A stretch of DNA of 64,000 nt from Myxococcota bacterium (GTDB lineage: Bacteria; Myxococcota_A; UBA796; UBA9615; JAKLKC01). Under the pieces are notes generated by a model. The model was not told the origin of the DNA. It was given only the letters and a program-made list of their open reading frames with translations, and did no database searches. Position numbers and translations under genes: made by a program. The stretch lies in contig JAKLKC010000005.1 in the NCBI GenBank assembly GCA_023150875.1, positions 1-64,000 of the forward strand. The letters run 5' to 3'. Shown here piece after piece: positions 1 through 64,000 of the stretch. Every line of letters starts with the position of its first letter. Position 1 is the first letter of the stretch.

Positions 1-4
1 ACCT

Positions 5-26
5 GCGCCCACCGGGGGGTGGGCGC
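5..26. terminator. GC-rich hairpin downstream of the acyl-CoA carboxylase gene
   Basis: A perfect 9-bp inverted repeat (GCGCCCACC / GGTGGGCGC) with a 4-base loop lies 16 bases beyond the stop codon of the leftward carboxylase gene. It is placed to be its transcription terminator. No T-run follows on the minus strand inside the window, so intrinsic termination is inferred from position and stem strength only. Confidence 0.45.
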
Positions 27-41
27 CAGACCGGCGGCGAG

Positions 42-1595
42 TTAGAGGGGGATGTTGCCGTGCTTGCGCGGGGGGTTCTCGTCGCGCTTGCCCGAGAGGC
101 TCCGGAAGGCCCTCACCAGCTCGCGGCGGGTGTCCCGGGGATGGATCACCCGGTCCACGTAGCCGAGCTCGGCCGCCTTGTAGGGGCTGGCGAAGACCTC
201 GCGGTAGTGGTCGACCATCTCCCGGCGCCGCGCGTCGGGATCGGGGGCTCCCTCGATCTCGGCCCGGGAGATGATGTTCACCGCCCCCTCGGGGCCCATG
301 ACCGCGATCTCGGCGGTGGGATAGGCGAGGTTCAGGTCGGCGCGGATGTGCTTCGAGGACATGACGCAGTAGGCGCCGCCGTAAGCCTTGCGGGTGATCA
401 GCGTCACCTTGGGCACCGTCGCCTCGGCGAAGGCGTAGAGGAGCTTGGCGCCGTGCTTGATGATGCCGCCGAACTCCTGGACCGTGCCGGGCAGGAAGCC
501 CGGGACGTCCTCGAGGGTGAGGAGGGGGACGTTGAAGGCGTCGCAGAAGCGGACGAACCGGGCCCCCTTCAGGGAGGCGTCGATGTCGAGGCAGCCGGCG
601 AGGTGGGCGGGCTGGTTGGCGACCACCCCCACCGAGCGGCCCCCCAGGCGGACGAAGCCCACGACGATGTTCCGGGCGTACTGCTCGTGGACCTCCAGGA
701 ACTCGCCCTCGTCGGCGACCTCCCGGATGACCTCGACGATGTCGTAGGGCTTGTTGGGGTTGTCGGGCACCACCTCGGCGAGGCGAGGGGTCTCCCGGTC
801 CTCGGGATCGGTGGTGTCCCGGAAGGGTGGCGTCTCGACGTTGTTGCTGGGGACGTGTGAGAGGAGCCGCCGGATCGCCTGGAGGCAGGCCGCCTCGTCC
901 GGCAGGGCGAAGTGGGCGACCCCGCTCCGCGCCGCGTGGGTGCGGGCCCCGCCGAGGGTCTCCTTGTCGACCTCCTCGTGGGTCACCGTGCGGATCACGT
1001 CTGGCCCGGTCACGAACATGTAGGACGTCCCCTCGACCATCAGGATGAAGTCGGTGATGGCGGGGGAGTAGACGGCACCGCCGGCGCAGGGCCCGAGGAT
1101 CGCCGAGATCTGCGGCACGACTCCGGACGCCAGGGTGTTGCGCAGGAAGATGTCGGCGTAGCCCCCGAGGCTGACCACCCCCTCCTGGATCCGCGCCCCC
1201 CCCGAGTCGTTGAGGCCGACGATGGGGCAGCCGTTCCGCAGCGCGAGGTCCATGACCTTGCAGATCTTCCGGGCGTACGCCCCCGAGAGGGATCCGCCCC
1301 AGGCGGTGAAGTCCTGGGCGAAGACGTACACCTGCCGGCCGTCGATGGCGCCCCACCCGGTCACCACGCCGTCGCCGAGGATCTTCTTGCTCCCCATGCC
1401 GAAGTCGTGGCAGTCGTGCACCACGAACTTGTCCAGCTCCACGAAGGTGCCCGGGTCCAGGAGCAGGTCGATCCGCTCCCGGGCGGTGAGCTTGCCCGCC
1501 TCGTGCTGCCGGGCCACCCGGTCCGCGCCGCCCCCCGCCTCGGCGAGCCGGTGCCTCTCCTCCAGGAGCCGGAGTTTGTCCTGCATCGACGACAT
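42..1595 (-). CDS. acyl-CoA carboxylase beta subunit (propionyl-/methylmalonyl-CoA carboxyltransferase family)
   Basis: The 517-residue protein is a biotin-dependent carboxyltransferase that moves CO2 from carboxybiotin to an acyl-CoA, most likely propionyl-CoA. Length and motifs match PccB/MmdA-type subunits. The N-terminal crotonase-fold half carries SGGARIQEG at residues 131-139 and GGAVYSPA soon after; the C-terminal half carries [16 protein letters not shown] and [13 protein letters not shown], which form the second acyl-CoA/biotin site. I chose the ATG at 1595 because family alignments begin at the MQDKL segment; an upstream in-frame start at 1703 would add 36 Pro/Arg-rich residues that look untranslated. 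The biotin carboxylase and biotin carrier partners are not in the window. Substrate choice between propionyl- and methylmalonyl-CoA cannot be settled from sequence. Confidence 0.93.
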
Positions 1596-1840
1596 CGGGA
1601 CCTCGGGTCTCCGGGGGCGCATCGCGGGCGGGCGCGCCCCCGCCGCGCCGCCCCCGGGTCCCGGGGAACGCGAAAGGTAGCGTCGCGCCGCCGGCCCGCG
1701 CAAGGCCCCGGCGGGAGGCCGGACCGGGGAATCGGGAAACGCGGCCCCGGGGGTCCGGCTTGATCCCAGGGGTCAGGAGGGTGCAGCATCCGGGAGGGTC
1801 GGCCGCAGCCCGTCATGCCGCCGGTCGATGGAAGGTCCCC

Positions 1841-4630
1841 GTGTCCGGAAGAGCCAGGGGCGCCCTCGCCCTCGTCCCCTCCCTCGCCCCCCTGTGCGCG
1901 GTCGCCGCGGCCTGCAGCCCCACGACCGTCGTGCCCGGGGGCGACGGGGGCGGGGACTACGAGACCGGCTGCATCGCCGTCGCCTCCACGAACCAGACGT
2001 TCGCCCACCTGGCGGATGCCCTGGAGGTGGCGGAGCCCGGGGACGTGGTGGAGCTCTGCGCGGGCGTCTTCCCGGGGGCGGCCATCGTGGACAAGCCCGT
2101 GACCATTCGGGGCGCAGGCGCCGACGCGACCGCGGTCTCGTGGCAGGACCGGGGCCCCGCGATGGTCATCCGCCAGACCGAGGGGGTCCTGGTGGAGGAC
2201 CTGTCGGTCTCGGGGTGGGAGGAGGGGATCGCGATCCAGAGCGCGTCCGGTGTCACCCTGGCCCGGGTCCGGATCGAGGCCACCGGCGGAGCCGGCGTGA
2301 GGGCGTCGGACTCCGGCGTCCTCCTGGACGGGGTGACGGTGCGGGAGGCGGGAGGCGGGGGCGTGGTGGCGGACGCCGGGAGCGACCTGGTGGTCCAGGG
2401 CGGCGTCCTGAGCGCCAACGTCGGTTACGGGGTCTTCGCCGAGGAGTCCTCCCTCTCTGTCGCCGCCACGACCGTGGAGGGCACGCGGTTCGACGAGGAC
2501 GAGCGGGAGGGGGGCGTCGGGATCTACGTCGAGAGCCCCACGGCGCCAGTCTCGCTGACGGACGTGGTGGCGACGGACAACGAGGTCGCGGGCATCCTCT
2601 GGTATTACGCGGCCGTCGACGTCCTCCGGGCCACGGTCACGGGGGGGGCCTCGGGGATCTACGGCGTGTTCGACGGGCCGTCGACGGTGGCGGACACGGA
2701 CGTCAGCGGGGTGTCCGCGGCGGGCATCTACCTGATGGCCCAGGACGCCGCCGTCACCGGGACCCGGGTGGCGTGCTCCGGCCTCCTGGACGACCAGATC
2801 GGCATCGCCCTGTCCTCCGCCGACGGGACCCTCGAGGTCCGCGGCGCCGACGTCTCGTCCTGCCGGGGTGTGGGCATCGCGATCCAGCGGGACTGGAACG
2901 ATGGCTACCCCTCCACCGGCGGCACCGCGACCGTCGCCTCGAGCCGGGTGCACGACCTCTTCGGAGTCGGCCTCGACGTGCGCGCCTTGGACGTCGCCGT
3001 CATCGAGGACAACGCCCTGGAGGGCATCCGCTGGTCCGGGGCCGTCACCGACGACTACGCCGACGGGTGGGGCGCGGTCCTGACCGACGTGGCGGACGCC
3101 CGCCTCGCCCGCAACGCGTTCCGTGACAACGAGATCTACGGCCTGGTGGCGGAGGGCGGCTCCCTCGCCAGCGCCTCGGACACCTTCAGCGGGAACCAGT
3201 GGTCCGCCGTGCGCCTCGCCGGGGCCTCGGCGGTCCTGTCGGGTCCGTCGGTGACCGACAACGGGAACTACGGGCTGTGGGCGGACGCGGGCTCGGACCT
3301 GCGGGTCGAGGACGGGCTGATCGCCCGGACCACCATGGTGTTCCGCCCCGAGGACCGGGAACTGCCTCCCCAGGATCCCGAGTTCGCCCTCTGGGGCGGC
3401 CACGGGCTCCGGGTCAGCGAGTCCCGCGCGGTCCTGGCCCGCTGCGCCATCGAGGACGCCGAGGACTACGGCCTGTACGGAACGGACTCCGACGTCGCGG
3501 TGGAGGACTCCACCGTGGACCGCTGCGGCGAGGGGGGCCTCTACGTGAACGGCTACGCCATGACCGTGCGCCGGACCACGGTGCGCGACATCGGGCAGTA
3601 CGGGCTCCGCGCCATCAGCAGCTCCAGCGTCTTCGACGACGTCACCGTGGAGAGGGCGGGCCTCGGGACCAGCGGAGGGTACGGGATCTACTCCTACTAC
3701 GGGGCCCTGTCCCTTTTGGGCGGGCGCCTGGACGACAACGACCGAAACGCATACGTGGCGGTGCAGATCTCCAGCCAGGAGGCGCCCACCCCCTTCCTGA
3801 TCGAGGGGACGGAGTTCGGCTCCTCCACCCAGACCAGCCTCACGGTCCGGGGTGGGGCCGGGCCGGACGCGGTCCTGAGGGGCGCGACGTTCGAGTGCAC
3901 CGCCCGCTGCCTGGACGCCAGCGACTTCTTCGGCACCGTGGAGGGGTGCTCCTTCACCGGGCCGGAGCACGGGCTCTACTTCGCCGCCAGCAATCAGGAG
4001 AACGCGGGGGGGCCCCTCACCATCCGCGGGAACACCTTCGCGGCCCTGGGCACGACGGCGATCTACAGCCGGGGGTTCCTCGGCGAGGTGGTGGTGGAGG
4101 GGAACGACGTCGATGGCACCGGGCAGGAGGGGATCCGGATCTCCACCCTGACCGGCCGGTCCATGGCGGTGACCCTGAGGGACAACGCGGTGTCCGGCGC
4201 GGGTTCCGGCGGCAGCTACGACTCCGTGTACGTGAGCGCCTACGGGGGGACGGGCTCCCTCCGCGTGGAAGGGACCAACGTGTTCCAGGGCGGCACGGGG
4301 GACGGCCTGGAGGCGAGGTGGCTGGAGGTGTCGGTGGACGGCGGGTCCCTCACCGGCAACTCCCTGCGGGGGATGTACGTCTACAACAGCTCCATCGACC
4401 TCGGGGGAGGGCTGGAGCTCACCGGGAACGGGTCCGACGGGATCTACCTGAACGGGACGGTCACCGGGGACATCGCCGGCAACGACATCTCGGGGAACGG
4501 CGGGAGGGGGATCTACTGCTACGGGGAGACCGTGCAGATCGGCGAGTGCCACAACGTGATGGGGGCCAACGCCCTGGGCGACTTCTACGCCGCGGGCGGC
4601 TGCTCCCTCCCCTGCACGGTCGATCCCTGA
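1841..4630 (+). CDS. right-handed parallel beta-helix lipoprotein
   Basis: This 929-residue protein begins with a lipoprotein signal peptide ending in VAAAC at residue 25, so it should be anchored to the outer or inner membrane. Nearly all of the mature part consists of irregular beta-helix rungs of the NosD/pectate-lyase-fold type, seen as repeated short strands separated by G-D-N/S turns such as ARLARNAFRDNEIYGL. No catalytic motif of a polysaccharide lyase is evident, so a binding or structural surface role is as likely as enzymatic activity. I chose the GTG at 1841 because GGAAGG sits five bases upstream and gives a compact signal peptide; the ATG at 1760 would add 27 residues. It converges with the pgeF-like gene 19 bases downstream. 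Confidence 0.8.
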   Translation: MSGRARGALALVPSLAPLCAVAAACSPTTVVPGGDGGGDYETGCIAVASTNQTFAHLADALEVAEPGDVVELCAGVFPGAAIVDKPVTIRGAGADATAVSWQDRGPAMVIRQTEGVLVEDLSVSGWEEGIAIQSASGVTLARVRIEATGGAGVRASDSGVLLDGVTVREAGGGGVVADAGSDLVVQGGVLSANVGYGVFAEESSLSVAATTVEGTRFDEDEREGGVGIYVESPTAPVSLTDVVATDNEVAGILWYYAAVDVLRATVTGGASGIYGVFDGPSTVADTDVSGVSAAGIYLMAQDAAVTGTRVACSGLLDDQIGIALSSADGTLEVRGADVSSCRGVGIAIQRDWNDGYPSTGGTATVASSRVHDLFGVGLDVRALDVAVIEDNALEGIRWSGAVTDDYADGWGAVLTDVADARLARNAFRDNEIYGLVAEGGSLASASDTFSGNQWSAVRLAGASAVLSGPSVTDNGNYGLWADAGSDLRVEDGLIARTTMVFRPEDRELPPQDPEFALWGGHGLRVSESRAVLARCAIEDAEDYGLYGTDSDVAVEDSTVDRCGEGGLYVNGYAMTVRRTTVRDIGQYGLRAISSSSVFDDVTVERAGLGTSGGYGIYSYYGALSLLGGRLDDNDRNAYVAVQISSQEAPTPFLIEGTEFGSSTQTSLTVRGGAGPDAVLRGATFECTARCLDASDFFGTVEGCSFTGPEHGLYFAASNQENAGGPLTIRGNTFAALGTTAIYSRGFLGEVVVEGNDVDGTGQEGIRISTLTGRSMAVTLRDNAVSGAGSGGSYDSVYVSAYGGTGSLRVEGTNVFQGGTGDGLEARWLEVSVDGGSLTGNSLRGMYVYNSSIDLGGGLELTGNGSDGIYLNGTVTGDIAGNDISGNGGRGIYCYGETVQIGECHNVMGANALGDFYAAGGCSLPCTVDP

Positions 4631-4649
4631 ACCCCGCGGCCTCCGGCCC

Positions 4650-5468
4650 TCACCCCCCGCGGAGGGCGATCACCGCCACCTGCCGGCCGCTCCGGGGCCC
4701 GTCCCGGCGGTACGAGTAGAGCAGGTCGGGGTTGGAGGCGGTGCAGAGGCCCGCCCGGGCGATGGAGGCCGCGGGGACCCCTGCGGCCTCGATCTGTGCG
4801 GCGTTGGCGGCCGCGAGGTCCACCCGCGCGCCGCCGCCGGGCTCGGGGGCGACCATCCAGCGGCGATCCCCCGGGGGCTGGACCCTCTGGAGGGCCTCCC
4901 TGACATCGGGCCCGACGGGGTAGCGTTCCGCCGAGATGGCGGGGCCGATGGCCGCCCTCATCCGCCGGGGATCGGCGCCGGCGCCGACGGCGAGGGCGCG
5001 CACCGCGGCGCGCGCCACCCCAAGCGCCGTTCCCCGCCAGCCCGCGTGCACCGCCGCGACGGCGCCGACGTCCTCGGCCCACAGCAGCACCGGCACGCAG
5101 TCCGCCACCCGGACGCACACCGGCAGGCCGGGCTCCGTCGTCCAGACCGCGTCCGCCTCCAGCGCGGCGACCCGGTGGACGGGGAGCCCTCCCTCCCCCA
5201 CCCTCTCCACCTGGGAACCGTGCACCTGGCGCACCGAAGCGAGGGGCCCCGCCAGTCCCAACGCACCCAGCAGCCGGCCCCGGTTGCGCTCCACGACCCG
5301 CGGATCGTCCCCCGTCCCTTCCCCGAGGTTCAGGCTCTCGAAGGGTGGGGCGCTGAACCCTCCTCGCCGTGTGGTGAACCCGTGGACGACGGCATCCCGC
5401 GCCATGGTGTGGGCCACGAGGAGCGTCAGGGGAGGGCCGTCAGGGACGTCGATCGAGATCGGGCGCAA
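4650..5468 (-). CDS. pgeF: PgeF/YfiH family laccase-domain protein (peptidoglycan editing factor / purine nucleoside phosphorylase family)
   Basis: The 272-residue protein belongs to the YlmD/YfiH/PgeF family, whose members act on purine nucleosides or prevent misincorporation of L-serine into peptidoglycan. The three metal-site residues of the family are present in order: His in RQVHGSQVE, Cys in RVADCVPVLL and His in AVHAGWRGT. FTTRRGG near the N-terminus is also a family signature. The TTG at 5468 is chosen because GGGAGG lies six bases upstream; the first ATG is at 5405 and has no ribosome-binding site, giving 251 residues. A TATGAT -10 element lies at 5502-5507 on the minus strand. Exact activity is not resolvable from sequence. 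Confidence 0.85.
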   Translation of the reverse strand: MRPISIDVPDGPPLTLLVAHTMARDAVVHGFTTRRGGFSAPPFESLNLGEGTGDDPRVVERNRGRLLGALGLAGPLASVRQVHGSQVERVGEGGLPVHRVAALEADAVWTTEPGLPVCVRVADCVPVLLWAEDVGAVAAVHAGWRGTALGVARAAVRALAVGAGADPRRMRAAIGPAISAERYPVGPDVREALQRVQPPGDRRWMVAPEPGGGARVDLAAANAAQIEAAGVPAASIARAGLCTASNPDLLYSYRRDGPRSGRQVAVIALRGG

Positions 5469-5518
5469 GAATGCCCTCCCATCGTGGAAAATCTGCGAAG
5501 GATCATAGGGTTCGGGAT

Positions 5519-5548
5519 TTGACAACGAAAGACCCACCGGGCTAGCAT
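5519..5548 (+). promoter_or_regulatory. sigma70-type promoter for the Asp-rich lipoprotein gene
   Basis: TTGACA at 5519-5524 and TAGCAT at 5543-5548 are separated by 18 bases. The segment points rightward and lies 134 bases before the lipoprotein start at 5682. The region is visibly more AT-rich than its surroundings. Confidence 0.5.
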
Positions 5549-5681
5549 CCACGCGCTTTTCAATCTGACCACCCGGCCTCGGGTCGAAACGGGCCTGATC
5601 ATCCCGGCCAGGCAAGGGGCCACACGAATCAACGTGCCGCGCGGCCTCGAGAGAGTCCGTCGCGGGCAGGAGCAGGCGAGA

Positions 5682-6761
5682 ATGTCCGACCTCAGGAACA
5701 CCAACTGGTATCTCGGGCTCGTGCCGGCGCTGAGCATCGGCCTGGCCCTCGGCATCGCCGGATGCACGTCCGGCGACGCCGGCGACGACGACGTGGCCGA
5801 CGACGACACGGCCGACGACGACACCGCCGACGACGACACCGCCGACGACGACGCCGCGGGGGTGAACATCCAGTCGTCGGATCCGGCCCCCGACTCCACC
5901 GACGCCTACTACCGGCAGAGCATCACCGTCAGCTTCACCGCCGCGGTGGCCTCCGCCACGTTCACCCTCCAGGGGAGCGAGGGGGACGTCGCGGGCTCGA
6001 CGTCGTCGTCGGACGACAAGTTCGACTGGACGTTCGACCCCTCCAACAACCTGGTCCCCAGCCAGAGCTACACCGTCACGGTGAACTTCGACGGGCAGAC
6101 CCAGTCCTGGAGCTTCACCACGAGCAGCCTGGGCGCCGGGGTCGGCGATCCGACGTCGCTGGTGGGCCGCACCTACAACCTGGACCTGCTCAACGCCAAC
6201 ATCACCGAGCCCCCGGGCGTCGGATCGATCCTCGCCGGCTACCTCGGCGACGTGATCATCCTGTTCAGCCCCACCGCCGTGGACGCGGGCGCCGGCAGCA
6301 TCGAGGTGCTGGGGGCGCTGGGCCAGGACGAGGGCGGCGTGGGGCAGGACATGTGCTACCCCACCCTCGGCCTCACCGACACGACCCCCGGCTCCTTCGA
6401 CAACCCGTACTTCCAGGTCGGCCCCACCACCTTCGAGGCCGACATCGCCGACATCCACGTGGTCATCGGGGACCTGCTGATCTCCGGCGACTTCGCGGCC
6501 GACGGCAGCGCGGTGGAGGAGGCGGTCTTCGCCGGCCTCCTGGACGCCCGCGACTTCGCCGGCCTCCTGGGTGACGATGCCGACGGCGTCTGCGCCCTGC
6601 TCGGGACCCTCGGGATCTCGTGCCAGACCTGCCCCGACAGCGAGGTGTACTGCCTGGCCATCCACGCCCAGGACATCCACGCCGGCGAGGTGCTGGGCGC
6701 CCCCCTCGTGCCCCGCACCGACGCGGACGTCGCCGCCGACCCGAACTGCGCGGACGAGTGA
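5682..6761 (+). CDS. lipoprotein with Asp-rich tether and Ig-like (Big_5-type) domain
   Basis: The 359-residue protein starts with a lipoprotein signal peptide whose lipobox is IAGC at about residue 28. Directly after the lipidated Cys comes an extended tether of DDDTA repeats encoded by a 15-bp tandem repeat. A domain of about 90 residues follows that resembles bacterial Ig-like Big_5 domains, with YTVTVNFDGQTQSWSFTT as its last strands. The C-terminal half contains two close cysteine pairs (SCQTCPDSEVYC) that may form disulfides. The ATG at 5682 was chosen because AGGAG precedes it; an in-frame ATG at 5634 lacks a signal-peptide arrangement. Function is unknown. A surface or periplasmic adhesin-like role is inference. 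Two strong terminator hairpins follow the gene. Confidence 0.8.
   Translation: MSDLRNTNWYLGLVPALSIGLALGIAGCTSGDAGDDDVADDDTADDDTADDDTADDDAAGVNIQSSDPAPDSTDAYYRQSITVSFTAAVASATFTLQGSEGDVAGSTSSSDDKFDWTFDPSNNLVPSQSYTVTVNFDGQTQSWSFTTSSLGAGVGDPTSLVGRTYNLDLLNANITEPPGVGSILAGYLGDVIILFSPTAVDAGAGSIEVLGALGQDEGGVGQDMCYPTLGLTDTTPGSFDNPYFQVGPTTFEADIADIHVVIGDLLISGDFAADGSAVEEAVFAGLLDARDFAGLLGDDADGVCALLGTLGISCQTCPDSEVYCLAIHAQDIHAGEVLGAPLVPRTDADVAADPNCADE
5781..5855 (+). repeat. five tandem 15-bp repeats encoding an Asp-rich tether
   Basis: Five consecutive 15-bp units of the form GCCGACGACGACACC occupy 5781-5855 inside the lipoprotein gene. The first unit (GGC...GTG) and the last (GCC...GCC) are diverged. Each unit encodes A-D-D-D-T or a close variant. 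Such in-frame repeats can change copy number by slippage and so alter tether length. Confidence 0.95.
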
Positions 6762-6768
6762 TCGTCAC

Positions 6769-6804
6769 CCCCCTGCCGCCGGGCCCGGACCCGGCGGCAG
6801 GGGG
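6769..6804. terminator. bidirectional terminator hairpin between convergent genes
   Basis: CCCC plus CTGCCGCCGGG (6769-6783) pairs perfectly with CCCGGCGGCAG plus GGGG (6790-6804) around a 6-base loop, giving a 15-bp stem. It sits just after the stop of the Asp-rich lipoprotein gene and downstream of the leftward cobU, so it can serve both. Confidence 0.75.
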
Positions 6805-6814
6805 CCTGCGTCCC

Positions 6815-6842
6815 GAAGCCCCGGCCTCCGCGCCGGGGCTTC
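6815..6842. terminator. second terminator hairpin between convergent genes
   Basis: GAAGCCCCGGC (6815-6825) and GCCGGGGCTTC (6832-6842) form a perfect 11-bp stem with a 6-base loop, 30 bases beyond the cobU stop. With the neighbouring hairpin it makes a double terminator between the convergent lipoprotein and cob genes. Confidence 0.75.
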
Positions 6843-6871
6843 GCCGTTCTGCCGCTGTCCCGCCGGCCCCG

Positions 6872-7408
6872 TCAGCCCGGCTTCACCGGGAGGGGGATCC
6901 CGCAGACGACGAGCTCGACGCGGTCGGCCACCGCCGCCACCCTCCGGTTCAGCCGGCCCAGGCCGTCCACGTAGGCCCGGGTCAAGGCATCCGGCCCGAT
7001 GGTCCCGAGCCCCACCTCGTTGGTCACGACGACGACGTCGACGCCGCTGTCACGGGCTTCGACCAGGGCCGCCAGGAGGTCGTCCTCCAGCCGTGCGCGG
7101 CTGGGGGGGGCGAGATCGGGCCGGCAGAACGCGTTGCCAAGCCAGACCGTCAGGCAGTCGACGATCACCGTGCGGGCCCCGCGCCCCAGGGCGGCCCGCA
7201 GCGCCCCCCCCAGGTCCAGGGGCTCCTCCAGGGTGTCGTAGCGGCCCTCCCGCTCGGCCCGGTGCCGGTGGATCCGCGCGGCCATCTCGCCGTCCATGGG
7301 CTCGGCGGTGGCGACGAAGGCGCGGGGAGCGGGGGCCCCGCCGGCCAGCTCCAAGGCCCGGGCGCTCTTGCCGCTGCGAACTCCGCCGGTGACCAGCACG
7401 ATCCCCAT
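6872..7408 (-). CDS. cobU: adenosylcobinamide kinase / adenosylcobinamide-phosphate guanylyltransferase
   Basis: CobU phosphorylates adenosylcobinamide and then transfers GMP to it, producing adenosylcobinamide-GDP for CobS in assembly of the cobalamin nucleotide loop. The 178-residue protein has the P-loop GGVRSGKS at residues 8-15 and RIHRHRAER, which contains the family's guanylylated histidine. Length is typical. The ATG at 7408 is preceded by GGGAGG with six-base spacing and begins two bases after the cobS stop codon; the GTG six bases upstream overlaps that stop and is less likely. cobS and cobU form a two-gene operon. No cobalamin riboswitch was seen upstream. Confidence 0.95.
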   Translation of the reverse strand: MGIVLVTGGVRSGKSARALELAGGAPAPRAFVATAEPMDGEMAARIHRHRAEREGRYDTLEEPLDLGGALRAALGRGARTVIVDCLTVWLGNAFCRPDLAPPSRARLEDDLLAALVEARDSGVDVVVVTNEVGLGTIGPDALTRAYVDGLGRLNRRVAAVADRVELVVCGIPLPVKPG

Positions 7409-7410
7409 CG

Positions 7411-8070
7411 TCACCCTCCCGCGCGGACCAGCACCGCCACCAGGAACGTCAACTCGGCGACGCAGCCGGCGGCGCCCATCACGTCTCCCGTCACTCCGCC
7501 CACCACGCGACGGGCGACCGCGCCCACGAGCAACGCCACGACCAGCGCCGGGACGAGGGCGGCGAGGCCCCGCGCCCCAAGGGACGCGCCGACCAGGGCC
7601 GCGCCCAGCGCCGTGGCCGCTCCGACGTCCCAGGTGCGCAGCTCGCGGGAGAAGCCCCCCTTGCCCTGGGGGCGGGCATACGGGAAGAGGCGGGCGACCC
7701 AGGGGAAGGAGAGGCGGGGGACGACGGCGAGGGCGACCAGGGCCGCGGCGCCGTGAGCCTGGAGCAGCGCGGGGAGGGCCGCGACCTTCAGGGCGAGGTA
7801 CACGCCGAGGGCGGCGACCCCCATGGGACCGGCGGCGGGGTCCCGCATGACCTCCAGGCGGCGCTCGGGGCCGCGCCCCGAGGCCCCGAGGGCGTCCGCA
7901 AAGTCCGAGAGCCCGTCGACGTGCAGCCCCGCGGTCACCAGCAGCTCGGCGGCCCCCACCAGGGGGTAGAACGCCATGGAGCCCGCGAGGTCCCGGTCGG
8001 TCGGGGCCCTGGGGACCGGCACCGGCACCACCGTCAGGAAGGACGCGGCGAGGCGGAGGCGGAGGAGCAT
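7411..8070 (-). CDS. cobS: adenosylcobinamide-GDP ribazoletransferase (short CobS)
   Basis: CobS is an inner-membrane enzyme joining adenosylcobinamide-GDP to alpha-ribazole to finish cobalamin. The 219-residue protein keeps the signatures GLHVDGLSDFADALG (residues 48-62), VMRDPAAGPMG and GGVTGDVMGA. It is shorter than the usual 245-260 residues: between FYPLVG and the GLHVDGL motif only about eight residues remain where family members have about 34-36, so one predicted membrane helix is missing. No frameshift or stop marks the spot, so this is an in-frame deletion in an otherwise intact gene. The ATG at 8070 follows GGCGGAGG-like sequence on the coding strand only weakly. It is coupled to cobU, which begins two bases after its stop. 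Confidence 0.88.
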   Translation of the reverse strand: MLLRLRLAASFLTVVPVPVPRAPTDRDLAGSMAFYPLVGAAELLVTAGLHVDGLSDFADALGASGRGPERRLEVMRDPAAGPMGVAALGVYLALKVAALPALLQAHGAAALVALAVVPRLSFPWVARLFPYARPQGKGGFSRELRTWDVGAATALGAALVGASLGARGLAALVPALVVALLVGAVARRVVGGVTGDVMGAAGCVAELTFLVAVLVRAGG

Positions 8071-8182
8071 CGGTTCAACCCGAAGCCGGAGGGGCCGAGA
8101 AGGGGGGGCACGGGGCGGGAGCGAGGCGGGGCGAGCCTGGACCCGGAGCCCGGCCTGGCCGCCGCTCCCCCTCCGCCGCGGC

Positions 8183-8200
8183 GCCGGACGGCCCCGTCCG
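8183..8200. terminator. hairpin after the small lipoprotein gene
   Basis: CCGGACG and CGTCCGG form a 7-bp stem around GCCC, 23 bases beyond the stop of the leftward lipoprotein gene. No T-run follows, so termination is a positional inference. Confidence 0.35.
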
Positions 8201-8222
8201 GGACGGCCCGGGGGCGCCGCGG

Positions 8223-8669
8223 CTACTCGACGTTGAAGGAGAAGTAGTCGCCGTCCTCGGGTGACGTGCCGCAGTTGTTCGGCCGGACGTCGTCGCAGGC
8301 CATGACGTAGTAGTAGACGACGCTGGAGGCGACGTCCTCCCCCGGGATCTCGGCGCCGTAGGCATCGGGGGCATCCCCCCCCAAGGGCTCCATGACGAGG
8401 TTGGTGTCCTGGGCGGCGGCGAGGGAGTGGTAGTAGAGCCGGACCGAGGAGACGCCGCTCTCGTCGGAGACCTCGGCGGTGACCGCCACTGGCTGTCCGA
8501 AGGGCTGCCCGTCGGCGATCTGGGCGACGACGATCTGGGGGGGATCCTGGTCGCCGGCGTCGACGTCGTCGTCGGAGCCCCCGATGGCGACCGTGCTGCC
8601 GCAGGCGCCGACGAGGAACAAGCCGACGAGGGCGGGGAGGACCCGACTCGGGAAGGCAGGTACGGACAT
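8223..8669 (-). CDS. small lipoprotein of unknown function with Asp-rich tether
   Basis: The 148-residue product has a 22-residue signal peptide ending in the lipobox VGAC, then a short Gly/Ser/Asp-rich linker (GGSDDDVDAGDQD). The remainder looks like a single immunoglobulin-like beta-sandwich, with SVRLYYHS and VVYYYVMACD strands and two cysteines that could pair. The opening of this domain (PPQIVVAQIADGQPFGQPVAVTAEVSD) resembles the start of the much larger lipoprotein encoded at 41104-43914, suggesting a shared module. The ATG at 8669 is supported by GAGGAG just upstream. It stands alone, upstream of cobS in the same direction and divergent from the PilZ gene. Confidence 0.75.
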   Translation of the reverse strand: MSVPAFPSRVLPALVGLFLVGACGSTVAIGGSDDDVDAGDQDPPQIVVAQIADGQPFGQPVAVTAEVSDESGVSSVRLYYHSLAAAQDTNLVMEPLGGDAPDAYGAEIPGEDVASSVVYYYVMACDDVRPNNCGTSPEDGDYFSFNVE

Positions 8670-8857
8670 GGGCTCCTCGGCGGTCCCGTCGGACCTCCGA
8701 CGGGAGCGCGGGAAGGATATCACAGGGCCGGGCCGGCGCCGACGGGCCGATCCGGAGAGACGTCGCCACCGCCCTCAGCCTTGACGGGTCCCGGGGTGGA
8801 CGGCCAATATCGTCACTCACCTCGCCGCCCCCCCGCGGCCGCGCAGAAGGGAACTCG

Positions 8858-9205
8858 ATGGCCGAGGAAAAGCGAAAGAGCCCGCGCCGCCCGCTGCGAA
8901 TGCGGCTCGACTACAAGCACGAGAGCGGGGCGAACTTCCTGTTCGAGTACACGCAGAACATCAGCCGGGGCGGGATCTTCATCGAGACCAGCCAGCCGCT
9001 CCCGGTGGGGACCAACGTCGTGATGCGCTTCACGCCCCCCGGCGAGGAGGGGGAGATCTACGTCGAGGGCCGGGTCGCCTGGGTGAACGCCTTCCGGTCG
9101 GGCGAGGAGAACACCAATCCCGGCATGGGGATCCAGTTCAAGAACCTCTCCGAAGAGAACAAGGATCTGATCTCCCGGATGGTGGGGACCATCGCCTACC
9201 TGTGA
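8858..9205 (+). CDS. single-domain PilZ protein
   Basis: The 115-residue protein is a stand-alone PilZ domain, the fold that binds cyclic di-GMP. The N-terminal RRPLR (residues 10-14, the RxxxR motif) and the NISRGGIFIET segment (the D/NxSxxG motif) carry the ligand-binding residues and are intact, so c-di-GMP binding is likely. Myxobacterial genomes have many PilZ proteins of this type near motility and surface genes. GGGAACTCG precedes the ATG at 8858. A possible TTGACG -35 lies at 8781-8786 but the -10 is poor. It converges with rimO; a GGCGGCG/CGCCGCC hairpin (9224-9246) separates them. The output partner is unknown. Confidence 0.88.
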   Translation: MAEEKRKSPRRPLRMRLDYKHESGANFLFEYTQNISRGGIFIETSQPLPVGTNVVMRFTPPGEEGEIYVEGRVAWVNAFRSGEENTNPGMGIQFKNLSEENKDLISRMVGTIAYL

Positions 9206-9223
9206 CCCGACCGGGTCCCGCCC

Positions 9224-9246
9224 GGCGGCGGTGCCGGCGCGCCGCC
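9224..9246. terminator. hairpin between convergent pilZ-domain gene and rimO
   Basis: GGCGGCG (9224-9230) pairs with CGCCGCC (9240-9246) around a 9-base loop, midway between two convergent stop codons. It could terminate either transcript. There is no clear T-run. Confidence 0.4.
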
Positions 9247-9259
9247 CCCTTCCCCCGCG

Positions 9260-10603
9260 TCACCCCACCAGGGACTCGGCGACCAGGTCGTAGTCCCCGG
9301 CGACGCCGCTGATCCGCACCGGCTGGATCCTCCCGATGTCCACCCGACCGGCGGTGACGTAGACCTGCCCGTCGATCTCCGGGGCCTGGGTCGTCATGCG
9401 TCCCTGGACCACCAGGTCCGTGCCCTCGGCGTAGCCCTCCACCAGCACGTCCCTCAGGGAGCCGACGAGGGCTCGGTTCTTCTCGCGGTGGATCCGCCGC
9501 TGGAGGCGCATCAGGGCGTCCCGCCGCTGCTTCTTCACCTTCTCGGGGACGGCGCCGTCCATCGAGGCCGCCGGCGTCCCCTCCTCGGGGGAGTAGGTGA
9601 AGACGCCCATCCGGTCGAAGCGGGCCTCGGCGACGAAGTCGTGCAGCTCCCGGAACGCCTCGTCGGTCTCCCCGGGGAAGCCGACGATGAAGCCCGTCCG
9701 GAGGGCGACTTCGGGGATCCGGCCCCGGATTCGGTCCACGAGGCGCCGGGTCTTGTCCGAGCCCATGCCCCGGCGCATCCGCCGCAGCACGTCGTCGTGG
9801 ATGTGCTGGAGGGGCATGTCCACGTAGGGCACCACCTGGGGCACCTCCACCATGGCGTCCAGGAGGTCATCCGGGAAGCGGGCGGGGTAGACGTACATCA
9901 CCCGGATCCACTCCACCCCCGGCACGTCCCCGAGTTGACGGAGCAGTCCGGCGAGGCGCACGTCCGGCCCGAGGTCGTAGCCATAGGAGGTGTTGTCCTG
10001 CCCGACGAGGATGATCTCCTTCACCCCCGAGGCCGCGAGCAGCCGGACCTCCCGGACCACTTGAGCCGGCGGCCGGCTCCGGAGCCCACCCCGCAACGTG
10101 GGGATGATGCAGAAGCTGCACTGCTGCGGACACCCCTCCAGGATCTTCACGTAGGCGCTGGAGGAGGACAGGGTGTTGATCCGTGGGTCGTCCTCCTGCT
10201 GCACGTAGACGGGCAGGCCCACGAGGGCGCGGCCCCGCTCCCCCCCGTCCAGGACCTTCAGGATGTTCTGGTATTCCCCCGTCCCGACGAAGGCGTCGAC
10301 CTCCGGGATCTCCTTCTGGAGCTCACCGTGGTGGCGCTGGGCCATGCAGCCCGCGACCACCACCCTCTTCGCCCTCCCGGCCTCCTTCATCCGGACGGCG
10401 TCGAGGACGGCGTCCACCGACTCCTCGGTCGCCGCCCCGATGAAGGTGCAGGTGTTCACGACGATGAGGTCCGCCTCCTCGGGGACGTCGGTGAAGCCGT
10501 AGCCCCCCTCCTGGAGGTGGCCGAGCATCACCTCGGAGTCGACCCGGTTCTTGGGGCATCCGAGGGAGACGAAGTGGACGGTCCGCTCAGGGCGTTCGGT
10601 CAT
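9260..10603 (-). CDS. rimO: ribosomal protein S12 methylthiotransferase RimO
   Basis: RimO is a radical-SAM enzyme that methylthiolates Asp88/89 of ribosomal protein S12. The 447-residue protein has the three N-terminal cluster cysteines in SLGCPKN, VVNTCTF and VAGCMAQ, and the radical-SAM motif in EGCPQQCSFC. A C-terminal TRAM domain (DVLVEGYAEGTDLVVQGR) completes the architecture. TPEIDGQVY-type sequence distinguishes RimO from MiaB and is present as APEIDGQVYV. The ATG at 10603 is chosen because SLGCPKN then sits at the usual distance; an earlier start at 10648 would add 15 Arg/Pro-rich residues. lolA and ftsK lie upstream in the same direction and are probably cotranscribed. Confidence 0.95.
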   Translation of the reverse strand: MTERPERTVHFVSLGCPKNRVDSEVMLGHLQEGGYGFTDVPEEADLIVVNTCTFIGAATEESVDAVLDAVRMKEAGRAKRVVVAGCMAQRHHGELQKEIPEVDAFVGTGEYQNILKVLDGGERGRALVGLPVYVQQEDDPRINTLSSSSAYVKILEGCPQQCSFCIIPTLRGGLRSRPPAQVVREVRLLAASGVKEIILVGQDNTSYGYDLGPDVRLAGLLRQLGDVPGVEWIRVMYVYPARFPDDLLDAMVEVPQVVPYVDMPLQHIHDDVLRRMRRGMGSDKTRRLVDRIRGRIPEVALRTGFIVGFPGETDEAFRELHDFVAEARFDRMGVFTYSPEEGTPAASMDGAVPEKVKKQRRDALMRLQRRIHREKNRALVGSLRDVLVEGYAEGTDLVVQGRMTTQAPEIDGQVYVTAGRVDIGRIQPVRISGVAGDYDLVAESLVG

Positions 10604-10675
10604 GGGATGGGCTCTCGGACTCGGGCGTCGCGGGCGTGGTCCCGCCATGGACCGCCTCCGGGACTCGCTGGCGTC

Positions 10676-11305
10676 TCAGGGGGACTCGATCACCTCTGCG
10701 CCGGCGGGCGGGGTGAAGCGGAAGACCTCGTCCTCCACCGCGACCCCGAGGCGTACCTCGGTGAACGAGGTCGAGGACAGGTTCCCGACGGCGTCGACGG
10801 TCACCGCCCGCCTCAGGTCGAGGTCGTCGCGGTCGAAGGAGAGCGTCACCTTCGCGAAGCCGGCGTCGGGCCGCCTGGGCACCATCTCCAGGGTGTGGGC
10901 GTCGGCGTCCCCGGGGGCCAGGGTGACGGCGTAGTCCTCTGACACGTTCGCCAGCCCGTGCAGGAAGTCGAAGATCCGCCCCGTCACCCTGGGATCCACC
11001 GACGGGTAGTGCACCGCCTGGCGGACGTCCGGAGTCCACATCCACAGCTCCCGGCCGTCGGAGACGAAGAGGCGCGCCTTCGGCTCGGTGTAGTCCCAGC
11101 GCATCTTGCCCGGATGCTTCAGGGTGACGGTCCCCTTCTGGGTGCTCGCGCCCCCCAGGGCGTAGGTGTCCTGCTGGACGAAGCGGGCGGAGAGGGCCTG
11201 CCCCTTCCCGTAGCGGCGCTGGACCTGGGCGATCACCTCTTCCGCCGTGGCGCCGGCGGCCCCGGGGGCGGCCGCCAGGGAGGCGAGGAGGGCCGCGAGG
11301 CCCAC
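10676..11305 (-). CDS. lolA: LolA family outer-membrane lipoprotein carrier
   Basis: LolA carries lipoproteins across the periplasm from the LolCDE transporter to the outer membrane. The 209-residue product has a hydrophobic signal sequence (LAALLASLAAAPGAAGA) and the fold's recognisable segments: SARFVQQDTY, KHPGKMRWDYTEP, VSDGRELWMWTPDVRQA and SFTEVRLG. The start is uncertain. The reading frame continues upstream into ftsK without an ATG; the GTG at 11305 is the only reasonable start but lacks a basic N-terminus and a ribosome-binding site, so translation may depend on coupling to ftsK, whose stop lies 26 bases upstream. The window encodes many lipoproteins that would need this pathway. Confidence 0.85.
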   Translation of the reverse strand: MGLAALLASLAAAPGAAGATAEEVIAQVQRRYGKGQALSARFVQQDTYALGGASTQKGTVTLKHPGKMRWDYTEPKARLFVSDGRELWMWTPDVRQAVHYPSVDPRVTGRIFDFLHGLANVSEDYAVTLAPGDADAHTLEMVPRRPDAGFAKVTLSFDRDDLDLRRAVTVDAVGNLSSTSFTEVRLGVAVEDEVFRFTPPAGAEVIESP

Positions 11306-11330
11306 CAGGCGGGCGAGGTGGCCCGCCCTC

Positions 11331-13952
11331 TCACTCGAAGTCGAAGGGCTGGACGAAGACCTCCCGGGGCTTGGCGCCGTCGGCGGGTCCGACCACTCCT
11401 TCCTTCTCCATGCGTTCGATGATGCGGGCGGCACGGTTGTATCCGATCTTGAGGCGGCGCTGGAGCATCGACGTCGAGGCGGCACGGGTCTCGGCGACGA
11501 CGGCCACCGCCTGATCGTAATACTCGTCCAGCTCCTCGGCCTCATCGCCGTCATCCTCCGAGGCGTCCTTCGCCTCCAGGATGGAGTCCAGGTACTGGGG
11601 CTCGGCCTGGGCCTTCAGGTGGGTCACGACCCGCTTGACCTCGTCGTCCGAAACGAAGGCCCCGTGGATCCTCTTCAGTTCCCCCTTGCCGGGCAGGAGG
11701 AAGAGCATGTCGCCCTGCCCCAGCAGGTGCTCGGCGCCGTTGCAGTCGAGGATGGTCCGGCTGTCGATCTTGGAGCTGACGCGGAAGGACACCCGGGCGG
11801 GGAAGTTCGCCTTGATGAGGCCGGTGATCACGTCGACGCTGGGGCGCTGGGTGGCGAGCAGCAGGTGGATCCCGGCGGCGCGGGCCATCTGGGCCAGGCG
11901 GACGATGCTGTCCTGCACGTCCTTCGCCGCCACCATCATCAGGTCCGCGAGCTCGTCGATGATGATGACGATGTAGGGCAGCTTCTGGGGCCTCTCCTCC
12001 ACGGGCAGGCCTTTGAGCGCCTCCGCGACGCCGACCTCCAGGGCCATCTTGTCGAGCTGCTCCACCCGCTGGTTGTACCCCACGATGTTGCGGGTCTCGA
12101 GCTGGGCCAGGAGGCGGTAGCGCCGCGCCATCTCCTCCACGGCCCACTTCAGCGCCATGGCGGCCTTCTTGGGGCTGGTGACCACCGGCAGCAGCAGGTG
12201 GGGGATGCCGTCGTAGAGGCTGAACTCCAGCATCTTGGGGTCGACGAGGATCATGCGGACCTCGTCGGGGGTCCGGGAGCAGACGATGGAGAGGATGATG
12301 GAGTTGACGCTGACCGACTTGCCCGAGCCGGTGGTGCCGGCGATGAGGAGGTGGGGCATCTTGGCCCAGTCGGCGGCGGTGGGCTTGCCCACGATGTCCT
12401 TGCCGAAGGCGATGGGGAGCTGGTACCCGCGGCCGTGGAACTCCTCGTGGGCCATGATCTCCCGGAGGTACACGGTCTCGCGGTGCTCGTTGGGGACCTC
12501 GATGCCCACGACGCCCTTGCCCGGGAGGGGGGCGACGATCCGGACCCGCGTCGCCTTGAGGGCCATGGACAGGTCGTCGGAGAGGTTGGCGATCCTCGAC
12601 ACCTTGATGCCGGGGGCCGGCTCGAACTCGAACATGGTGACGACGGGGCCGGGGTGGATCTCCACCACCTGCCCCTCGACGCCGTAGTCCAGCAGCTTCT
12701 GCTCCAGGAGGGTCGCGCGGTCCTGGAGCTGCTGCTCGTCCAGGGAGAGGCGGCTGCGGACGGGCGGATCGAGGAGGGAGAGGGAGGGGATCTCGAAGGC
12801 GTGCCCGTGGCGGGTGAGGGGCAAGCGAAGCTGCTCGGCGTCGGCGGCGCCGCCGTCCTCCATGTGCCTCGACAGGACGATCTTCGCCTTGACGGAAGGA
12901 GCGGGCGGCCCGAGGGGCGGCGGGGCAGGCTCCGGAGCGTCCCCGGGCTCCGGCGGAGGGGGCCCCGCTCCCCGCGCGGGCGCGGGCAGGTGATCGAGGC
13001 GGACCTCGTCGGTGAGGTCCGGAGCCAGGAGCGCGGGCGGGGTCCCGTCGATCGCCCGGGCGGGAGGCGGCTCCACCCGGGGGGTCAGGGGCGGTGCGGC
13101 GGCGATGGCCTCGCCCCTCCCCGGCGAGGGATGCCTTACCGGGGGCGGGACCTTCTCAGGGATCGAAGCGGTCCGCGCGGCGCGAGCCTCCCGCCGCCGG
13201 GCGCGCTCCGCCCACCAGCCCCGAGCGTCTTCGGCGAGGGTTCCGCCGGCGCGGCCGAAGGCGGAGAGGGCCGAGGCGGCGCCGTCGGATCCCGCCCGGC
13301 CCAGCCGCACCAGCCCCGTGGTCAAGCCCTGCCCGGCGCTGGAGGTGAACCGCCCGATCCACGCTCCCGCGGGGGCGAAGGAGAGGTCGAGCCCGAGCTT
13401 GATCGTGACCAGGAGGCTGACCGAGCCCACCACGATGGCGCCGGCGACGTTGAGCCTGGCCTTGAGTGCCTCGGACAGGAAGTGCCCGATCAGGCCCCCC
13501 GTCCGGGCCTCCTGGCCCCCCAGGTCCACCTGGGGTACCAGCAGAGGCGCCAGCGTGAGGAAGGAGAGGCCGATCAGGGCCCAGCTCGCCAGCTCGACGA
13601 GGCGGAGCCCTTCGGAGCGCCGGAACACCAGCCGCCACGCGGCCAGGATCGCCAGGGCGACCGCCGCGTAGGCGCCGATCCCGAGCCCCTGGACCAGCCA
13701 GTCGGCGATCCCCGCCCCCAGCCACCCCACGAGGTTCCGGTACTCCGCGTCGGGCGGGGCCACGGTGTTGCCCGAAGGATCGAAGGCGTCGTAGCTGACC
13801 AGGCTGAGCAGCACCAGGAGCGCCGCCCCGACCAGGAGGATCGCCGCGACCTCCTTCAGGTGCGCCCGGAGGGCCGGGCTCCGCGCCTTGCCGGTCCCGG
13901 TGCGGCGCCGGCCATTGGCCGCCCCGCGCTTCGCCTTGCCGCCGCTCGCCAT
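11331..13952 (-). CDS. ftsK: FtsK/SpoIIIE family DNA translocase
   Basis: FtsK is a membrane-anchored hexameric motor that pumps chromosomal DNA through the division septum and activates dimer resolution. The 873-residue protein has four or five N-terminal membrane helices (about residues 33-190), a Pro/Ala-rich linker (about 240-330), and an alpha-beta motor with the Walker A LIAGTTGSGKS near residue 540 and Walker B IVIIIDELADLM. The C-terminal winged-helix gamma domain that reads KOPS sequences is present (LQRRLKIGYNRAARIIERME). The ATG at 13952 follows a consensus promoter by about 20 bases. lolA and rimO follow in the same direction. Confidence 0.96.
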   Translation of the reverse strand: MASGGKAKRGAANGRRRTGTGKARSPALRAHLKEVAAILLVGAALLVLLSLVSYDAFDPSGNTVAPPDAEYRNLVGWLGAGIADWLVQGLGIGAYAAVALAILAAWRLVFRRSEGLRLVELASWALIGLSFLTLAPLLVPQVDLGGQEARTGGLIGHFLSEALKARLNVAGAIVVGSVSLLVTIKLGLDLSFAPAGAWIGRFTSSAGQGLTTGLVRLGRAGSDGAASALSAFGRAGGTLAEDARGWWAERARRREARAARTASIPEKVPPPVRHPSPGRGEAIAAAPPLTPRVEPPPARAIDGTPPALLAPDLTDEVRLDHLPAPARGAGPPPPEPGDAPEPAPPPLGPPAPSVKAKIVLSRHMEDGGAADAEQLRLPLTRHGHAFEIPSLSLLDPPVRSRLSLDEQQLQDRATLLEQKLLDYGVEGQVVEIHPGPVVTMFEFEPAPGIKVSRIANLSDDLSMALKATRVRIVAPLPGKGVVGIEVPNEHRETVYLREIMAHEEFHGRGYQLPIAFGKDIVGKPTAADWAKMPHLLIAGTTGSGKSVSVNSIILSIVCSRTPDEVRMILVDPKMLEFSLYDGIPHLLLPVVTSPKKAAMALKWAVEEMARRYRLLAQLETRNIVGYNQRVEQLDKMALEVGVAEALKGLPVEERPQKLPYIVIIIDELADLMMVAAKDVQDSIVRLAQMARAAGIHLLLATQRPSVDVITGLIKANFPARVSFRVSSKIDSRTILDCNGAEHLLGQGDMLFLLPGKGELKRIHGAFVSDDEVKRVVTHLKAQAEPQYLDSILEAKDASEDDGDEAEELDEYYDQAVAVVAETRAASTSMLQRRLKIGYNRAARIIERMEKEGVVGPADGAKPREVFVQPFDFE

Positions 13953-13980
13953 TCCCGATCCCCGCCGTCGATGCGCCGCG

Positions 13981-14010
13981 ATCGTACTGGCGGGCGCGCC
14001 CGAGTGTCAA
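13981..14010 (-). promoter_or_regulatory. sigma70-type promoter of ftsK
   Basis: On the minus strand TTGACA (14010-14005) and TACGAT (13986-13981) are spaced by 18 bases, ending 28 bases before the ftsK ATG. The -35 box overlaps the stop codon of the upstream oxidoreductase gene, so ftsK has its own promoter despite the tight packing. Confidence 0.65.
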
Positions 14011-15068
14011 ACCTGATCGCGTTGTACCACGGCCCCGGACGCCGGCAGCAGGTCGGGGACCGCCGCGGGCTCCGCCGGCTCCCCTCCCCTCTCCAGGGAG
14101 CGCTGGACGGCGTCCAGGACCCGGACCACCCGGAGTCCGTCGAGCCCCGAGGTGTCGGGCTCCTTGCGCTCCCGCACGCACTCCACGAAGTGGTTCGCCT
14201 CGGCCTTCAGGGGCTCGGACATGGGGACCTTGGGGATCCAAATGTCCCCCTGGCGCAGGGTGATGGCGTCGCCGTAGGTCTCGTAGTCCAAGCGGCGGTC
14301 CGCCCCCCGGTCGAACAGCTTGATCTTCTCGGACGCCTCGGTGTCGTCGAAGACGACCATGCGCCGGCTCCCCACCACCGTCATCTTCCTGATCTTGTGG
14401 GGATCGAGCCAGGACACGTGGATCTGCGCCATCTGCCCCCCCGCGAAGGAGAGGTTGGCGAACACCACGTCCTCGACGCCCGGCCGCAGGTAGCATGCGC
14501 CCCGGGCGCTGACGCTGACGGGGTCGCGCCCCAGCAGGAGGAGCGCCATGGAGACGTCGTGGGGGGCGAGGCTCCACCAGGCGTTCTCGTCCCGGCGGAC
14601 GATGCCGAGGTTGAGACGCTGGAAGTAGAGGTAATGCACGTCCCCGAGCTCGCCGCTCCTCAGCCGGTCGGCGACCCAGCGGACCGCCGGGTGGTAGACC
14701 ATCAGGTGCCCCGCCATGAGGATCCGCCCTCCCTCCCGGGCCAGGCGGACCAGGTCCGCGGCGTCCTCCACGGAGAGGGCGATGGGCTTCTCGACGTACA
14801 CGTCCTTCCCCGCCCGGAGCGCCTTCCGCGCCAGGTCGGCGTGGGTGACGGCGGGCGTGGCGAGGACCACGGCGTCGATGTCCTTCTGCTCCAGCAGGCG
14901 CTCGTAGGACGTGTGGATCCGCGCGGCGGGGTGGGCGCCCTTGACCCGGTCGAGGGCGTCGACGTCGGCGTCGCACACCGCGGCGAGGTGCGCCCCTGGC
15001 AGGGAGGCGAAGGTGCGGACCAGGTTCTTGCCCCAGTAGCCGGCCCCGATCACGGCGATCCGGATCAC
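14007..15068 (-). CDS. Gfo/Idh/MocA family NAD(P)-dependent oxidoreductase, WlbA-like
   Basis: The 353-residue protein has an N-terminal Rossmann fold (VIGAGYWGKN, residues 6-15) and the family signature EKPIALS near residue 98, followed by the Gfo/Idh/MocA alpha/beta domain. Relatives next to hexapeptide acyltransferases include WlbA/WbpB, which oxidise UDP-N-acetylglucosaminuronic acid at C3 in synthesis of surface sugars. The preceding gene is such an acyltransferase, so a role in a modified UDP-sugar for lipopolysaccharide or exopolysaccharide is likely. The GTG start at 15068 shares four bases (GTGA) with the upstream stop and has GGGAGGAG just before it, so the two are translationally coupled. 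The aminotransferase expected in this pathway is not here. Confidence 0.85.
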   Translation of the reverse strand: MIRIAVIGAGYWGKNLVRTFASLPGAHLAAVCDADVDALDRVKGAHPAARIHTSYERLLEQKDIDAVVLATPAVTHADLARKALRAGKDVYVEKPIALSVEDAADLVRLAREGGRILMAGHLMVYHPAVRWVADRLRSGELGDVHYLYFQRLNLGIVRRDENAWWSLAPHDVSMALLLLGRDPVSVSARGACYLRPGVEDVVFANLSFAGGQMAQIHVSWLDPHKIRKMTVVGSRRMVVFDDTEASEKIKLFDRGADRRLDYETYGDAITLRQGDIWIPKVPMSEPLKAEANHFVECVRERKEPDTSGLDGLRVVRVLDAVQRSLERGGEPAEPAAVPDLLPASGAVVQRDQV

Positions 15069-15679
15069 GTCTCCTCCCGTTCGTTCGGTTCCTGGACCCG
15101 CCCGACGGCGTCCGGGCCCAGGAGGGCGTATCGGTCGCCACAGCGGGAGCAGGCGGCGGCGGCGGCGCGGAACGCCAGCTTCTCGCCGCAACGGCACACC
15201 CACCCCACCCGCCGGGCGGGGACGCCCACCACCAGGGCGTGGGGAGGGACGTCCCGGGTGACCACCGAGCCCGCCCCGACCATGGCGTAGGCGCCGATCC
15301 GGTGGCCGCAGACCACGGTGGCGTTGGCGCCGACGGTCGCCCCTCGTCCGACCCGAGTCTCGCGAAACTCGCTCTTGCGCTCGACGTGCGCCCGCGGGTT
15401 CACCACGTTGGTGAAGACTGCGGAAGGGCCGAGGAACGCGTCGTCCTCCACGATCACGCCGCCGTACACCGAGACGTTGTTCTGGACCTTCACCCCATCG
15501 CCCAGGACCGCGCCCCGGTCGACGTTCACGTTCTGTCCCAGGACGCACCGGCTCCCGATCCGGGCGCCCGCCTGGACGTGGCTGAAGTGCCAGATCCTCG
15601 TGCCGGCCCCCACGACCGCCCCCTCGTCCACGAACGAGGAGGCGTGGACGAACGCCGGCGGCAGGGTCCCCTCACTCAC
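15065..15679 (-). CDS. left-handed beta-helix (hexapeptide) acyltransferase, WlbB/WbpD-like, with C-terminal Cys-rich tail
   Basis: The 204-residue protein is almost entirely hexapeptide repeats of the left-handed beta-helix type (GAGTRIWHFSHVQAGARIG, VLGQNVNVDRGAVLGDG and onwards). It matches the N-acetyltransferases WlbB/WbpD that acetylate a 3-amino sugar nucleotide. The FTNVVNPRAHVERK segment is typical of the group. The last 45 residues contain CRCG and CSRCG, a probable zinc-binding tail. The GTG at 15679 overlaps the epimerase stop as GTGA and is preceded by GGAGGG at six bases. It is coupled to the oxidoreductase downstream. Confidence 0.87.
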   Translation of the reverse strand: MSEGTLPPAFVHASSFVDEGAVVGAGTRIWHFSHVQAGARIGSRCVLGQNVNVDRGAVLGDGVKVQNNVSVYGGVIVEDDAFLGPSAVFTNVVNPRAHVERKSEFRETRVGRGATVGANATVVCGHRIGAYAMVGAGSVVTRDVPPHALVVGVPARRVGWVCRCGEKLAFRAAAAACSRCGDRYALLGPDAVGRVQEPNEREET

Positions 15680-16629
15680 TTCGAGCCCTCCCTCAGGTAC
15701 CAGGCGCACGTCTCGGTCAGGCCCTCCACCAGGCCCACCCGGGCGAGGAAGCCGAGTCGATCCCGGCAGGAGTCCACCGACGCGACGGAGTGCCGGACGT
15801 CGCCGACCCGCGGCGCCTGGTGCGCGACCTCCACTGCCCGGCCGGTCGCCCTGCCGATGGCCGCGAGAAGGTCCAGCACGGTGACCGCGCGTCCGGTGCC
15901 GACGTTGAACACCTGCCCCATCGACGCCGGGGCGCGGGAAGCGGCGAGGTTCGCCTCCACGACGTCCTTGACGTGTACGAAGTCCCGGGTCTGAAGTCCG
16001 TCGCCGAACACCGTCACCGGCTCGCCTCGGGCGATCGCTCGGACGAAGAGGGGTATGGCCGCGGCGTAGGGCGAGGCGGGATCCTGTAAGGGGCCGTACA
16101 CGTTGAAGTAGCGCAGCCCCACCGCGTCGAGCCCTCGGGTCGCGGCGAGGTTCCGCGCGTACCACTCGCCGGCGGCCTTGCTGGTGGCGTAGGGAGAGGC
16201 GGGATCGATCCGTCCATCCTCGCGGGCAGGGAGGTCGGGCCGCGGCCCGTAGACGGCCGATGACGAGGCGTAGACAACCCTCCTGACCCCCGCCTCCAGG
16301 GCGGCGACGAACACGTTGAGGGTCCCGGTGGCGTTGACCGCGTGGGTGACCGTCGGTTCGACGACGCTGGCGGGCACCGAGGCGACGGCGGCGAGGTGGA
16401 ACACCCACGCGCAACCCCGCACCGCGTCCCGCACCCGATCGAGGTCCACCACCGACGCGCGGACGAAGTCCAGGCGGGGCTCATGCGCAGGAAGTCGCGA
16501 GAGGCTCCCGGTGCTCAGGTCGTCCAGCACCCGGACACGGGCACCTTCGGACAGCAGCCTGGCCACCACGTGGGCGCCGATGAAGCCCGCCCCGCCGGTC
16601 ACCAGGATCTGCGCGTCGGAAGCTTCCAA
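15676..16629 (-). CDS. NAD-dependent sugar-nucleotide epimerase/dehydratase (GalE-like SDR)
   Basis: The 317-residue extended SDR protein has the NAD motif TGGAGFIGAH near residues 13-22, the catalytic SPYATSKAAGE (Tyr-x-x-x-Lys) and the substrate-site RYFNVYGP. It is closest to UDP-glucose or UDP-N-acetylglucosamine 4-epimerases. Its operon partners are a sugar acyltransferase and oxidoreductase, so its product probably feeds surface polysaccharide synthesis. The reading frame stays open upstream into the barrel gene; the TTG at 16629 is chosen because it lies 16 bases after that gene's stop with AGGAG three bases upstream, and gives the normal N-terminus. The downstream acyltransferase overlaps its stop by four bases. 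Confidence 0.88.
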   Translation of the reverse strand: MEASDAQILVTGGAGFIGAHVVARLLSEGARVRVLDDLSTGSLSRLPAHEPRLDFVRASVVDLDRVRDAVRGCAWVFHLAAVASVPASVVEPTVTHAVNATGTLNVFVAALEAGVRRVVYASSSAVYGPRPDLPAREDGRIDPASPYATSKAAGEWYARNLAATRGLDAVGLRYFNVYGPLQDPASPYAAAIPLFVRAIARGEPVTVFGDGLQTRDFVHVKDVVEANLAASRAPASMGQVFNVGTGRAVTVLDLLAAIGRATGRAVEVAHQAPRVGDVRHSVASVDSCRDRLGFLARVGLVEGLTETCAWYLREGSK

Positions 16630-16645
16630 GAGCTCCTGGAGCCGG

Positions 16646-18016
16646 TCAGAACCCCAGCTCGAGCCGGATCTGCGCGGTGTGGGTGGCGAAGGACACGTTC
16701 TCGTCGGTCGACTTCGGCACCGCCAGCAGCGTGTACTCCAGCCAGGGTTCGAACCAGCTCGTGACCCGGACGCCCACCCCGGCGAGCGCGTCGACCTGGT
16801 GATCGGTCCGGCTGATGTCGCCGAAGATCTCTCGGTAGGAGTAGGAGGCCGAAGCTCGGGCGTCGACACGCCCCCCGAAGATCCCCTGGTAGCGAACGTA
16901 GGGGGACGAGGAGATGTAGTAGTTCGAGAAGTAGGTGTACTCGTAGTCCCGGACGAACCCGATCGTGAAGATCTGGGTGTCCGCGGGACGGAGGTGGACC
17001 TGCACCCTGCCCAGGATGCCATCGGCGCCGGTGAGCTGGGCGCGGCTCTCGGGCACGGACGTGTTCGGGTCGTCCGGGAAGTAGACGTTGGCGTACCCGA
17101 ACAGCGCCTGGACGGCGAGCTTGCGGCTGAACCGACCCTGCAGGCCGAACCAGAGCCGCCAGTGCTGGGAGTCGTACAGGGTCAGGTCCAGCAGCCGGGC
17201 CGCCTCGGGATCGACCTGGCTGGCCTCGACGATGAGCTGCTGCAGCTCGGCGTTGTCCGTCGGCCGGAAGCTCCAGGAGAGCCCCCCCACTTCGAAGTCG
17301 AGCCGCAGAGCCGTCTTGGGGAGGAACCGCCACTCCACACCGAGGCGTCCCGTCACGTCGTGACCGGTCGCCCAGCGCTCCCGCGTCCCGGTCGTGCCGG
17401 TGCGGTGGTCCGCGAGTTCGTAGGCCAGCCCCGGGGTGATCGAGAATGCCGACCTGGGGCGGATCCGCACGCCGAGGTCGGCGCCGAGGCCGAAGTGGTA
17501 CATGTTGGAGTCGGCCAGCGCGGGCCACTCCGCGGAGTCCAGCACCTGGGCCCGGTTCCGGACGAGGAGGTTGAACGTCGGGCTGACCTTCCCACGCCGG
17601 TTGCCGTCGACCCGGAGGTCCACCCCGAAGTTGTCGTAGGTGTCCAGGTCCCGATGCCCGATCTCGTCATCTTCCCCGGTGCCCAGGCCGAAGTACTTGC
17701 GCAGGTGGTACTGCGCGCCCACGAGGAAGTAGTTGTCGGCGCCGGGGTACACGAAGCGCAGGCGCGGGGCCACCACCTGGATGAAGTCCCACTCCTTCGT
17801 GGAGTCGGAGCGATACACGTTCGAGTCGTAGATCGTCGTCAGGGAGATTCCCGGCTGGAACCGGGCGGCGCCCACCCGGAGCCCCACGTCGTCGTCGGCC
17901 GCCTCCTGGGCGAACGCCGGTGCCCCAGAGGCGAGGATCGCCAGCACCGTGGCCAGCGCCAGGACGGCAAGTCCCCCCCTCACGCCGCGACTATGACCAG
18001 GTTCCAGCTTCCGCAT
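16646..18016 (-). CDS. outer-membrane beta-barrel protein (BBP2-like)
   Basis: The 456-residue product has a signal peptide (LATVLAILASGAPAFA followed by Q) and a mature part made of alternating amphipathic strands ending in ARIRLELGF-like sequence (IRLELGF), the aromatic C-terminus used by the BAM machinery. Strands such as FVYPGADNYFLVGAQYHL and YTYFSNYYISSSPYVRYQ are typical of 16-18-stranded barrels found beside exopolysaccharide genes. It leads the three sugar-nucleotide genes and so may be the outer-membrane component of the same surface-glycan locus; that link is inferred from position. The ATG at 18016 gives a positively charged signal peptide (MRKLEPGHSRG); an earlier start at 18193 would add 59 residues without membrane character. 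Confidence 0.8.
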   Translation of the reverse strand: MRKLEPGHSRGVRGGLAVLALATVLAILASGAPAFAQEAADDDVGLRVGAARFQPGISLTTIYDSNVYRSDSTKEWDFIQVVAPRLRFVYPGADNYFLVGAQYHLRKYFGLGTGEDDEIGHRDLDTYDNFGVDLRVDGNRRGKVSPTFNLLVRNRAQVLDSAEWPALADSNMYHFGLGADLGVRIRPRSAFSITPGLAYELADHRTGTTGTRERWATGHDVTGRLGVEWRFLPKTALRLDFEVGGLSWSFRPTDNAELQQLIVEASQVDPEAARLLDLTLYDSQHWRLWFGLQGRFSRKLAVQALFGYANVYFPDDPNTSVPESRAQLTGADGILGRVQVHLRPADTQIFTIGFVRDYEYTYFSNYYISSSPYVRYQGIFGGRVDARASASYSYREIFGDISRTDHQVDALAGVGVRVTSWFEPWLEYTLLAVPKSTDENVSFATHTAQIRLELGF

Positions 18017-18341
18017 TTCGCTTCCGGTGCATCGCGTCCGCTCCACCGCACGAGCGGTCCTGCTGCTCGATGCGCCTTCGATCCTGAGCCCCGGGACCCG
18101 GCGGGAATCCGCGGGCCCAAGGTCGTCGCCGATTTCGCTGTGGATCCTCGTGACCGACTCCCGCTCCGAACGGGCCCAACACCCCATCGGCACTCACCGC
18201 CACCGCGTTAGGTCGCGCCCGACGTCTCGTCCGCCCCGACGGGCACGCCGGGCGCGCCTCCTCCCTCAGGCCCCGGCCCGCCGCGGGCGGATCGAGACGC
18301 GCGATCCCGTCGATCCCCCAGGAGGGGACTGGATGCTTCGG
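18017..18341. other. intergenic region with one short hairpin
   Basis: No coding sequence, clear promoter or RNA gene is visible in these 325 bases. A 5-bp hairpin (TCCCC / GGGGA, loop CAGGA on the plus strand) lies at 18314-18328, 14 bases after the stop of the leftward secreted-protein gene, and may end that transcript. The promoter for the beta-barrel operon should lie here but I see no consensus. Confidence 0.5.
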
Positions 18342-18941
18342 TCAGTGCCACGGAGTCGCTTCGGGAGGCCGCGCGTAACCCGAGGGGTCCGCACCGTAGT
18401 CTTCGGGGATCTCTCCGGCGACGTCGCTGACGCTCGCCGACCATTTCCCACCCGTACCCGTCTCCGAGCTCTCCGTCTCGCCGACGCACGCATCGGCGTC
18501 CACAGATTCCTGCACCGCGCGCTCCCGCGCAACCGCGAGGCGGCGGAACTGCTCATCCACCAGGTCGGCGTTCTCCTTCTCCAGGCCCAGCCTCAGGTCC
18601 GTGCTGGCCTGCTCTCCGATCTTCAGGAGGGCGCGAAGGCTCGCGAGGCGCCCGTAGAGGCAGTTGAGCAGGATGATGTCCTTCTGGCGCCGTGCGTCCT
18701 CCGCCATGCGCTCGACCCGTCGGACGGAGTCGCGCATCTCCTTGAGCGCCTCGTCCGCGAACTCGAGCTTCTGCCGGGTGTTGAGCTTCTCGGACCCGGC
18801 CGCGAACACGAGGGCGCCCCCCGTGTCGGCACGAGCCGCGCTCGCCGTAGTCGCGGCGTCCGCCCCATGCCCGCCGAGCCCCGCGAGCCCGATGCAGAGC
18901 ATCGCCCCCGCGAGTCCTGACTTCAGTCGTTTCGTCGCCAC
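18342..18941 (-). CDS. secreted coiled-coil protein of unknown function
   Basis: The 199-residue product starts with a Sec signal peptide (KRLKSGLAGAMLCIGLAGLGGHGADA). The middle, from about residue 50 to 150, is strongly helical and charged (EFADEALKEMRDSVRRVERMAEDARRQ), likely a coiled coil, with one conserved-looking Cys in LLNCLYGRL. The tail is Ser/Gly-rich. Small periplasmic helical proteins with this pattern occur beside Glt/Agl-type genes, and the AgmX-like gene follows upstream of it, but no function can be named. The GTG at 18941 has GGGAG five bases upstream; other GTGs lie at 18947 and 18956. A consensus promoter (18987-19015) precedes it, so it is transcribed separately from the Glt-like operon. 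Confidence 0.72.
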   Translation of the reverse strand: MATKRLKSGLAGAMLCIGLAGLGGHGADAATTASAARADTGGALVFAAGSEKLNTRQKLEFADEALKEMRDSVRRVERMAEDARRQKDIILLNCLYGRLASLRALLKIGEQASTDLRLGLEKENADLVDEQFRRLAVARERAVQESVDADACVGETESSETGTGGKWSASVSDVAGEIPEDYGADPSGYARPPEATPWH

Positions 18942-18986
18942 AGCCACTCCCGACACACCCTCGCTGCGCGCACCGCTCCGGGCCGG

Positions 18987-19015
18987 ATGGTAGGCGCGCA
19001 CGGAAGGGCTGTCAA
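18987..19015 (-). promoter_or_regulatory. sigma70-type promoter of the secreted coiled-coil gene
   Basis: TTGACA (19015-19010) and TACCAT (18992-18987) on the minus strand are separated by exactly 17 bases and lie 46 bases before the GTG start at 18941. Confidence 0.7.
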
Positions 19016-19108
19016 ATGAGGCCCCCGCCTCCACTCATCGGAGCCCACCTCCCCACGTAGAACCGGAAGCAGCGGATCGAGGGAATCGAAAGCCGTCCCC
19101 CGGCCGCT

Positions 19109-19123
19109 CTCCCCGTTGGGGAG
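19109..19123. terminator. short hairpin downstream of the AgmX-like gene
   Basis: CTCCCC (19109-19114) pairs with GGGGAG (19118-19123) over a three-base loop, 14 bases after the AgmX-like stop on the minus strand. It may end the Glt-like operon; no T-run follows. Confidence 0.35.
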
Positions 19124-19136
19124 GCGCGCGGGACGC

Positions 19137-20501
19137 TCACTTCGACGCGGAGAAGATGAACGGATAGGTCACCTCGGCGTCCTGCTCGTCCTCGGTCGGG
19201 TTGAACTCCCAACGGCGGATACGGCGGATGATGCACTCCTCCATGTCCTTGTTTCCGGTGGTGTTCTCCTGCACCCTGACCTCCCCCACCTTCCCGGATC
19301 CCCGGATCACCCAGAAGACCACGACCTTGCCCTCCAGGTCGGGGTTCCCCTTGAGCTGCTCGTCGTAGCACGCCTTGATCTGGGGCAGCTTCCGCTGTAC
19401 GACGGCGCGGATGTTCTTGGCGTCGGACGGGGCGCCGAGCACGTCGGCGTCCCCGGCGCTGGCCTTGGAGACGACCTTCTTCTGCTCCTTCGCACCGGCC
19501 CCGACCACGTCGCCGGTGCCGAAGCCGCTCCCCATGCCGCTGCCGTCCGCGGCGCCGTCGTTGGTACCCCGCAGGGCGTCCCCACCGCGGTCCTGTCCCC
19601 GGACCGCCACCGTCACGGCGCCGACGCCCGAGAGCGCCTGGTCGAGGTCCCGGGAGACCCCCGAGGAGTCCGAGAGGAGGTCGGCCACCGCGCTGGCCTG
19701 GCTGCTGTCTCCCCGCGTGCCGATGATGGCCGCGAGCCCCTTGGAGGCCAGGGCGGCGCGCCTCTCCTCCTCCGAGGGGGGCGCGTCCGCGGGGGTCGGC
19801 TTGGGCTCTTCGCCCTTGGCCTCGTCCTTCTTGGGGCCGGGATCCTTCTTGGCGGTCTCCTTGAGTCCGGCGTCGTCCAGCGGAGCGTCGGTCTGCTCGG
19901 GGGGGAGCGTCACCTCGGGGGGGATGACCAGGTGGATGAACCTCTCGGGGATGTCCTCGAGGGAGACCTTGTCGGGCACGGGCTGATTGTGGACCCAGAT
20001 CATCAGCGCGGTGTGGAGCAGCGCCGAGATCAGCACGATCCCGTAGAACGGCATGTCCGACGGGTCGATGGCGAACCGCCGGAGCTGGTCGATGGTCGCC
20101 CGCGCGGGTTCCGGGGGAGGCGTGACGAACTGGAAGAGGATGGTCGCCGCCCCGACCTGGACCTTCCCGCGGTTCTCGTCGCTCAGGGGGAGCTGGTAGT
20201 GGTCCCCCTTCTTCTGGGCCTTGCCTCCCTCGATCAACGCGTCGAGGGAATGAACCTGGGCGCCGATGGCGATGCGCCCTTCGATCCCGTCGGTGAACGC
20301 CAGGCTGTACTGGCTCCCCTTCGCGACGAACATCGGGAAGCGCTTCGGGAGGCGTGAGGGGGGAAGGGTGAAGGTGTTCTTCTCCCCCTCGCCCACCGTG
20401 ACGGTCTCCCCGGCCTTGATGAGGCGCTCTTCGAGGATCTTCCCGCCCTGGATGATCCCGATGCGCAGAATCTTGTGCTGCTCCTGTCGCTGAGCGCCCA
20501 T
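19137..20501 (-). CDS. AgmX/PglI-type TonB-like protein (GltJ/GltG family), last gene of the Glt-like operon
   Basis: The 454-residue protein has a beta-rich N-terminal domain (1-130, FHA-like: VTVGEGEKNTFTLP), one membrane helix at 150-170 (PFYGIVLISALLHTALMIWV), a long Pro/Lys/Asp-rich periplasmic linker and a C-terminal domain (from about 365) with RKLPQIKACYDEQLKGNPDL and CIIRRIRRWEFNP. That C-terminus matches the AgmX/PglI domain of the Myxococcus gliding complex, a TonB-like module. In Glt/Agl systems such proteins span the periplasm and transmit force or signals from a TolQ-TolR motor to the outer membrane. Here it follows a TolQ-like and two ExbD-like genes. Two cysteines in the C-terminal domain are typical of the family. 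The start ATG at 20501 is unambiguous. Confidence 0.85.
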   Translation of the reverse strand: MGAQRQEQHKILRIGIIQGGKILEERLIKAGETVTVGEGEKNTFTLPPSRLPKRFPMFVAKGSQYSLAFTDGIEGRIAIGAQVHSLDALIEGGKAQKKGDHYQLPLSDENRGKVQVGAATILFQFVTPPPEPARATIDQLRRFAIDPSDMPFYGIVLISALLHTALMIWVHNQPVPDKVSLEDIPERFIHLVIPPEVTLPPEQTDAPLDDAGLKETAKKDPGPKKDEAKGEEPKPTPADAPPSEEERRAALASKGLAAIIGTRGDSSQASAVADLLSDSSGVSRDLDQALSGVGAVTVAVRGQDRGGDALRGTNDGAADGSGMGSGFGTGDVVGAGAKEQKKVVSKASAGDADVLGAPSDAKNIRAVVQRKLPQIKACYDEQLKGNPDLEGKVVVFWVIRGSGKVGEVRVQENTTGNKDMEECIIRRIRRWEFNPTEDEQDAEVTYPFIFSASK

Positions 20502-20625
20502 CGAGTATCCCTATCGACGGGAGACCCTGCGGCCTCCCCTCCGTTCGCCATTCCTGGGGCTTCCCTCCCGGTGCGAAGCCCCCCCCCGGCAGGTCCCCGG
20601 GGCGCGCCAGATTCTCTATCGGTCG

Positions 20626-21039
20626 CTAGCCCGGTTTCTTGCCCCCGACCAGCTCGAACCGTCCGACCCCCGCCGATCGCGCCCCCGCGAGCACGAGCCG
20701 GACGTCGGACCACCGCGTGTCCTTGCCGACGACGACCCGGAGGGAGGTGATGGGGCGCGGACCCACGCCGAGGGCGGTCGGGACGACTTCGAGCGGGATC
20801 GTCTTTCCTTGCCAGGAGATCCCGTCAGAGGTGATCTCCATCGACGAGACGGTCTCCGCAGGAAGGCGCAAATCGGGCGCCACGGCCACCGCCCAGGCGC
20901 CTCCCGGCAGTCCAAGCCCCGGCCACGACGCCGCGATCAGCAAGGGAGCCGACAGGGACGCCAGCACCGTCCCGGCGCGTCCCGCGCCGGCTCTGCGGAT
21001 CTTCCTCGATTCCACTCCCGTCCGCGTCTCCTCGTCCAT
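20626..21039 (-). CDS. ExbD/TolR-like protein, second copy (divergent)
   Basis: The 137-residue protein has a charged N-terminus, a hydrophobic segment at about 24-50 and a periplasmic domain ending in SLRVVVGKDTRWSDVRLVLA and AGVGRFELVGG. That pattern (strand, Asp, helix, Gly-Val strand) is how ExbD/TolR domains end. I infer ExbD/TolR homology from this pattern and from the adjacent TolQ-like gene. The aspartate that carries protons in ExbD/TolR membrane helices is absent: the hydrophobic stretch has no acidic residue. The ATG at 21039 overlaps the previous stop by one base (TAATG). If the hydrophobic segment is cleaved, the protein would be periplasmic. Confidence 0.6.
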   Translation of the reverse strand: MDEETRTGVESRKIRRAGAGRAGTVLASLSAPLLIAASWPGLGLPGGAWAVAVAPDLRLPAETVSSMEITSDGISWQGKTIPLEVVPTALGVGPRPITSLRVVVGKDTRWSDVRLVLAGARSAGVGRFELVGGKKPG

Positions 21040-21551
21040 TATAGCCCCCCCGGGCCGTCCGGGACAGTTCGAGGCGACACGCGCCGCGCCGTCGACGCGA
21101 CGAGGGCCTCGCCTTCGAACGTCCAGGCCAGCATCCCCGCGCCTCCTCGCGGTTCCACCGCCCTCTCGATCGCGTCCAGCGCGAGGACCACCTCGGGCGC
21201 CGCTGCGCCGCCCTCGGGCAGGACGTGAAACTCGATGGCTTCCGGACGCTTGGACCACCGCCTCACCCAGGTCGACAACTCGCCGGTGGGGTAGCCGGCC
21301 GCCGGATCCCGCCACAGGCTTCGCCGTTCGACGGCGTCGATTCCTGCGTGAATGGTGCTCCTCATTTCGACCTCGTACCCATCGTCGGATATCCGGAGCG
21401 TCAGGAACGCCGGCTCGGGTGGCGCGCCTCCGCCCCCTCCGAAGGAGACGTGGGCCCGGGCGGCGGACGCCAGCAGGAGTCCCAAGGCCAGCAGGACCGC
21501 CGCTGGGGCCACCCCTCCTGCGTAGCGGGCGGGGGACCACCACTGCCTCAC
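21039..21551 (-). CDS. ExbD/TolR-like protein, first copy (divergent)
   Basis: The 170-residue protein has one hydrophobic segment (about 13-32, VAPAAVLLALGLLLASAARA) that could be an anchor or cleavable signal. A periplasmic domain follows with FLTLRISDDGYEVE, TWVRRWSKRPEAIEFHVLPEG and VVLALDAIERAV. The order of elements (dG strand, helix, strand of the v.l..d type, helix) resembles ExbD/TolR, but similarity is weak and the family assignment is inference supported by position after a TolQ-like gene. No acidic residue lies in the hydrophobic segment. The GTG at 21551 overlaps the TolQ-like stop as GTGA, indicating coupled translation. In Myxococcus one TolQ (AglR) likewise works with two TolR proteins (AglQ, AglS). 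Confidence 0.6.
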   Translation of the reverse strand: MRQWWSPARYAGGVAPAAVLLALGLLLASAARAHVSFGGGGGAPPEPAFLTLRISDDGYEVEMRSTIHAGIDAVERRSLWRDPAAGYPTGELSTWVRRWSKRPEAIEFHVLPEGGAAAPEVVLALDAIERAVEPRGGAGMLAWTFEGEALVASTARRVSPRTVPDGPGGL

Positions 21552-22213
21552 GGGGGCCCTCCCGGGCCCGGCGGGGGGGGGCCCGCGGTGCGGCTGGGGC
21601 GGGAGGATGCCAGTTCGGCGACCACCGCGACGCCGCGACCGAGGTCGCCGAGGATCCGGTCCGCCCGCCCCGCGAGCAGTCCGTGGACCACCACCAGCGC
21701 CGCGGCGAGGCCGATCCCCGCCCCCGCCGTGGCGAGCGCGTCCGCGACAGCGGCGGAGAGGGCGTCGCGTCGGACGCCCGCCGATGGGCCGGCGGAGTCC
21801 CGGAAGGCCCGTGCCAGCCCCTCGATGACTCCGAGGACGCCCAGGAGGATGGCGACGTCGGCGGCGACGGCGAGCCCGCCCACCCGCCGCGTCAGCTCCG
21901 GGGCCGCGTCCGCCGCCGCCGCGCGGGCGGCGAGGGACGCCGTCTCCGGGCCGTCCTCCATCCGTTGGAGCCCCGCGGCCACGACCCGCGGCAGGTGAGA
22001 GGGAAGGCTGGCCTGGCACACGCGCATCGCGCGGTCGGTGCGTCCTTCGCCAACGAGGCGTCGAACCTCGGCGAGAAAGGTCTCGGTCCGGACCGGCGCG
22101 CGCCGCCCGAGGAACCAGGCCCGCTCCACCGCGATCCCGGCGGCCACGAGGGCCACCGCCAGGAGAAGGCGAGCGACGGCGCTGGTGGAGAGGGCGTGGA
22201 TGATCCCGCTCAT
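21548..22213 (-). CDS. MotA/TolQ/ExbB family protein (AglR-like)
   Basis: The 221-residue inner-membrane protein has three predicted helices at about 10-30, 113-135 and 157-182, the TolQ/ExbB topology. LLGVLGVIEGL (123-133) corresponds to the family's LLG-x-x-G-T-V-x-G-M motif but has Val at position 129 where the channel threonine usually sits; DALATAGAGIGLAAAL (158 onwards) corresponds to the third-helix E-A-L-x-A-T motif and keeps the threonine. It should pair with the two ExbD-like proteins encoded downstream to form a force-generating complex, as AglRQS does in Myxococcus. Whether it still conducts protons is doubtful given these substitutions. The ATG at 22213 lies 13 bases after the stop of the small secreted protein gene. 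Confidence 0.78.
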   Translation of the reverse strand: MSGIIHALSTSAVARLLLAVALVAAGIAVERAWFLGRRAPVRTETFLAEVRRLVGEGRTDRAMRVCQASLPSHLPRVVAAGLQRMEDGPETASLAARAAAADAAPELTRRVGGLAVAADVAILLGVLGVIEGLARAFRDSAGPSAGVRRDALSAAVADALATAGAGIGLAAALVVVHGLLAGRADRILGDLGRGVAVVAELASSRPSRTAGPPPPGPGGPP

Positions 22214-22226
22214 CGCCCCCGAGGCC

Positions 22227-22610
22227 CTAGAACGGCTCGACCTCGACGGAGCCCACGAGGTCGGGGATGAACGTGGTGTGGAGGGAAGGGCCGATCCCTT
22301 CCGAGAGCTCCTGCCGGTAGATCACGTAGGAGACCTCCGGCTTCTGGACGTCTCCGCGGATGACCTCTCCTTCGAAGGTGAAGGCGTCGCGCCGCCCCTT
22401 CCGGGACGCCTTGCCGGATCCCTTCTGCCCGGCGGGCTCGGCGCTCGCACCCTCGGCGGGCTTCTCCTGGCCCCCCGCGGGATCGTCCTGGGCCGCGGCC
22501 GGAGCGGCCGCGAGGAGCATCCCCATTCCAGTGAGGGCCACCGCGAAGACGCGAGAGCACACGCCGGCCCCCGCCGGGAAGCGGAGACCGAGTAGGGCGA
22601 ACCTGGCCAT
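22227..22610 (-). CDS. small secreted protein of the Glt-like operon
   Basis: The 127-residue product has a long signal peptide ending around AAAPAAAQ (residue 41), a Gly/Lys/Glu-rich linker and a compact C-terminal segment of about 55 residues (FTFEGEVIRGDVQKPEV through SVEVEPF). The C-terminal part, with YVIYRQELSEG, recalls small envelope proteins encoded in Agl/Cgl gliding loci, possibly CglF-like, but I cannot confirm this without a profile search. The ATG at 22610 overlaps the upstream TPR stop (TGATG) and has GGAGGG six bases before it. It sits between the TPR lipoprotein and the TolQ-like gene. Confidence 0.68.
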   Translation of the reverse strand: MARFALLGLRFPAGAGVCSRVFAVALTGMGMLLAAAPAAAQDDPAGGQEKPAEGASAEPAGQKGSGKASRKGRRDAFTFEGEVIRGDVQKPEVSYVIYRQELSEGIGPSLHTTFIPDLVGSVEVEPF

Positions 22611-23923
22611 CACTTTCCCTCCCCCGCGTCGCCGGTGGTCGTCCCCGCGCCGCCTTCGGGACCGTCGGCGGGCGACGCCTTGGCGGCATCCCGCTCCTTG
22701 CGGCGGCGCTCCTGCTCCCGCCGCCTCTGCTCCCTCACCTTGGTCTTCTCGACCTCGTCGATGTATTGCCGGACGGGATCCGCGTCCGCGACCGCGCCGC
22801 CCCGGGCCTGGATGTACTGGGCATACGTGGCGAGGGCCTTGTCGTACTCCTTCAGGTAGTCCCCGTACAGGATGCCGAGGTTGAGCAGGGCGTCGGGATG
22901 GGACGGCTCCTTGGCCAGGACCCGCTCGTACTCGGCCTTCGCACCGGCGTAGTCCCCCAGCCCCCGGCGGGCCACCCCCAGGTTCAGGCGCCCCTCCACC
23001 GAGTCGGGATCCCGGGCGACGGCGCGCTCCAGCATCTCCTTGGCGCCCTGGAAGTCGAGGTTCCTGAGCTTGAGATAGCTCATGCTGACCAGGGCCCCGT
23101 TCAGCTCCGGCTCCAGCCGAAGGGACTCCGCAAGCTCCGCCTCGGCGTCGAAGGGGCGGTCCAGGTGGAAGTACACCAACCCCAGGTTGGCGTGGAGCGC
23201 CGCGCTCTCCTTGGCGCCGGGCACGGAGTTGAGGGCCTTCACGTAGACGAACCGGGCGAGCTCGTGCTCACCGGCGTCGAGGTAGGTCAGGCCGAGGGTG
23301 TTGTACGCCTCGATGCTGTTGGCGTTGATCTTCAAGACCTCCCGCGCCTGGGCGATGGCCTCCTGGCGCTGGCCCCGGCGGCGGAGCTGATCGATCAGCC
23401 GGATGCGGAGGGAGGCATCGTCGGGGACATTGCGGATCCCCTGCTCGTAGGTCGTGGTGGCCGCCCCGTCCTGCCCCGACATGCCGAAGGCGTCACCGAG
23501 GCCGATCCAGGCGGCAGCGAGCTTCGGGTTCCCGGCCGTTGCCTTCTGGAAGGCCTCGATCGCCTGGCGCTCGTCGCCCTTGCCGAGGTGGGCCAGGCCG
23601 AGGTTGCACCAGGCCTCGGCGGAGTCCCCCTTCAGGCGCACCGACTCCGAGAGCTTGTCCACCGCCCCCGCGAAGTCCGGGGGACGGGCCGCGAGGGCCT
23701 CGCTCCCGGACTCGAACAACCGGCGGGCCCGTTCCGGGTCAGCCTCGGTGACGGTGTCCGGGGCCGCGGGCTCGGCCGCGGCGGGGTCCACGGCGGCCGG
23801 CGTCTCGGGCGTAGCCTGGGCGGAGCCCACCGGCTCGGCCGCCGGCGCCTGCGTCCTGCAGGCCCCCGCCAGCAGGCCCAGGGCCAGCACGACGGCGACA
23901 CTCGGGAGATCCATCCGCCTCAC
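22610..23923 (-). CDS. TPR lipoprotein, AglT/GltE-like
   Basis: The 437-residue protein has a lipoprotein signal peptide (LALGLLAGAC, lipidated Cys at about residue 22), a Pro/Ala/Glu linker, then about eight tetratricopeptide repeats (for example AWCNLGLAHLGKGDERQAIEAF and LHANLGLVYFHLDRPFDAEAEL) and a highly charged Arg/Glu coiled tail. AglT/GltE of Myxococcus is a TPR lipoprotein in the same gene neighbourhood and organises the outer-membrane side of the gliding complex; the assignment rests on architecture plus context. The GTG at 23923 is chosen over the ATG at 23914 because GGAGGG lies six bases upstream and it overlaps the previous stop as GTGA. Confidence 0.8.
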   Translation of the reverse strand: MRRMDLPSVAVVLALGLLAGACRTQAPAAEPVGSAQATPETPAAVDPAAAEPAAPDTVTEADPERARRLFESGSEALAARPPDFAGAVDKLSESVRLKGDSAEAWCNLGLAHLGKGDERQAIEAFQKATAGNPKLAAAWIGLGDAFGMSGQDGAATTTYEQGIRNVPDDASLRIRLIDQLRRRGQRQEAIAQAREVLKINANSIEAYNTLGLTYLDAGEHELARFVYVKALNSVPGAKESAALHANLGLVYFHLDRPFDAEAELAESLRLEPELNGALVSMSYLKLRNLDFQGAKEMLERAVARDPDSVEGRLNLGVARRGLGDYAGAKAEYERVLAKEPSHPDALLNLGILYGDYLKEYDKALATYAQYIQARGGAVADADPVRQYIDEVEKTKVREQRRREQERRRKERDAAKASPADGPEGGAGTTTGDAGEGK

Positions 23924-26900
23924 GGCTGGCCCTCCTGCTGTCCGGCCCCGCCCGCAAGCTGGGACGCCGCCCCGCCCTTCCCGACGGCGGAGACCTGCTT
24001 CACCGGCGCGGGCAGCTCCCGGGGGTCGCTCTGCTTCATGCGGAGGCCCTCGTTCTTGAACACGGGGTAGCTGTCGGGATTGATGGCGTGGAGCGCCTCG
24101 CGGGCCTTGTCCACCCACGGGGTGTTCCGCTTGCGCCCGGATGCCTCCTTCAGCGTGCGCTCGTACAGCTCGAGGGCCTTGGTCTCCAGCGGCTCCGCCT
24201 GCTTGGCGAGGATGTCCTTGTAGGTCTCGATGTCATCCTCGTTGGTGATGTCCTTGGGGATCGGGGCGGCGAAGATCGAGTCGGCAAACCTCTGGAATGC
24301 GTAGCCCTTGTAATAGAGGGCAGCGGTGGCCCACTCGAAGTCCGGGTACTGGCCGATGAAGGCGTCCAGGCGTCCCTGCATGTCCTGGGTCGCCTTCGCC
24401 TTGTCCTCCAAGACCTTCACGTCCTTGTCGGCCCGGCCGGTGAACTTCATCGCGTCGATCCGGGCGAACTCCTCCTGGATGAAGCCGAAGGCGGCCTTGG
24501 CGGCGGCGTTCACCGCCGCGGGATCGAAGCGACTGGGGTTCGACGCCGACTCCCGGACGTACAGGTCCACGACCTTCTGGCGCTCCAAGCGGGCCTGCCG
24601 GGTGTTGCCGAGCTTCTCGTACAGGTCGGCGACCTTCACCTGCGCGTCCAGGGCCGCGCTGGGGTCGGCGGATCCGTGGCGATTGAGGAAGCGCTGGTAG
24701 ACGCGCAATGCCTCCTTGGGCTGCTTCGCGACCTCCCAGGTCTGCGCGGCGCGGAAGAGGAGGGCCCCGGCGTCGGGCTTGTCGGGATAGTCCCCCTCAT
24801 AGCGCTCGTAGGCACGCGCGGCATCGGCGTAGCGCGCCAGCCCGTTGTAGAGGAACGCGGCGTTGGCGAGGGCGTCTGCCGAGCGGGGATCCGACGGGTG
24901 GGTCTCGAGGAGCTTCTCGTAGTAGTAGATGGCCTGATCCAGGTCCAGGACCCGCTCGTAGTTATCGGCGATCTTGAAGAACGTGGGCGCCGCCTGCGCG
25001 CTGTCGGGGTACTTCTCGAGCATCTCCTCGTAGAGCCGGCGGGACCGTTCGGTCTCCCCGAGCTTCTCGAACCCGTACGCGGCGTTGTAGAGGGCCAGGT
25101 CCCGCTCGGGTGCGTCGGTGAACCGCTGGTAGTAGGAGTAGAACATCTCCGCCGACTCCCGGTACCGGCCGGCGTCCGAGAGCTGCTTCGCCTCCACGAA
25201 GAAGGCGTTCTTCTCCTTGGCCAGGAAGAGTCCGCGCCGCTCGGCCCCCAGGACGCGGTCCGCGCCGAGTTCGCGCTGGGCGAGCTGGCCGCTGACTTCG
25301 CGGACCTTCGCCAGATCCCCTTCATACTGGTAGCTGTCGACGATGAGTCCCGCGGCCAGCAGCGCCTCGTTCCGGCCCGGTACGCCCTCGACGATGCGCC
25401 AGAAGCGGCGGCGGGCCTCGTCGAAGTGGTTGTGGAAGTAGTGCAGCTCCGCCGCGATGAAGAGCATCCCCGTCAGCTCGGGGCGGTCGGGCACCTCGCG
25501 CTCCAGGGCATCCACCGAGGCGACGAAGCGCTTCTCCAAATCCGAGAGGGCGATGGGCTTGAACTCGGTCCGCTGGCCCGCGGCGGGAAGGGGCTGGAGC
25601 GCCGCCGAGCCGGGCGTCAGGCGGTACTCGCCCTCCCGCGCGGTCAACAACGCCTGGTGGGCGGCGGCGATGGAGAAGATCGCGTCCTTCCGGTAGGTCT
25701 GGTCCGGGTACTTGAGCAGGCGCTCGTACTCCTGGATCGCGTCCTCGTGGAAGCCACCCCAGTAGAGGGACTCCGCGAGCTGCCAGCGAAGCTCGTACGC
25801 GTTCTTGGCGTAGGGGAAGCGGTCCAGGTACTCCCGGTACTTCTCGGCCGCCTGGCGGTAGTCCTCGGGCTGGCGCGTCTGCTGGGCCTGGACGTGGAAG
25901 TCCGTCGCCACCGCCTCCAGGGACTCCTCGATGTAGCGGGTCGCCAGGCGGATCGCCTCGCGGTTGCCCTGGTTGGCCTTGTACCACTCCGAGCCGGGCT
26001 TGAAGAGCTCGGTGAGCTGCGCCCGGGCGCGGTTCGAACCCGCCACGTCCGGCGGGACGCGCTTGCGGTAGAGCCCGATGAGGGTGTTCTGGAGCTCGGG
26101 GTTCGCGGGGGCCAGCGGGTAGAGACGCATCAGGCCGGTGTAGGCAGCCACCGCCTCGTCGAAGCGGGCCTGGGTGACCAGGATCTCCGCAACCTGCCGC
26201 AGGACCTCGTACTTGTACTTGCGGTCGCCCCCGCGACGGAAGAACTCGTCCGCGAACGCGATGGTGTCGTCGCCGCCGCCCTGGTCCTCGGCCAGGTCCA
26301 CCAGGCTGATCGCAAGGTAGCGGAGGGACTCGGGCCAGAGGTCGCTCTGCTCGCCCCCGGCCTCCTCCCGCTTCTGCGACAGGTCCAGGAGCTGGACGAA
26401 GCGCGGGATGGCGGCGTCGAGGTCATCGACCTTGTAGTAGGCCCACGCCAGCTTGTAGAGCCCCATCTCGAACTCGTTCGATTCGGGTCCCGCGACGACC
26501 TGGCGGTAATACGGGATGGACTCCTCGAAGCGGTTGTTCTCGAAGAGGATCTCGCCGAGGCGAAGGTAGGCTTGCTGGGTGAAGGCGCTGCCCGGCTTCG
26601 ACTCCACCAGCGCCTTGTAGGTGGCGAAGGCCTGCTCGTCATCCCGCTGCCGGGAGAGCTCGTCGACGTAGCAGTAGCCCAACAGGTAGTGGGCGGAGTC
26701 CCGATGGGCGAAGTCCGGGAACTTCTCGATGAGCCTCTTGAGCAGCCCGATCCCGGCGGCGTAGTTCCGCCGGGGGATCTCCGGCAGGTAGTCGACCTCG
26801 CCGGCATCGAACCGCCGCTCCACCTCGCGGTAGGCGTCGTTCTCGGCACGCCACTCGTCGCCCGCGCGGTCCAGGTACATCTCGGCGAGGCGGAGCATCC

Positions 26901-27255
26901 TCTGGGGCGTCAGCGACCCGTCGGGGTACTTCTCGATGAACGCCTCGTGCGCCCGGATCGCCTCGTCCCGAATGGACCGCTCGCGATCCGACTGGGCGTC
27001 GATGGCTGCGGCGTACTGGGACTGGATCGCCGCCGCCTGCTCGTAGAGGCGGCGCTGCATCAGGCCACGGATGCTCTCCTGGAACTCGGCGCTCCGCTCC
27101 TGATAGCGCTGAGCGGCTTCTTGGACGGCTCGAACCACCTCGGGGGGCGCCTCGCCCGAGCCCCCCTGGGGCTCCTGGGCGCCCGATGCCCCCGCCCAGA
27201 GGGAGGCCAGGATCGCGAGGGGGATCCGCCCGTACCGGGACGCCGTCCTCCTCAT
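23920..27255 (-). CDS. large periplasmic TPR protein, AgmU/GltD-like
   Basis: The 1111-residue protein has a Sec signal peptide (PLAILASLWAGASGA followed by Q) and then at least fifteen tetratricopeptide-like repeats along its whole length, for example LYNAAYGFEKLGETERSRRL and PTFFKIADNYERVLDLDQAI. The C-terminus (TPWVDKAREALHAINPDSYP) resembles that of AgmU/GltD, the TPR protein of the Myxococcus Glt complex found in both cytoplasm and periplasm. It likely forms a periplasmic scaffold with the other TPR proteins of the operon. The ATG at 27255 overlaps the upstream stop as ATGA. The protein ends in a Gly/Gln-rich tail. Confidence 0.82.
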   Translation of the reverse strand: MRRTASRYGRIPLAILASLWAGASGAQEPQGGSGEAPPEVVRAVQEAAQRYQERSAEFQESIRGLMQRRLYEQAAAIQSQYAAAIDAQSDRERSIRDEAIRAHEAFIEKYPDGSLTPQRMLRLAEMYLDRAGDEWRAENDAYREVERRFDAGEVDYLPEIPRRNYAAGIGLLKRLIEKFPDFAHRDSAHYLLGYCYVDELSRQRDDEQAFATYKALVESKPGSAFTQQAYLRLGEILFENNRFEESIPYYRQVVAGPESNEFEMGLYKLAWAYYKVDDLDAAIPRFVQLLDLSQKREEAGGEQSDLWPESLRYLAISLVDLAEDQGGGDDTIAFADEFFRRGGDRKYKYEVLRQVAEILVTQARFDEAVAAYTGLMRLYPLAPANPELQNTLIGLYRKRVPPDVAGSNRARAQLTELFKPGSEWYKANQGNREAIRLATRYIEESLEAVATDFHVQAQQTRQPEDYRQAAEKYREYLDRFPYAKNAYELRWQLAESLYWGGFHEDAIQEYERLLKYPDQTYRKDAIFSIAAAHQALLTAREGEYRLTPGSAALQPLPAAGQRTEFKPIALSDLEKRFVASVDALEREVPDRPELTGMLFIAAELHYFHNHFDEARRRFWRIVEGVPGRNEALLAAGLIVDSYQYEGDLAKVREVSGQLAQRELGADRVLGAERRGLFLAKEKNAFFVEAKQLSDAGRYRESAEMFYSYYQRFTDAPERDLALYNAAYGFEKLGETERSRRLYEEMLEKYPDSAQAAPTFFKIADNYERVLDLDQAIYYYEKLLETHPSDPRSADALANAAFLYNGLARYADAARAYERYEGDYPDKPDAGALLFRAAQTWEVAKQPKEALRVYQRFLNRHGSADPSAALDAQVKVADLYEKLGNTRQARLERQKVVDLYVRESASNPSRFDPAAVNAAAKAAFGFIQEEFARIDAMKFTGRADKDVKVLEDKAKATQDMQGRLDAFIGQYPDFEWATAALYYKGYAFQRFADSIFAAPIPKDITNEDDIETYKDILAKQAEPLETKALELYERTLKEASGRKRNTPWVDKAREALHAINPDSYPVFKNEGLRMKQSDPRELPAPVKQVSAVGKGGAASQLAGGAGQQEGQP

Positions 27256-29681
27256 GGCTCCTCCTGGTCCTGCAGGACCTCGCGGAACGCGCTCTGGAGG
27301 GACCGCAGCTTCCGATTCTGCTCGTCCTGCACGGACCTCTTCTCGGCGGCGATGGCCTCCATCTCGAACCAGTACACGTCGGCGGCGCCGGCGTCGGCCC
27401 GCATCACCAGCGCGTCGATCCGATCCGCGACCCTGTGGAACGAGGAGCCGGCCACGGCGGCCGCCATGTCCATGGACTGGGCGTCGACACGGACCGCCTC
27501 CTCCGCGTAGAGGCCGAGGTTGCGCCGCTCCTCGGCGACGACGCGACGGATCTCCTCGATCTCCCGAGCCTCCATTCGAGCGAGCTCGCTCCGGGTCGTC
27601 GACGCCCCCGCCCTGAGGGCCGTCAGGGCGTCCCGGGCCTCGTCGACGCGCCGGAAGAACTCGGCGGCCGCAGGGTCCCCGACCGAGGATCGCAGGCCGC
27701 GCAGGCGTGACTCCAGGCTCTGGGCCTGCTCCCGCAGGCGCCGGTTCGCCTCCCGCGCCGCTTGGGCCCCCGCCACCTCGTAGCCCGCGGTGAGCTGGGC
27801 AGGGTCGAGGCGGCCGCGCTCCTGGGCGGCTTGTCCTGCGGCCTGGCGCAGATCGGTCCGGAGCGAGGCGATCTGCTCCAGGGTCAGGGCGTCCCCGCCG
27901 GCGGCGCGCGCCGCCAGCTCCAGCCCCGCCAGTCGCGCCAGCAGGTCCTCCGAGAGATCCTCCAGGCGGGAGGCCCGCGTGGCGATGGCCCTGGCCTGGA
28001 GCTGCCAGTCTTCCTTGTGGTCGGCGACGTCCTGGTCCATCTGGGCCGCTTGGGCGGTGCCCCGGGCCAGCTCCGCCCGGGCGCTGGCGAGGTCCCCCGC
28101 GGCCACCCCACGGGACCCGAGGTACTCCGCCTCCGTCTGGACGAGGCGGCTGTCGAGCTGCAGCGCGATGGCCTCGATGGCGTCGACCTCCCGGCGGCTG
28201 ACCCGATACCCGGTCAGGAGGCTCTCCCCCTGTGTGGATCCGAGGCTCTCCTCGATGGCCGCCAGGATCTCCTGACCCTCGGCGATGTCGGCCTCCTGCT
28301 CCCGGAGGTCCGACGTCGCGTCGACGGCGCGGGCGAGGCGCGCGTCCTCCCGTGCCACGCGCGAAGCGTACTCGGGCAGCTCTCCCTCACCGCCCGCACG
28401 CCCCGCCCGGGGCCTCAACGCCTGCTCCACCAGCGCGTTGAAGAGGGCCATGGGATCCGAGCGCCCCGCCGCGAGGCGGTCGAGGCGGTCCTTCACCTCC
28501 TGGTAGTCATCGGCGACCTTCCGGTAGGAGGCCCCCGCCTCGTCGTAGCGCTGGGCCTGCACCTGGAGGTCCGCGAGCAGCATCCGGACCTCGGGCTCGC
28601 GCAGGTGGCCGGCGAACGCGGCCAGGAAGCTCCGGGCCGCCGAGGCAGCCTGGGAGATGTCCCCCTGGCGCACCCACGCCCAGCACATCTCGTAGAGCGC
28701 GTCGGCGTGGGCATCGGAGTCGTGTCCGACGCGCTGGTAGGCCGCCATGGCCTCGGGGTACTCGCCGAGCTCGAAGCGAAGGCGGCCCAGGGCGAGCGCC
28801 GCCAGGTCCTGCACCCTCCGGTGATCGTCGGTCGAGGCGGGGAGCGCCAGCACCTCCTCGAACATCGGCAGCGCCTCGCGGTAGTACGCCTCCGCCCCCT
28901 TGCCGTCGCCCATGCCGCCGCGGATCTGCCCGTCCCGCACCTTCAGCGTCCCGGCGAAGTACCGGGCCATGGGCGTCAGGGCCGATCCCCGGGGGAAGTC
29001 CGCGAACTGCCCGCGGGCGAGCTCGTACTCGCCGGCCTGGTACAGCGCGCGGCCCATGGCGTACCGGACCCGCATCGCCGCCGGCGTCGACTGGTCCTTC
29101 ACGTTCCCGCGGTGCGCCTCGTAGAGGCTGCGGAACCCCGCGAGATCCCCCACGAGGCCGTGGACCTCGATGAGCTTGAGGAGCGAGTCGTCGTAGAACG
29201 GGTGGGAGGGACCGGCCGCGACCACGCGATCGAAGAAGGTCCGTGCCGCGTGGTAGTTGCGTGCCTGGTAGAGGCACTCCGCCAGGTACCACTGCGCCTC
29301 CGGCTCCTCGGGGCGGCCTCTGAGGTCCTGGTGCTCCAGCAGGGAGTAGAAGAGCAGCGCCGCTCGGTCGTACTCGCCGGTGAGGTAGGCGTACACGGCG
29401 TCATTGAAGCGAGCGGAGATGGCCGCGGGAGAGCGGCCGAGGGGACCATCGCCCACGTCCCGGCGGAGCGCTTCAAAGCGTCCTTTGAGGGTCGCCAGTT
29501 CGGCGAGTGCGGCGTCGAGCTGCTCGGCGGGGCCGCCCTGGACGGCGCCGGCCCGGGAGCGCCCGCGGCGAGCCTCGGCCGCCACCGCCCCTTCGGTCCC
29601 GCCGAGGAGGGCCGCTCCCAGGAGAGCCGCCGCCACCAGGCGCAGCCAACGGTTCGCGGGGTGAATGGCCACGGTCCTCAC
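27252..29681 (-). CDS. secreted TPR and coiled-coil protein of the Glt-like operon
   Basis: The 809-residue protein has a signal peptide (WLRLVAAALLGAALLGG...AVAA), TPR-like repeats over residues 60-400 (YLTGEYDRAALLFYSLLEHQ, YLAECLYQARNYHAARTFFD) and a long charged helical region from about 430 to the end, probably coiled coil (for example LREQAQSLESRLRGLRSS). I do not recognise a specific named homologue; Glt loci encode additional TPR proteins here. The GTG at 29681 has GGGAG five bases upstream; a second GTG lies at 29672. It overlaps the AgmU-like gene by four bases. The coiled part suggests a rod spanning the periplasm. Confidence 0.75.
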   Translation of the reverse strand: MRTVAIHPANRWLRLVAAALLGAALLGGTEGAVAAEARRGRSRAGAVQGGPAEQLDAALAELATLKGRFEALRRDVGDGPLGRSPAAISARFNDAVYAYLTGEYDRAALLFYSLLEHQDLRGRPEEPEAQWYLAECLYQARNYHAARTFFDRVVAAGPSHPFYDDSLLKLIEVHGLVGDLAGFRSLYEAHRGNVKDQSTPAAMRVRYAMGRALYQAGEYELARGQFADFPRGSALTPMARYFAGTLKVRDGQIRGGMGDGKGAEAYYREALPMFEEVLALPASTDDHRRVQDLAALALGRLRFELGEYPEAMAAYQRVGHDSDAHADALYEMCWAWVRQGDISQAASAARSFLAAFAGHLREPEVRMLLADLQVQAQRYDEAGASYRKVADDYQEVKDRLDRLAAGRSDPMALFNALVEQALRPRAGRAGGEGELPEYASRVAREDARLARAVDATSDLREQEADIAEGQEILAAIEESLGSTQGESLLTGYRVSRREVDAIEAIALQLDSRLVQTEAEYLGSRGVAAGDLASARAELARGTAQAAQMDQDVADHKEDWQLQARAIATRASRLEDLSEDLLARLAGLELAARAAGGDALTLEQIASLRTDLRQAAGQAAQERGRLDPAQLTAGYEVAGAQAAREANRRLREQAQSLESRLRGLRSSVGDPAAAEFFRRVDEARDALTALRAGASTTRSELARMEAREIEEIRRVVAEERRNLGLYAEEAVRVDAQSMDMAAAVAGSSFHRVADRIDALVMRADAGAADVYWFEMEAIAAEKRSVQDEQNRKLRSLQSAFREVLQDQEEP

Positions 29682-29833
29682 CAGGGCTCCCCGCCAGAGG
29701 CTGCCGGGTCCCGGATGGCGCCCATCCCGCTCCGCTCCGGGACCCTCCGGCGGCGGTCTCCGCGGGGCCCTCCTCCCGCCGCTCGTCGGGCGCCTGGGGC
29801 TGGCGACGCGCTTCGCATGGGGCTCCCGATCCG

Positions 29834-30538
29834 TCACTTCGCCGCGCGCGGGGCGCCGGCCCCACCTGCGGCCGCCGTCTTCTCCGTCGCCAGGTCGAAC
29901 CGGATCTCCGGCCCCTCCTCGAAGCCCGCCAGCGGACCGCCCTTCTTGAGCACGACGATCCGCACGCTGCTGGACTTCCCGTCCTCGGCGACGAAGGAGT
30001 AGCTGTTCTGCCCCTTGAAGGAGTAGTCCTTCAGGTAGGGGAACGCGCCGGACCCGTTGCCCCGCACGACCATGTTCACGGTGATCGTGTGGTTGCCCGG
30101 CGGGATGTTCCCCTCGAAGATCTTGATCTCCTTCTTCTTGCTGAACTCCCCCGACGGGTCGCTCTGTTCGAACACGTTGGTCCCGTCGAAGAAGCAGGTG
30201 ACCGACTCCAGCACGAAGGCGGGGCCGAGGTCGTTGACGTGGGTCAGGATGGCCCTCGCCCCGGCGGTGGCGCCCTGGATGACCTTCTCCTCCAGGAGGA
30301 GGAGGCGCGCCTTGGAGCGGAAGACCTTCTCCTTCAGCGCGTTGACGTTGGCCTCGACCGCCTTCAGATCCCGGGCGATGGACTCGTCCGTCGCCCCCGA
30401 CTGCGGCTCCGCGGGGGCCGCCGGGGCCGCGGCGGACGATGCCGGCGCGCTCCCTGCGTCCTCCTCCGCCACCCCCGCGCGCGGCACGACCCACACGAGC
30501 AGCAGCGCCGCGATCGACGACAGCGCGTACCTCATCAT
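29834..30538 (-). CDS. GltF-like periplasmic protein, first gene of the Glt-like operon
   Basis: The 234-residue product has a signal peptide ending near RAGVAE, an Ala/Pro linker, a helical segment (KAVEANVNALKEKVFRSKAR) and a beta domain with IKIFEGNIPPGNHTITVNMV and YSFKGQNSYSFVAEDGK. Proteins with this exact layout sit beside AglT/AgmU genes in myxobacteria. Databases often label them dihydrolipoamide acetyltransferase; nothing here supports that enzyme, as no lipoyl or catalytic domain is present. The corresponding Myxococcus protein is the periplasmic GltF, which I infer rather than prove. GGAAG lies six bases before the ATG at 30538, and a consensus promoter lies 171 bases upstream. 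Confidence 0.75.
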   Translation of the reverse strand: MMRYALSSIAALLLVWVVPRAGVAEEDAGSAPASSAAAPAAPAEPQSGATDESIARDLKAVEANVNALKEKVFRSKARLLLLEEKVIQGATAGARAILTHVNDLGPAFVLESVTCFFDGTNVFEQSDPSGEFSKKKEIKIFEGNIPPGNHTITVNMVVRGNGSGAFPYLKDYSFKGQNSYSFVAEDGKSSSVRIVVLKKGGPLAGFEEGPEIRFDLATEKTAAAGGAGAPRAAK

Positions 30539-30708
30539 GGCGTTCTTCCTCTCACCCGAGCCCCTCGGCAAGGCCGCGAACGGCGACCCGCATCGGAGCG
30601 GATCGCCCGACCCACCGGGGAGCGCACTGCTTCGGTCGACCAGGGGGCCTGAGACCCGACGGGCCGTGGGCCAGCGCGGCCCCTCCCGGAGAGCCGCCAC
30701 GGTTCCGC

Positions 30709-30738
30709 ACCATACCGGCGGCCCGGGCGCAGTGTCAA
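30709..30738 (-). promoter_or_regulatory. sigma70-type promoter of the Glt-like operon
   Basis: TTGACA (30738-30733) and TATGGT (30714-30709) on the minus strand are separated by 18 bases. The predicted transcript would have a leader of about 165 bases before the GltF-like ATG at 30538 and run through eight overlapping or closely spaced genes to 19137. Confidence 0.62.
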
Positions 30739-30788
30739 ATACCGTCGGAGCCCCCGGAGATCCGGCGGTGGTCGCAGGTCGGATGGGG

Positions 30789-32360
30789 TCAAGGCGCGTC
30801 CCCCCCGCCCGCCGTGACGACGCCGGGCGCGGGCGCCGGAGCCAGGGCGACCGCCAGGGCCCCGCCGATCCGCTCGAAGAGGTCACGCGCCTCCCAGAGG
30901 GGGGCGCGCACCCCGTTGGCCATGTAGGCGAACGCCAGCCGGCGCCCTCCGGGTACCTCCTGCACGCCGGCGAGGGACGCGACCCCGTTGACGGTGCCGG
31001 TCTTTCCCCGAATTCGGCCCTCCAGGAGCTCGCCACCCATTCGCGAGTGCAATGTACCGTCCACGCCGGAGATGGCCAGGCTGGACAGGAACTCGGGAGC
31101 CGTCCGGAAGCGGCCCGCGGCCCACCGGATCACCCGGCAGAGCTGGGCCGCCGAGATGCGGTTCTGGCGAGAAAGGCCCGAGCCATTGGTCACGCGGACG
31201 TCCTCCCAGGCGACTCCCGCCGCCTCGAGGACCCGGCGGCTCATCGCCAACCCCTTTTCGGTCGTTCCCGGCGCGCCCTGAAGCTGGACGCCCATGGCCT
31301 TCACGAGGTGCTCGGCGATGAAGTTGTTGCTGAACTTGTCCATGTCCGCCACCAGCACCGACAACGGCGGCGACCAGGCGACGTGCACCGGCACCGCGTC
31401 GTCCGGGGCACGCCCCCTCTTCACCCGGCCCTCGACGCGGCCTCCGAGCTGGCGGAAGAACTCCACGAACAGCGCCCCGAAGAACTCGGTCGGATCCACG
31501 ACGGGCCGGTAGAAGACCTTCGGAGGCGCACCCGCCGGCATGGAGCCCTTGACCACCAGCTCCACGCCGCCCGCCACGGGGCGCCGGACGATTTCGATGG
31601 TCCGGGTGGTCCGCGGCCTGCCGGTGATGGCCTGGTTGAGAATCCGGGCGTACCGGGTCGGGGTCTCCAGGGCGACGTGGGCGAGTTCCCCCGGGCCTCC
31701 CCCCGGCGCCACCACCACCCCGATGGCGTTGAAGTTCGCGGACAGGGCGGAGATCGGGGCGTTGTAGGCAGACTCGCTGGAGTCGCCGTCGTCCAGCTCC
31801 CAGCCGGCGATCTCTCGGACGTCGTCGAAGGCGGAGTCGTCGAGCACCAGATTCCCCGCGACCTGCTCGACGCCCCGGCTGCGCACGTCCACCGCCGCCT
31901 TCCACAGCCGCTCGTAGACCATCTCCGGGTCTCCGCTGCCCCGGACGTACAGGTCCCCCTTCAACACTCCGTCCGCGACCTCGGCGTCGGGGCGCCGGAG
32001 GAACTCGGTCTTGAACCGGAACGCCGGCCCGAGGGCCTCCAGGGCGGCCGCCGCCGTCACCAGCTTCAGGCAGCTCGCCGGGTTCATCGAGCGGTCGGGG
32101 TCCAGGGCGTAGAGGACTTCGCCGGTGTCGAGGTCGGCCACCATCATGCCGAGGTCGGAGCGGCGGACCTTCGACTCGGCGATCAGGGGCTCGATGACCG
32201 GGGCGAGGGCCCCCGTCGCCAGAGCGTCCGCCGCCCGCGCGTCGGGGACGGGACCGGAGGGCCGGGGGAATATGAGGGTGAGGACCATGGCGGACGCAAG
32301 GGCGATGGCGGGGACCGGAAGGGGGGCCGCGGGACTCTTCTGGGTGGTGCCGGTGTTCAC
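30789..32360 (-). CDS. dacB: D-alanyl-D-alanine carboxypeptidase/endopeptidase (PBP4, S13 family)
   Basis: The 523-residue enzyme trims or cleaves peptidoglycan stem peptides in the periplasm. The serine-peptidase triad of motifs is present: SxxK as NPASCLKLVT, SxN as KFSNNFIAEH, and KTG as RGKTGTVNG. The large insertion between SxxK and SxN typical of PBP4 is there. The GTG at 32360 is preceded by AGGGAAG and gives a signal sequence with IALASAMVLTLIF; starting at 32477 would add 39 Pro/Arg-rich residues. It is divergent from the peptide transporter genes, with 152 bases between, so peptide recycling by that transporter is a reasonable but unproven link. Confidence 0.93.
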   Translation of the reverse strand: MNTGTTQKSPAAPLPVPAIALASAMVLTLIFPRPSGPVPDARAADALATGALAPVIEPLIAESKVRRSDLGMMVADLDTGEVLYALDPDRSMNPASCLKLVTAAAALEALGPAFRFKTEFLRRPDAEVADGVLKGDLYVRGSGDPEMVYERLWKAAVDVRSRGVEQVAGNLVLDDSAFDDVREIAGWELDDGDSSESAYNAPISALSANFNAIGVVVAPGGGPGELAHVALETPTRYARILNQAITGRPRTTRTIEIVRRPVAGGVELVVKGSMPAGAPPKVFYRPVVDPTEFFGALFVEFFRQLGGRVEGRVKRGRAPDDAVPVHVAWSPPLSVLVADMDKFSNNFIAEHLVKAMGVQLQGAPGTTEKGLAMSRRVLEAAGVAWEDVRVTNGSGLSRQNRISAAQLCRVIRWAAGRFRTAPEFLSSLAISGVDGTLHSRMGGELLEGRIRGKTGTVNGVASLAGVQEVPGGRRLAFAYMANGVRAPLWEARDLFERIGGALAVALAPAPAPGVVTAGGGDAP

Positions 32361-32512
32361 GGGGCTTCCCTGGAGAGCTGGGGTGGACGGCCAGCGCGGG
32401 GACGAGCCCCGGCGGGGAGAGGGACCCGGCGTGGCCAGGCGCCCTGGTCCCGGCCGGGTGTCATGGCGCCCCGGCAACCGGGATATGATACGGCACCCTC
32501 CGGAAACCGTCG

Positions 32513-34066
32513 GTGAAGCGCTTCGACCTCGGCAACGGGCTGCTCCCCATCCTCCTGCTCCTCACGGCGGTCGCGACCGGGTGCGCGAGCCGCGACGGCA
32601 CGCTCGATGACGAGATCGTCTTCGCCATCGGCGCCAACCCCACCAACCTCGACCCTCGCTATGGCACCGACGCCTGGTCGGACAAGATAGGCCGCCTCCT
32701 CTTCAGGTCCCTCCTCCGCCGCGACGAGGCGGGCGCGACGACCCTCGACCTCGCCGCGTCGGTGGAGAGGCCCGACGACCTGACCGTGGCGGTGCGCCTC
32801 GCCCCGGACGCCCGCTTCCACGACGGATCCCCCCTGACCGCCGAGGACGTCGCGTGGACCTATCGCTACGTCCTGGACGAGCGGAACAAGAGCATCAAGC
32901 GGGCGGCTCTCTCCGCCCTCGACCGGGTCGAGGTCGCCGGTCCCCTGGACCTGACCTTCCACTTGAAGGAGCCCTTCGCCCCCTTCCTGGAGTCCCTGAC
33001 CATCGGCATCGTGCCGAGGAAGGTCGCCGAGTCCCTCGGCGACGGTTACGCCGGGGTGCTGACGGGCTCCGGACCCTATCGATTCGTCTCGTACCGGAAG
33101 GACGAGGCGGTGGTGCTCGATGCCGCCTTCCCGGGTGTCCCGGGGGCGCCTCGAGTGCCGCGGATCCGGTTCCGCATCGTCCCCGACGCCACGGTGCGGG
33201 TCCTGGAGTTGCTGCACGGGTCCGCGGACCTCACGCAGAACGACCTGCCCGCCCACCTCGTGGAGTACCTGTCCCGGCGGGGCGACCTCGCGGTCGAGAG
33301 CTCCATCGGCAACCTCGTGAAGTACATGGTGTTCAACGTGGAGGACCCGATCCTCTCGGACCCGCGGGTGCGGAGGGCCCTGACCCGCGCCATCGACCGG
33401 GACGAGATCGTACGCTACGAGCTCCGAGGCTTCGCGACGCCGGCGGCGAGCATCCTCCCCCCCTCCCATTGGGCCTACGCCAAGGACCTGCCGGTCCAGA
33501 CGCCGGACCTCGAGGAGGCGAGGCGGCTCCTGGACGAGGCGGGATACCCCGATCCCGACGGAGACGGGCCAAGGCCCCGCCTGCGCCTGACCTACCGCAC
33601 CAGTCTCGACGACGTGGCGGTGGCCGTCGCGGGGATCGTGCAGCTCCAGCTCGCCCGGATCGGCGTCGAGGTGCGCCTGGAGACGAGCGAGTTCGGCGTC
33701 TTCCTGTCGGACATCAAGCAGGGACGGTTCCAGGTCTACACGATCACCGCGGTCGGAGTGAGCGATCCGGACTGGTACGGTTACGTGCTGCACTCCCAGA
33801 GCATCCCCCCGAACGGCGCGAACCGGGGGCGCTATCGCGACTCCGCCATGGACGCGCTGCTGGACCGGGGCAAGCGCACCACCGACCCCGGCGATCGCGC
33901 AGCGATCTACGCCGAGGTACAGAGGCTCTGCCTGCGGGACCTGCCCATCTGGCCGCTGTGGTACGAGCACAACGTGATGGTGGCCCGCCCCGATCTGCAG
34001 GGCTATCGCCTCACCCCTTTCGGTGACCTGACGTCCCTCCCCGACGTCCGCAAGGTGCGCCCATGA
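32513..34066 (+). CDS. peptide/nickel-type ABC transporter substrate-binding lipoprotein (SBP_bac_5)
   Basis: The 517-residue protein is an extracytoplasmic solute-binding protein of cluster C (DppA/OppA family). A lipoprotein signal peptide ends in ATGC at residue 24. The family motif appears as TNLDPRYGTDAWSDKIGRLL and FHDGSPLTAEDVAWTY. It delivers ligand, probably oligopeptides, to the permeases encoded next. The GTG at 32513 gives the proper signal peptide. A TATGAT -10 sequence sits at 32484-32489, though no good -35 is seen. The following permease starts 13 bases after the stop. Confidence 0.92.
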   Translation: MKRFDLGNGLLPILLLLTAVATGCASRDGTLDDEIVFAIGANPTNLDPRYGTDAWSDKIGRLLFRSLLRRDEAGATTLDLAASVERPDDLTVAVRLAPDARFHDGSPLTAEDVAWTYRYVLDERNKSIKRAALSALDRVEVAGPLDLTFHLKEPFAPFLESLTIGIVPRKVAESLGDGYAGVLTGSGPYRFVSYRKDEAVVLDAAFPGVPGAPRVPRIRFRIVPDATVRVLELLHGSADLTQNDLPAHLVEYLSRRGDLAVESSIGNLVKYMVFNVEDPILSDPRVRRALTRAIDRDEIVRYELRGFATPAASILPPSHWAYAKDLPVQTPDLEEARRLLDEAGYPDPDGDGPRPRLRLTYRTSLDDVAVAVAGIVQLQLARIGVEVRLETSEFGVFLSDIKQGRFQVYTITAVGVSDPDWYGYVLHSQSIPPNGANRGRYRDSAMDALLDRGKRTTDPGDRAAIYAEVQRLCLRDLPIWPLWYEHNVMVARPDLQGYRLTPFGDLTSLPDVRKVRP

Positions 34067-34079
34067 CCGCGGAGGGCCG

Positions 34080-35009
34080 GTGTACGCCTATCTGCTGAGG
34101 AGGCTCCTCCTGGCGCTGCCGGTGATCTTCGTGGCGAGCACGGGGGTCTTCTTCCTGGTGCACATGATCCCGGGGGACCCCGTGGACTTCATGGTGGGAG
34201 AGAACGCCGCCCTCGACCAGAAGGAGTCGCTGCGGGCCCAGTACCACCTCGACGACCCCCTCCCGGTCCAGTACGGCTGGTTCCTCCGGGACCTGGCGCG
34301 GGGCGACCTGAAGAGCATGCACAGCGGCGAGCCGGTGTTCACGGCCCTGAAGGCCAAGCTCCCGAACACCCTGAAGCTCGCCGCCGCGGCCCTGGGCATC
34401 GCCATCCTGGTCTCGATCCCGTTGGGAACGATGGCGGCATGGCGCCAGTACTCCTGGATCGACAACACGTCCATGATGGCGGCGCTCTTCGGCATCTCGA
34501 TGCCGAACTTCTGGCTCGGTCCGCTGCTGATCCTGCTGTTCTCGATGCGGCTGGGCTGGTTCCCCGTCTCCGGGGCGGACCGCCCCCTGTCCCTGGTCCT
34601 CCCCGCCGTCACCCTGGGCCTCGGGCTCTCGGCGGTCCTGACCCGGATGACGCGGGGTGCCGTGCTGGAGGTGATCCGCCAGGACTACGTGGTCGCGGCT
34701 CGGGCCAAGGGGCTGAGCGAGGCCCGGGTCCTGGTCCGCCACGCGCTGCGCAACGCCATGCTCCCCATCATCACGGTGCTCGGGCTCCAGTTCGGCGCCC
34801 TGCTGGCGGGCTCCATCATCACCGAGGAGATCTTCGGCTGGCCGGGGATCGGGCGCGAGGTGGTCGGCGCCATCCAGACCCGCGACTTCCCCATGATCCA
34901 GGGCTGCGTCCTCCTCATCGCCACCACCTACGTCCTGGTGAACACGGCGACGGACCTCCTCTACGCCTGGGCCAACCCCCGGGTGCGCCTGGGTGGAGGC
35001 GAGGGATGA
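34080..35009 (+). CDS. DppB-like ABC transporter permease
   Basis: This 309-residue inner-membrane protein is the first permease of a dipeptide/oligopeptide-type importer. Six membrane helices are visible, starting with LLLALPVIFVASTGVFFLV, and the cytoplasmic EAA-type loop is YVVAARAKGLSEARVLVRHALRN, which contacts the ATPase. GDPVDFMVGENA after the first helix is typical of DppB/OppB. The GTG at 34080 has GGAGG four bases upstream. Its stop overlaps the start of the second permease as ATGA. Confidence 0.93.
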   Translation: MYAYLLRRLLLALPVIFVASTGVFFLVHMIPGDPVDFMVGENAALDQKESLRAQYHLDDPLPVQYGWFLRDLARGDLKSMHSGEPVFTALKAKLPNTLKLAAAALGIAILVSIPLGTMAAWRQYSWIDNTSMMAALFGISMPNFWLGPLLILLFSMRLGWFPVSGADRPLSLVLPAVTLGLGLSAVLTRMTRGAVLEVIRQDYVVAARAKGLSEARVLVRHALRNAMLPIITVLGLQFGALLAGSIITEEIFGWPGIGREVVGAIQTRDFPMIQGCVLLIATTYVLVNTATDLLYAWANPRVRLGGGEG

Positions 35010-35845
35010 GGATGCCCGGCGTGCTGGGCGAGGTCCGCGGCCCGCTGGCGTGGGCGGGGGCGGTGACGGTGCTCGCCCTCGTCGCCATCGCCGTCCTGGC
35101 TCCCTTCATCGCACCCTACGGCATCCAGGAGTGCCGCCTCGAGGACAAGCTCGCACCGCCGTCGCCGGAGCACTGGTTCGGCGCGGACCCCAGGGGTTGC
35201 GACGTGCTGTCCCGCGTCCTCCTGGGCACGAGGATCTCGCTGGTGGTGGGGGTGTCGGTGGTGTCGGTGAGCCTGGTCGTGGGTTTCGTCGTCGGCAGCG
35301 TCGCCGGATACCTCGGGGGCGCCATCGACCGGACCTTCCAGTTCGTCTCCGACTGCTTCCAGGCCTTCCCAGGGATCCTGCTGGCCATCGCCCTGATGGC
35401 CCTGGCCCGCCAGGGCAGCGTCGCCCTGGTGATCGCGGCCCTGTGCGTGTCGGGATGGGTCGGGTACGCGCGGCTGGTCCGTGCCCAGGTCCTGGGCCTG
35501 AGGGACGTCGACTACATCGTCGCCGCGCGGGCGATGGGCGCGGGTGTGCCGAGGATCCTGACCCGCCACGTGCTCCCCAACATCCTGTCCCCGCTCATCG
35601 TCGAGGCCACCTTCGGCATGGCGGCGGCGATCCTGGCGGAAGCGAGCCTGTCGTTCCTGGGACTGGGCGTCCCGCCGGACGTGCCGTCCTGGGGGGCGAT
35701 GCTGAACTCCGGCCGGAAGTACCTGCTGGACCACCCCGGCTTCGCCATCTGGCCCGGCCTGGCGATCATGCTGACCGTGCTGGGGTTCAACTTCCTGGGG
35801 GACGGCCTCAGGGACGCGCTGGACCCGAGGCGGGCGGCGAGGTGA
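35006..35845 (+). CDS. DppC-like ABC transporter permease
   Basis: The 279-residue protein is the partner permease of the DppB-like subunit. It shows HWFGADPRGCDVLSRVLLGTR near the first periplasmic segment, the EAA loop YIVAARAMGAGVPRILTRHVLPN and six membrane helices, all DppC/OppC hallmarks. The ATG at 35006 overlaps the DppB stop. No DppD/DppF-type ATPase gene follows: the next gene is on the opposite strand, so the ATPases must be encoded elsewhere or shared with another importer. Confidence 0.93.
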   Translation: MRMPGVLGEVRGPLAWAGAVTVLALVAIAVLAPFIAPYGIQECRLEDKLAPPSPEHWFGADPRGCDVLSRVLLGTRISLVVGVSVVSVSLVVGFVVGSVAGYLGGAIDRTFQFVSDCFQAFPGILLAIALMALARQGSVALVIAALCVSGWVGYARLVRAQVLGLRDVDYIVAARAMGAGVPRILTRHVLPNILSPLIVEATFGMAAAILAEASLSFLGLGVPPDVPSWGAMLNSGRKYLLDHPGFAIWPGLAIMLTVLGFNFLGDGLRDALDPRRAAR

Positions 35846-35912
35846 CGACGGGAGCGGAGCGGAGCGAAGTGGAGGGGGAGAAGGGGAGGCCGCGCCGGGA
35901 CGCCCGGGGCCG

Positions 35913-36341
35913 TCAGCCCTCGTCCTCCTCCTCGAAGCAGGTGGTGGGATCGGTGTCCAGGACGGGGTCGCCGAACTGGACCAGGCTCATCCAGTAGTCC
36001 TGGCAGGGCTGCCGGTAGGTCTCCTTGTCGGCCTCGCAGCCCCGCAGGATCCCCAACTCGCGGTTGGCGACGCAGTCCTCGGCGGCATCGGGGTCGTCGG
36101 GGTTGCTGTCGGCGCACCACGTCCCCGCGCACTCGAGGGAGGCCCGGACGCCCTCGTCGCACTTCGCCACGAACTCGCCGCGGTCCGCGTAACCCAAGGA
36201 GCCCCAGGTCTGACCCCAGCTATCGAGGCAGCGATCATGGAAGTCGCCGGCCTCCTGGCAGAGCTGCGAGCAGGTGTCGCCGCACCCGGAGGCGGTGAAG
36301 CCGACGAGCAGGCCAGCCACCAACGCGCTCACGATCCGCAT
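35913..36341 (-). CDS. Cys-rich lipoprotein, paralogue of the next gene
   Basis: The 142-residue protein has a 20-residue lipoprotein signal (LVAGLLVGFTASGC) and a mature domain with eight further cysteines arranged in pairs (CSQLCQEAGDFHDRCLDSWG, LECAGTWCAD, CVANRE, CEADK). The pattern C-x3-C-x8-10-C-L-x2-W-G is shared with the neighbouring protein encoded at 36443-36823, so the two arose by duplication. Disulfide-stabilised helical structure in the periplasm or on the surface is likely; the function is unknown. GGAGG lies seven bases before the ATG at 36341, and a promoter precedes it at 36397-36425. Confidence 0.72.
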   Translation of the reverse strand: MRIVSALVAGLLVGFTASGCGDTCSQLCQEAGDFHDRCLDSWGQTWGSLGYADRGEFVAKCDEGVRASLECAGTWCADSNPDDPDAAEDCVANRELGILRGCEADKETYRQPCQDYWMSLVQFGDPVLDTDPTTCFEEEDEG

Positions 36342-36396
36342 CGTTCGACCTCCACGCCCCTCGGACGGCGCACGGACACGCCCGAGACAGGCCGCG

Positions 36397-36425
36397 ATGA
36401 TAGAGGAGGCCTCGCGGCAGGGCAA
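36397..36425 (-). promoter_or_regulatory. sigma70-type promoter of the first Cys-rich lipoprotein gene
   Basis: TTGCCC (36425-36420) and TATCAT (36402-36397) on the minus strand are spaced by 17 bases and end 56 bases before the ATG at 36341. Confidence 0.5.
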
Positions 36426-36442
36426 GCCCCCCGCGGAACGCG

Positions 36443-36823
36443 CTAGGCGCCGAGCAGATCCTCGCACGAGGGCAAGGACTCCTCGTAGGCCGCCCCCGCG
36501 GTGCAGGTGGCGGAGACCTCGGCGGCGGCCTCGTCGGAACGCTCCCTCGCGCCCTCCACCTGCGCCTGCCAGTACGCGGTGCAGTGCCCGATCCACTCGT
36601 CGGGTCCGGAGAAGCCGATGTCCGCGTCCCAGCTCCAGCCCCAGTCGGGGAGGCACCGATCGAGGTTCGCGGCGGAGGCCTCGCAGTAGCGGGCGCAGTC
36701 GTCGTCGCCGGCGCAGCCGACGCCGCCCGGCGCGAGGCACGCCCCGACGACCGCGAGGGTGGCGGCGAGACGGCGGGAGAACGGCGGGAACAGCACAGAA
36801 ACCTCGCGGAGCCCCGTTGACAT
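36443..36823 (-). CDS. Cys-rich lipoprotein, paralogue of the previous gene
   Basis: The 126-residue product carries a signal peptide (LAATLAVVGACLAPGGVGC) and a mature domain with CARYCEASAANLDRCLPDWG, HCTAYW and later cysteines, matching the spacing in the neighbouring lipoprotein. The start is uncertain: the ATG at 36823 would overlap the -35 box of the divergent tRNA promoter, whereas the GTG at 36796 has GAGG five bases upstream and still leaves a complete signal peptide. Function is unknown. It is transcribed away from tRNA-Phe, and the TATATA at 36841-36846 reads the same on both strands and could serve both genes. Confidence 0.68.
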   Translation of the reverse strand: MSTGLREVSVLFPPFSRRLAATLAVVGACLAPGGVGCAGDDDCARYCEASAANLDRCLPDWGWSWDADIGFSGPDEWIGHCTAYWQAQVEGARERSDEAAAEVSATCTAGAAYEESLPSCEDLLGA

Positions 36824-36846
36824 GATGGGGTCGGGCCTCTTATATA
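36817..36846 (+). promoter_or_regulatory. promoter of tRNA-Phe
   Basis: TTGACA at 36817-36822 is followed after 18 bases by TATATA (36841-36846), or after 17 bases by TTATAT. The mature tRNA begins 28 bases later. This is one of the best promoter matches in the window, as expected for a tRNA gene. Confidence 0.75.
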
Positions 36847-36874
36847 CGCCGCCGTCGCCGTGAGGCGCCCTCTC

Positions 36875-36950
36875 GGGCAGGTAGCTCAGTCGGTAGAGCA
36901 GGGGACTGAAAATCCCCGTGTCGGGGGTTCGACTCCCTCCCTGCCCACCA
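36875..36950 (+). tRNA. tRNA-Phe (anticodon GAA)
   Basis: The 76-base gene folds as a standard cloverleaf. The acceptor stem GGGCAGG pairs with CCTGCCC. The D arm is GCTC-AGTCGGTA-GAGC. The anticodon stem GGGGA/TCCCC closes loop CTGAAAA with anticodon GAA at 36908-36910. The T arm contains TTCGACT. Discriminator A and an encoded CCA end follow. A promoter lies upstream and a terminator hairpin downstream. Confidence 0.97.
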
Positions 36951-36976
36951 TCTCCTATCGGACGATCCGGAAGCGT

Positions 36977-37001
36977 CGGCCCGCCCGCATGTGGCGGGCC
37001 G
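36977..37001 (+). terminator. terminator of tRNA-Phe
   Basis: CGGCCCGCC (36977-36985) and GGCGGGCCG (36993-37001) form a perfect 9-bp stem with a 7-base loop, followed by GTCGTCGTTCT, 26 bases after the tRNA 3' end. It also faces the leftward TPR gene. Confidence 0.75.
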
Positions 37002-37052
37002 TCGTCGTTCTGGGCCTTCCGGCGCGCCGAGGAGAGCCGTCCCACGCCGGCC

Positions 37053-37418
37053 TCAGCCCTGGGATCCCGGGGGGCTCTTCTTGTCCTGGCGGAGTTGCTG
37101 CTTCCAGCCCGCCATGCGCGCCTTGGCGCCCCAGTGCTCCGCCGTCTCCTTGTCCTCCTTGTGTACGTAGCACTGCGAGAGGGTGGAGTAGGCCGTGACG
37201 TCGTCGGGGTCCAGCTCGACGATCCGCTTGGCGGTCTCGATGGCCGCGTCGAGGTCCCGCGCCTCGAACTGCGCCCGGGCGAGGCCGTGGAGGGCCAGCG
37301 TGAAGGAGGGGTCGATCTCCAGGGCCTTCCTGAACTCGGCGGCGGCTTCCTGGAACCTCCTCTGGGTGAAGAGGTCCATGGCCCGCATGCAGTGCGCGTC
37401 CTTGGGGTCGAGCGACAT
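37053..37418 (-). CDS. small cytoplasmic TPR protein
   Basis: The 121-residue protein has no signal peptide and consists of about three tetratricopeptide repeats: AMDLFTQRRFQEAAAEFRKA, LHGLARAQFEARDLDAAIET and AYSTLSQCYVHKEDKETAEH. The tail is Lys/Gln-rich. It is probably a protein-interaction adaptor; the partner is unknown. The ATG at 37418 is clear. A promoter with TTGAAT and TATCCT lies at 37445-37472. It is divergent from the DUF59 gene and convergent with tRNA-Phe. Confidence 0.8.
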   Translation of the reverse strand: MSLDPKDAHCMRAMDLFTQRRFQEAAAEFRKALEIDPSFTLALHGLARAQFEARDLDAAIETAKRIVELDPDDVTAYSTLSQCYVHKEDKETAEHWGAKARMAGWKQQLRQDKKSPPGSQG

Positions 37419-37444
37419 CGGCGGTGGTCCTCGGGGGGCCCCCT

Positions 37445-37472
37445 AGGATAGCGGGCGGATGCGGGGATTCAA
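37445..37472 (-). promoter_or_regulatory. promoter of the small TPR gene
   Basis: TTGAAT (37472-37467) and TATCCT (37450-37445) on the minus strand are spaced by 16 bases and end 27 bases before the ATG at 37418. Confidence 0.5.
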
Positions 37473-37488
37473 GCGCGCACCGCCCGCG

Positions 37489-37517
37489 TTGCGGCACCCC
37501 GAACCCACGCTTATCAT
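37489..37517 (+). promoter_or_regulatory. promoter of the DUF59 gene
   Basis: TTGCGG (37489-37494) and TATCAT (37512-37517) are spaced by 17 bases, 68 bases before the ATG at 37585. It forms a divergent promoter pair with the small TPR gene. Confidence 0.5.
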
Positions 37518-37584
37518 CCTGCTCCCGCGGCGCCACCCGTGCCCGCCGGGCGCGCCATGCGGGGAGATCCCGCGCGAGGAAGCG

Positions 37585-37893
37585 ATGAGCACGTTCTCGC
37601 TCGAAGACGTCCACGAGCAGCTCCGGAACTGCTACGACCCGGAGATCCCCGTCAACATCTTCGACCTGGGCCTGATCTACGACGTCCGGATCGAGGAGGA
37701 CGACGTCCACATCAAGATGACGTTCACCTCCTCGGAGTGCCCGGCCGCTCGGGCGATCCCGGCCGAGGTCCAGCAGAAGGTGGGCCAGATCCCCGGCGTC
37801 GCCCACACCAACATCGACATCGTGTGGGATCCGCCCTGGCATCCGCGGATGATCAGCCCCGAGGGCAAGAAGGAGCTGGGGCTGGACGACTGA
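37585..37893 (+). CDS. DUF59/MIP18 family iron-sulfur cluster assembly protein
   Basis: The 102-residue protein belongs to the MIP18/PaaD/SufT family, small proteins that help mature iron-sulfur clusters. The family signature DPEIPVNIFDLGLIYDV is at residues 18-34 and the conserved cysteine lies in FTSSECPAARAIP. Length is typical for the stand-alone form. The ATG at 37585 follows GAGGAAG. It stands alone, not in a suf operon, so whether it acts as SufT or in another pathway cannot be told from context. Confidence 0.9.
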   Translation: MSTFSLEDVHEQLRNCYDPEIPVNIFDLGLIYDVRIEEDDVHIKMTFTSSECPAARAIPAEVQQKVGQIPGVAHTNIDIVWDPPWHPRMISPEGKKELGLDD

Positions 37894-37926
37894 CGCCTGC
37901 CCCGTCCGGGACTTCCGGCCCCTGCC

Positions 37927-39189
37927 CTACGGGTTGGGAGGTGGGGCAGGCACCCTCCGCTCGCCCCGCACCCATACGCCGGCGACTCCCTCACCGTACC
38001 GGCCCCGCCCCGCGTCCATCGCCGCTTCGAGCCCCCCCTCGGGATCTCGCCCTCCCCCCGCGGGGAGGCGGAGCGCCACGAACGTCGCCTCGCGGCCGGG
38101 TTCGAGGCTCCCCAGGCGCCCCTCGAGGCCGAGGGCACGGGCCCCCTCCAGCGTCGCCATCCGCAACGCCTCCCCGGGGCGGGTGTCGGCGTGGCCCGCC
38201 TGGACTTCGCGGAAGACCCTCATCACGTCCAGCATCGACAGGCAGGGCCCGGCGCCCACGTCGCTGCCCATCGCCACCCGGACCCCCTTCTCCCTGAGGC
38301 GTGGGAGGGGCATGCGGCCGCTGCCCAACGCCTCGTTGCTCGAAGGGCAGTGGACCGCCACGCAGCGCCGCGCGGCCAGCAGGTCCAGCTCGGCGTCGGT
38401 GCAGTGGATGACGTGGGCCAGGAGGGTCTTGGGCCCCAGCAGCCCCGCCCTCTCGTAGACGTCGGCGTAGGAGGCGGCCTCGGGGTAGAGGGAGCGCACC
38501 CACTCCACCTCGTCGGGGTTCTCGCTGAGGTGGGTGTGCACGAAGCACCCGTGCTCCCGGGCGATCCGGCCCGCCCCCGCGAGGAACTCCCCGGAGCTGG
38601 TGGGGGCGAAGCGGGGGGACACCGCGTACCGGGCCCCGAAGGTCGCCGCCTCCCGCGCCAGGTCGGCCAGGGCGGCGGCGGTGGGACGTACGAGGGCTTC
38701 GGGGCCGTTGCGGTCCATCCACGCGGGTCCTGCTCCCCCCTCGAAGGCCGGATGGCGGAGCAGGTGGCTCGCGGAGCCGGCGTGGGGAGACGACATGACC
38801 ATCGCCGCCACCGTCCCCCGGGAGAGCAGCGCCGAAGCGAACTCCACGGTGGCCTCCGCCACCACCCCGGGATCCCCGTAAGCCGCCTCCTCGGGCCAGA
38901 TGTGCTCCCGGAGCCACGGGAGCAGCGCCCCCGCGAAGCGGCCCCGGACGCGGAACTGGGGCAGGTGGACGTGGGCGTCGACGAAGCCGGGCACCAGCAG
39001 CGACTCCCCGAGGTCCACCGCGTCGCCGTCCCCGGCACCCGCGGGGGCGACGGACGCGATCCGGCCGCCCGCGAAGCGGACGACGCCGTCGTCCAGGGCC
39101 AGGAGCCCCCCCGCGGCCAGGGGCGTGAGGACCGCCGCGCGCAGGGCGCCCGAGGCCAGAGAAACGGGTTCCGGGGCGCCGGGCCTCAT
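37927..39189 (-). CDS. guaD: guanine deaminase
   Basis: The 420-residue amidohydrolase converts guanine to xanthine. Guanine-deaminase signatures are all present: FVDAHVHLPQFRVRG (metal His pair and the PQ unique to this group), FVHTHLSENPDEVEWV, HCPSSNEALGSG and MGSDVGAGPCLSML with the metal Asp. Length is a little under the usual 430-450. The ATG at 39189 overlaps the stop of the upstream enoyl-CoA hydratase gene as ATGA, so the two are coupled although their functions are not obviously linked. Confidence 0.92.
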   Translation of the reverse strand: MRPGAPEPVSLASGALRAAVLTPLAAGGLLALDDGVVRFAGGRIASVAPAGAGDGDAVDLGESLLVPGFVDAHVHLPQFRVRGRFAGALLPWLREHIWPEEAAYGDPGVVAEATVEFASALLSRGTVAAMVMSSPHAGSASHLLRHPAFEGGAGPAWMDRNGPEALVRPTAAALADLAREAATFGARYAVSPRFAPTSSGEFLAGAGRIAREHGCFVHTHLSENPDEVEWVRSLYPEAASYADVYERAGLLGPKTLLAHVIHCTDAELDLLAARRCVAVHCPSSNEALGSGRMPLPRLREKGVRVAMGSDVGAGPCLSMLDVMRVFREVQAGHADTRPGEALRMATLEGARALGLEGRLGSLEPGREATFVALRLPAGGGRDPEGGLEAAMDAGRGRYGEGVAGVWVRGERRVPAPPPNP

Positions 39190-40034
39190 CGCCCCTCGAA
39201 CCGGGGATCCCGTCTCTCGATGAGGGCCCGGATCCCCTCTCCGGCGTCGGCGCTGAGGAGGCTGGCGCGGAAGAGCCCGTCCGCCTCGGCCTCCACCGCC
39301 GGATCCCGCCCCAGGGCCAGGAGCCGGCTGACGACGCGCCGCGTCCCCGCGAGGGCGAGGGGTGCCCGGGACGCGATCCGCCCCGCCAGGGCCATGACCT
39401 CGTCCCCCAGGGAGTCCTCGGGGAAGAGCCGGTTGTAGAGGCCGCTCCGCGCCGCCTCCTCGGCTCCGAGGGGCTCGGCGGTGTAGAGGACCTCCAGCGC
39501 GCGGCCGGGGCCCACCAGGGCCACCAGCTTGCGGATCCCCTCCAGGGGGTACACCAGCCCGAGGCGGCTCGCCGGGACGGTGAACTCCACCCCCGGGTGG
39601 GCGTACCGGAGGTCGCAGGCGAGGGCGAGCAGGCCGCCTCCCCCCACGACGTGGCCGTTCAGGAGGGCCAGGGTCGGTCCGTGGAACTCGTCCAGCGCCC
39701 GCAGCGCCGCGGCCAGGGGGCCGGTGGGGTCCGCGACGACGCCCCCGGCGCCGGTCCCCTCCCCCTCCCCCGATCGCACGGCCAGGCCCAGTTCGCCGTG
39801 GTCCAGGCCGGCGCAGAACGCGGCGCGGCCGGCCCCCCGCAGCACCAGCACCCGCGCGCCCGCCCGGCCCGCCCCCTCGACGGCGGCCACCAGGGCCGCC
39901 AGCATCGAGGGCGTCAGCGCATTTCGCCGGGCGGGGCGATCGAGGGTGAGGACGGCGACGCCGCCCCTCTCCTCGACTCCGATCCTCCCCTCGGCTTTCC
40001 CCGGGGCGCCCTCGGGATGGAAATCGACGGACAC
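39186..40034 (-). CDS. enoyl-CoA hydratase/isomerase (crotonase) family protein
   Basis: The 282-residue protein is a crotonase-fold member: LTLDRPARRNALTPSML, RAAFCAGLDHGELGL (first oxyanion loop) and LNGHVVGGGGLLALACDLRYA (second oxyanion loop). The position of the usual second catalytic acid is RLGLVYPLEGIRKLV, where crotonase has a Glu-containing motif (here E in PLEG), so the precise reaction is uncertain. The GTG at 40034 has GGAGG five bases upstream. It is cotranscribed and translationally coupled with guaD. Confidence 0.88.
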   Translation of the reverse strand: MSVDFHPEGAPGKAEGRIGVEERGGVAVLTLDRPARRNALTPSMLAALVAAVEGAGRAGARVLVLRGAGRAAFCAGLDHGELGLAVRSGEGEGTGAGGVVADPTGPLAAALRALDEFHGPTLALLNGHVVGGGGLLALACDLRYAHPGVEFTVPASRLGLVYPLEGIRKLVALVGPGRALEVLYTAEPLGAEEAARSGLYNRLFPEDSLGDEVMALAGRIASRAPLALAGTRRVVSRLLALGRDPAVEAEADGLFRASLLSADAGEGIRALIERRDPRFEGR

Positions 40035-40110
40035 GCGGACCTCCCTCCGCCTCGGCCGGCGGCGGCGGATCCTAACCGTTTCCGACGGGCTTGGGGGTGG
40101 TCAACCCTGG

Positions 40111-40890
40111 TCAGTGGACGCCCCGGAAGGCGAAGCGCACCGAGAGGGTGAGGCGGTCGTCGTCGACGCTGACGAGGATGTCGCTGATCCCGGCGGAGAG
40201 CTTCAGGGGCCCCTGGCCGGGGGTGATGAGGTTCTCGAGCTGCTCGCCCCGGAGCAGGGTGAGGGGGTTCACCTTCCCGATCAGCTTCTGCTCCAGGAGC
40301 TTGTCCACGTAGGGCTTGGCGAGCTTGAACACCGGGTGGTCGCCCAGGATCAGGCCCACGTCCTTCACCCGGCCCTGGAGGCTCCGGGTGTTCCGGTCGA
40401 ACTGGACGTCGCCGAGGGTGATGGTGCCGGAGATCGCCTTCTGGAGCAGGAACGGGACCTCGAACTGGTCGTCCAGGAGGTCGGCGCGCCCCTCGGCGGT
40501 GGCGTTCAGCCGGGCGTGCAGGGTCACGCCGTTCTGCCCGTACACGAACTCGGAGCCGTCCCGGGTGACCTCCAGCCTCCACTTGCCCTTCACCCGGACC
40601 AGCCGATCGACGCGGCGGCTCACCTCCTTCCGCGCCTTCTTGAGGGCACCCAGGGCCCTCACCCCGGCGGCTGCCGCCACCGGCGGGACCTTCGGGCTCT
40701 CCAGGAGCTTCATCTGGGAGATCTGGGTCTGGACGCCGTTCAGGAGACCCCGGACCTGCTGGACGGCGTCGAACTCGCCGGTCCCGACCTGTATGGGCAG
40801 GGCCTCCGCCAGGAGATCGGCCCACAGGGACCGGGAGATCGAGAAGCTGAGGTGGTACCCGTCGGGGAGCGCTTGCGTTGCTGCCGCCAT
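40111..40890 (-). CDS. conserved-looking cytoplasmic protein of unknown function
   Basis: I do not recognise this 259-residue protein. It has no signal peptide or membrane helix. The N-terminal part contains GYHLSFSISRSLWADLLAEALP; the middle is basic and helical (LGALKKARKEVSRRVDRLVRVKG); the rest is beta-rich with KWRLEVTRDGSEFVYGQNGV and alternating strands to RLTLSVRFAFRG, suggesting a long beta-sheet lipid-binding-like or tubular domain, though this is only an impression. The ATG at 40890 is the only sensible start. It lies upstream of the enoyl-CoA hydratase gene with 76 bases between. Confidence 0.65.
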   Translation of the reverse strand: MAAATQALPDGYHLSFSISRSLWADLLAEALPIQVGTGEFDAVQQVRGLLNGVQTQISQMKLLESPKVPPVAAAAGVRALGALKKARKEVSRRVDRLVRVKGKWRLEVTRDGSEFVYGQNGVTLHARLNATAEGRADLLDDQFEVPFLLQKAISGTITLGDVQFDRNTRSLQGRVKDVGLILGDHPVFKLAKPYVDKLLEQKLIGKVNPLTLLRGEQLENLITPGQGPLKLSAGISDILVSVDDDRLTLSVRFAFRGVH

Positions 40891-41085
40891 GAGCCCTCCG
40901 CGCGCCGGCGACCCCGGGGCGCGCTACGGACCAGGGCCTCTTCGGCCCCGGTCGCGTCTCCTGAAGCCGCCGCCGGGGCATCGAGGGTCCCGGCCGGCGT
41001 TCCCCCGTCCTGCACAATGTAGCGCACGAACACGTCCAGGAGGAACCGGATGGGGCGGGAGGAGGGAGGGGGACCCGGGGGGGCG

Positions 41086-41101
41086 GCGGCCCGAGGGCCG
41101 C
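41086..41101. terminator. hairpin after the CARDB-type lipoprotein gene
   Basis: GCGGCC and GGCCGC form a 6-bp stem with a CGAG tetraloop immediately after the stop of the leftward lipoprotein gene at 41104. It may end the five-gene lipoprotein operon. Confidence 0.4.
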
Positions 41102-41103
41102 GA

Positions 41104-43914
41104 TCACCAGCTCACGGTGACCATCGAGTCGGAGCGGAAGTCGATGATCCCGTTCACGGAGTCGAACGCGAACCAGTCGTCGGGGGAGACGTCGCAGTAC
41201 CACACGTAGGCGCACGCGCCGGCCGCGAAGCCCAGCGACGTGGAGTGCCCGATGATCCCGAGGTCGTCCAGGGCGATGCGGACGGCGACCGAGTCGTCCT
41301 CCACCACCCCCTTGAGGGGCAGGGCGGGTTCCACCACGTCGCCGTAGAGCCGGTCGTCCCTGAGCCGCCACTCCTCGTACACGAACTCCAGGGCCCACCA
41401 CACGGGCGCGTTGGTGACGTGGACGTCCACGAAGACCGACGCGGGATCGAAGGGGGTGTACGACTCCACCCGGACCCACAGCACCTCGCCGTCGGAGCGG
41501 TAGGACGCGCCCGAGAGGTCGAACTGGTACCCGTTCGCGTCCAGGGCGGCGTCCGAGGCGAGGGGGATGGAGGTCCAGGGCCGGTCGCCCAGCACCAGCC
41601 CGACCTCCTGGGACCACGTGTCGGCGCCGTCGCTCAGGGTCGCGTCGAAGGTGATGGCGTCCCCCATGTACCCGTCGTCGGCCTCGACGCGGAAGGCCGC
41701 GGGCACCGCGTCTGCCTCCCCCGGAGCGAGGGCCGCCGCGCCGAAGGTCGCCTCGCCGTCGGAGACGGTCAGGGGGACCTCGCTGGACGCCGATGGGGCC
41801 AGGAGCACGGTGACCGGCCCCTGGGTGGGGAAGGCGCCGGTGTTCTCGACGGTGACGTCCAGGTCCACCGTCTCCCCCCGGTCGATGGAACCATCGCCGG
41901 TGAAGCCGTCGTCGACGACGACCAGCACGATCTGGGGGCGGGCCCAGGGCACCGCGACGGCGACCGGGACCTCGAAGGACTCCACTCCGTCGGTGACGTC
42001 CAGCACCAGGGAGAGATCGGAGTCGTCCCGATGGCCGCCGGCGACGTCGATGGCGAACGGGGCCTCGGAGACCGCCGCCTCGCCGGTGCCGAGGCCGCTC
42101 GCCCCGAACCCGATGGGCCCGGCCGTGACCACGGTGGCGTCGGGGTCCACCGAGGTCAGGGTCCCCGTCAGCGCCCCCGCGGTGGGGGTCCCGAGGTTCT
42201 GGAGGGTGACCCAGAGCTGGACCCCCGTCGCGCCCGGGGCCACAGGATCGGGGTCCGTCGCCGCGGTGGCGACGAGGGCGGGCGGATCGGGCAACAGCAG
42301 GATCGCCGATCCCCGTGCGGGCACCACCACGGGGAGGCCGGCCGCGGCCTCGGCGATCCCGCCCCACAGGATCTCGAAGCCGGTCACCGTGGCCTCGTAC
42401 AGCCCGTCGTTGGTGGCCTCGAGGAACCAGCGGTGGTCGCCGGCCCCCAGTGGCAGCAGCGCCGCCTGGGGGGTGAGGTCCACCTCCCACGCGAATCCGT
42501 CGGAGGTGGCGACGGCGGTGGTCTCCCAGGCGGGGGCGGAGGGGTCGCCCGCCCCGAGGCGCAGGGTCAGGGCGCCGGAGTCGCCCGCGTCGGCGGTGAC
42601 GGTCCCGACCGAGCCCTCCCCCAGGCGCAGCGTGAAGGGCACCTCGAAGACCCCCGCGTCCGCCGTCACCGACAGGACGAAGTCCAGGTAGGCGTTGTCG
42701 GGGTGGGCGGCGTCGACCTCGAAAACGAAGGGCTGGGAAGACGGCGCGCTGCCGCCCGCGGCGATGGCATCGAAGGAGGCGGAGTCGGACAGCACGGTCA
42801 GCTCCGGGTCCGAGGTGGCGAGGGTGGCGGCCACAGGTCCCGAGCCCACGTCGCTGGCGTTCTCGAGCCACACCGTGACCGACACGGTGTCCCCCGGCCC
42901 GAAGTCCGGGGGATCGACCTCGGTGTCCCCCACCTGGTAGCGGGGGCGCGGGGGGCCCACGTAGACGTCGTCGATCCACCAGCGGTCCGCCGGCCACGTC
43001 CCCTCGTAGTAGAACGCGAGGTAGAGCACCTCGCTCCCGGCGTAGGCCGAGAGGTCGTAGGTCGCCGAGGCCCCCCACTCACCCTCCCCGGGGGCGGGCA
43101 AGGGGTCGGCGACGACGGTGAAGTCGCCGTCCACCCAAGGCTGCCCGAGGCCCGTGGAGACGAGGAGGGCGTGCCTGCCGTAGCTGTCGGTGTACCGGCC
43201 GTACTCGGTCCACGACACCGTCACGTCCGTCGCCCCCACCAGGCTCAGGGGCGGCGAGATCAGCCAGTCCTGGAGGGGGCCGGCGAGGCCGCTGACCCCG
43301 TCGGTGTGCCAGGCGGAGCGCGCCCCCGAGAACGCCTGATCGGCGGTCACATCCCAGTCGTAGTAGGGGAAACCGGCCGTGAAGAGGGTCCAGCCGAGGT
43401 CCGTGATGGAGCCATCCCCCTCGAAGTCCTCTTCGAAGGGCAGGTCGCCGCCCACGACCCGGGTGGCGAAGGTCTGGAAGACCTCCGGCGCCCCCTCGGG
43501 CCAGGTGGACTCTCCCCTCGGGCTGCCGATGTCGGTGGCCTTGATGTAGTAGTCCACCCCGGCGACGGTGACGGTGCCCGCGTCGATGGTGGCCACCCAC
43601 TCGTCGCTCCCCTCGGTGGCCCGCTCGAAGAAGCGGGCAGCGAAGGAGGACTGGCCGCTGGCGCGGACGAACAGGGTGACGGACCCGACCCCCTCCTGGT
43701 CGGTGACCCGGCAGCGCGCCTCCACCTCCTGGCCGACCACCTGCCCGTCGGCGATGGCGGTGTGCTCGATCACCGGGGGAGTGGCCTCCCGCACCGAGGT
43801 GTCGTCGTCGGCCGGGGGGACCTCCTCCTGGCATCCGGCCCCCGCGACGAGGGCGACGGCGATCACGGCGGAGGGCGCGAAGAACCTGCAGAGCGATGCG
43901 GTGCGGGCGGTCAT
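41104..43914 (-). CDS. large multidomain lipoprotein with Ig/CARDB-like domains
   Basis: The 936-residue protein begins with a lipoprotein signal (IAVALVAGAGC, Cys at about 28) and a short acidic tether (EEVPPADDDTS). An Ig-like module follows, then a MAM/choice-of-anchor-J-like jelly roll (FEEDFEGDGSITDLGWTLF, WWIDDVYVGPP). Three or more CARDB/NEAR-type beta-sandwich repeats come next, each opening with PGDTVSVTVWLENA-like sequence (PGATGVQLWVTLQNLG, GETVDLDVTVENTG). The last 150 residues are another jelly-roll-like domain with a Cys pair (GACAYVWYCD). No catalytic residues are recognisable, so a surface binding or adhesive role is likely. It ends a run of five same-direction lipoprotein genes. 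Confidence 0.8.
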   Translation of the reverse strand: MTARTASLCRFFAPSAVIAVALVAGAGCQEEVPPADDDTSVREATPPVIEHTAIADGQVVGQEVEARCRVTDQEGVGSVTLFVRASGQSSFAARFFERATEGSDEWVATIDAGTVTVAGVDYYIKATDIGSPRGESTWPEGAPEVFQTFATRVVGGDLPFEEDFEGDGSITDLGWTLFTAGFPYYDWDVTADQAFSGARSAWHTDGVSGLAGPLQDWLISPPLSLVGATDVTVSWTEYGRYTDSYGRHALLVSTGLGQPWVDGDFTVVADPLPAPGEGEWGASATYDLSAYAGSEVLYLAFYYEGTWPADRWWIDDVYVGPPRPRYQVGDTEVDPPDFGPGDTVSVTVWLENASDVGSGPVAATLATSDPELTVLSDSASFDAIAAGGSAPSSQPFVFEVDAAHPDNAYLDFVLSVTADAGVFEVPFTLRLGEGSVGTVTADAGDSGALTLRLGAGDPSAPAWETTAVATSDGFAWEVDLTPQAALLPLGAGDHRWFLEATNDGLYEATVTGFEILWGGIAEAAAGLPVVVPARGSAILLLPDPPALVATAATDPDPVAPGATGVQLWVTLQNLGTPTAGALTGTLTSVDPDATVVTAGPIGFGASGLGTGEAAVSEAPFAIDVAGGHRDDSDLSLVLDVTDGVESFEVPVAVAVPWARPQIVLVVVDDGFTGDGSIDRGETVDLDVTVENTGAFPTQGPVTVLLAPSASSEVPLTVSDGEATFGAAALAPGEADAVPAAFRVEADDGYMGDAITFDATLSDGADTWSQEVGLVLGDRPWTSIPLASDAALDANGYQFDLSGASYRSDGEVLWVRVESYTPFDPASVFVDVHVTNAPVWWALEFVYEEWRLRDDRLYGDVVEPALPLKGVVEDDSVAVRIALDDLGIIGHSTSLGFAAGACAYVWYCDVSPDDWFAFDSVNGIIDFRSDSMVTVSW

Positions 43915-43946
43915 CGGTCGTCGCTCCGGTCGGGCGAGATCCGGGA

Positions 43947-44504
43947 TCAGAGTTCCCAGCATCGGGCGATGCACCCCTCCCCCACGGGCGCTCCCGCGCG
44001 GGTGATGGTGGTGCACTGGTAGCCGCGGGGGCACTCCTGGCCGAGGGAGCAGTCCACCAGGCAGTACCGCTGGCCGCTCGGCGCGCCGATGTCGAGACAC
44101 CAGTTGGTGCCGCCGCAGTCGTCGTCGATGTCGCAGGCGGCGCAGTAGGCGCCCCCAGAGTCGTAGCACTCCCCCGTCAGCTCGTTGCAGAACTGCCCGA
44201 CCGCGCAGTCGAGGGCGGTGCTCCGGCAGTCGTTCTCGACGCAGCGGCCCTCGTCGTTGCAGCGGTGGTAGGGGTAGCAGTCCCGGTCGCTCTGGCAGCC
44301 CGCGACGCAGGTGCCGGACTCGTCGCTGCAGAAGTGCTCCATGGGGCAGGTGTTGCTGTCGGCGCACGCCCGCATGACGCACTTCCCGTCGGTGCAGATC
44401 TCGCTCGCGGGGCAGTTGAGGTTCTGCTCGCATTCCTTGCGACAGCCGGCGAGGGCCAGGAGGGCGAGGGCGAGGAGGATGCCGACGTCGATGGGGCGGC
44501 TCAT
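43947..44504 (-). CDS. Cys-rich repeat lipoprotein
   Basis: The 185-residue protein has a lipoprotein signal (LLALALLALAGC, Cys at residue 21) and about 20 cysteines in repeats of the C-x5-C-x5-7-C type (LNCPASEICTDGKCV, NTCPMEHFCSDESGTCV, RDCYPYHRCNDEGRCV). These EGF-like or DEKQ-like disulfide repeats are common in myxobacterial surface lipoproteins. The ATG at 44504 overlaps the upstream VWA gene stop as ATGA, so it is translated together with that gene. Likely an extracellular disulfide-rich stalk; partner unknown. Confidence 0.82.
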   Translation of the reverse strand: MSRPIDVGILLALALLALAGCRKECEQNLNCPASEICTDGKCVMRACADSNTCPMEHFCSDESGTCVAGCQSDRDCYPYHRCNDEGRCVENDCRSTALDCAVGQFCNELTGECYDSGGAYCAACDIDDDCGGTNWCLDIGAPSGQRYCLVDCSLGQECPRGYQCTTITRAGAPVGEGCIARCWEL

Positions 44505-45514
44505 TCGCCCTCTCCGGTCGACCGGGCCACGACGGTGTATGTCACGGTGACCACCGACTGGGACGGCGGGAGGGCCTCCTCGTCGTAGAAGAGGATGCTG
44601 TTCTGTTCAGCCACGTAGGTCCAGGGCTTCGCGTCCCGCTCCCCGTCGACGCTGACGGCGAGGGTCGCCGGATCGGGCCAGCGGGTGAGGTAGAACTCCC
44701 GCTGGAGTCCACTGATGTTGAGACCGAGGTCCTGCACGAGGCCGCTGAAGTCCTCGTCGCAGATGGAGCTGAAGATCCCGCCGGTCCGGGTCACCAGGTC
44801 GATGTACCGCTCGCCGGGCTGGGCGGGAAAGACGTCCTCACCCGTCAGCTCGCAGCCGTCGGGCACGGGCCCCACCACGGCGGAGACGTTCATCCGCCGG
44901 GGATCGCGGTAGGCCTCGTACCCGTTCGGGGACTTCACGGCGTAGAGGTAGTCCAGGTAGATGTCCACGGGCTCGGGACTGGAGTCCTCCTCGTCGCTGA
45001 GGAAGACCACGCTCAACGAGGCGTCGGCCCTGAGGAAGCCGGCGTTGGCGCCCGACTGGAGGTCGGGGGAGAGGGCGAGCATCGCCGCCTCCAGGCCGCG
45101 CTCGTAGCCCGATCCGGTGGTCCCCAGGTTGACGACGTCGGCGAAGACCGCGGAGGCGTCGGCGGTGTCGGGGGTGATGACCGGCCCCTGGAGGATGCCC
45201 GCCCCGGTGGAGTCGGTGTCGGTGGAGACGACCCCGATCTGGTAGCTCACGTCCTCCGCCCCGGCGAAGGAGGCGATGAAGGCCTCGAAGTTCTCGCCGA
45301 GCTTCTGCTGCTCCTCGATCATCGAGCAGGAGTTGTCGATGACCAGGAGGATGTCGACGGTCGTCCGGAGCTCCTGCTGGAAGGTGTCGGTCCACTCGTT
45401 GGGCCGCAGGTTGTAGTCGGAGCAGCCCGCCAGCGCCGCCGCCCCCAGGACCGGGAGCGCGCGCCTTCCAGCCCGGACCCCGCCCCACGCCATGGACCGG
45501 TGGGCCGCGCTCAC
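44501..45514 (-). CDS. VWA-domain lipoprotein
   Basis: The 337-residue lipoprotein (LGAAALAGC, Cys near residue 31) contains a von Willebrand factor A domain from about residue 50 to 255. The metal-ion-dependent adhesion site is DILLVIDNSCSM, the DxSxS motif, with the later SVVFLSDEEDSS. Such domains bind protein ligands through a divalent metal. The C-terminal 80 residues form a beta-rich extension. The GTG at 45514 overlaps the preceding stop as GTGA and is preceded by GGGAGGGG. It is coupled on both sides to lipoprotein genes, suggesting that their products form one surface complex. Confidence 0.85.
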   Translation of the reverse strand: MSAAHRSMAWGGVRAGRRALPVLGAAALAGCSDYNLRPNEWTDTFQQELRTTVDILLVIDNSCSMIEEQQKLGENFEAFIASFAGAEDVSYQIGVVSTDTDSTGAGILQGPVITPDTADASAVFADVVNLGTTGSGYERGLEAAMLALSPDLQSGANAGFLRADASLSVVFLSDEEDSSPEPVDIYLDYLYAVKSPNGYEAYRDPRRMNVSAVVGPVPDGCELTGEDVFPAQPGERYIDLVTRTGGIFSSICDEDFSGLVQDLGLNISGLQREFYLTRWPDPATLAVSVDGERDAKPWTYVAEQNSILFYDEEALPPSQSVVTVTYTVVARSTGEGE

Positions 45515-46389
45515 GTCCCCTCCCGCTGGAACATCAGCACCAGGTACTCGATGATCCGCAGCACGTCGTCGGTGGGCTGGGCGTCGTTGTGGAACGCCGT
45601 GTAGATCACCCGGCCACCCCGCTGGCCGACGTCGAAGGCGACGAGGAGGGGCGCGTCGGCGATGACGACGTCCTGGGCGGCGGCGCTGTCGCGGTAGGTG
45701 ACGTCGGCGCTGATGAGCACCTCGCCCTGGGCCGAGGACATCACCGCCCAGGAACCGTTGTTGAACACGACGTTCAGTTCGTCCGCGCCCTCGGGCAGCT
45801 CCAGGTGTTCCCTCAACTCCTCGTTCACCACGCGGGCCACGACCGTCCCGGCCGCGCCCACCTGGGCGGCGTCGATGGAGGTGTCCTCCCCGAAGAAGTC
45901 GATCATGTCGGGGAAGGCCCGCTCCACCAGCTCGTAAGCCCAGTCCGAAGCGTAGACCTGCCCGCCGAACTCCACGTATTCCCTCAGGTTTTCCACGGCC
46001 CGGTCGTCACCCGCGATCTGGTCGTCCCTGATCCCCGCGTCGTTGTACACGTACTCGCCGCTGCCGCGCATGCCGCAGTCGAGGAAGATCACGTCGTACT
46101 CGTCGAGGGCGGTGTCGTCCAGGAAGACGTCCTCGGCCTCCGGCACCAGGCTCGCCCAGTCGTACTCGTCGGCGAGGTCGTAGGTGGGGCCTCGGATGTA
46201 GCCGTCGATGCGGGTGTAGGGCACCTCCAGGGAGAGGAGGATGTTCTCGACGCTGTCGAAGTCGCCCGTCACCACCCCCACCGCGCCCAGTTCGACCCGG
46301 AAGAGGTCGTTGTCCTGGCAGGACGCGCCGAGGGCCAGGAACGCCAGGGCGGCGGCAAGGCGGGGGAGTCTCATCGTTCGGCCGTTCAT
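45511..46389 (-). CDS. lipoprotein with GATase1-like/ThuA-like domain
   Basis: The 292-residue product has a lipoprotein signal (LAAALAFLALGASC). The mature domain shows an alternating alpha/beta layout: VVTGDFDSVENILLSL, then YDVIFLDCGMRG with a Cys after the third strand as in class I glutamine-amidotransferase-like folds, then VENLREYVEFGGQVYASDWA. This resembles ThuA-like trehalose-utilisation and related non-catalytic domains; catalytic His and Glu are not evident, so enzyme activity is doubtful. Starts at 46389 and 46374 are both possible and neither has a clear ribosome-binding site. It is coupled to the VWA lipoprotein gene downstream. Confidence 0.7.
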   Translation of the reverse strand: MNGRTMRLPRLAAALAFLALGASCQDNDLFRVELGAVGVVTGDFDSVENILLSLEVPYTRIDGYIRGPTYDLADEYDWASLVPEAEDVFLDDTALDEYDVIFLDCGMRGSGEYVYNDAGIRDDQIAGDDRAVENLREYVEFGGQVYASDWAYELVERAFPDMIDFFGEDTSIDAAQVGAAGTVVARVVNEELREHLELPEGADELNVVFNNGSWAVMSSAQGEVLISADVTYRDSAAAQDVVIADAPLLVAFDVGQRGGRVIYTAFHNDAQPTDDVLRIIEYLVLMFQREGT

Positions 46390-46436
46390 GGGGAGGAATC
46401 GTACCGGTGGCGGGTCGGGGATGCCAGCCGCCGGCC

Positions 46437-48203
46437 TCACTCGGCCCGCAGGGTGATGGCGCCCGACCACCCCAGGCTGGTGTCCGCCTGGTTCTTCCCG
46501 CCGGAACCGAAGGGCAGGTAGAACTCCGGCACGTCCGCGCGCCCGTCGCCCAAGGCGAAGTACCCGCTCCCCTCGGGGACGAGGCCGAGGTGACCGGGAT
46601 CCCACTGCCAGTAGCCGTCGTCCCAGGGCAGGACCAGCAGGAAGCGCCCGTCGCCCGCCGCGTCGGTGGTCTGCAACACCAGCGAGAGCATGGCGACGTC
46701 GTAGGTCTCGGCGACGGTCCACTCCGCCTGGAGGGGGGTGGTGGGGTCGTGGGTCAGGTCGTGGCAGGGCATGGGCCGGATCAGGGTGAAGTCCTTGGGC
46801 ACGGTGGTGAAGACCACGCCGTCCCGGAGCGGCTCGCCGGTCTCGACGTTGATGCAGTCGTCACAGGTGAAGGCGGGGACCTGGTCCGGGTCGCTGGAGC
46901 CGGGCACCTCCAGGCGGAAGGGCGTGTTGAAGGGGTAGTCCGCGAGGGTCAGGGCCTGCTCGGGCACGTAGGCGGTGAACCCCGAGTACGAGTCCTGGTA
47001 GCGCACAAGGGTGATGGTGTGGAGGCCGTCCAGGGACACCAGGTAGACCTCGTCCCCGGCGTCGAAGGTGCGGGGGCTCGGGCAGTCCACGTAGTCGGTG
47101 CTGACGTCGAAGTCGTAGTTGGCGTCGTACGGGAAGGGGATGGGGAAGAGGGGGGGCGGCCCGCAGGAGGTGTCCAGCGGCTGATAGAAGATCACGTAGC
47201 TGTCCACGGTCTCCTCCACCGCGCAGGTGTCGTTGTCGATGCTCCGGGACACCGACAGTTCCAGGGCGACCTGGACGAGCTCGACGTTGGCCGGGGTCTC
47301 CAGCACCTCGAACCCGTCGTGGATGGTGAGGGTCTCCGCATCGGTCTGGACCACCACGTCCCGGAAGCCCAGCTCCGCGGCGTTGCTGAGCTTCATCCGC
47401 CCGAAGGCGTTGACCTCGTCGATGACGTTCACGTACTGGATCTGGATGTCGGGGCCGAGGTCCACCGTGGTCACCTCGTTCACGAACTCGGTGTTCGTTC
47501 CCCGCAGGGAGAAGTCCAGCGTCTGCCCCTGGCGCCCCTGGACGGGCTCGAAGGTGACGGTGATGGCCGAGCGGTCCACCTGGAAGGCGCCGAAGGCCGT
47601 CCAGGCCGTTCCGCCGTTGAAGACCACCACGTCCCGCGCGCCGGGCGCGGCGGTGGGGTCCACGGAGATCGTCGCCGTCGCCAGCGCGGGATCGTGCACC
47701 ACCACGCGCTCGACGAAGACCCCCTCGCCGAAGCTCGCCTGGGTGTAGCCGTCCTGGAACGTCGTGTTTACGCCGGTGAGGGTGACGTCGATGGTCTCTC
47801 CGAGGCGGCCGAAGCCGGGATCGACGAACACCACCCCGCTCTGGACGACGAAGCCGTCGTCGATCTCGTAGGCCTGATCGCCCCACTCCACGACCACGTC
47901 CCGCCGCCCCAGGGCCGCGTCGGCGGCGATGGTGATCGTGGCTTCGGCGTAGGTATTCCCCTCGACGCTCACCGCCTCGACCACGATGCCGTCGCCCATG
48001 TCCACGGTGGGCCCGTGGGTCGCCCAGTCCGTCGCGGTCCCCCGCAGTGCCACCTGCATCGTCATGCCCTGCCCCCCGGCGACGTCGTCCAGGCGTACCA
48101 CCGCCCCGCGGGCGGCGTCGTCGGAGGTTCCGGGCGCGGTGCACCCCCAGGCGAGGGCGAGGGCGAAGAGGGGGAGGAGATGCCGGTGGAACCGCGAAGT
48201 CAT
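46437..48203 (-). CDS. lipoprotein with three IPT/TIG-like repeats
   Basis: The 588-residue protein has a lipoprotein signal (LLPLFALALAWGC, Cys at 21). Residues 35-280 hold three similar beta-sandwich repeats: GGQGMTMQVALRGTATDW, GRLGETIDVTLTGVNTTF and GRQGQTLDFSLRGTNTEF each open a unit, and each closes with a GxRDVVV strand. These look like IPT/TIG domains. The rest is a larger beta-rich region with several cysteines. No enzyme motif is seen. The ATG at 48203 lies 93 bases after a near-perfect promoter, which probably drives all five lipoprotein genes down to 41104. Confidence 0.78.
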   Translation of the reverse strand: MTSRFHRHLLPLFALALAWGCTAPGTSDDAARGAVVRLDDVAGGQGMTMQVALRGTATDWATHGPTVDMGDGIVVEAVSVEGNTYAEATITIAADAALGRRDVVVEWGDQAYEIDDGFVVQSGVVFVDPGFGRLGETIDVTLTGVNTTFQDGYTQASFGEGVFVERVVVHDPALATATISVDPTAAPGARDVVVFNGGTAWTAFGAFQVDRSAITVTFEPVQGRQGQTLDFSLRGTNTEFVNEVTTVDLGPDIQIQYVNVIDEVNAFGRMKLSNAAELGFRDVVVQTDAETLTIHDGFEVLETPANVELVQVALELSVSRSIDNDTCAVEETVDSYVIFYQPLDTSCGPPPLFPIPFPYDANYDFDVSTDYVDCPSPRTFDAGDEVYLVSLDGLHTITLVRYQDSYSGFTAYVPEQALTLADYPFNTPFRLEVPGSSDPDQVPAFTCDDCINVETGEPLRDGVVFTTVPKDFTLIRPMPCHDLTHDPTTPLQAEWTVAETYDVAMLSLVLQTTDAAGDGRFLLVLPWDDGYWQWDPGHLGLVPEGSGYFALGDGRADVPEFYLPFGSGGKNQADTSLGWSGAITLRAE

Positions 48204-48295
48204 CGCGTCACCCTTCCATGGCTGCCGTTCGCGCCGGGGAGCCCCGGGGGCGCAGATCGATGCGCGGCGCGGGTGGACCTGTCGAGCGTGCCCGC

Positions 48296-48324
48296 ATCAT
48301 AGGCGGGCGCCCAGACCGTGTCAA
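48296..48324 (-). promoter_or_regulatory. strong sigma70-type promoter of the five-gene lipoprotein operon
   Basis: TTGACA (48324-48319) and TATGAT (48301-48296) on the minus strand are separated by exactly 17 bases. This is the best -35/-10 match in the window and implies strong expression of the downstream lipoprotein genes. The predicted leader is about 85 bases. Confidence 0.8.
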
Positions 48325-48506
48325 AGCGGACGGGGACGGGACCTCGGCGGGGGGAGGCGCCGGACCCTCGGCACCCCGCCGTCCGCGCTCCCCGGGGGGC
48401 GCCCGCCCGGTCCTCCACCCCTCCCGCCTGCTGTCCCGTCTCCCGGACTGCTAGAATCGGTGCCGACGCGGCGAACCGGCGCGGCCGGACGGTCGGAAGG
48501 TCCGAG

Positions 48507-49154
48507 ATGAGACTGGTCCTGGGGATCGACGAGGCGGGGCGAGGCTGCGTGCTGGGGCCGATGGTCGTCGCCGGCTTCCTCGTGCGGGAGGACCGGATCG
48601 ATCTGCTCCGGGAGGCCGGGGCCCGGGACTCCAAGGCCCTGGACCCGTCACGGCGCCAGCGGATGAGGCCGCGCCTCTTGGAGCTGGCCGAGAGGGTCGT
48701 GCTCCGCGCCGTACCGCCGGCGGAGCTGGACGCCCGGAGCCTCAACGAGATCGGACTCGACGTGGCCGTCGGCCTCATCGCCGAGACCGCTCCGGACGAG
48801 GCGCTCCTGGACGCCCCGGTCCCACCGGGCGGTTGCGCCCGGTACGCGCGGGTGCTGCGGGAGAGGCTCGGCGCGGGGGCCCCCCGCTCCATCGTCGCCG
48901 TGAACCGGGCCGAGGACCTCTTCCCCGCCGTCGGTGCCGCCTCGGTGATCGCCAAGCTCGAGCGGGACGCCGCCATCGACGGCCTCTCGGCCACCCACGG
49001 CTCCGTCGGATCCGGCTACCCGTCGGATCCCGCGACGGTGGCCTTCCTGAGGCGCTGCATGGCGGCGGGGGGGCCCCTCCCCTCCTGCGTCCGGACGAAG
49101 TGGGACACCGTCCGCCGGGTCCGGGCGGAGCTCGCCCAGGAGGCGCTGTTCTGA
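48507..49154 (+). CDS. rnhB: ribonuclease HII, archaeal/eukaryotic type
   Basis: RNase HII removes ribonucleotides from RNA-DNA hybrids. The 215-residue protein has the catalytic GIDEAGRGCVLGPMVVAG at residues 6-23 and DSKALDPSRRQRMRP. Its GASVIAKLERD segment, GSGYPSDPATVAFL and KWDTVRRV at the C-terminus match archaeal and eukaryotic RNase H2A rather than the usual bacterial RnhB, which has GRGPLAGPVVAAAV. The ATG at 48507 follows GGAAGG. The glycosyltransferase gene begins two bases after its stop, so they share a transcript. Confidence 0.9.
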   Translation: MRLVLGIDEAGRGCVLGPMVVAGFLVREDRIDLLREAGARDSKALDPSRRQRMRPRLLELAERVVLRAVPPAELDARSLNEIGLDVAVGLIAETAPDEALLDAPVPPGGCARYARVLRERLGAGAPRSIVAVNRAEDLFPAVGAASVIAKLERDAAIDGLSATHGSVGSGYPSDPATVAFLRRCMAAGGPLPSCVRTKWDTVRRVRAELAQEALF

Positions 49155-49156
49155 CC

Positions 49157-49864
49157 GTGCCCGCCGCCGCGCCCGAGCTCTCCATCGCCATCCCCCTGTA
49201 CAACGAGGCGGGGAACGTCGAGAGGATCGCCCGCGGCCTGGTCCACGAGGCGCGGCTCGCCGGCGTGGCGCTGGAGCTGGTCCTGGTGGACAACGGCAGC
49301 GCCGACGACACCGGCGCCCGGGCCGACGCCGTCGCCGCCGCCCTTCCCGAGGTGCGCGCGGTGCGGGTGGCCCCCAATCGGGGGTATGGCGGCGGGATCC
49401 TGGCGGGGATCTCCGAGTGCAGGGCGCCGGTGCTGGGCTACATGTGGGGGGACGGGCAGGTCCGGCCGGAGGTCGCCCTGGCGGTGTACCGGCGGCTCGT
49501 CGACGAGGGCCTGGACCTGTGCAAGGCCCGTCGCGTCGACCGCCACGACGGCCTGGTGCGCCTGGGAGTCACCCGCGTGTACAACCGGGTCTTCCCCCTG
49601 CTCTTCCCGGTGGGGACCGACGACGCCAACGGCTGCCCCAAGCTCTTCACCCGCCAGGCCTGGGAGCGGATCGCGCCCCGCTCCGCCGACTGGTTCCTCG
49701 ATCCCGAGGTCCTCATCCTCGCCCGGCGCCACGGGATGCGGGTGGGCGAGGTGGACGCCGTCTTCCATCCCCGGGAGCACGGCCGCTCGAAGGTGCGCCT
49801 CTCGACCGTGGCGGAGTTCGGCCGGAACCTGGTGTCCTGGCGCTTGAAGGGAGGCCCCCCGTGA
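49157..49864 (+). CDS. family 2 glycosyltransferase
   Basis: The 235-residue protein is a GT-A fold glycosyltransferase of family 2 (DPM1/DolP-mannose synthase-like). It shows SIAIPLYNEAGNVERIARGL, the nucleotide-binding VLVDNGSADDTG, and YMWGDGQVRP in place of the usual DxD. The C-terminus lacks membrane helices, so it probably acts at the cytoplasmic face on a soluble or polyprenyl acceptor. The GTG at 49157 lies just after the RNase HII stop, without a good ribosome-binding site, so translation is probably coupled. The next gene overlaps its stop by four bases. Confidence 0.88.
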   Translation: MPAAAPELSIAIPLYNEAGNVERIARGLVHEARLAGVALELVLVDNGSADDTGARADAVAAALPEVRAVRVAPNRGYGGGILAGISECRAPVLGYMWGDGQVRPEVALAVYRRLVDEGLDLCKARRVDRHDGLVRLGVTRVYNRVFPLLFPVGTDDANGCPKLFTRQAWERIAPRSADWFLDPEVLILARRHGMRVGEVDAVFHPREHGRSKVRLSTVAEFGRNLVSWRLKGGPP

Positions 49865-50649
49865 GCGAGGAGCGGATGCCCCGGGTGCTGGTGCTGTGCG
49901 GCGGCCAGGGCACGCGGCTGAAGGAGGAGACCGAGTTCCGGCCGAAGCCCATGGTCGAGGTGGGAGGGCGCCCCCTCCTGTGGCACATCATGCAGATCTA
50001 CGCTTCCCAGGGCTTCCGCTCGTTCGTGCTCGCGCTGGGGTTCAAGGGCCACGTCATCCGCGACTACTTCCTGAACTACAGGGCGCGCACGGCGGACTTC
50101 ACGTTCGTGCCCGGGGACGGAGGCGGGGTCACCTGGCACGGCGACCTCGACATCGCCGGCTGGGAGATCACCTTCGTCGACACCGGCGAGAACACGCCGA
50201 CGGGCGGGAGGGTCCGACGCGCCTCGCGCTACGTGGACGGCGACGTGTTCCTGATGACCTACGGCGACGGGGTGGCAGACATCGACGTCCGGGCGCTGCT
50301 GGCGTACCACCGGCGCCACGGGCGCCTGGCGACCGTGACGGGGCTGAAGCCCGTCAGCCGGTTCGGCGTGCTGGAGGCCGACGGCGAGGGCCGGGTCAGC
50401 CGCTTCCGGGAGAAGCCGCGCCTGGATGGCATGGTGTCGGGGGGCTTCTTCGTGCTGGACCGGCGGGTGGTGGAGGACCTCGACGACGACTGCGTGTTCG
50501 AGGAGGGCCCCATCGAGCGCCTCGCCGAGAAGGGCGAGCTGATGGTCCACCCCCACGACGGCTTCTGGTTCAGCGTCGACACCTACCGGGACTACCTGGA
50601 GATCAACCGGATGTGGGACGCGGGGGAGCGCCCCTGGAAGCGCTGGTAG
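49861..50649 (+). CDS. rfbF: sugar-1-phosphate nucleotidyltransferase, glucose-1-phosphate cytidylyltransferase (RfbF-like)
   Basis: The 262-residue enzyme matches RfbF, which makes CDP-glucose for dideoxysugars of O-antigen and other surface polysaccharides. It has VLCGGQGTRLKEETEFRPKPMVEVGG at its start, the active-site WHIMQIYASQGF, and GFWFSVDTYRDYLEINRMW near its end, a typical RfbF C-terminus. The GTG at 49861 overlaps the glycosyltransferase stop as GTGA with GGGAGG six bases upstream. The CDP-glucose 4,6-dehydratase expected next is absent; the following 670 bases are non-coding. Confidence 0.88.
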   Translation: MSEERMPRVLVLCGGQGTRLKEETEFRPKPMVEVGGRPLLWHIMQIYASQGFRSFVLALGFKGHVIRDYFLNYRARTADFTFVPGDGGGVTWHGDLDIAGWEITFVDTGENTPTGGRVRRASRYVDGDVFLMTYGDGVADIDVRALLAYHRRHGRLATVTGLKPVSRFGVLEADGEGRVSRFREKPRLDGMVSGGFFVLDRRVVEDLDDDCVFEEGPIERLAEKGELMVHPHDGFWFSVDTYRDYLEINRMWDAGERPWKRW

Positions 50650-50689
50650 GGGACCGCGTCTCGAGAGAACGGCGGTGGTGGAAAGGGCG

Positions 50690-50727
50690 GGGGGCGCGAT
50701 GCGCGCTTTCGCGAGCACCGCGCCCCC
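50690..50727 (-). terminator. terminator hairpin of the GGA-hairpin RNA
   Basis: GGGGGCGCG (50690-50698) and CGCGCCCCC (50719-50727) form a 9-bp stem enclosing a second small helix capped by a GAAA tetraloop on the minus strand. GCCCTTTCC follows on that strand. It is placed to end the minus-strand RNA and may also serve the convergent rfbF gene, whose stop lies 41 bases away. Confidence 0.65.
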
Positions 50728-50767
50728 ACTCCTCCTAGCCCGCGGCCGCCACCGCGGGTCGTTCCTC

Positions 50768-51055
50768 GCGTCCATCCTGGACGCACCCACGCCTTCCTGG
50801 CGTGCGAAGCCCTGGGCCGCTCACCCTTCCTTGGGTCCGTGGCCTTCCTCGGCTGCCCCGGTCACGTCGTCCCGCCCGTCTTGGGGACGGTCGCCTTCCT
50901 GGCGCGGGACTCTGCTTCCCGGGTTCGGCACCTGGCGATCGCCGGAATGCCCTTCGGTCGGTCTCCCTCGGGGAATGCCATCCTGGCTCCGCGGATGGAG
51001 TCGCATCCAGCGACTGGACCTTCCTGGTCCTCCATCCACGCCCCCGCCTCCTGGC
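50768..51055 (-). repeat. array of nine GGA-loop hairpins
   Basis: Individual hairpins are at 50768-50784 (loop AGGAT), 50788-50804 (AGGAA), 50823-50836 (AAGGAA), 50842-50853 (GAGGAA), 50892-50904 (AGGAA), 50977-50987 (AGGAT), 50999-51015 (TGGAT), 51016-51030 (AGGAA) and 51046-51055 (AGGA). Loops are given as read on the minus strand. Stems are 3-6 bp and their sequences differ, while the loop is conserved. That pattern indicates selection on the loop in an RNA structure rather than simple DNA duplication. Confidence 0.88.
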
Positions 51056-51110
51056 TCGGAGATCCGGACGTTCTCTTGACTTTCCAACGATCCGCCGCTC
51101 TGGTCCGACT

Positions 51111-51323
51111 GTTGAGCAGCATCCATGCCATCGTGCCACCACATTTCGGAATATTTCTTCCCTCCATGAATGAATTGCGGCAAAGCGTTGAAATTAAAGG
51201 ACATTGAGGACGAACCACCGGAGATCCGATCCCGCGCCTCCTGGGCGGTCCGGTGGGAAGGAGGCGACGCAGCGTCGGGGGGCTGTGCAATCCGCTGCAT
51301 GCGTGCAATCGACTGCATAACCG
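51111..51323. promoter_or_regulatory. AT-rich leader and tandem repeats upstream of the GGA-hairpin RNA
   Basis: This non-coding stretch contains the most AT-rich segment of the neighbourhood (about 51140-51215, with GGAATATTTC and GAAATTAAAGG), which contrasts with the GC-rich genome and suits a regulated promoter for the minus-strand RNA. It also holds the direct repeats at 51285-51318. No convincing -35/-10 pair was found, so the promoter type is unknown. Confidence 0.5.
51285..51318. repeat. tandem 16-bp direct repeat
   Basis: Two near-identical units, GTGCAATCCGCTGCAT (51285-51300) and GTGCAATCGACTGCAT (51303-51318), are spaced 18 bases apart, and a related ATGCATTCTCGTGCAG follows at 51326-51341. 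The spacing of almost two helical turns suggests binding by a regulator. They lie just after the stop of the M50 peptidase gene, about 200 bases upstream of the probable 5' end of the GGA-hairpin RNA. Confidence 0.6.
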
Positions 51324-52055
51324 CTATGCATTCTCGTGCAGCCCTTGGCCCGTCCCGAGCGGAGAGTGCCGTTGCGCCTCCTCCCGGAGCCAGTCGACGA
51401 ATACGGCGGGAGTGCCCGGGGGCGGATCGGCGCCCCAGTGGAAGCCGGGAGGTGGCGGGTGCCCCGAGGCGGCGACACAGAGGTCGAGCACGAACCGGCC
51501 GACCGGGTTGCCGACCCGGGGACGGGCGAAGGCGGCCCGGGTGGCGATCCGGTGGGCCGGCGGGGCCACGCCGCGCCCTCGCCCCCCGAGGGCGGCGGCC
51601 GCGAGGGCCCCATCGGTCTCGAGGACCGCGCCCCCGAGGCTCAGCCGCAGGGGGAGCAGGTTCGCCGCCGCGGTCAGGCCGTTGAGGGCCAGGACGGGCC
51701 GGAGCCACGGCGCCAGGTCGGGGCGACCGGCCAGCAGCCCGTACAGGGCGGCGTGGAGGGTGCCCTGGGCCAGCACCCCCCCGTAGTGGAAGAGGGCCTG
51801 CGCCGCCGGACCCAGGTCCGTCCGGGCGGGGAAGGCCACCGTCGCGCCGCCCCCCAGCAGGTTCACCCCGATGAACAGGTTGAAGGCGGGACCCACGGGG
51901 ATCCGAAGGAACCAGGGCCCCGCCCCCAGTCCCGCCGACGTCACGTAGAAGCCTGCGAGCCTTCCCGCGATCACGTGCCCCGCCTCGTGGACCACGGCGA
52001 GGGCCGGGAGCGCGAGGAGCAACAGGACGAGGCCAGGCCAGTCACCGGTGAGCAC
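51324..52055 (-). CDS. M50 (site-2 protease-like) membrane metalloprotease family protein
   Basis: The 243-residue membrane protein carries the zinc site HEAGH in AVVHEAGHVIAGRLAG (about residues 21-36), and a later ETDGALA that fits the third metal ligand (LDG-type Asp). Hydrophobic helices flank both. This is the core of M50 intramembrane proteases, which cleave membrane-bound regulators or signal peptides. There is no PDZ domain. The C-terminal 80 residues are hydrophilic. The GTG at 52055 is the best start, though no ribosome-binding site is clear. It ends the riboflavin/nusB operon and directly precedes the regulatory repeats. Confidence 0.78.
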   Translation of the reverse strand: MLTGDWPGLVLLLLALPALAVVHEAGHVIAGRLAGFYVTSAGLGAGPWFLRIPVGPAFNLFIGVNLLGGGATVAFPARTDLGPAAQALFHYGGVLAQGTLHAALYGLLAGRPDLAPWLRPVLALNGLTAAANLLPLRLSLGGAVLETDGALAAAALGGRGRGVAPPAHRIATRAAFARPRVGNPVGRFVLDLCVAASGHPPPPGFHWGADPPPGTPAVFVDWLREEAQRHSPLGTGQGLHENA

Positions 52056-52078
52056 CCGGAGCCCCCCCCCCGGCGCCC

Positions 52079-52639
52079 TCAGCGGACGACTTCGATGTGG
52101 ACGGGGTGGGCCGGACGGGCCACGGGCCGCATGAGGATCCGCCGGAGTTCCTCCTCCCGCGCGGCGTCGGCGAGGAGGGAGAGCCTCATCCTCCGCTCGG
52201 GATCCTGGAGCCGGGCGGCGCCGGTGGAGAGCCCGTCCACCAGCAAGGAGATCCCGGTGGACAAGGGGATCCGCCCGCGGGTCAGGTCCACCGGGTCCAC
52301 CGCCACGTCGTCGGCACCGGCGGCCACGAGGGTGAAGGCGACGTGCTGGATCGCCTGGGCGCACGCGCGGGAGTCATAGGCGGGGCTGCGCCCGAGGCCG
52401 AACAGGAAGAGGCGCCGGAACGGGAGCCGACCTTGGGTGGTGGTGAGCAGGTTCTCGCAGAACGCGCCGGTGAACCGGCCCGCGGCGAGCAGGCGGGAGA
52501 GGGATCCGTTGAGCCGCCAGTCGATCCAGCCGGCGGAGTCCCGCAGCGGTCGCTCGTCTGCGAAGACGGCGCAGGCCGCCGAGTCGACGCCAGGGACCCG
52601 GTCGATGGGGCCTCGGACCAGGCTGATGTCCAGGTTCAT
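52079..52639 (-). CDS. stand-alone M17 leucyl-aminopeptidase N-terminal-like domain protein
   Basis: The 186-residue protein resembles the N-terminal macro-like domain of M17 leucyl aminopeptidases: SLSRLLAAGRFTGAFCENLLTTTQGRLPFRRLFLFGLG. The catalytic C-terminal peptidase domain with its metal ligands is entirely missing, and the gene is complete with its own ATG at 52639. It may be a ligand-binding or regulatory relative. Its position between nusB and the M50 protease suggests no particular pathway. Gene order in related bacteria could confirm the family. Confidence 0.65.
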   Translation of the reverse strand: MNLDISLVRGPIDRVPGVDSAACAVFADERPLRDSAGWIDWRLNGSLSRLLAAGRFTGAFCENLLTTTQGRLPFRRLFLFGLGRSPAYDSRACAQAIQHVAFTLVAAGADDVAVDPVDLTRGRIPLSTGISLLVDGLSTGAARLQDPERRMRLSLLADAAREEELRRILMRPVARPAHPVHIEVVR

Positions 52640-52711
52640 GGCCTGCGCCGGGCCGGGGTCCGACGGGCCCGTTGCGGATGGCCGGCGAGTCGCATGGTCC
52701 GCAAGGGGCTC

Positions 52712-53152
52712 CTAGGTGGAACGCCGCCCATCGAGCTTGGTGAACTCGATGTTGCGGGAGATCTTGTCGAGGATGCCATTGATGAAGGAGCCCGACTCCT
52801 TGGTCGAGAACCGCTTGCCGAGCTCGATGGCCTCGTTGATGGTCGCCATGACGGGGATGTCGCGGCAGTGGAGGAACTCGAAGACGGCGATCCGGAGGAT
52901 GTTGCGGTCCACCAGCGGCATGCGAGTCAGCCGCCAGTTCACCGAGAACTGCTCGATGATGCCGTCGATGCGACGCCGATCCTCGGCGACACCCCCGACG
53001 AGGGCGCCGGTGAACTCCCGCACGTCCGGCGGGACGTCCTCCTCCACCCCGCTCCAGAAGAGGTCGAGGGCCTCCTGGGAGGCTCGGTCCCCGACGTCGA
53101 CGGCGTACAGGACCTGGAGGGCGAACTCCCGGGCGCGCCTTCGGCTACCCAT
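52712..53152 (-). CDS. nusB: transcription antitermination factor NusB
   Basis: The 146-residue all-helical protein binds boxA RNA with NusE and supports rRNA antitermination. Family signatures are ARRREFALQVLYA-like RRRAREFALQVLYAVDV at the N-terminus, DRNILRIAVFEFL, and ATINEAIELGKRFSTKESGSFINGIL near the C-terminus. Length is normal. The ATG at 53152 is clear. In most relatives ribH lies between the ribB/ribA gene and nusB; here only 42 bases separate them. Confidence 0.96.
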   Translation of the reverse strand: MGSRRRAREFALQVLYAVDVGDRASQEALDLFWSGVEEDVPPDVREFTGALVGGVAEDRRRIDGIIEQFSVNWRLTRMPLVDRNILRIAVFEFLHCRDIPVMATINEAIELGKRFSTKESGSFINGILDKISRNIEFTKLDGRRST

Positions 53153-53194
53153 CGCGCGCCTCCAAGGCGGCCGGGTGGCGGTGCGGTGCCCGGC

Positions 53195-54451
53195 TCACCG
53201 GCGAGCCCCGCCGTGGTTGGACCCGCCGAAGCCGTCCCCGGCCTTCCCGCCCGCGACGACCTCGGGGATCCGGGTGTCATCCCGGTCCGGGGGGACGACC
53301 TCGACGACCTCGAGCCCGAAGCCCTCCAGGCCGGGGATCTTCACCACCCCGTGCCCGCTGAGCAGCCGGAGCTTCCGGACCCCCAGCTCCACCAGGACCT
53401 GGGCGCCGATGCCGTAGTCCCGCAGCGCCGTCGGGTAGGGCTCGCCGCCGGGCCCGACGGCCACGGCGTCGGTGCTCTCCACCGCCTCGGCGTGGTCGCC
53501 CAGCCGGCGGATGAGGTGGTGGGCGCCGAAGGGCTTGAGGATGTAGAGGACCACGCCCCGCCCGGCGGAGCTCACCGCCCGGAGGGCCTCGTGGAGGAGG
53601 ATGCCGCCGTCCCGCCGGAAGGCGCCGAAGGCGTCGCCCCAGACGTTGCTGGAGTGGACCCGCACCACCACCGGCTCGTCGCCCCACCCCCCCGCTCCGG
53701 GCTCCCCCAGGGTCAGGGCGATGTAGTGGAGGTCATTGACGGCGTTCCCGAACACCCGGACCCGGAAGCGGCCCCACAGGGTCTCGACCTCGGAGTGGGC
53801 GAGGAGCTGGATCAGGCGCTCCTCCTGGAGCCGCCAGGCGATGAGGTCGGCCACGGTGAGGATGCGCAGGCGATGGCGCGCCGCGAACTGAAGGAGCTCC
53901 GGGAGCCGCGCCATCGTCCCGTCCTCGTTCATGATCTCGCAGATCACCCCCGCCGGCTTGAAGCCCGCGAGCCGGGCGAGGTCGACGGACCCCTCGGTCT
54001 GCCCGGAGCGGACGAGCACGCCTCCGTCCCGGGCCCGGAGGGGGAAGACGTGGCCGGGGCTGACGAGGTCCTCGGGACGGGCGTCCTCGGCGACGGCGGC
54101 GAGGACCGTGGCGGCGCGGTCGGCGGCGGAGATCCCGGTGCTGACCCCCCGCCGGGCCTCGATGGAGACGGTGAACGCCGTGGTGTAGCGCGACGTGTTG
54201 TCCCGCACCATCATCGGCAGGCGCAGGTGGTCGATGCGCTCCTCGGTGAGGGGCAGGCAGATCAACCCCCTGCCGTGGGTCGCCATGAAGTTGATGGCCT
54301 CGGGGGTCACCCGCTCCGCGGCCATCACCAGGTCCCCCTCGTTCTCCCGGTCTTCGTCGTCGACGAGGATCACCATCCGGCCGCCGCGGACGTCGTCGAT
54401 GGCGAGTCGCACCCGCTCGCGGGGGTCTTGGGGCATCGGGTCGAAGGTCAT
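53195..54451 (-). CDS. ribB: 3,4-dihydroxy-2-butanone-4-phosphate synthase with degenerate GTP cyclohydrolase II domain (RibBX type)
   Basis: The N-terminal domain (1-205) is an intact Rib[11 protein letters not shown] at 31-40, HGRGLICL at 59-66, [12 protein letters not shown] and HVFPLRA. It makes the four-carbon unit of riboflavin from ribulose 5-phosphate. The C-terminal domain aligns with RibA, but its zinc site is lost: the canonical HSEC-LTGD-FG-LRCDCG reads [18 protein letters not shown] (266-283), with Asn269, Arg280 and Gly282 replacing all three cysteines. GTP cyclohydrolase activity is therefore not expected, as in described RibBX proteins. GCH2 must come from another gene. A perfect palindrome lies between this gene and ribE. 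The ATG at 54451 is supported by the RibB N-terminus. Confidence 0.9.
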
Positions 54452-54505
54452 CGGGGATCCCGCGGAGGAGGGCCGGGAGTGTATCCGGCCGCCGGTAATA
54501 AAGCC

Positions 54506-54527
54506 ACTTGACCCCCGGGGGTCAAGT
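54506..54527. promoter_or_regulatory. perfect 22-bp palindrome at the ribE stop codon
   Basis: ACTTGACCCCC followed by GGGGGTCAAGT is a perfect inverted repeat spanning the ribE stop codon, 55 bases before the ribB start on the minus strand. As RNA it would form a hairpin followed by GGCTTTATTACC, so it could be a terminator or attenuator between ribE and ribB. As DNA it has the symmetry of an operator, and it contains a TTGACC box that could serve as a -35 for a ribB promoter with TTTATT downstream. Confidence 0.55.
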
Positions 54528-55145
54528 AGACCGCGGCCCGGTGCCCGGGGGGGCGTGGGGGGCCGCGAGGCGCTCGACGTACTTGCAGATCAGGTCCGCT
54601 TCCAGGTTGACCGGGTCACCGGTCCGGCGCTCCCCGAGGGTGGTCTCGGAGAGGGTGTGGGGGATCAGCATGACCTCGAAGCCAGGGCCGGTGACGCGGC
54701 TCACCGTCAAGCTGACCCCGTCGACGCACACGCTGCCCTTGGCCACGAGGTAGCGCCGGACCTCGTCTGGGGCGACGAAGCGGTAGAAGCGCGCGTCCCC
54801 CTGGACCTCGATGCCCTCGATGGCGCCGATCCCGTCCACGTGGCCGGACACCATGTGCCCGCCGAGGCGGTCGCCCACCCGGAGCGCCCGCTCCAGGTTC
54901 ACCCGCTCTCCCTTCCCCCGGCGGCCGAGGGTGGTCCTCGCCAGGGTCTCGGGGCCGACGTCCACCTCGAAGCGGGAGGCCCCGTCGTGGACCACCACGG
55001 TCAGGCAGGCGCCGTCCACGGCGATGGACTCGCCGGTCTGGAGCTGGGGAAGGTCCCGGGCGGCTCGGAGGGCGAGGCGGACCCCCGCGGGGGTCCTGGC
55101 CGTCGCCTCGATGGTGCCGGTGCACTCTATGATCCCGGTGAACAC
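54522..55145 (-). CDS. ribE: riboflavin synthase alpha chain
   Basis: The 207-residue enzyme dismutates 6,7-dimethyl-8-ribityllumazine to riboflavin. It has the duplicated lumazine-binding domains: [10 protein letters not shown] at its start, GACLTVV and [13 protein letters not shown] in the first half, then [23 protein letters not shown] in the second. Length is standard. The GTG at 55145 is preceded by GGAGG and lies 19 bases inside the ribD 3' end, so the genes overlap and are coupled. The lumazine substrate would come from RibH, which is not encoded in the window. Confidence 0.95.
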
Positions 55146-56269
55146 GGGTCCTCCGACGGTGGGGGGCCCCGGACCGCCCCCTCGATCAGCAGATCGGGGC
55201 CCAGGCGGGCGATCCGGAAGCGGTCGAGGCGAGCCGCTCGGGCCAGGGTGCCGGCGCCGCGCCCGGCGATCATGGGGAGGGCGCCCGCCCCCCCGACGAG
55301 GGTGGGGGCGAGGTAGGCCTGCCACCGGTCCGCGAGGCCGGCGTCCAGGAAGGCGCCGGCCACGGTGGGGCCCCCCTCGACGATGAGGTCGGCGATGTCG
55401 GCCTCGTAGAGGGCCCCGAGGGCCGCCCGCAGGTCGACGCGCCCGGCCTCCTTCCCCTCCCCTCCCACGGCGACCAGCCGCGCACGCCGGGCGAGCACGT
55501 CCGCCTGGGGGAGGGAGAGCGAGGAGGGAGCGGTGAAGATCCAGACCGGGACGCCATCGTCCTCCAGCACCCGGGCGGTGGGCGGCGTGCGCAGGCGCCC
55601 GTCCACCACCACCCGGGCCGGCTGCCGCGCCGCGCCCCCGGGGGGCCGGGCGGTCAGGGCGGGGTCGTCGGCGAGGACCGTCCCCGACCCCACCAGGATC
55701 GCCTGGGCCTCACCCCGGCGGCGGTGGGCGTGGACCCGGGCCTCCTCGGACGTGATCCAGCGGGTGTCCCCCTCCCGGGTCGCCGTGCGCCCGTCCGCGG
55801 TCGCCGCGACCTTCAGGGTCACGTGGGGACGGGCCCGGGTCGCCCAGGTGACGTACACGTGGTTGAGTTCCCGGGCCGGGGCCTCCAGGACGCCCACCGT
55901 CACCCTCACCCCCGCGGCCTCCAGGATCCGGAGCCCCTTGCCGTCCACGAGGGGGTTGGGATCGACCATGGCCACCACGACCCGCTCGATGCCCGACTGC
56001 AGGATGGCGTCGGTGCAGGGAGGGGTGCGGCCGTGATGGCAACAGGGCTCGAGGTTGACGTACATCGTCGCGCCCGGCGCCCGGCCCCGGAGGGGCTGGA
56101 GGGCGTCGACCTCGGCGTGGGCCGCCCCGACCCGGTGGTGCCACCCCTTGGACAGCACCTCGCCGTCCCGGACGATCACCGCTCCCACCATGGGGTTGGG
56201 GTGCGTCGCGCCCCGCCCTCGCGCCGCCAGCCGCAGGGCGAGGGCCATGTGCCGGCGGTCCTCGCTCAC
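55127..56269 (-). CDS. ribD: bifunctional riboflavin deaminase/reductase RibD
   Basis: The 380-residue protein carries out deamination and then reduction of the early riboflavin pyrimidine. The N-terminal deaminase has the zinc motifs HAEVDAL and [13 protein letters not shown]. The C-terminal reductase has [21 protein letters not shown] and [18 protein letters not shown]. Length is typical. The GTG at 56269 overlaps the nrdR stop as GTGA with GGAGGAGG upstream, and its 3' end overlaps ribE by 19 bases. It belongs to the rpiB-glyA-nrdR-ribD-ribE-ribB-nusB operon. Confidence 0.96.
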
Positions 56270-56751
56270 CCTCCTCCCTCCACACCGGCTTCGCCGGGGC
56301 GCTCGGCCAGCAACTTGTCCAGGGCGGACCGGAACTCCCGCATGTCGCGGAACTGCCGGTAGACACTGGCAAAACGCACGTAGGCCACCTCGTCGAGGGC
56401 CTGGAGCGCCCGCATCAGCTCCTCGCCGATCTCCGACGACCCCACCTCCCGCTCGCCCCGGGCCTGGAGGCGCTGCTCCAGGTCGTCGACGACCTTCTCG
56501 ATGGCGTCGGTGGGGACCGGGCGCTTGCGGCAGGCGATCCTCAGGCCCGCGACCACCTTCGCCCGCTCGAAGGGCTCCCGCCGCCCGTCCTTCTTGACCA
56601 CCATCAACGCCACCTCCTCCACCCTCTCGTGGGTGGTGAAGCGCGCGAGGCACGCGACGCACTCCCGGCGGCGCCGGATGACGTCCCCGTCCTTGGCGAG
56701 CCGCGAGTCGACCACGCGGTTGTCGAGGCTGGAGCAGAAGGGACAGCGCAC
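56266..56751 (-). CDS. nrdR: transcriptional repressor NrdR
   Basis: NrdR senses ATP/dATP and represses ribonucleotide reductase genes. The 161-residue protein has the N-terminal zinc ribbon [17 protein letters not shown] with a second Cys pair in [18 protein letters not shown], and the ATP-cone domain [29 protein letters not shown]. Length is a little above usual because of an Ala/Gly tail. The GTG start at 56751 follows the glyA stop by 13 bases. Its position between glyA and ribD is the common deltaproteobacterial arrangement. Confidence 0.96.
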
Positions 56752-56764
56752 GGGCCTGGGGTCC

Positions 56765-58048
56765 TCAGTCGGCCGCGACCTGGTCGAGGGCGGCCGCCAG
56801 CGCCGCCCGCGTCCCGGCGTAGATCGGGAAGGACGCGCAGAGGTCCCGCACCTCCTCCCGGATCCGGCCGGTGAGGGCGTCGTCGTCGGGGGCCCGGATC
56901 ACGGCGGCGATCCGGTCGCCGATCCACCGCATCTCGCCCGGGCCCATGCCGCGGGTGGTCAGGGCGGGGGTGCCGACGCGGACCCCGCTGGTCACGAAGG
57001 GGGAGCGGGTCTCGCCGGGGACCGTGTTCTTGTTGACGGTGATCCCGGCGCGGCCGAGCGCGCGCTCCGCCGCCTTCCCGGTGACCCCGGTGGACGTGAG
57101 GTCGAGGAGGAGCAGGTGGTTGTCGGTCCCGCCGGAGACCAGCGCCAGGCCGTGGCCCAGCAGCGTCTCGGCGAGGGCGCGCGCGTTCTCGACGATCCGG
57201 GCGGCATAGGCGGCGAAGGAGGGGTCCAGCGCCTCGCGGAAGGCCACCGCCTTGCCCGCGATCACGTGCTCCAGCGGGCCGCCCTGGATGCCGGGGAAGA
57301 CCTCCTTGTCGACCCGGTCGCCGTGCTCGGCGTCGGCCATCACCATGCCGCCCCGGGGGCCGCGGAGGGTCTTGTGGGTGGTGGTCGTGACGAAGTGGCA
57401 GACGGGGACCGGATCGGGGTGGAGCTTCGCCACCACCAGGCCGGCGACGTGGGCGATGTCGGCCAGGAGCAGCGCCCCGACCTCGTCGGCGATCTCCCGG
57501 AACCGCTCGAAGGGGATGGCGCGGGAGTAGGCGCTGGCCCCAGTCACGATCATCTTCGGCCGGTGCTCGTGGGCCAGGGCCCTCACCCGGTCGAAGTCGA
57601 TGCGGTGATGCACGGGATCGACCCCGTAGGAGACGACCCGGAAGAGCTGCCCGCTGAAGTTCACCGGGCTGCCGTGGGTCAGGTGCCCCCCATGGGAGAG
57701 GTCCATGCCCAGGAGGGTGTCCCCGGGCTTCAGGGCGGAGAGGTAGACCGCCATGTTCGCCTGGGAGCCCGAGTGGGGCTGCACGTTGACCGCGGCGGCG
57801 CCGAAGAGGCGCTTCGCCCGTTCGATGGCCAGCTCCTCCACCACGTCGACGTGCTCGCAGCCGCCGTAGTAGCGCTTGCGGGGCAGGCCCTCGGCGTACT
57901 TGTTGGTCAGCACCGAGCCCACCGCCTCCAGGACCGCCTCGCTGACGTAGTTCTCGGAGGCGATCATCTCCAGGCCGTCGTCCTGTCGGCGCGCCTCGGC
58001 GAGGATGGCGGCGGCGACTTCGGGATCGAAGCGGGTGAGGGCGGTCAT
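56765..58048 (-). CDS. glyA: serine hydroxymethyltransferase
   Basis: This PLP enzyme interconverts serine and glycine and charges tetrahydrofolate. The 427-residue protein has [15 protein letters not shown], the substrate loop [15 protein letters not shown] and the PLP-lysine motif [15 protein letters not shown] (Lys near residue 228). The C-terminal [21 protein letters not shown] segment is also typical. Length and start (ATG at 58048) are standard. It follows rpiB by 39 bases and precedes nrdR by 13, so all are cotranscribed. Confidence 0.97.
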
Positions 58049-58087
58049 CGGGGGTTTCCTCGGGACGGCGCGGAGCGCGCGTCGGAT

Positions 58088-58567
58088 CTAGGCGTTCTCT
58101 CCGCCACCCTGCCCGGGGACGGGGCTCTGGGGCGAGGCCGCGGCCTCGATGCCGGCGACGCGCCGCTGGTGGCGTCCCCCCTCGAAGCGGGCCCCGAGGA
58201 AGGAGTCGACGATGTCCTGGGCCAGGCCGGGCCCGACCACCCGGGCGCCGAGGCAGAGCACGTTGGCGTCGTTGTGCTCCCGGGACATGCGGGCGCTGAA
58301 GGTGTCGGACACCACCGCCGCCCGCACGCCGGGGAAGCGATTGGCGGTCATGGCCATTCCCTGACCGGTGCCGCAGACGAGGATCCCCCGCTCCACGCCG
58401 CCCGAGGTGACGCGCCGGGCGACGCCCGCGGCGAAGTCGGGGTAGTCGCAGGACTCGGGGCCGAAGGTCCCGACGTCGTCCACGTCGTGCCCGAGCGCCC
58501 GCAGGTGGTCGGCGAGCCGGGCCTTGAGTTCTACGCCGCCGTGGTCGGCGCCGATGGCGAGTCTCAT
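58088..58567 (-). CDS. rpiB: ribose-5-phosphate isomerase B
   Basis: RpiB interconverts ribose 5-phosphate and ribulose 5-phosphate. The 159-residue protein carries IGADHGGVELKA, the catalytic-cysteine loop ILVCGTGQGMAMTANRFPGVRAA and SREHNDANVLCLGAR. Family proteins are usually about 145-150 residues; a short Pro/Gly-rich tail accounts for the rest. The ATG at 58567 follows GGAGACCCC. Product ribulose 5-phosphate is the substrate of RibB encoded further along the same operon. Confidence 0.95.
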   Translation of the reverse strand: MRLAIGADHGGVELKARLADHLRALGHDVDDVGTFGPESCDYPDFAAGVARRVTSGGVERGILVCGTGQGMAMTANRFPGVRAAVVSDTFSARMSREHNDANVLCLGARVVGPGLAQDIVDSFLGARFEGGRHQRRVAGIEAAASPQSPVPGQGGGENA

Positions 58568-58655
58568 GGGGTCTCCTGTCCGGAGGGGCGGTGGCGCGGC
58601 CCCGGCGGGGGGCGGGTCGGGGCTCCGGCGCCGCCACCGGCGCGGAGCGGAGAGG

Positions 58656-59894
58656 TCAAGCGAAGGCGCGGAAGAGAAGGCAGGCGTTGGTGCCGCCGAA
58701 GCCGAAGGCGTTGCTCATCACCGCCCGGACCCGTTGCTCCCGCGCCGTCCCGGGGACGTAGTCGAGGTCGCACTCGGGGTCCGGGACCTCCAGGTTGATG
58801 GTGGGCGGCAGCACGCCGCGGTGCAGGGCGAGCACCGAGATCACCGCTTCGAGACCGCCGGCCGCGCCCAGAAGGTGACCGGTCATGGACTTGGTCGAGC
58901 TGACCGCGAGTCGCCGGGCGTGGTCTCCGAAGACCTCCTTGATGGCGGCGGTCTCCGCGGAGTCGTTGTAGGGGGTGGACGTGCCGTGGGCGTTGACGTA
59001 GCCCACCTCCTCCGGGGCCACGCCCGCGTCGGCCAGGGTGAGGCGCATGCACCGCGCGGCGCCGCGCCCCCCGGGTGCCGGGGCGGTGATGTGGTGGGCG
59101 TCGGCGTTGGCGCCGTAGCCCGCCAGCTCGGCGAGGATCCGGGCCCCGCGGCGGCGCGCGTGCTCCAGCTCCTCGATGACGAGCACGCCCGCCCCCTCCC
59201 CCATCACGAACCCGTCGCGGCCGGCGTCGAAGGGGCGGCTGGCCCTCTCGGGCTCGGAGTTGCGCTCGGAGAGGGCCTTCATCTTGCCGAAGCCGGCGAA
59301 GGCGATGGGGGTCAGGGGGGCCTCGGCGCCTCCCGCGAGCACCACGTCGGCCCGGCCGGCGCGGATGGCGTCGGCGGCCTCGCCGATGCTGTGGCTGCCG
59401 GTGGCGCAGGCGGAGACGTGGGAGACGTTGGGCCCCCTCGCGCCGACCAGGATGGAGACGTAGCCCGGGGCCATGTTGACCAGGAGCTTGGGGATCGTGA
59501 AGGGGGACACGCGGTCCGGCCCCTTCTCGATCCGGGTGCGGTCACTCTCGGTGATGGTGATGACGCCGCCGATCCCCGAGCCGATGTAGACGCCGACCCG
59601 GTCGGCGTTGGACTCGTCGATGACGAGGCCCGAGTCCCGCAGGGCCATGCGGGACGCGGCGACGGCGAACTGGATGAACCGGTCGAACTTCTTGACCTCC
59701 TTGTGGTCGAGCCACGCGGAGGGATCGAAGTCGCGGACCTCCCCCGCGATGGTGGTACCGAAGCCGGTGGCGTCGAAGCAGGAGAGGGTGTCGACGCCCG
59801 AGCGACCCGCCAGCAGGCCGGCCCAGGTCTGCTCCGCCGTCGCCCCGACGGGGCTCACCGCTCCTACTCCCGTCACGACGACCCGTCGTCGCAC
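58656..59894 (-). CDS. fabF: beta-ketoacyl-ACP synthase II
   Basis: FabF elongates fatty acids by condensing acyl-enzyme with malonyl-ACP. The 412-residue protein has the catalytic cysteine in SACATGSHS (Cys163), histidines in [11 protein letters not shown] and [13 protein letters not shown], and the closing [14 protein letters not shown]. The GTG at 59894 has GGAGGAGA seven bases upstream and starts the family's RRVVVTGVG. It follows acpP by 148 bases and is the last fatty-acid gene before rpiB. Length is normal. Confidence 0.97.
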
Positions 59895-60042
59895 GGTGTC
59901 TCCTCCCTCCCTGCCGGGGCCCTCGGGCCCTCGCCAGGGCCTGGCGGCGGCGGCTGGGCCTGCCCGACCGGGCCGCCGGTGGATGTCGCGACGCGGGGCG
60001 GTCGCCCCCGTCGTTCGTCCCCCCCTCGCGGCGACGGGAGGA

Positions 60043-60279
60043 CTACTTGCCCGCGTGCTGCTGGATGTAGTTGACGGCGTCCTGGACCGTCTGGATCTTC
60101 TCCGCCTCCTCATCCGGGATGTCGGTCTCGAAGGCTTCCTCCATCGCCATGACCAGCTCGACGATGTCCAAGGAGTCGGCGCCGAGGTCGTCGATGAAGG
60201 AGGACTCGGGCTTGACCTCCTCCAAGCTCACGCCGAGCTGGTCGCTGATGATCTGCTTGACCCGGTCTTCGACGTTCAT
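60043..60279 (-). CDS. acpP: acyl carrier protein
   Basis: The 78-residue acidic protein carries growing acyl chains on a phosphopantetheine attached to Ser in [12 protein letters not shown] (Ser36). It is a typical four-helix ACP with [17 protein letters not shown] at the start. The ATG at 60279 is clear. A promoter at 60389-60417 precedes it, in the space where fabH, fabD and fabG lie in many bacteria; none of these is present here. fabF follows in the same direction. Confidence 0.97.
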
Positions 60280-60388
60280 CGCATCCTCCGCGAGTCGCGG
60301 CCGTCCGGCCGCGGGATCGATTCAGCCAGCCTGGGCACCGTCCGCAGGATACACGGGTGCTCACTCCGCCGTCGCCAGCGCGGGCGCA

Positions 60389-60417
60389 GGTATAACAGAC
60401 TCCCCGGAGGGTGTCCA
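60389..60417 (-). promoter_or_regulatory. internal promoter for acpP-fabF
   Basis: TGGACA (60417-60412) and TATACC (60394-60389) on the minus strand are spaced by 17 bases, in the 173-base gap between plsX and acpP. Extra transcription of acpP is expected because acyl carrier protein is abundant. Confidence 0.5.
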
Positions 60418-60452
60418 CCGGACCGGGGCGGCCCGCAGCGCGGGGGCAGGAC

Positions 60453-61508
60453 TCACCCGGGGACCTCCGGGAGCACCTCCGCCAGCCGCGCCGCGATCCG
60501 CTCCACGAGGCGGCCCTCCACCGCCCGGGCCGCCGCCCGGAGGGCGCTTGAGATCGCCGCCTCGCCGCTCCTTCCGTGGGCCACCACCACCGGCCCCGAG
60601 CAGCCCAGGAGCAGCGCCCCGCCGTGGGCCCGGTAGTCGAAGCGGCGGCGGAGGCGCGCGAAGGCTCCCCGCAGGAGCAGGGCACCCACCCGACCCCGGA
60701 GGTCGGCCTCGACCTCGCGCCGGAGCTCGGCGGTCAGCAGCTCCGCCATCCCCTCCGCCGACTTCAGCAGCAGGTTCCCGGCGAGGCCGTCGCAAACGGC
60801 GACGTCCACCGATCCGTTCCACAGGTCCCGCCCCTCCACGGCCCCGACGTAGCCGAGGTCCATGCCCCCGAGCGCCGCATGGGCGGCGCGGGTGGCCTCG
60901 TCCCCCTTGACCTCCTCCTCGCCGTTGCTCAGCAGGCCGATCCGGGGGCGGGAGATCCCCAGGGCGCTCTCGGCGTACACCGCACCCATCACCGCGAAGC
61001 GGACCAGGGTGGGCCCACGGCAACCGACGTTGGCTCCGACGTCCAGCAGGACGACGGGGTTGCCGGGCACGGGGAGCACGGCGACGAGGGCGGGGCGGTC
61101 GACGCCGGGGACCCGCGGCAGCGCGAACATCCCCAGGGCAAGGACCGCCCCCGTGTGGCCCGCGGACACCACCGCGTCGACCTCACCCGAGGCCAGGAGG
61201 TCGAAGGCGACCCGCAGCGACGTCTCCTTCCGCCGGCGGACGGCCTGGGAGGCGGGCTCGTGGGACTCGAAGACGTCGGGGGCGTGACGGATCTCCACGC
61301 CCTCGCGCACCCCCCCCCGCGCGTCCATCTCTTCTTCGATAGCGGCCTGATCGCCGACGACGACGACGTCGAAGGGACGCTCGGCGGCCCCCGCCTGGAC
61401 GGCGCCCAGGGCCCCGGCCACCTCGGGGGCCGGGGCCGTGTCGCTGCCCATCCCATCGAGTGCCACGCGCCAACGCGCGGAGCCGGGCGGGCGCGGGGGA
61501 CCGATCAC
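60453..61508 (-). CDS. plsX: phosphate acyltransferase PlsX
   Basis: PlsX transfers acyl groups from acyl-ACP to phosphate, making acyl-phosphate for phospholipid synthesis. The 351-residue protein has VALDGMGSDTAPAPEV at its start, MVSAGHTGA-type sequence as VVSAGHTGAVLA, LLDVGANVGCR and LLSNGEEEVKGDEATR. The GTG at 61508 is three bases from the rpmF stop. It is cotranscribed with yceD and rpmF, the usual bacterial arrangement. Confidence 0.96.
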   Translation of the reverse strand: MIGPPRPPGSARWRVALDGMGSDTAPAPEVAGALGAVQAGAAERPFDVVVVGDQAAIEEEMDARGGVREGVEIRHAPDVFESHEPASQAVRRRKETSLRVAFDLLASGEVDAVVSAGHTGAVLALGMFALPRVPGVDRPALVAVLPVPGNPVVLLDVGANVGCRGPTLVRFAVMGAVYAESALGISRPRIGLLSNGEEEVKGDEATRAAHAALGGMDLGYVGAVEGRDLWNGSVDVAVCDGLAGNLLLKSAEGMAELLTAELRREVEADLRGRVGALLLRGAFARLRRRFDYRAHGGALLLGCSGPVVVAHGRSGEAAISSALRAAARAVEGRLVERIAARLAEVLPEVPG

Positions 61509-61511
61509 GGC

Positions 61512-61703
61512 CTACTCGCTGGCGACGGTCTCGCTCAGGACCTGCCGGCCGCGGTACTGACCGCAGTTCCCGCAGACGTGGTGGGACCGCTTGGTGGCAC
61601 CACACGCGGGGCAGTTGTGGAGCCCCCCGGCCGGGGTGAGGGCGTCGTGGGAGCGGCGCTTGTCGCGGCGAGAGCGGCTCTTCTTCTTCTTGGGGACGGG
61701 CAC
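61512..61703 (-). CDS. rpmF: 50S ribosomal protein L32
   Basis: The 63-residue basic protein starts [20 protein letters not shown] and has the zinc-binding cysteines CPACG and CGNCG, typical of the zinc form of L32. It lies between the yceD-like gene and plsX, the widely conserved order. The ATG at 61703 is clear. The CxxC pairs mean ribosome assembly here is zinc-using rather than the C-minus paralogue type. Confidence 0.97.
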
Positions 61704-61753
61704 GGTTCCTCCAGCATGCCGTTCATGTCGCGGCGGCGGTCAGGTTGGGGGGA

Positions 61754-62293
61754 TCAGGACTCGGGCCTCAGTCGGGCGAGGACGGCGAGGCGGGGATCGA
61801 CGGGGCGGAGACCGCAGCGGCACGCCTCGGTGTTGAGGTCGGCGCCGCAGTCGGGGCAGATCCCTTTGCATTCCTCGGCACATAGGGGCTTGGCGGGGAG
61901 CTCCAGCAGGACCTGCTCCCGGAGGAGTTCCAGCACGTCGATGACGTCGCCCTGGAACACGCTGTCGTCGAGATCGGCCTCGGTGAGCTCGGCCTCGGCA
62001 CCGGGGGCGCCGCGGCTCTCGAGGAGCAGGTTGACGCGGAAGGTGCCGACGACCCGATGGGGGAAGGTGTCGAGGCAGCGGGAGCACTCCAGGTGCAGCG
62101 CCACCTCGTATCGACCGTGCACCTCCACCCGGTGGCGCCGCCGGTGCAGGCGCACGCTCGCCTCGCCCCCGGGCTCCCCCCGTCCCCCGGCGACCTCGAG
62201 GAGGGACTCGCGCCAGGCGGACTCGTGCCCCGCGAGGTGGACCTCGCGCCCTGCCTTCGGGATCTCGTCGATGCGGACGTGGTAGGACGGCAT
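61754..62293 (-). CDS. yceD: YceD/DUF177 family protein
   Basis: The 179-residue protein matches the DUF177/YceD family, linked to 23S rRNA accumulation and always encoded next to rpmF. The conserved parts are ECSRCLDTFPHRV and the C-terminal CAEECKGICPDCGADLN with paired cysteines and GADLN-type ending, then CRCG. The extra CRCG near the end is common in deltaproteobacterial members. The ATG at 62293 lies after the operon promoter at 62351-62378. Confidence 0.9.
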   Translation of the reverse strand: MPSYHVRIDEIPKAGREVHLAGHESAWRESLLEVAGGRGEPGGEASVRLHRRRHRVEVHGRYEVALHLECSRCLDTFPHRVVGTFRVNLLLESRGAPGAEAELTEADLDDSVFQGDVIDVLELLREQVLLELPAKPLCAEECKGICPDCGADLNTEACRCGLRPVDPRLAVLARLRPES

Positions 62294-62350
62294 GGGGTGG
62301 GGACGGGCCGCGGCGGTCAGGGGTACCCCCCCGCCCCACGGCGACGGGTC

Positions 62351-62378
62351 ATTATGAGGATCGGGGGAGAGGTGTCAA
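62351..62378 (-). promoter_or_regulatory. sigma70-type promoter of the yceD-rpmF-plsX operon
   Basis: TTGACA (62378-62373) and CATAAT (62356-62351) on the minus strand are spaced by 16 bases, about 57 bases before the yceD ATG. It is likely the main promoter for the superoperon extending toward nusB. Confidence 0.65.
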
Positions 62379-62546
62379 GGAGCCCTCGCCGGCTCCCAGC
62401 ACCGACGGAAGCCCGCCGGCTCGACCGGGGCCGCGGCGGCACGGGTCCAGTCTGGCCGCCCGTCGGGCCGTGTGCTATGCCTCCATGGCACGACGATCCG
62501 CCCCCTCATGCGCCTTGGGGCCAGGATCGCCGTGCCGGGAGGATGA

Positions 62547-63362
62547 ATGCGTAGCCTCGTCCGATGGCTCGGAGCGATGGCGACCGGACTCGCGCTGGTC
62601 GGTCCCGTGGGAGCGGCCTGGGCCGAGGGGGGCGGGATCCCCGAGGAGGGCTCCGAGGGGGCCTCGCTGTGGGAGGAGGGCTTCGCCCTGTACCGCGCCG
62701 GGGACTACGGCGCGGCGGCGTCGCGCCTGGAGCGCCTGGTGGAGGCCGACCCCGGCGACGTCCCCGCCCGGCTCTACCTGGCCGACTGCTACGAGCGCCT
62801 GGGGCAGCCCGGACGGGCCCTTGAGCTGGAGACGAGGGCCAAGGAGGAGCGCCGCTCGGCGGCCGAGTTCCGGCCGAAGGAGGTGGAGGCCATCAAGGAT
62901 GGGGAGGACCGGCCCGCCGCGCCCCGGCGCTCCCATCGGTCGGGGCGCCTCCTCGGGGTGGGCATGAGCCTGCTCGGGCCCTCGGGGACCGTCGGCTTGT
63001 TCGCCGAGGTCCTCCCCCTGCCCTTCCTCGCCGGGGAAGTGGGATGGGGCTTCGGGATCGGCCGCATCCAGTCCTGGTGGGCCGAGGTCAAGCTGGTCCC
63101 GGCCCCGGGCGCGTGGAGTCCCTTCGTCGGCGCCGGCGTGCTGGGGCTGTTCGGTGTGGTGAAGGACATCGACTACGAGGCCCTGGGCCCCGCCGGGGAG
63201 GCGCTGCTGTCCAGAGAACTGCACGCCTACGCCACCGCCGGCCTCATGCTGATGACCCGCAAGGGCTTCTCGTGCCAGTTCGCGGTCGGCTTCGCGTGGA
63301 CGGGGGTCCTGGAGTACCCGGTCTTCGTGATGCCGGGCTACCGCATGAGCTGGCACTTCTGA
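62547..63362 (+). CDS. secreted TPR protein with beta-barrel-like C-terminal domain
   Basis: The 271-residue product has a signal peptide (AMATGLALVGPVGAAWA), then about two tetratricopeptide repeats (ALYRAGDYGAAASRLERLVE, LYLADCYERLGQPGRALELE). From about residue 125 it is made of hydrophobic strands ending in PGYRMSWHF, an aromatic C-terminus of the outer-membrane type, so it may be a small beta-barrel carrying a TPR domain in the periplasm. GGGAGG lies four bases before the ATG at 62547; an overlapping ATG at 62543 meets a stop after three codons. Function is unknown. Confidence 0.72.
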   Translation: MRSLVRWLGAMATGLALVGPVGAAWAEGGGIPEEGSEGASLWEEGFALYRAGDYGAAASRLERLVEADPGDVPARLYLADCYERLGQPGRALELETRAKEERRSAAEFRPKEVEAIKDGEDRPAAPRRSHRSGRLLGVGMSLLGPSGTVGLFAEVLPLPFLAGEVGWGFGIGRIQSWWAEVKLVPAPGAWSPFVGAGVLGLFGVVKDIDYEALGPAGEALLSRELHAYATAGLMLMTRKGFSCQFAVGFAWTGVLEYPVFVMPGYRMSWHF

Positions 63363-63380
63363 CCGCGTCCTCCGGGGGTC

Positions 63381-64000
63381 TCAGGGATCCGCCAGCCGCA
63401 GGCCCCTCCGGGGGAACATCTCGAGGTAGGTCGGCCGCAGCGCGTCCAGGTCCGCGGGACTCTTGACCGGCAGGAAGCGCCCCTCGGGGCCGAGCCGGGG
63501 GACGAGGAGGTACTCGGCCGGGATCCAGGCGGTCAGCTCGCCCACCAGGCGCTCGAACTGGATCACCTCGCCGCCCTCCACCCGCTTGAGGACGTGGAAC
63601 CAGGTGAGGGGGTAGGGTCGCCCCAGCAGCTCCAGGTCGACGAGCAGGGTGTTGGTGTTGAAGACCGGTACCCGCGACGTGTCGAAGCCCGGCGGGATCC
63701 GGAACCCCTCCAGGATCTGCACCCTGCCCCCCACCCTCGCGGGGCATCCGCCGGAGTCCCCGGGGTGCTTCTCGACGACCTCGGCGGTCAGACCCGACGA
63801 GAACGCCAGGTGCCGCCCCACCGCCCCGGGAAGGGGGCCGGCGCCGAGGTTGTCCACGTTGTAGACCAGGACCATCTCCACGCCCTGGGCGGCCATCCAG
63901 TCCAGGATCCCCGATGCTCGGGCCCGCTCGCAGGCGTCGCCATGGCCCGGCCCATAGAACGAGGCGGTCCCCTTGGGGTCCCGGAAGAGGCCGCCGTCGG
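63381..64000 (-). CDS. UTP--sugar-1-phosphate uridylyltransferase (UDPGP family), N-terminus beyond window
   Basis: The C-terminal 205 or so residues of a UDPGP-family pyrophosphorylase are encoded; the start lies past 64000. Visible motifs include FYGPGHGD near the window edge, EMVLVYNVDNLGAG (uridine-binding aspartate region), AEVVEKHPGDSGG and FNTNTLLVDLELL. These are eukaryotic-type UTP-glucose-1-phosphate or UDP-N-acetylhexosamine pyrophosphorylase features; bacterial members are uncommon but known in deltaproteobacteria. It converges with the TPR/barrel gene. Which sugar it uses cannot be decided without the N-terminus. Confidence 0.87.
   Translation of the reverse strand, partial: DGGLFRDPKGTASFYGPGHGDACERARASGILDWMAAQGVEMVLVYNVDNLGAGPLPGAVGRHLAFSSGLTAEVVEKHPGDSGGCPARVGGRVQILEGFRIPPGFDTSRVPVFNTNTLLVDLELLGRPYPLTWFHVLKRVEGGEVIQFERLVGELTAWIPAEYLLVPRLGPEGRFLPVKSPADLDALRPTYLEMFPRRGLRLADP

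Follow-up and report, generated by a model that had tools for sequence, protein, structure and literature searches.

Nine genes on the minus strand of the window (the whole stretch of 64,000 nucleotides analysed here), spanning positions 19137-30538, encode a Glt-type envelope scaffold in which the genes at the motor position, P6-P8, have lost the whole proton path while the scaffold evolved normally. Fast evolution is confined to the motor genes, and intact motor triads are encoded elsewhere in the same genome. We consider it rather likely, if well short of certain, that the Glt-core scaffold specified by the operon is conserved and that its motor no longer conducts protons; the machine may be static or may be driven in trans by an intact triad.

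Clusters in which GltC, GltD, GltE and GltG are encoded together with AglR, AglQ and AglS were described earlier as a 'core complex' of gamma-proteobacteria, Geobacter and Fibrobacter, which was proposed to be ancestral and whose function was given as unknown (Luciano et al. 2011, PMC3169522). Single units that combine motor genes with Glt genes are therefore known already, and the window operon, which holds GltC, GltD, GltE and GltG homologues together, is a core complex of this type with GltF and does not represent a gliding operon freshly assembled from Glt and Agl genes. With the published complex it shares the component set and the single-cluster arrangement, adds GltF, P1, P10 and an outer-membrane barrel, and differs in its motor, which is devoid of proton-path residues in the window and carries Asn or Ser in the ExbD1 of relatives. 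An earlier note on this DNA had contrasted the joining of motor and Glt genes with their separate clusters in Myxococcus; the joining is not new, given the 2011 precedent and a gene order that is general in the class and recurs beyond it.

Operon layout and scaffold genes

All nine genes run in one direction behind one consensus promoter-like site (Table 1), as the earlier note had it; sites of this kind number 2 in 13 kb, with 0.3 expected. Its count of eight genes was one short, and its statement that most genes overlap by one to four bases holds for four junctions (P2/P3, P4/P5, P6/P7 and P7/P8, 1-4 bases) and fails for four others, which are gaps of 152 (P1/P2), 5 (P3/P4), 13 (P5/P6) and 124 bases (P8/P9). 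The unit also continues beyond 19137, to P10 and the outer-membrane barrel P11; both stand at matching places in relatives, P11 in most of their loci (tblastn down to 5e-55), so the unit as first drawn was too short. P10 and P11 bear no specific family names and are kept downstream of GltG across the class, and a second promoter-like site (19015-18987) lies ahead of P10. At the other end, the S13 carboxypeptidase gene upstream of the operon probably belongs to a separate transcript. In the window, as in at least 18 loci of relatives, it is the operon's neighbour; beside the operons of the order relatives (L047-L049) it was not found.

Table 1. Positions (window coordinates) and supporting matches of the operon genes and flanking features.
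Feature	Positions	Strand	Description and evidence
S13 D-Ala-D-Ala carboxypeptidase	30789..32360	-	PF02113 7e-101; same-direction upstream neighbour
Promoter-like site	30709..30738	-	TTGACA-18-TATGGT; precedes P1
P1	29834..30538	-	secreted, conserved helix (LKEKVFRSKARLLLLEEKV) and beta-sandwich; first gene of operon
P2	27252..29681	-	GltC-like TPR/coiled-coil, GTG start; NCBIfam GltC 7e-27; conserved in relatives
P3	23920..27255	-	GltD-like TPR protein, 1111 aa; TPR/YbgF-type repeats; conserved in relatives
P4	22610..23914	-	GltE-like TPR lipoprotein, lipobox LLAGAC; NCBIfam GltE 4e-35 (under cut-off); conserved
P5	22227..22610	-	small secreted GltF(CglF)-like; NCBIfam CglF 6e-5
P6	21548..22213	-	diverged TolQ/AglR-like; PF01618 7e-11; operon-TolQ HMM 1.5e-39
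P7	21039..21551	-	ExbD1 position, very diverged, GTG start; N-terminal signal-peptide-like helix without Asn/Asp
P8	20626..21039	-	ExbD2 position, very diverged; Ala replaces membrane Asp
P9	19137..20501	-	GltG-like inner-membrane protein, TonB-like/AgmX-PglI C-terminal domain; NCBIfam GltG 4e-51
P10	18342..18956 (start approximate)	-	small secreted protein after GltG; tblastn in most relatives' loci
P11	16646..18016 (start approximate)	-	outer-membrane beta-barrel after P10; PF13505 2e-7

Three TPR proteins (P2, P3 and the lipoprotein P4), a small secreted protein (P5) and a TonB-like protein of AgmX/PglI type (P9) had been correctly recognised from the outset, and P2 and P4 match GltC and GltE. 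The GltC, GltE and GltG matches of P2, P4 and P9 all fall under the NCBIfam equivalog cut-offs (P2 scores 94 bits, the GltC cut-off being 450); P9 also matches the myxo_SS_tail model of NCBIfam over its tail (1e-30), and of the 93 genomes in a sample of the phylum, 88 encode relatives of P9. P3 is called GltD on its TPR content, its position and its similarity (26% identity, 3e-72) to the GltD-like protein of a second cluster in the genome, described below. P5 matches CglF, a synonym of GltF (PMC4488436), and its C-terminal motif is kept in relatives. The name GltF-like had been given instead to the first gene, P1, and is rejected there, P1 having no match in Pfam or NCBIfam and the GltF relative being P5. 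Orthologues of P1 are found in nearly all relatives' operons (32-58% identity), and its predicted fold is a long helix and a beta-sandwich (AF2, pLDDT 80), which in a fold search against the PDB gave generic beta-sandwich matches only, none of them significant or specific.

Residue loss and rapid change in the motor genes

Rotary 5:2 motors (MotAB, ExbBD, TolQR, AglRQS) are thought to turn through protonation of axle Asp residues, one being carried by each of two subunits. With TolQ-TolR and ExbB-ExbD the window set shares a PF01618 protein, P6, and two proteins in ExbD positions, P7 and P8; unlike them, it has no such Asp, no Thr in TM2 and TM3 and no PF02472 match. P6 bears out its first description as a TolQ/ExbB-like protein. 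In a tree it falls within the clade of operon TolQs (support 94/40) on a long branch, and it is 24-34% identical to the TolQs of the relatives compared; a sequence search of the PDB with P6 returned no match. Its TM2 Thr has become Val and its TM3 Thr has become Ala, at sites where both Thr are present in 57 of 57 other aligned TolQs, paralogues included.

The two small proteins are harder to place. Neither P7 nor P8 matches an ExbD or TolR model of Pfam or NCBIfam, PF02472 among them, the outcome that the earlier note had itself named as refuting its reading, and a genome-wide search located eight ExbDs elsewhere and none at the window operon. Intact ExbDs hidden by a frameshift were sought by a six-frame HMM scan of 20401-22400 and rejected, no ExbD motif being recovered. 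Position between TolQ and GltG, the same as in every full relative, together with a weak and partner-specific similarity, is the ground on which we assign P7 and P8 as putative diverged forms of ExbD1 and ExbD2, an identification that we regard as moderately supported. P7 beats 3998 of 4000 shuffles on the ExbD1 HMM (E 0.19) with no score on that of ExbD2, and P8 beats 4000 of 4000 on the ExbD2 HMM (domain E 0.008) and not on that of ExbD1. Two ExbD-like proteins may be retained on position and on weak similarity to each one's own partner (2/4000 and 0/4000 shuffles), though not on any Pfam or NCBIfam match. P7 is gapped or hydrophobic at the membrane-Asp column, its ExbD1 motif being gone. 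The AF2 model of P8 contains a C-terminal beta-alpha-beta unit (pLDDT 86-88 for blocks 101-130; the mean for the whole model is 58) and no confident helix at the N-terminus; a fold search with it was not significant, with ExbD 8vgc at rank 9 (E 0.31), and the model is not independent because its alignment included true ExbDs. Searches for P8 relatives elsewhere in the class gave chance-level matches only. The membrane helices of the TolQ and ExbD proteins of the window are nearly purely hydrophobic.

The acceleration of the motor genes is seen when the identity between the window and its order relatives (f2) is set against that between f2 and other families, which is 26% vs 65% for TolQ, 34 vs 49 for ExbD1 and 28 vs 58 for ExbD2. 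The corresponding values are 52 vs 38 for P1, 36 vs 29 for GltC, 39 vs 32 for GltD, 41 vs 34 for GltE, 40 vs 41 for GltF, 44 vs 37 for GltG and 36 vs 30 for P10. The terminal branch of P6 measures 3.42 substitutions/site vs a median of 0.27, and GC at codon position 2 is raised in P6-P8. Among the matches to P6 listed from 377 phylum genomes none exceeds 40% identity, and no nearer relation sharing this motor emerged from these genomes or from a genome contig scan; one genome of the window's family was found.

Relatives' motors and the second cluster

A comparison of the operon across Myxococcota, which the earlier note had proposed, returned the order P1-GltC-GltD-GltE-GltF-TolQ-ExbD1-ExbD2-GltG-P10 again in 40 fetched loci, apart from contig ends and the deviations given below; the relatives with names are uncultured Myxococcota or 'Deltaproteobacteria', Kofleriaceae included. 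In these related loci (within L047-L084), not in the window itself, the 29 complete in-operon triads show a consistent pattern, with the membrane Asp in ExbD2 in 29 of 29 and ExbD1 carrying Asn in 25, Ser in 4 and Asp in 0. The Asp is present in all 31 relatives' ExbD2 proteins that were aligned. The window set occupies the same orthologous position as the relatives' TolQ-ExbD1(N/S)-ExbD2(D) triads and differs from them in lacking all ion-path residues. We found no report of Asn or Ser at the ExbD1 proton site in the open-access literature.

Motors are exchangeable around the scaffold in nature, being deleted, unlinked or replaced in relatives. No motor lies between GltF and GltG in G008 (L070) and G014 (L072), and operon-type triads are located on other contigs in G014 and G045. 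With these cases and the window, the modularity of Glt-type machines becomes testable. In G045 the operon (C94, L063) keeps TolQ alone between GltF and GltG, and the operon-type triad on the other contig (C135) is a full one with Ser in ExbD1 and Asp in ExbD2. In G013 (C64, 15.7-18.3 kb; L077, L170) the stretch from GltF to GltG contains a D/D-type TolQ-ExbD-ExbD set in opposite orientation, which apparently replaces the usual in-operon motor.

The window genome (G000) contains two intact D/D triads, on C22 and C104, and a second Glt cluster at 21.9-34.1 kb of C102 (21872-34098; L089). The genes of this cluster encode two GltA/B-type barrels of the OMP_myx_plus family, GltC, GltD, GltE, GltF, GltG (with FHA) and CglE, and none of them is a motor gene. 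Its GltC, GltG and CglF scores are 283, 380 and 63 bits vs 94, 174 and 23 for the window genes. The C102 cluster, which fits the Myxococcus models far better, is probably the true Glt/Nfs counterpart of this genome, and the window operon is thus a paralogous core machine. Compared with Glt/Nfs and AglRQS of Myxococcus xanthus, where the motor is unlinked, the window locus shares paralogous scaffold proteins and is missing the outer-membrane proteins GltA/B/H and also GltI/J/K, barrel P11 scoring as unrelated; no match in the genome reaches the full GltJ model. The proposal of an ancestral or alternative trans-envelope machine had the kind of structure right, its parts being Glt/Agl-related, but this machine is not the Glt/Nfs counterpart. 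The likeness to AglRQS that the note drew fails on the missing proton-path residues and on the absence of an ExbD profile match for the two small proteins.

Possible roles of the scaffold and its motor genes

As we picture it, the core would span the envelope from the inner-membrane GltG-like TonB protein, through the periplasmic GltC/D/E/F-like proteins, P1 and P10, to the outer-membrane barrel. In relatives, a TolQ-ExbD1-ExbD2 triad rotating on the PMF would exert a pull on GltG and the chain of periplasmic proteins, or move them, as the analogy with AglR-GltG in Myxococcus suggests (PMC3169522, PMC3858216). In the window lineage the triad is still encoded in place with its proton-path residues lost (the two TolQ Thr, the ExbD2 Asp, replaced by Ala, and the ExbD1 motif), and with these residues gone it has most likely ceased to deliver force. 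Proton conductance is lost in AglQ D28N, and so are motility and sporulation (PMC3858216); from this analogy we infer a loss of proton conduction in the window triad. The scaffold may then be driven in trans by the D/D triad of C22 or C104, just as the AglRQS motor serves two paralogous complexes, Glt and Nfs (PMC3858216), or it may be a static link between the membranes, in which P6-P8 would be retained for assembly or anchoring or as a membrane platform. These two roles are favoured by the intact scaffold, the D/D triads elsewhere and the exchangeability of motors.

Drift alone, with P6-P8 idle and on their way to the loss already seen in motor-less relatives, is the unlikely but most serious competitor: motor-less versions of the operon exist, and both the elevated second-position GC of these genes and a branch of 3.4 substitutions/site are what decay would leave. 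The three frames nevertheless run without a stop for 528 codons, their start and stop codons overlapping at the junctions. The joint chance of such openness under shuffling is ~4e-4 when the three fractions are multiplied, or 3e-3 if codon-position composition is preserved, a mild argument against plain decay; P6 retains family-level similarity and P8 the ExbD C-terminal pattern. A further reading, in line with the earlier note, is a gliding machine, ancestral or alternative, made up of Glt proteins and a working AglRQS-type motor. The note's word 'complete', for an operon with one TolQ-like and two ExbD-like genes, is right in name only. The component list, the gene order and the core complex precedent all speak for such a machine; we hold it to be improbable, the Asp and both Thr being lost, both small proteins failing the ExbD profile and the gliding-specific GltA/B/H set lying in the C102 cluster rather than here.

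Retention of P6-P8 as open frames in operon order would also suit a motor whose ions take another route or whose coupling differs, for instance through polar residues elsewhere in the helices, and GldLM is a 5:2 motor without conclusive sequence homology to others (review, PMC9389320). Nearly purely hydrophobic membrane helices and the lack of a confident helix at the P8 N-terminus make this quite improbable. An assembly or sequencing artefact, leaving a chimeric or erroneous motor region, might be suspected of a MAG in 180 contigs whose family has no second genome, but it is very improbable for three genes affected jointly and in frame, with normal flanks, on a 178.9-kb contig and with no ExbD motif in any of six frames.

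Within the preferred reading of a scaffold with a non-conducting motor, a more specific version can be offered tentatively, namely that the axle of the lineage is an obligate pair of Asp with Asn or Ser, making single-Asp motors, and that the window's became a passive anchor with D/D triads acting in trans. AglQ and AglS are described as carrying the Asp, and whether pairs of their type form unlike dimers has been called unknown (PMC9389320); the motors of this lineage offer a natural test of such dimer formation. On this version the Asn or Ser in the relatives' ExbD1 would be nature's own counterpart of AglQ D28N, the substitution that kills the motor, and Asp plus Asn/Ser axles beside D/D paralogues put the need for both sites to a natural test. 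A search of the same genomes found 21 other triads, all Asp/Asp, and two of these (G013 C75 and G014 C9) group with the operon-type TolQs.

Follow-up and report, generated by a model that had tools for sequence, protein, structure and literature searches.

Nine GGA-loop hairpins follow one another on the minus strand of a Myxococcota contig, and the question they raise is whether this locus encodes a small RNA that sequesters CsrA. To our knowledge, this GGA-hairpin device has been described so far almost only in Gammaproteobacteria. The window analysed here is the whole 64,000-nucleotide stretch in which the locus lies. Our analysis makes it very probable that the minus strand from about 51130 to 50686 is a non-coding RNA of about 350-450 nt, of the CsrB/RsmZ kind, with GGA hairpins that titrate CsrA. 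Direct observation covers the array and the degree to which it exceeds chance, its place between genes without signs of coding, a single csrA with its contact residues, the lack of any detected FliW in the class and the comparable GGA-array RNA genes of two further class members with csrA; transcription, binding and titration are inferred.

Nine consecutive local hairpins with GGA in the loop can be read on the minus strand between 51055 and 50767, as the sequence-only reading had proposed, and its figure of about 25 GGA triplets was also borne out, since 25 were counted in the 421 nt of 50690-51110. The parts of the locus are as follows.

50767..51055, minus strand: array of nine GGA-loop hairpins, the proposed CsrA-binding body of the sRNA (sequence, shuffles, detector and ensemble)
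51046..51055, minus strand: hairpin 1, GCC-AGGA-GGC (GGA in loop in 0.85 of the ensemble)
51016..51030, minus strand: hairpin 2, GGACC-AGGAA-GGUCC (GGA in loop in 1.0 of the ensemble)
50999..51015, minus strand: hairpin 3, AGUCGC-UGGAU-GCGACU (GGA in loop in 1.0)
50977..50987, minus strand: hairpin 4, GCC-AGGAU-GGC (GGA in loop in 0.92)
50892..50904, minus strand: hairpin 5, CGCC-AGGAA-GGCG (GGA in loop in 1.0)
50842..50853, minus strand: hairpin 6, GCC-GAGGAA-GGC, weak (only 0.03 of the ensemble)
50823..50836, minus strand: hairpin 7, ACCC-AAGGAA-GGGU (GGA in loop in 1.0)
50788..50804, minus strand: hairpin 8, CACGCC-AGGAA-GGCGUG (GGA in loop in 1.0)
50767..50785, minus strand: hairpin 9, UGCGUCC-AGGAU-GGACGCG (GGA in loop in 1.0)
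50738..50758, minus strand: GC-rich hairpin without a GGA loop, CCCGCGGU..GCCGCGGG (sequence and hairpin count)
50686..50729, minus strand: very stable 3' hairpin without a U-run, the probable transcript end (folding and terminator scan)

The loops run, in order, AGGA, AGGAA, UGGAU, AGGAU, AGGAA, GAGGAA, AAGGAA, AGGAA and AGGAU. Neighbouring hairpins are mostly 16-50 nt apart, and hairpins 2 and 3 branch from a three-way junction whose closing stem is 51040-51032 / 51000-50991. The stems, described earlier as different, do mostly differ, but in three of the nine the stem is just 3 bp long, and hairpin 6 rarely forms. A terminator-like stem had also been placed near 50690-50727; it is real and strong, but it is followed by only UUU rather than a U-run, and the terminator scan neither called it nor found any U-tailed terminator for this RNA.

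The array is intergenic, lying between the 3' ends of two convergent genes, and its surroundings contain the following features.

51324..52052, minus strand (shared with the array): upstream neighbour, gene for an M50-like membrane protein, its stop ending at 51324
49840..50649, plus strand: convergent neighbour, nucleotidyltransferase gene (NTP_transferase, RfbF-like), ending at 50649
51120..51199, minus strand: AT-rich island of 42-45% GC against about 70% around it, a candidate promoter
51314..51330, no strand assigned: perfect palindrome TGCATAGCGGTTATGCA (TGCAT-N7-ATGCA), about 260 nt upstream of hairpin 1

Across the array the GC content by codon position is flat (.63/.74/.74), third-position GC in the neighbouring RibBA, NusB and nucleotidyltransferase genes is.93-.97, and the ORFs that cross the array matched no Pfam family; the array thus passes as intergenic and non-coding, one of the tests for membership among CsrA-sequestering sRNAs. 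As it lies just upstream of the array, the AT-rich island is the natural place for a promoter. A search for sigma-70 promoters upstream of the array, island included, gave no good match. The palindrome TGCATAGCGGTTATGCA overlaps the M50-like gene at its stop codon, and an 18-bp direct repeat in tandem (ATGCAGTCGATTGCACGC / ATGCAGCGGATTGCACAG) comes after it within 51283-51330. By inference only, this region upstream of the RNA could possibly be a binding region for a regulator; the palindrome is unrelated to the UvrY/GacA operator.

Such a setting allows that the M50-like gene merely has a GC-rich 3' region here, a 3' UTR with a cluster of terminators in which GGA loops arose by chance or composition and without any function in trans. 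The array shares a strand with that gene, lies between convergent genes at 68-75% GC and has no clear promoter; yet the AT-rich island separates it from the M50-like gene, and the number of GGA triplets held in loops far exceeds that of composition-preserving shuffles. Five strict A(N)GGA-loop hairpins were found in the array, against a mean of 0.43 and a maximum of 4 in 5000 dinucleotide shuffles. In Boltzmann ensembles of 50735-51060, 7.82 GGA triplets lay in hairpin loops, compared with 1.18 +/- 0.81 after shuffling (maximum 4.1 of 100), and E. coli CsrB, carried through the identical procedure as a positive control, gave 10.1 compared with 1.31. Multiple loop-presented A(N)GGA motifs beyond chance, a further membership test, are therefore present. 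Folding of the minus strand, which had been suggested as a check, gave a stable structure (MFE z-score of -4.4 for the 451-nt region). No other stretch of the window approaches the array in GGA-loop hairpins: on a GGA-hairpin detector the array scored 98.5 (eight hairpins in 300 nt) and E. coli CsrB 79.0, and nothing else in the 64 kb exceeded 57.5. Across 2.2 Mb of loci, scores above 60 were reached only by the array, E. coli CsrB and two low-complexity loci, L184 (G046) and L039 (G040), which were rejected as repeats of identical units.

No Rfam family reached its gathering threshold over the array. In a relaxed search the lowest E-values were those of CsrB (0.25, then 1.1), the bit scores for RF00018 were 13.1 and 10.9 where 71 is needed, and CsrC, RsmY and RsmZ gave no covariance match at gathering or at E<=10. 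The Rfam comparison proposed with the sequence-only reading was accordingly negative apart from weak CsrB matches, and we take the RNA to work like CsrB/RsmZ without being, by this test, a member of RF00018. With CsrB and RsmB it shares a long intergenic RNA, many (C)AGGA(W)(G)-loop hairpins and a stable 3' hairpin, and with E. coli csrB also its behaviour in the detector and the ensemble. It differs from CsrB in lying outside the Gammaproteobacteria, in being very GC-rich, in carrying two hairpins on a three-way junction and in showing no alignable sequence homology. RsmX, RsmY, RsmZ and CsrC are shorter, have fewer sites and are controlled by GacA; the array has their loop motif and, by inference, their role in titrating CsrA/RsmA, but no GacA-type upstream site was recognised, although no dedicated search was made. 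A search of plasmid and phage collections returned nothing similar to the array, and the InvenireSRNA prediction paper discusses gammaproteobacterial examples (PMC5568370).

A CsrA-sequestering RNA calls for a CsrA with RNA-binding residues in the same genome, and the absence of a csrA/rsmA homologue would have refuted the idea. The assembly encodes one CsrA, starting MLVLTQKEGEVLQIGDNVRIYIKRVKGNWVRLCIDAPREVTLLRIPVE, which matches solved CsrA structures and keeps the RNA-contact residues L4 and R44; its Q6 and K7, in place of R6 and R7 of E. coli, count against a sponge. This csrA (L023:8785-9093; G000:C102:56784, G000 being the genome of the window) lies between genes for NfeD/SPFH-like membrane proteins and a gene pair for aspartate kinase and diaminopimelate decarboxylase, and is not beside flagellar genes (neighbours were read from translations, without a family search). 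Although csrA is patchy across the class, being present in 22 of 71 genomes, G001, G004, G019, G038, G057 and G058 have similar proteins, with 72-87% identity over the core. The class contains two types of CsrA, a KGNWVRLCIDAP type (G000, G001, G004, G019, G038, G057, G058) and a divergent one (for example G066, G067 and G041). FliW is a protein antagonist of CsrA, and its absence is another membership test, passed here since it was undetected in all 71 genomes of the class, with the B. subtilis and T. maritima controls positive. The FliW-CsrA antagonism of Bacillus, Campylobacter and Geobacter solves the same problem, relief of CsrA, with a protein rather than the RNA proposed here. In a published survey, genomes with csrA carried either BarA-UvrY or FliW, BarA-UvrY being characteristic of gammaproteobacteria and FliW suggested for deltaproteobacteria; species known to use sRNA antagonists of CsrA lacked FliW, and sRNA antagonists made under BarA-UvrY were rarely or never found in that role outside Gammaproteobacteria (PMC4682653). 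Geobacter has FliW, and no CsrB/CsrC-type sRNA has been characterised there (PMC13407953).

No alignable homologue of the array was found in the class by BLAST, pattern or hairpin-model searches. BLAST of the whole array against 58 relatives gave only chance matches of 30-50 nt; the CCAGGAWGG pair pattern, run on 71 genomes, matched outside the window only what looked by eye like coding sequence, and the AGGAWG triple pattern mostly Glu/Lys/Arg-rich coding repeats. A single-hairpin covariance model run over whole genomes gave, among the matches listed, the window array as its sole cluster, and a multi-hairpin model failed because the variable linkers could not be aligned with MAFFT. Synteny could not be followed through the M50-like neighbour, which is missing from order-mates, nor through RibBA, for which the best relative in a scan of named genomes (an uncultured deltaproteobacterium, 61% identical) has a contig that ends before the locus. 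The csrA-bearing order-mates G001 and G004 gave no comparable array in pattern or hairpin searches, so that sponge RNAs there look different or are missing; direct reading of about 350 kb of G001 found none, and a candidate in G004 (L257) was judged by eye to be coding. In G041 we noted Gln/Gly-rich coding repeats (C13; L346) and a CAGGACGGTGCCATTCCGATT unit that recurs at the ends of two contigs (G041:C23:77-156 and G041:C98:52-131), possibly a mobile or repeat element.

In addition to the window array, a permissive scan of csrA-bearing class genomes only, for MAGGANG three times within a short distance, picked up a cluster at equivalent sites in two species that share a genus and belong to a different family.

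L342:5040-5480, equal to G019:C822 about 13040-13480 (cluster about 13140-13370): GGA-array RNA gene (permissive motif scan)
L343:4820-5260, equal to G038:C396 about 40820-41260 (cluster about 40920-41140): GGA-array RNA gene (permissive motif scan)

Both arrays lie between genes, downstream of one that ends on the same strand and opposite a convergent one (read for G019), and each has 13 GGA in about 250 nt; 5.6 and 5.0 of these lie in loops against 0.8 and 0.7 after shuffling. A promoter-like upstream block, TGGACA-N16-TAAACT, is invariant between the two. In the array body none of 39 GGA columns varies, against 23 of 197 others (p = 0.012), and the consensus fold contains six compensatory pairs in which both sides changed and pairing was kept, among them an AGGA-loop stem (GGCC-AGGA-GGCC to GACC-AGGA-GGUC) and two in the 3' hairpin. 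Drawn from two sequences only, this evidence of conservation may be called modest but concordant. Loss of the GGA loops in relatives had been named as a possible refutation; GGA is instead kept more than the rest, but in a different array, the window array itself having no alignable homologue. When R1, a one-hairpin covariance model trained on the window array alone, was run on 22.6 kb comprising csrB and the G019 and G038 loci, 12 matches had E<=0.5, and 11 of the 12 fell inside csrB, where they cluster, or the two arrays. The two kinds of array share the class, a csrA in the genome, an intergenic position and a convergent downstream gene, but differ in family and neighbours. Their best alignment, obtained under permissive scoring in GGA-rich stretches (E of 8e-4), is not convincing, suggesting a possibly separate origin, with common ancestry left open. 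The shuffle controls make the 3' UTR explanation, the main rival, unlikely, and so do the G019/G038 array and the R1 model; similar RNA genes in other csrA-bearing members of the class also speak against it.

If the locus is a CsrA sponge, its eight or nine GGA hairpins would bind several CsrA dimers, the loops filling both RNA sites of a dimer and the hairpin spacing allowing bridging. CsrA would then be titrated off mRNAs, with the level of the RNA setting free CsrA, and by raising that level the cell could relieve CsrA regulation, the role played by FliW elsewhere. Against this reading stand the lack of a good sigma-70 promoter, of a U-tailed terminator and of an alignable homologue, Rfam scores below gathering, and the failure of pattern and hairpin searches to turn up a similar array in G001 and G004. 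It is very unlikely that the loops are bound by a partner other than CsrA, through Hfq-type ARN contacts for example, or act as an anti-Shine-Dalgarno decoy: AGGA is a Shine-Dalgarno core, so the loops resemble it in sequence, and binding data are lacking, but A(N)GGA in stem-closed loops of 5-6 nt is established as a CsrA ligand and not a ribosome or Hfq site, and csrA is present while FliW is absent. That the RNA, as a leader or in trans, is itself a protected or processed CsrA target can scarcely be maintained, for although several GGA hairpins are also found in targets that CsrA binds, this strand has no downstream gene, a convergent gene lies opposite the 3' end, and nine sites suit the stoichiometry of a sponge.

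The window RNA is thus best regarded as a CsrA-sequestering sRNA of the CsrB/RsmZ type that is unnamed in its lineage and may have an independent origin. Whether this FliW-less class of deltaproteobacterium-like bacteria as a whole relies on sponge RNAs to control CsrA, RNAs with an origin separate from that of gammaproteobacterial CsrB/RsmZ and with turnover from family to family, is, in our judgement, evenly balanced. A class with csrA, without FliW and with CsrB-like arrays breaks the gammaproteobacteria-only rule of the survey, in the direction that its own anti-correlation predicts, an RNA antagonist where FliW is lacking (PMC4682653). Concrete candidate RNAs are now available in three genomes, and scanning csrA-positive, fliW-negative genomes for dense AGGA offers a way to find more. 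If independent, class-wide sponges prove true, titration of CsrA by RNA would have evolved convergently rather than being an invention of the Gammaproteobacteria.
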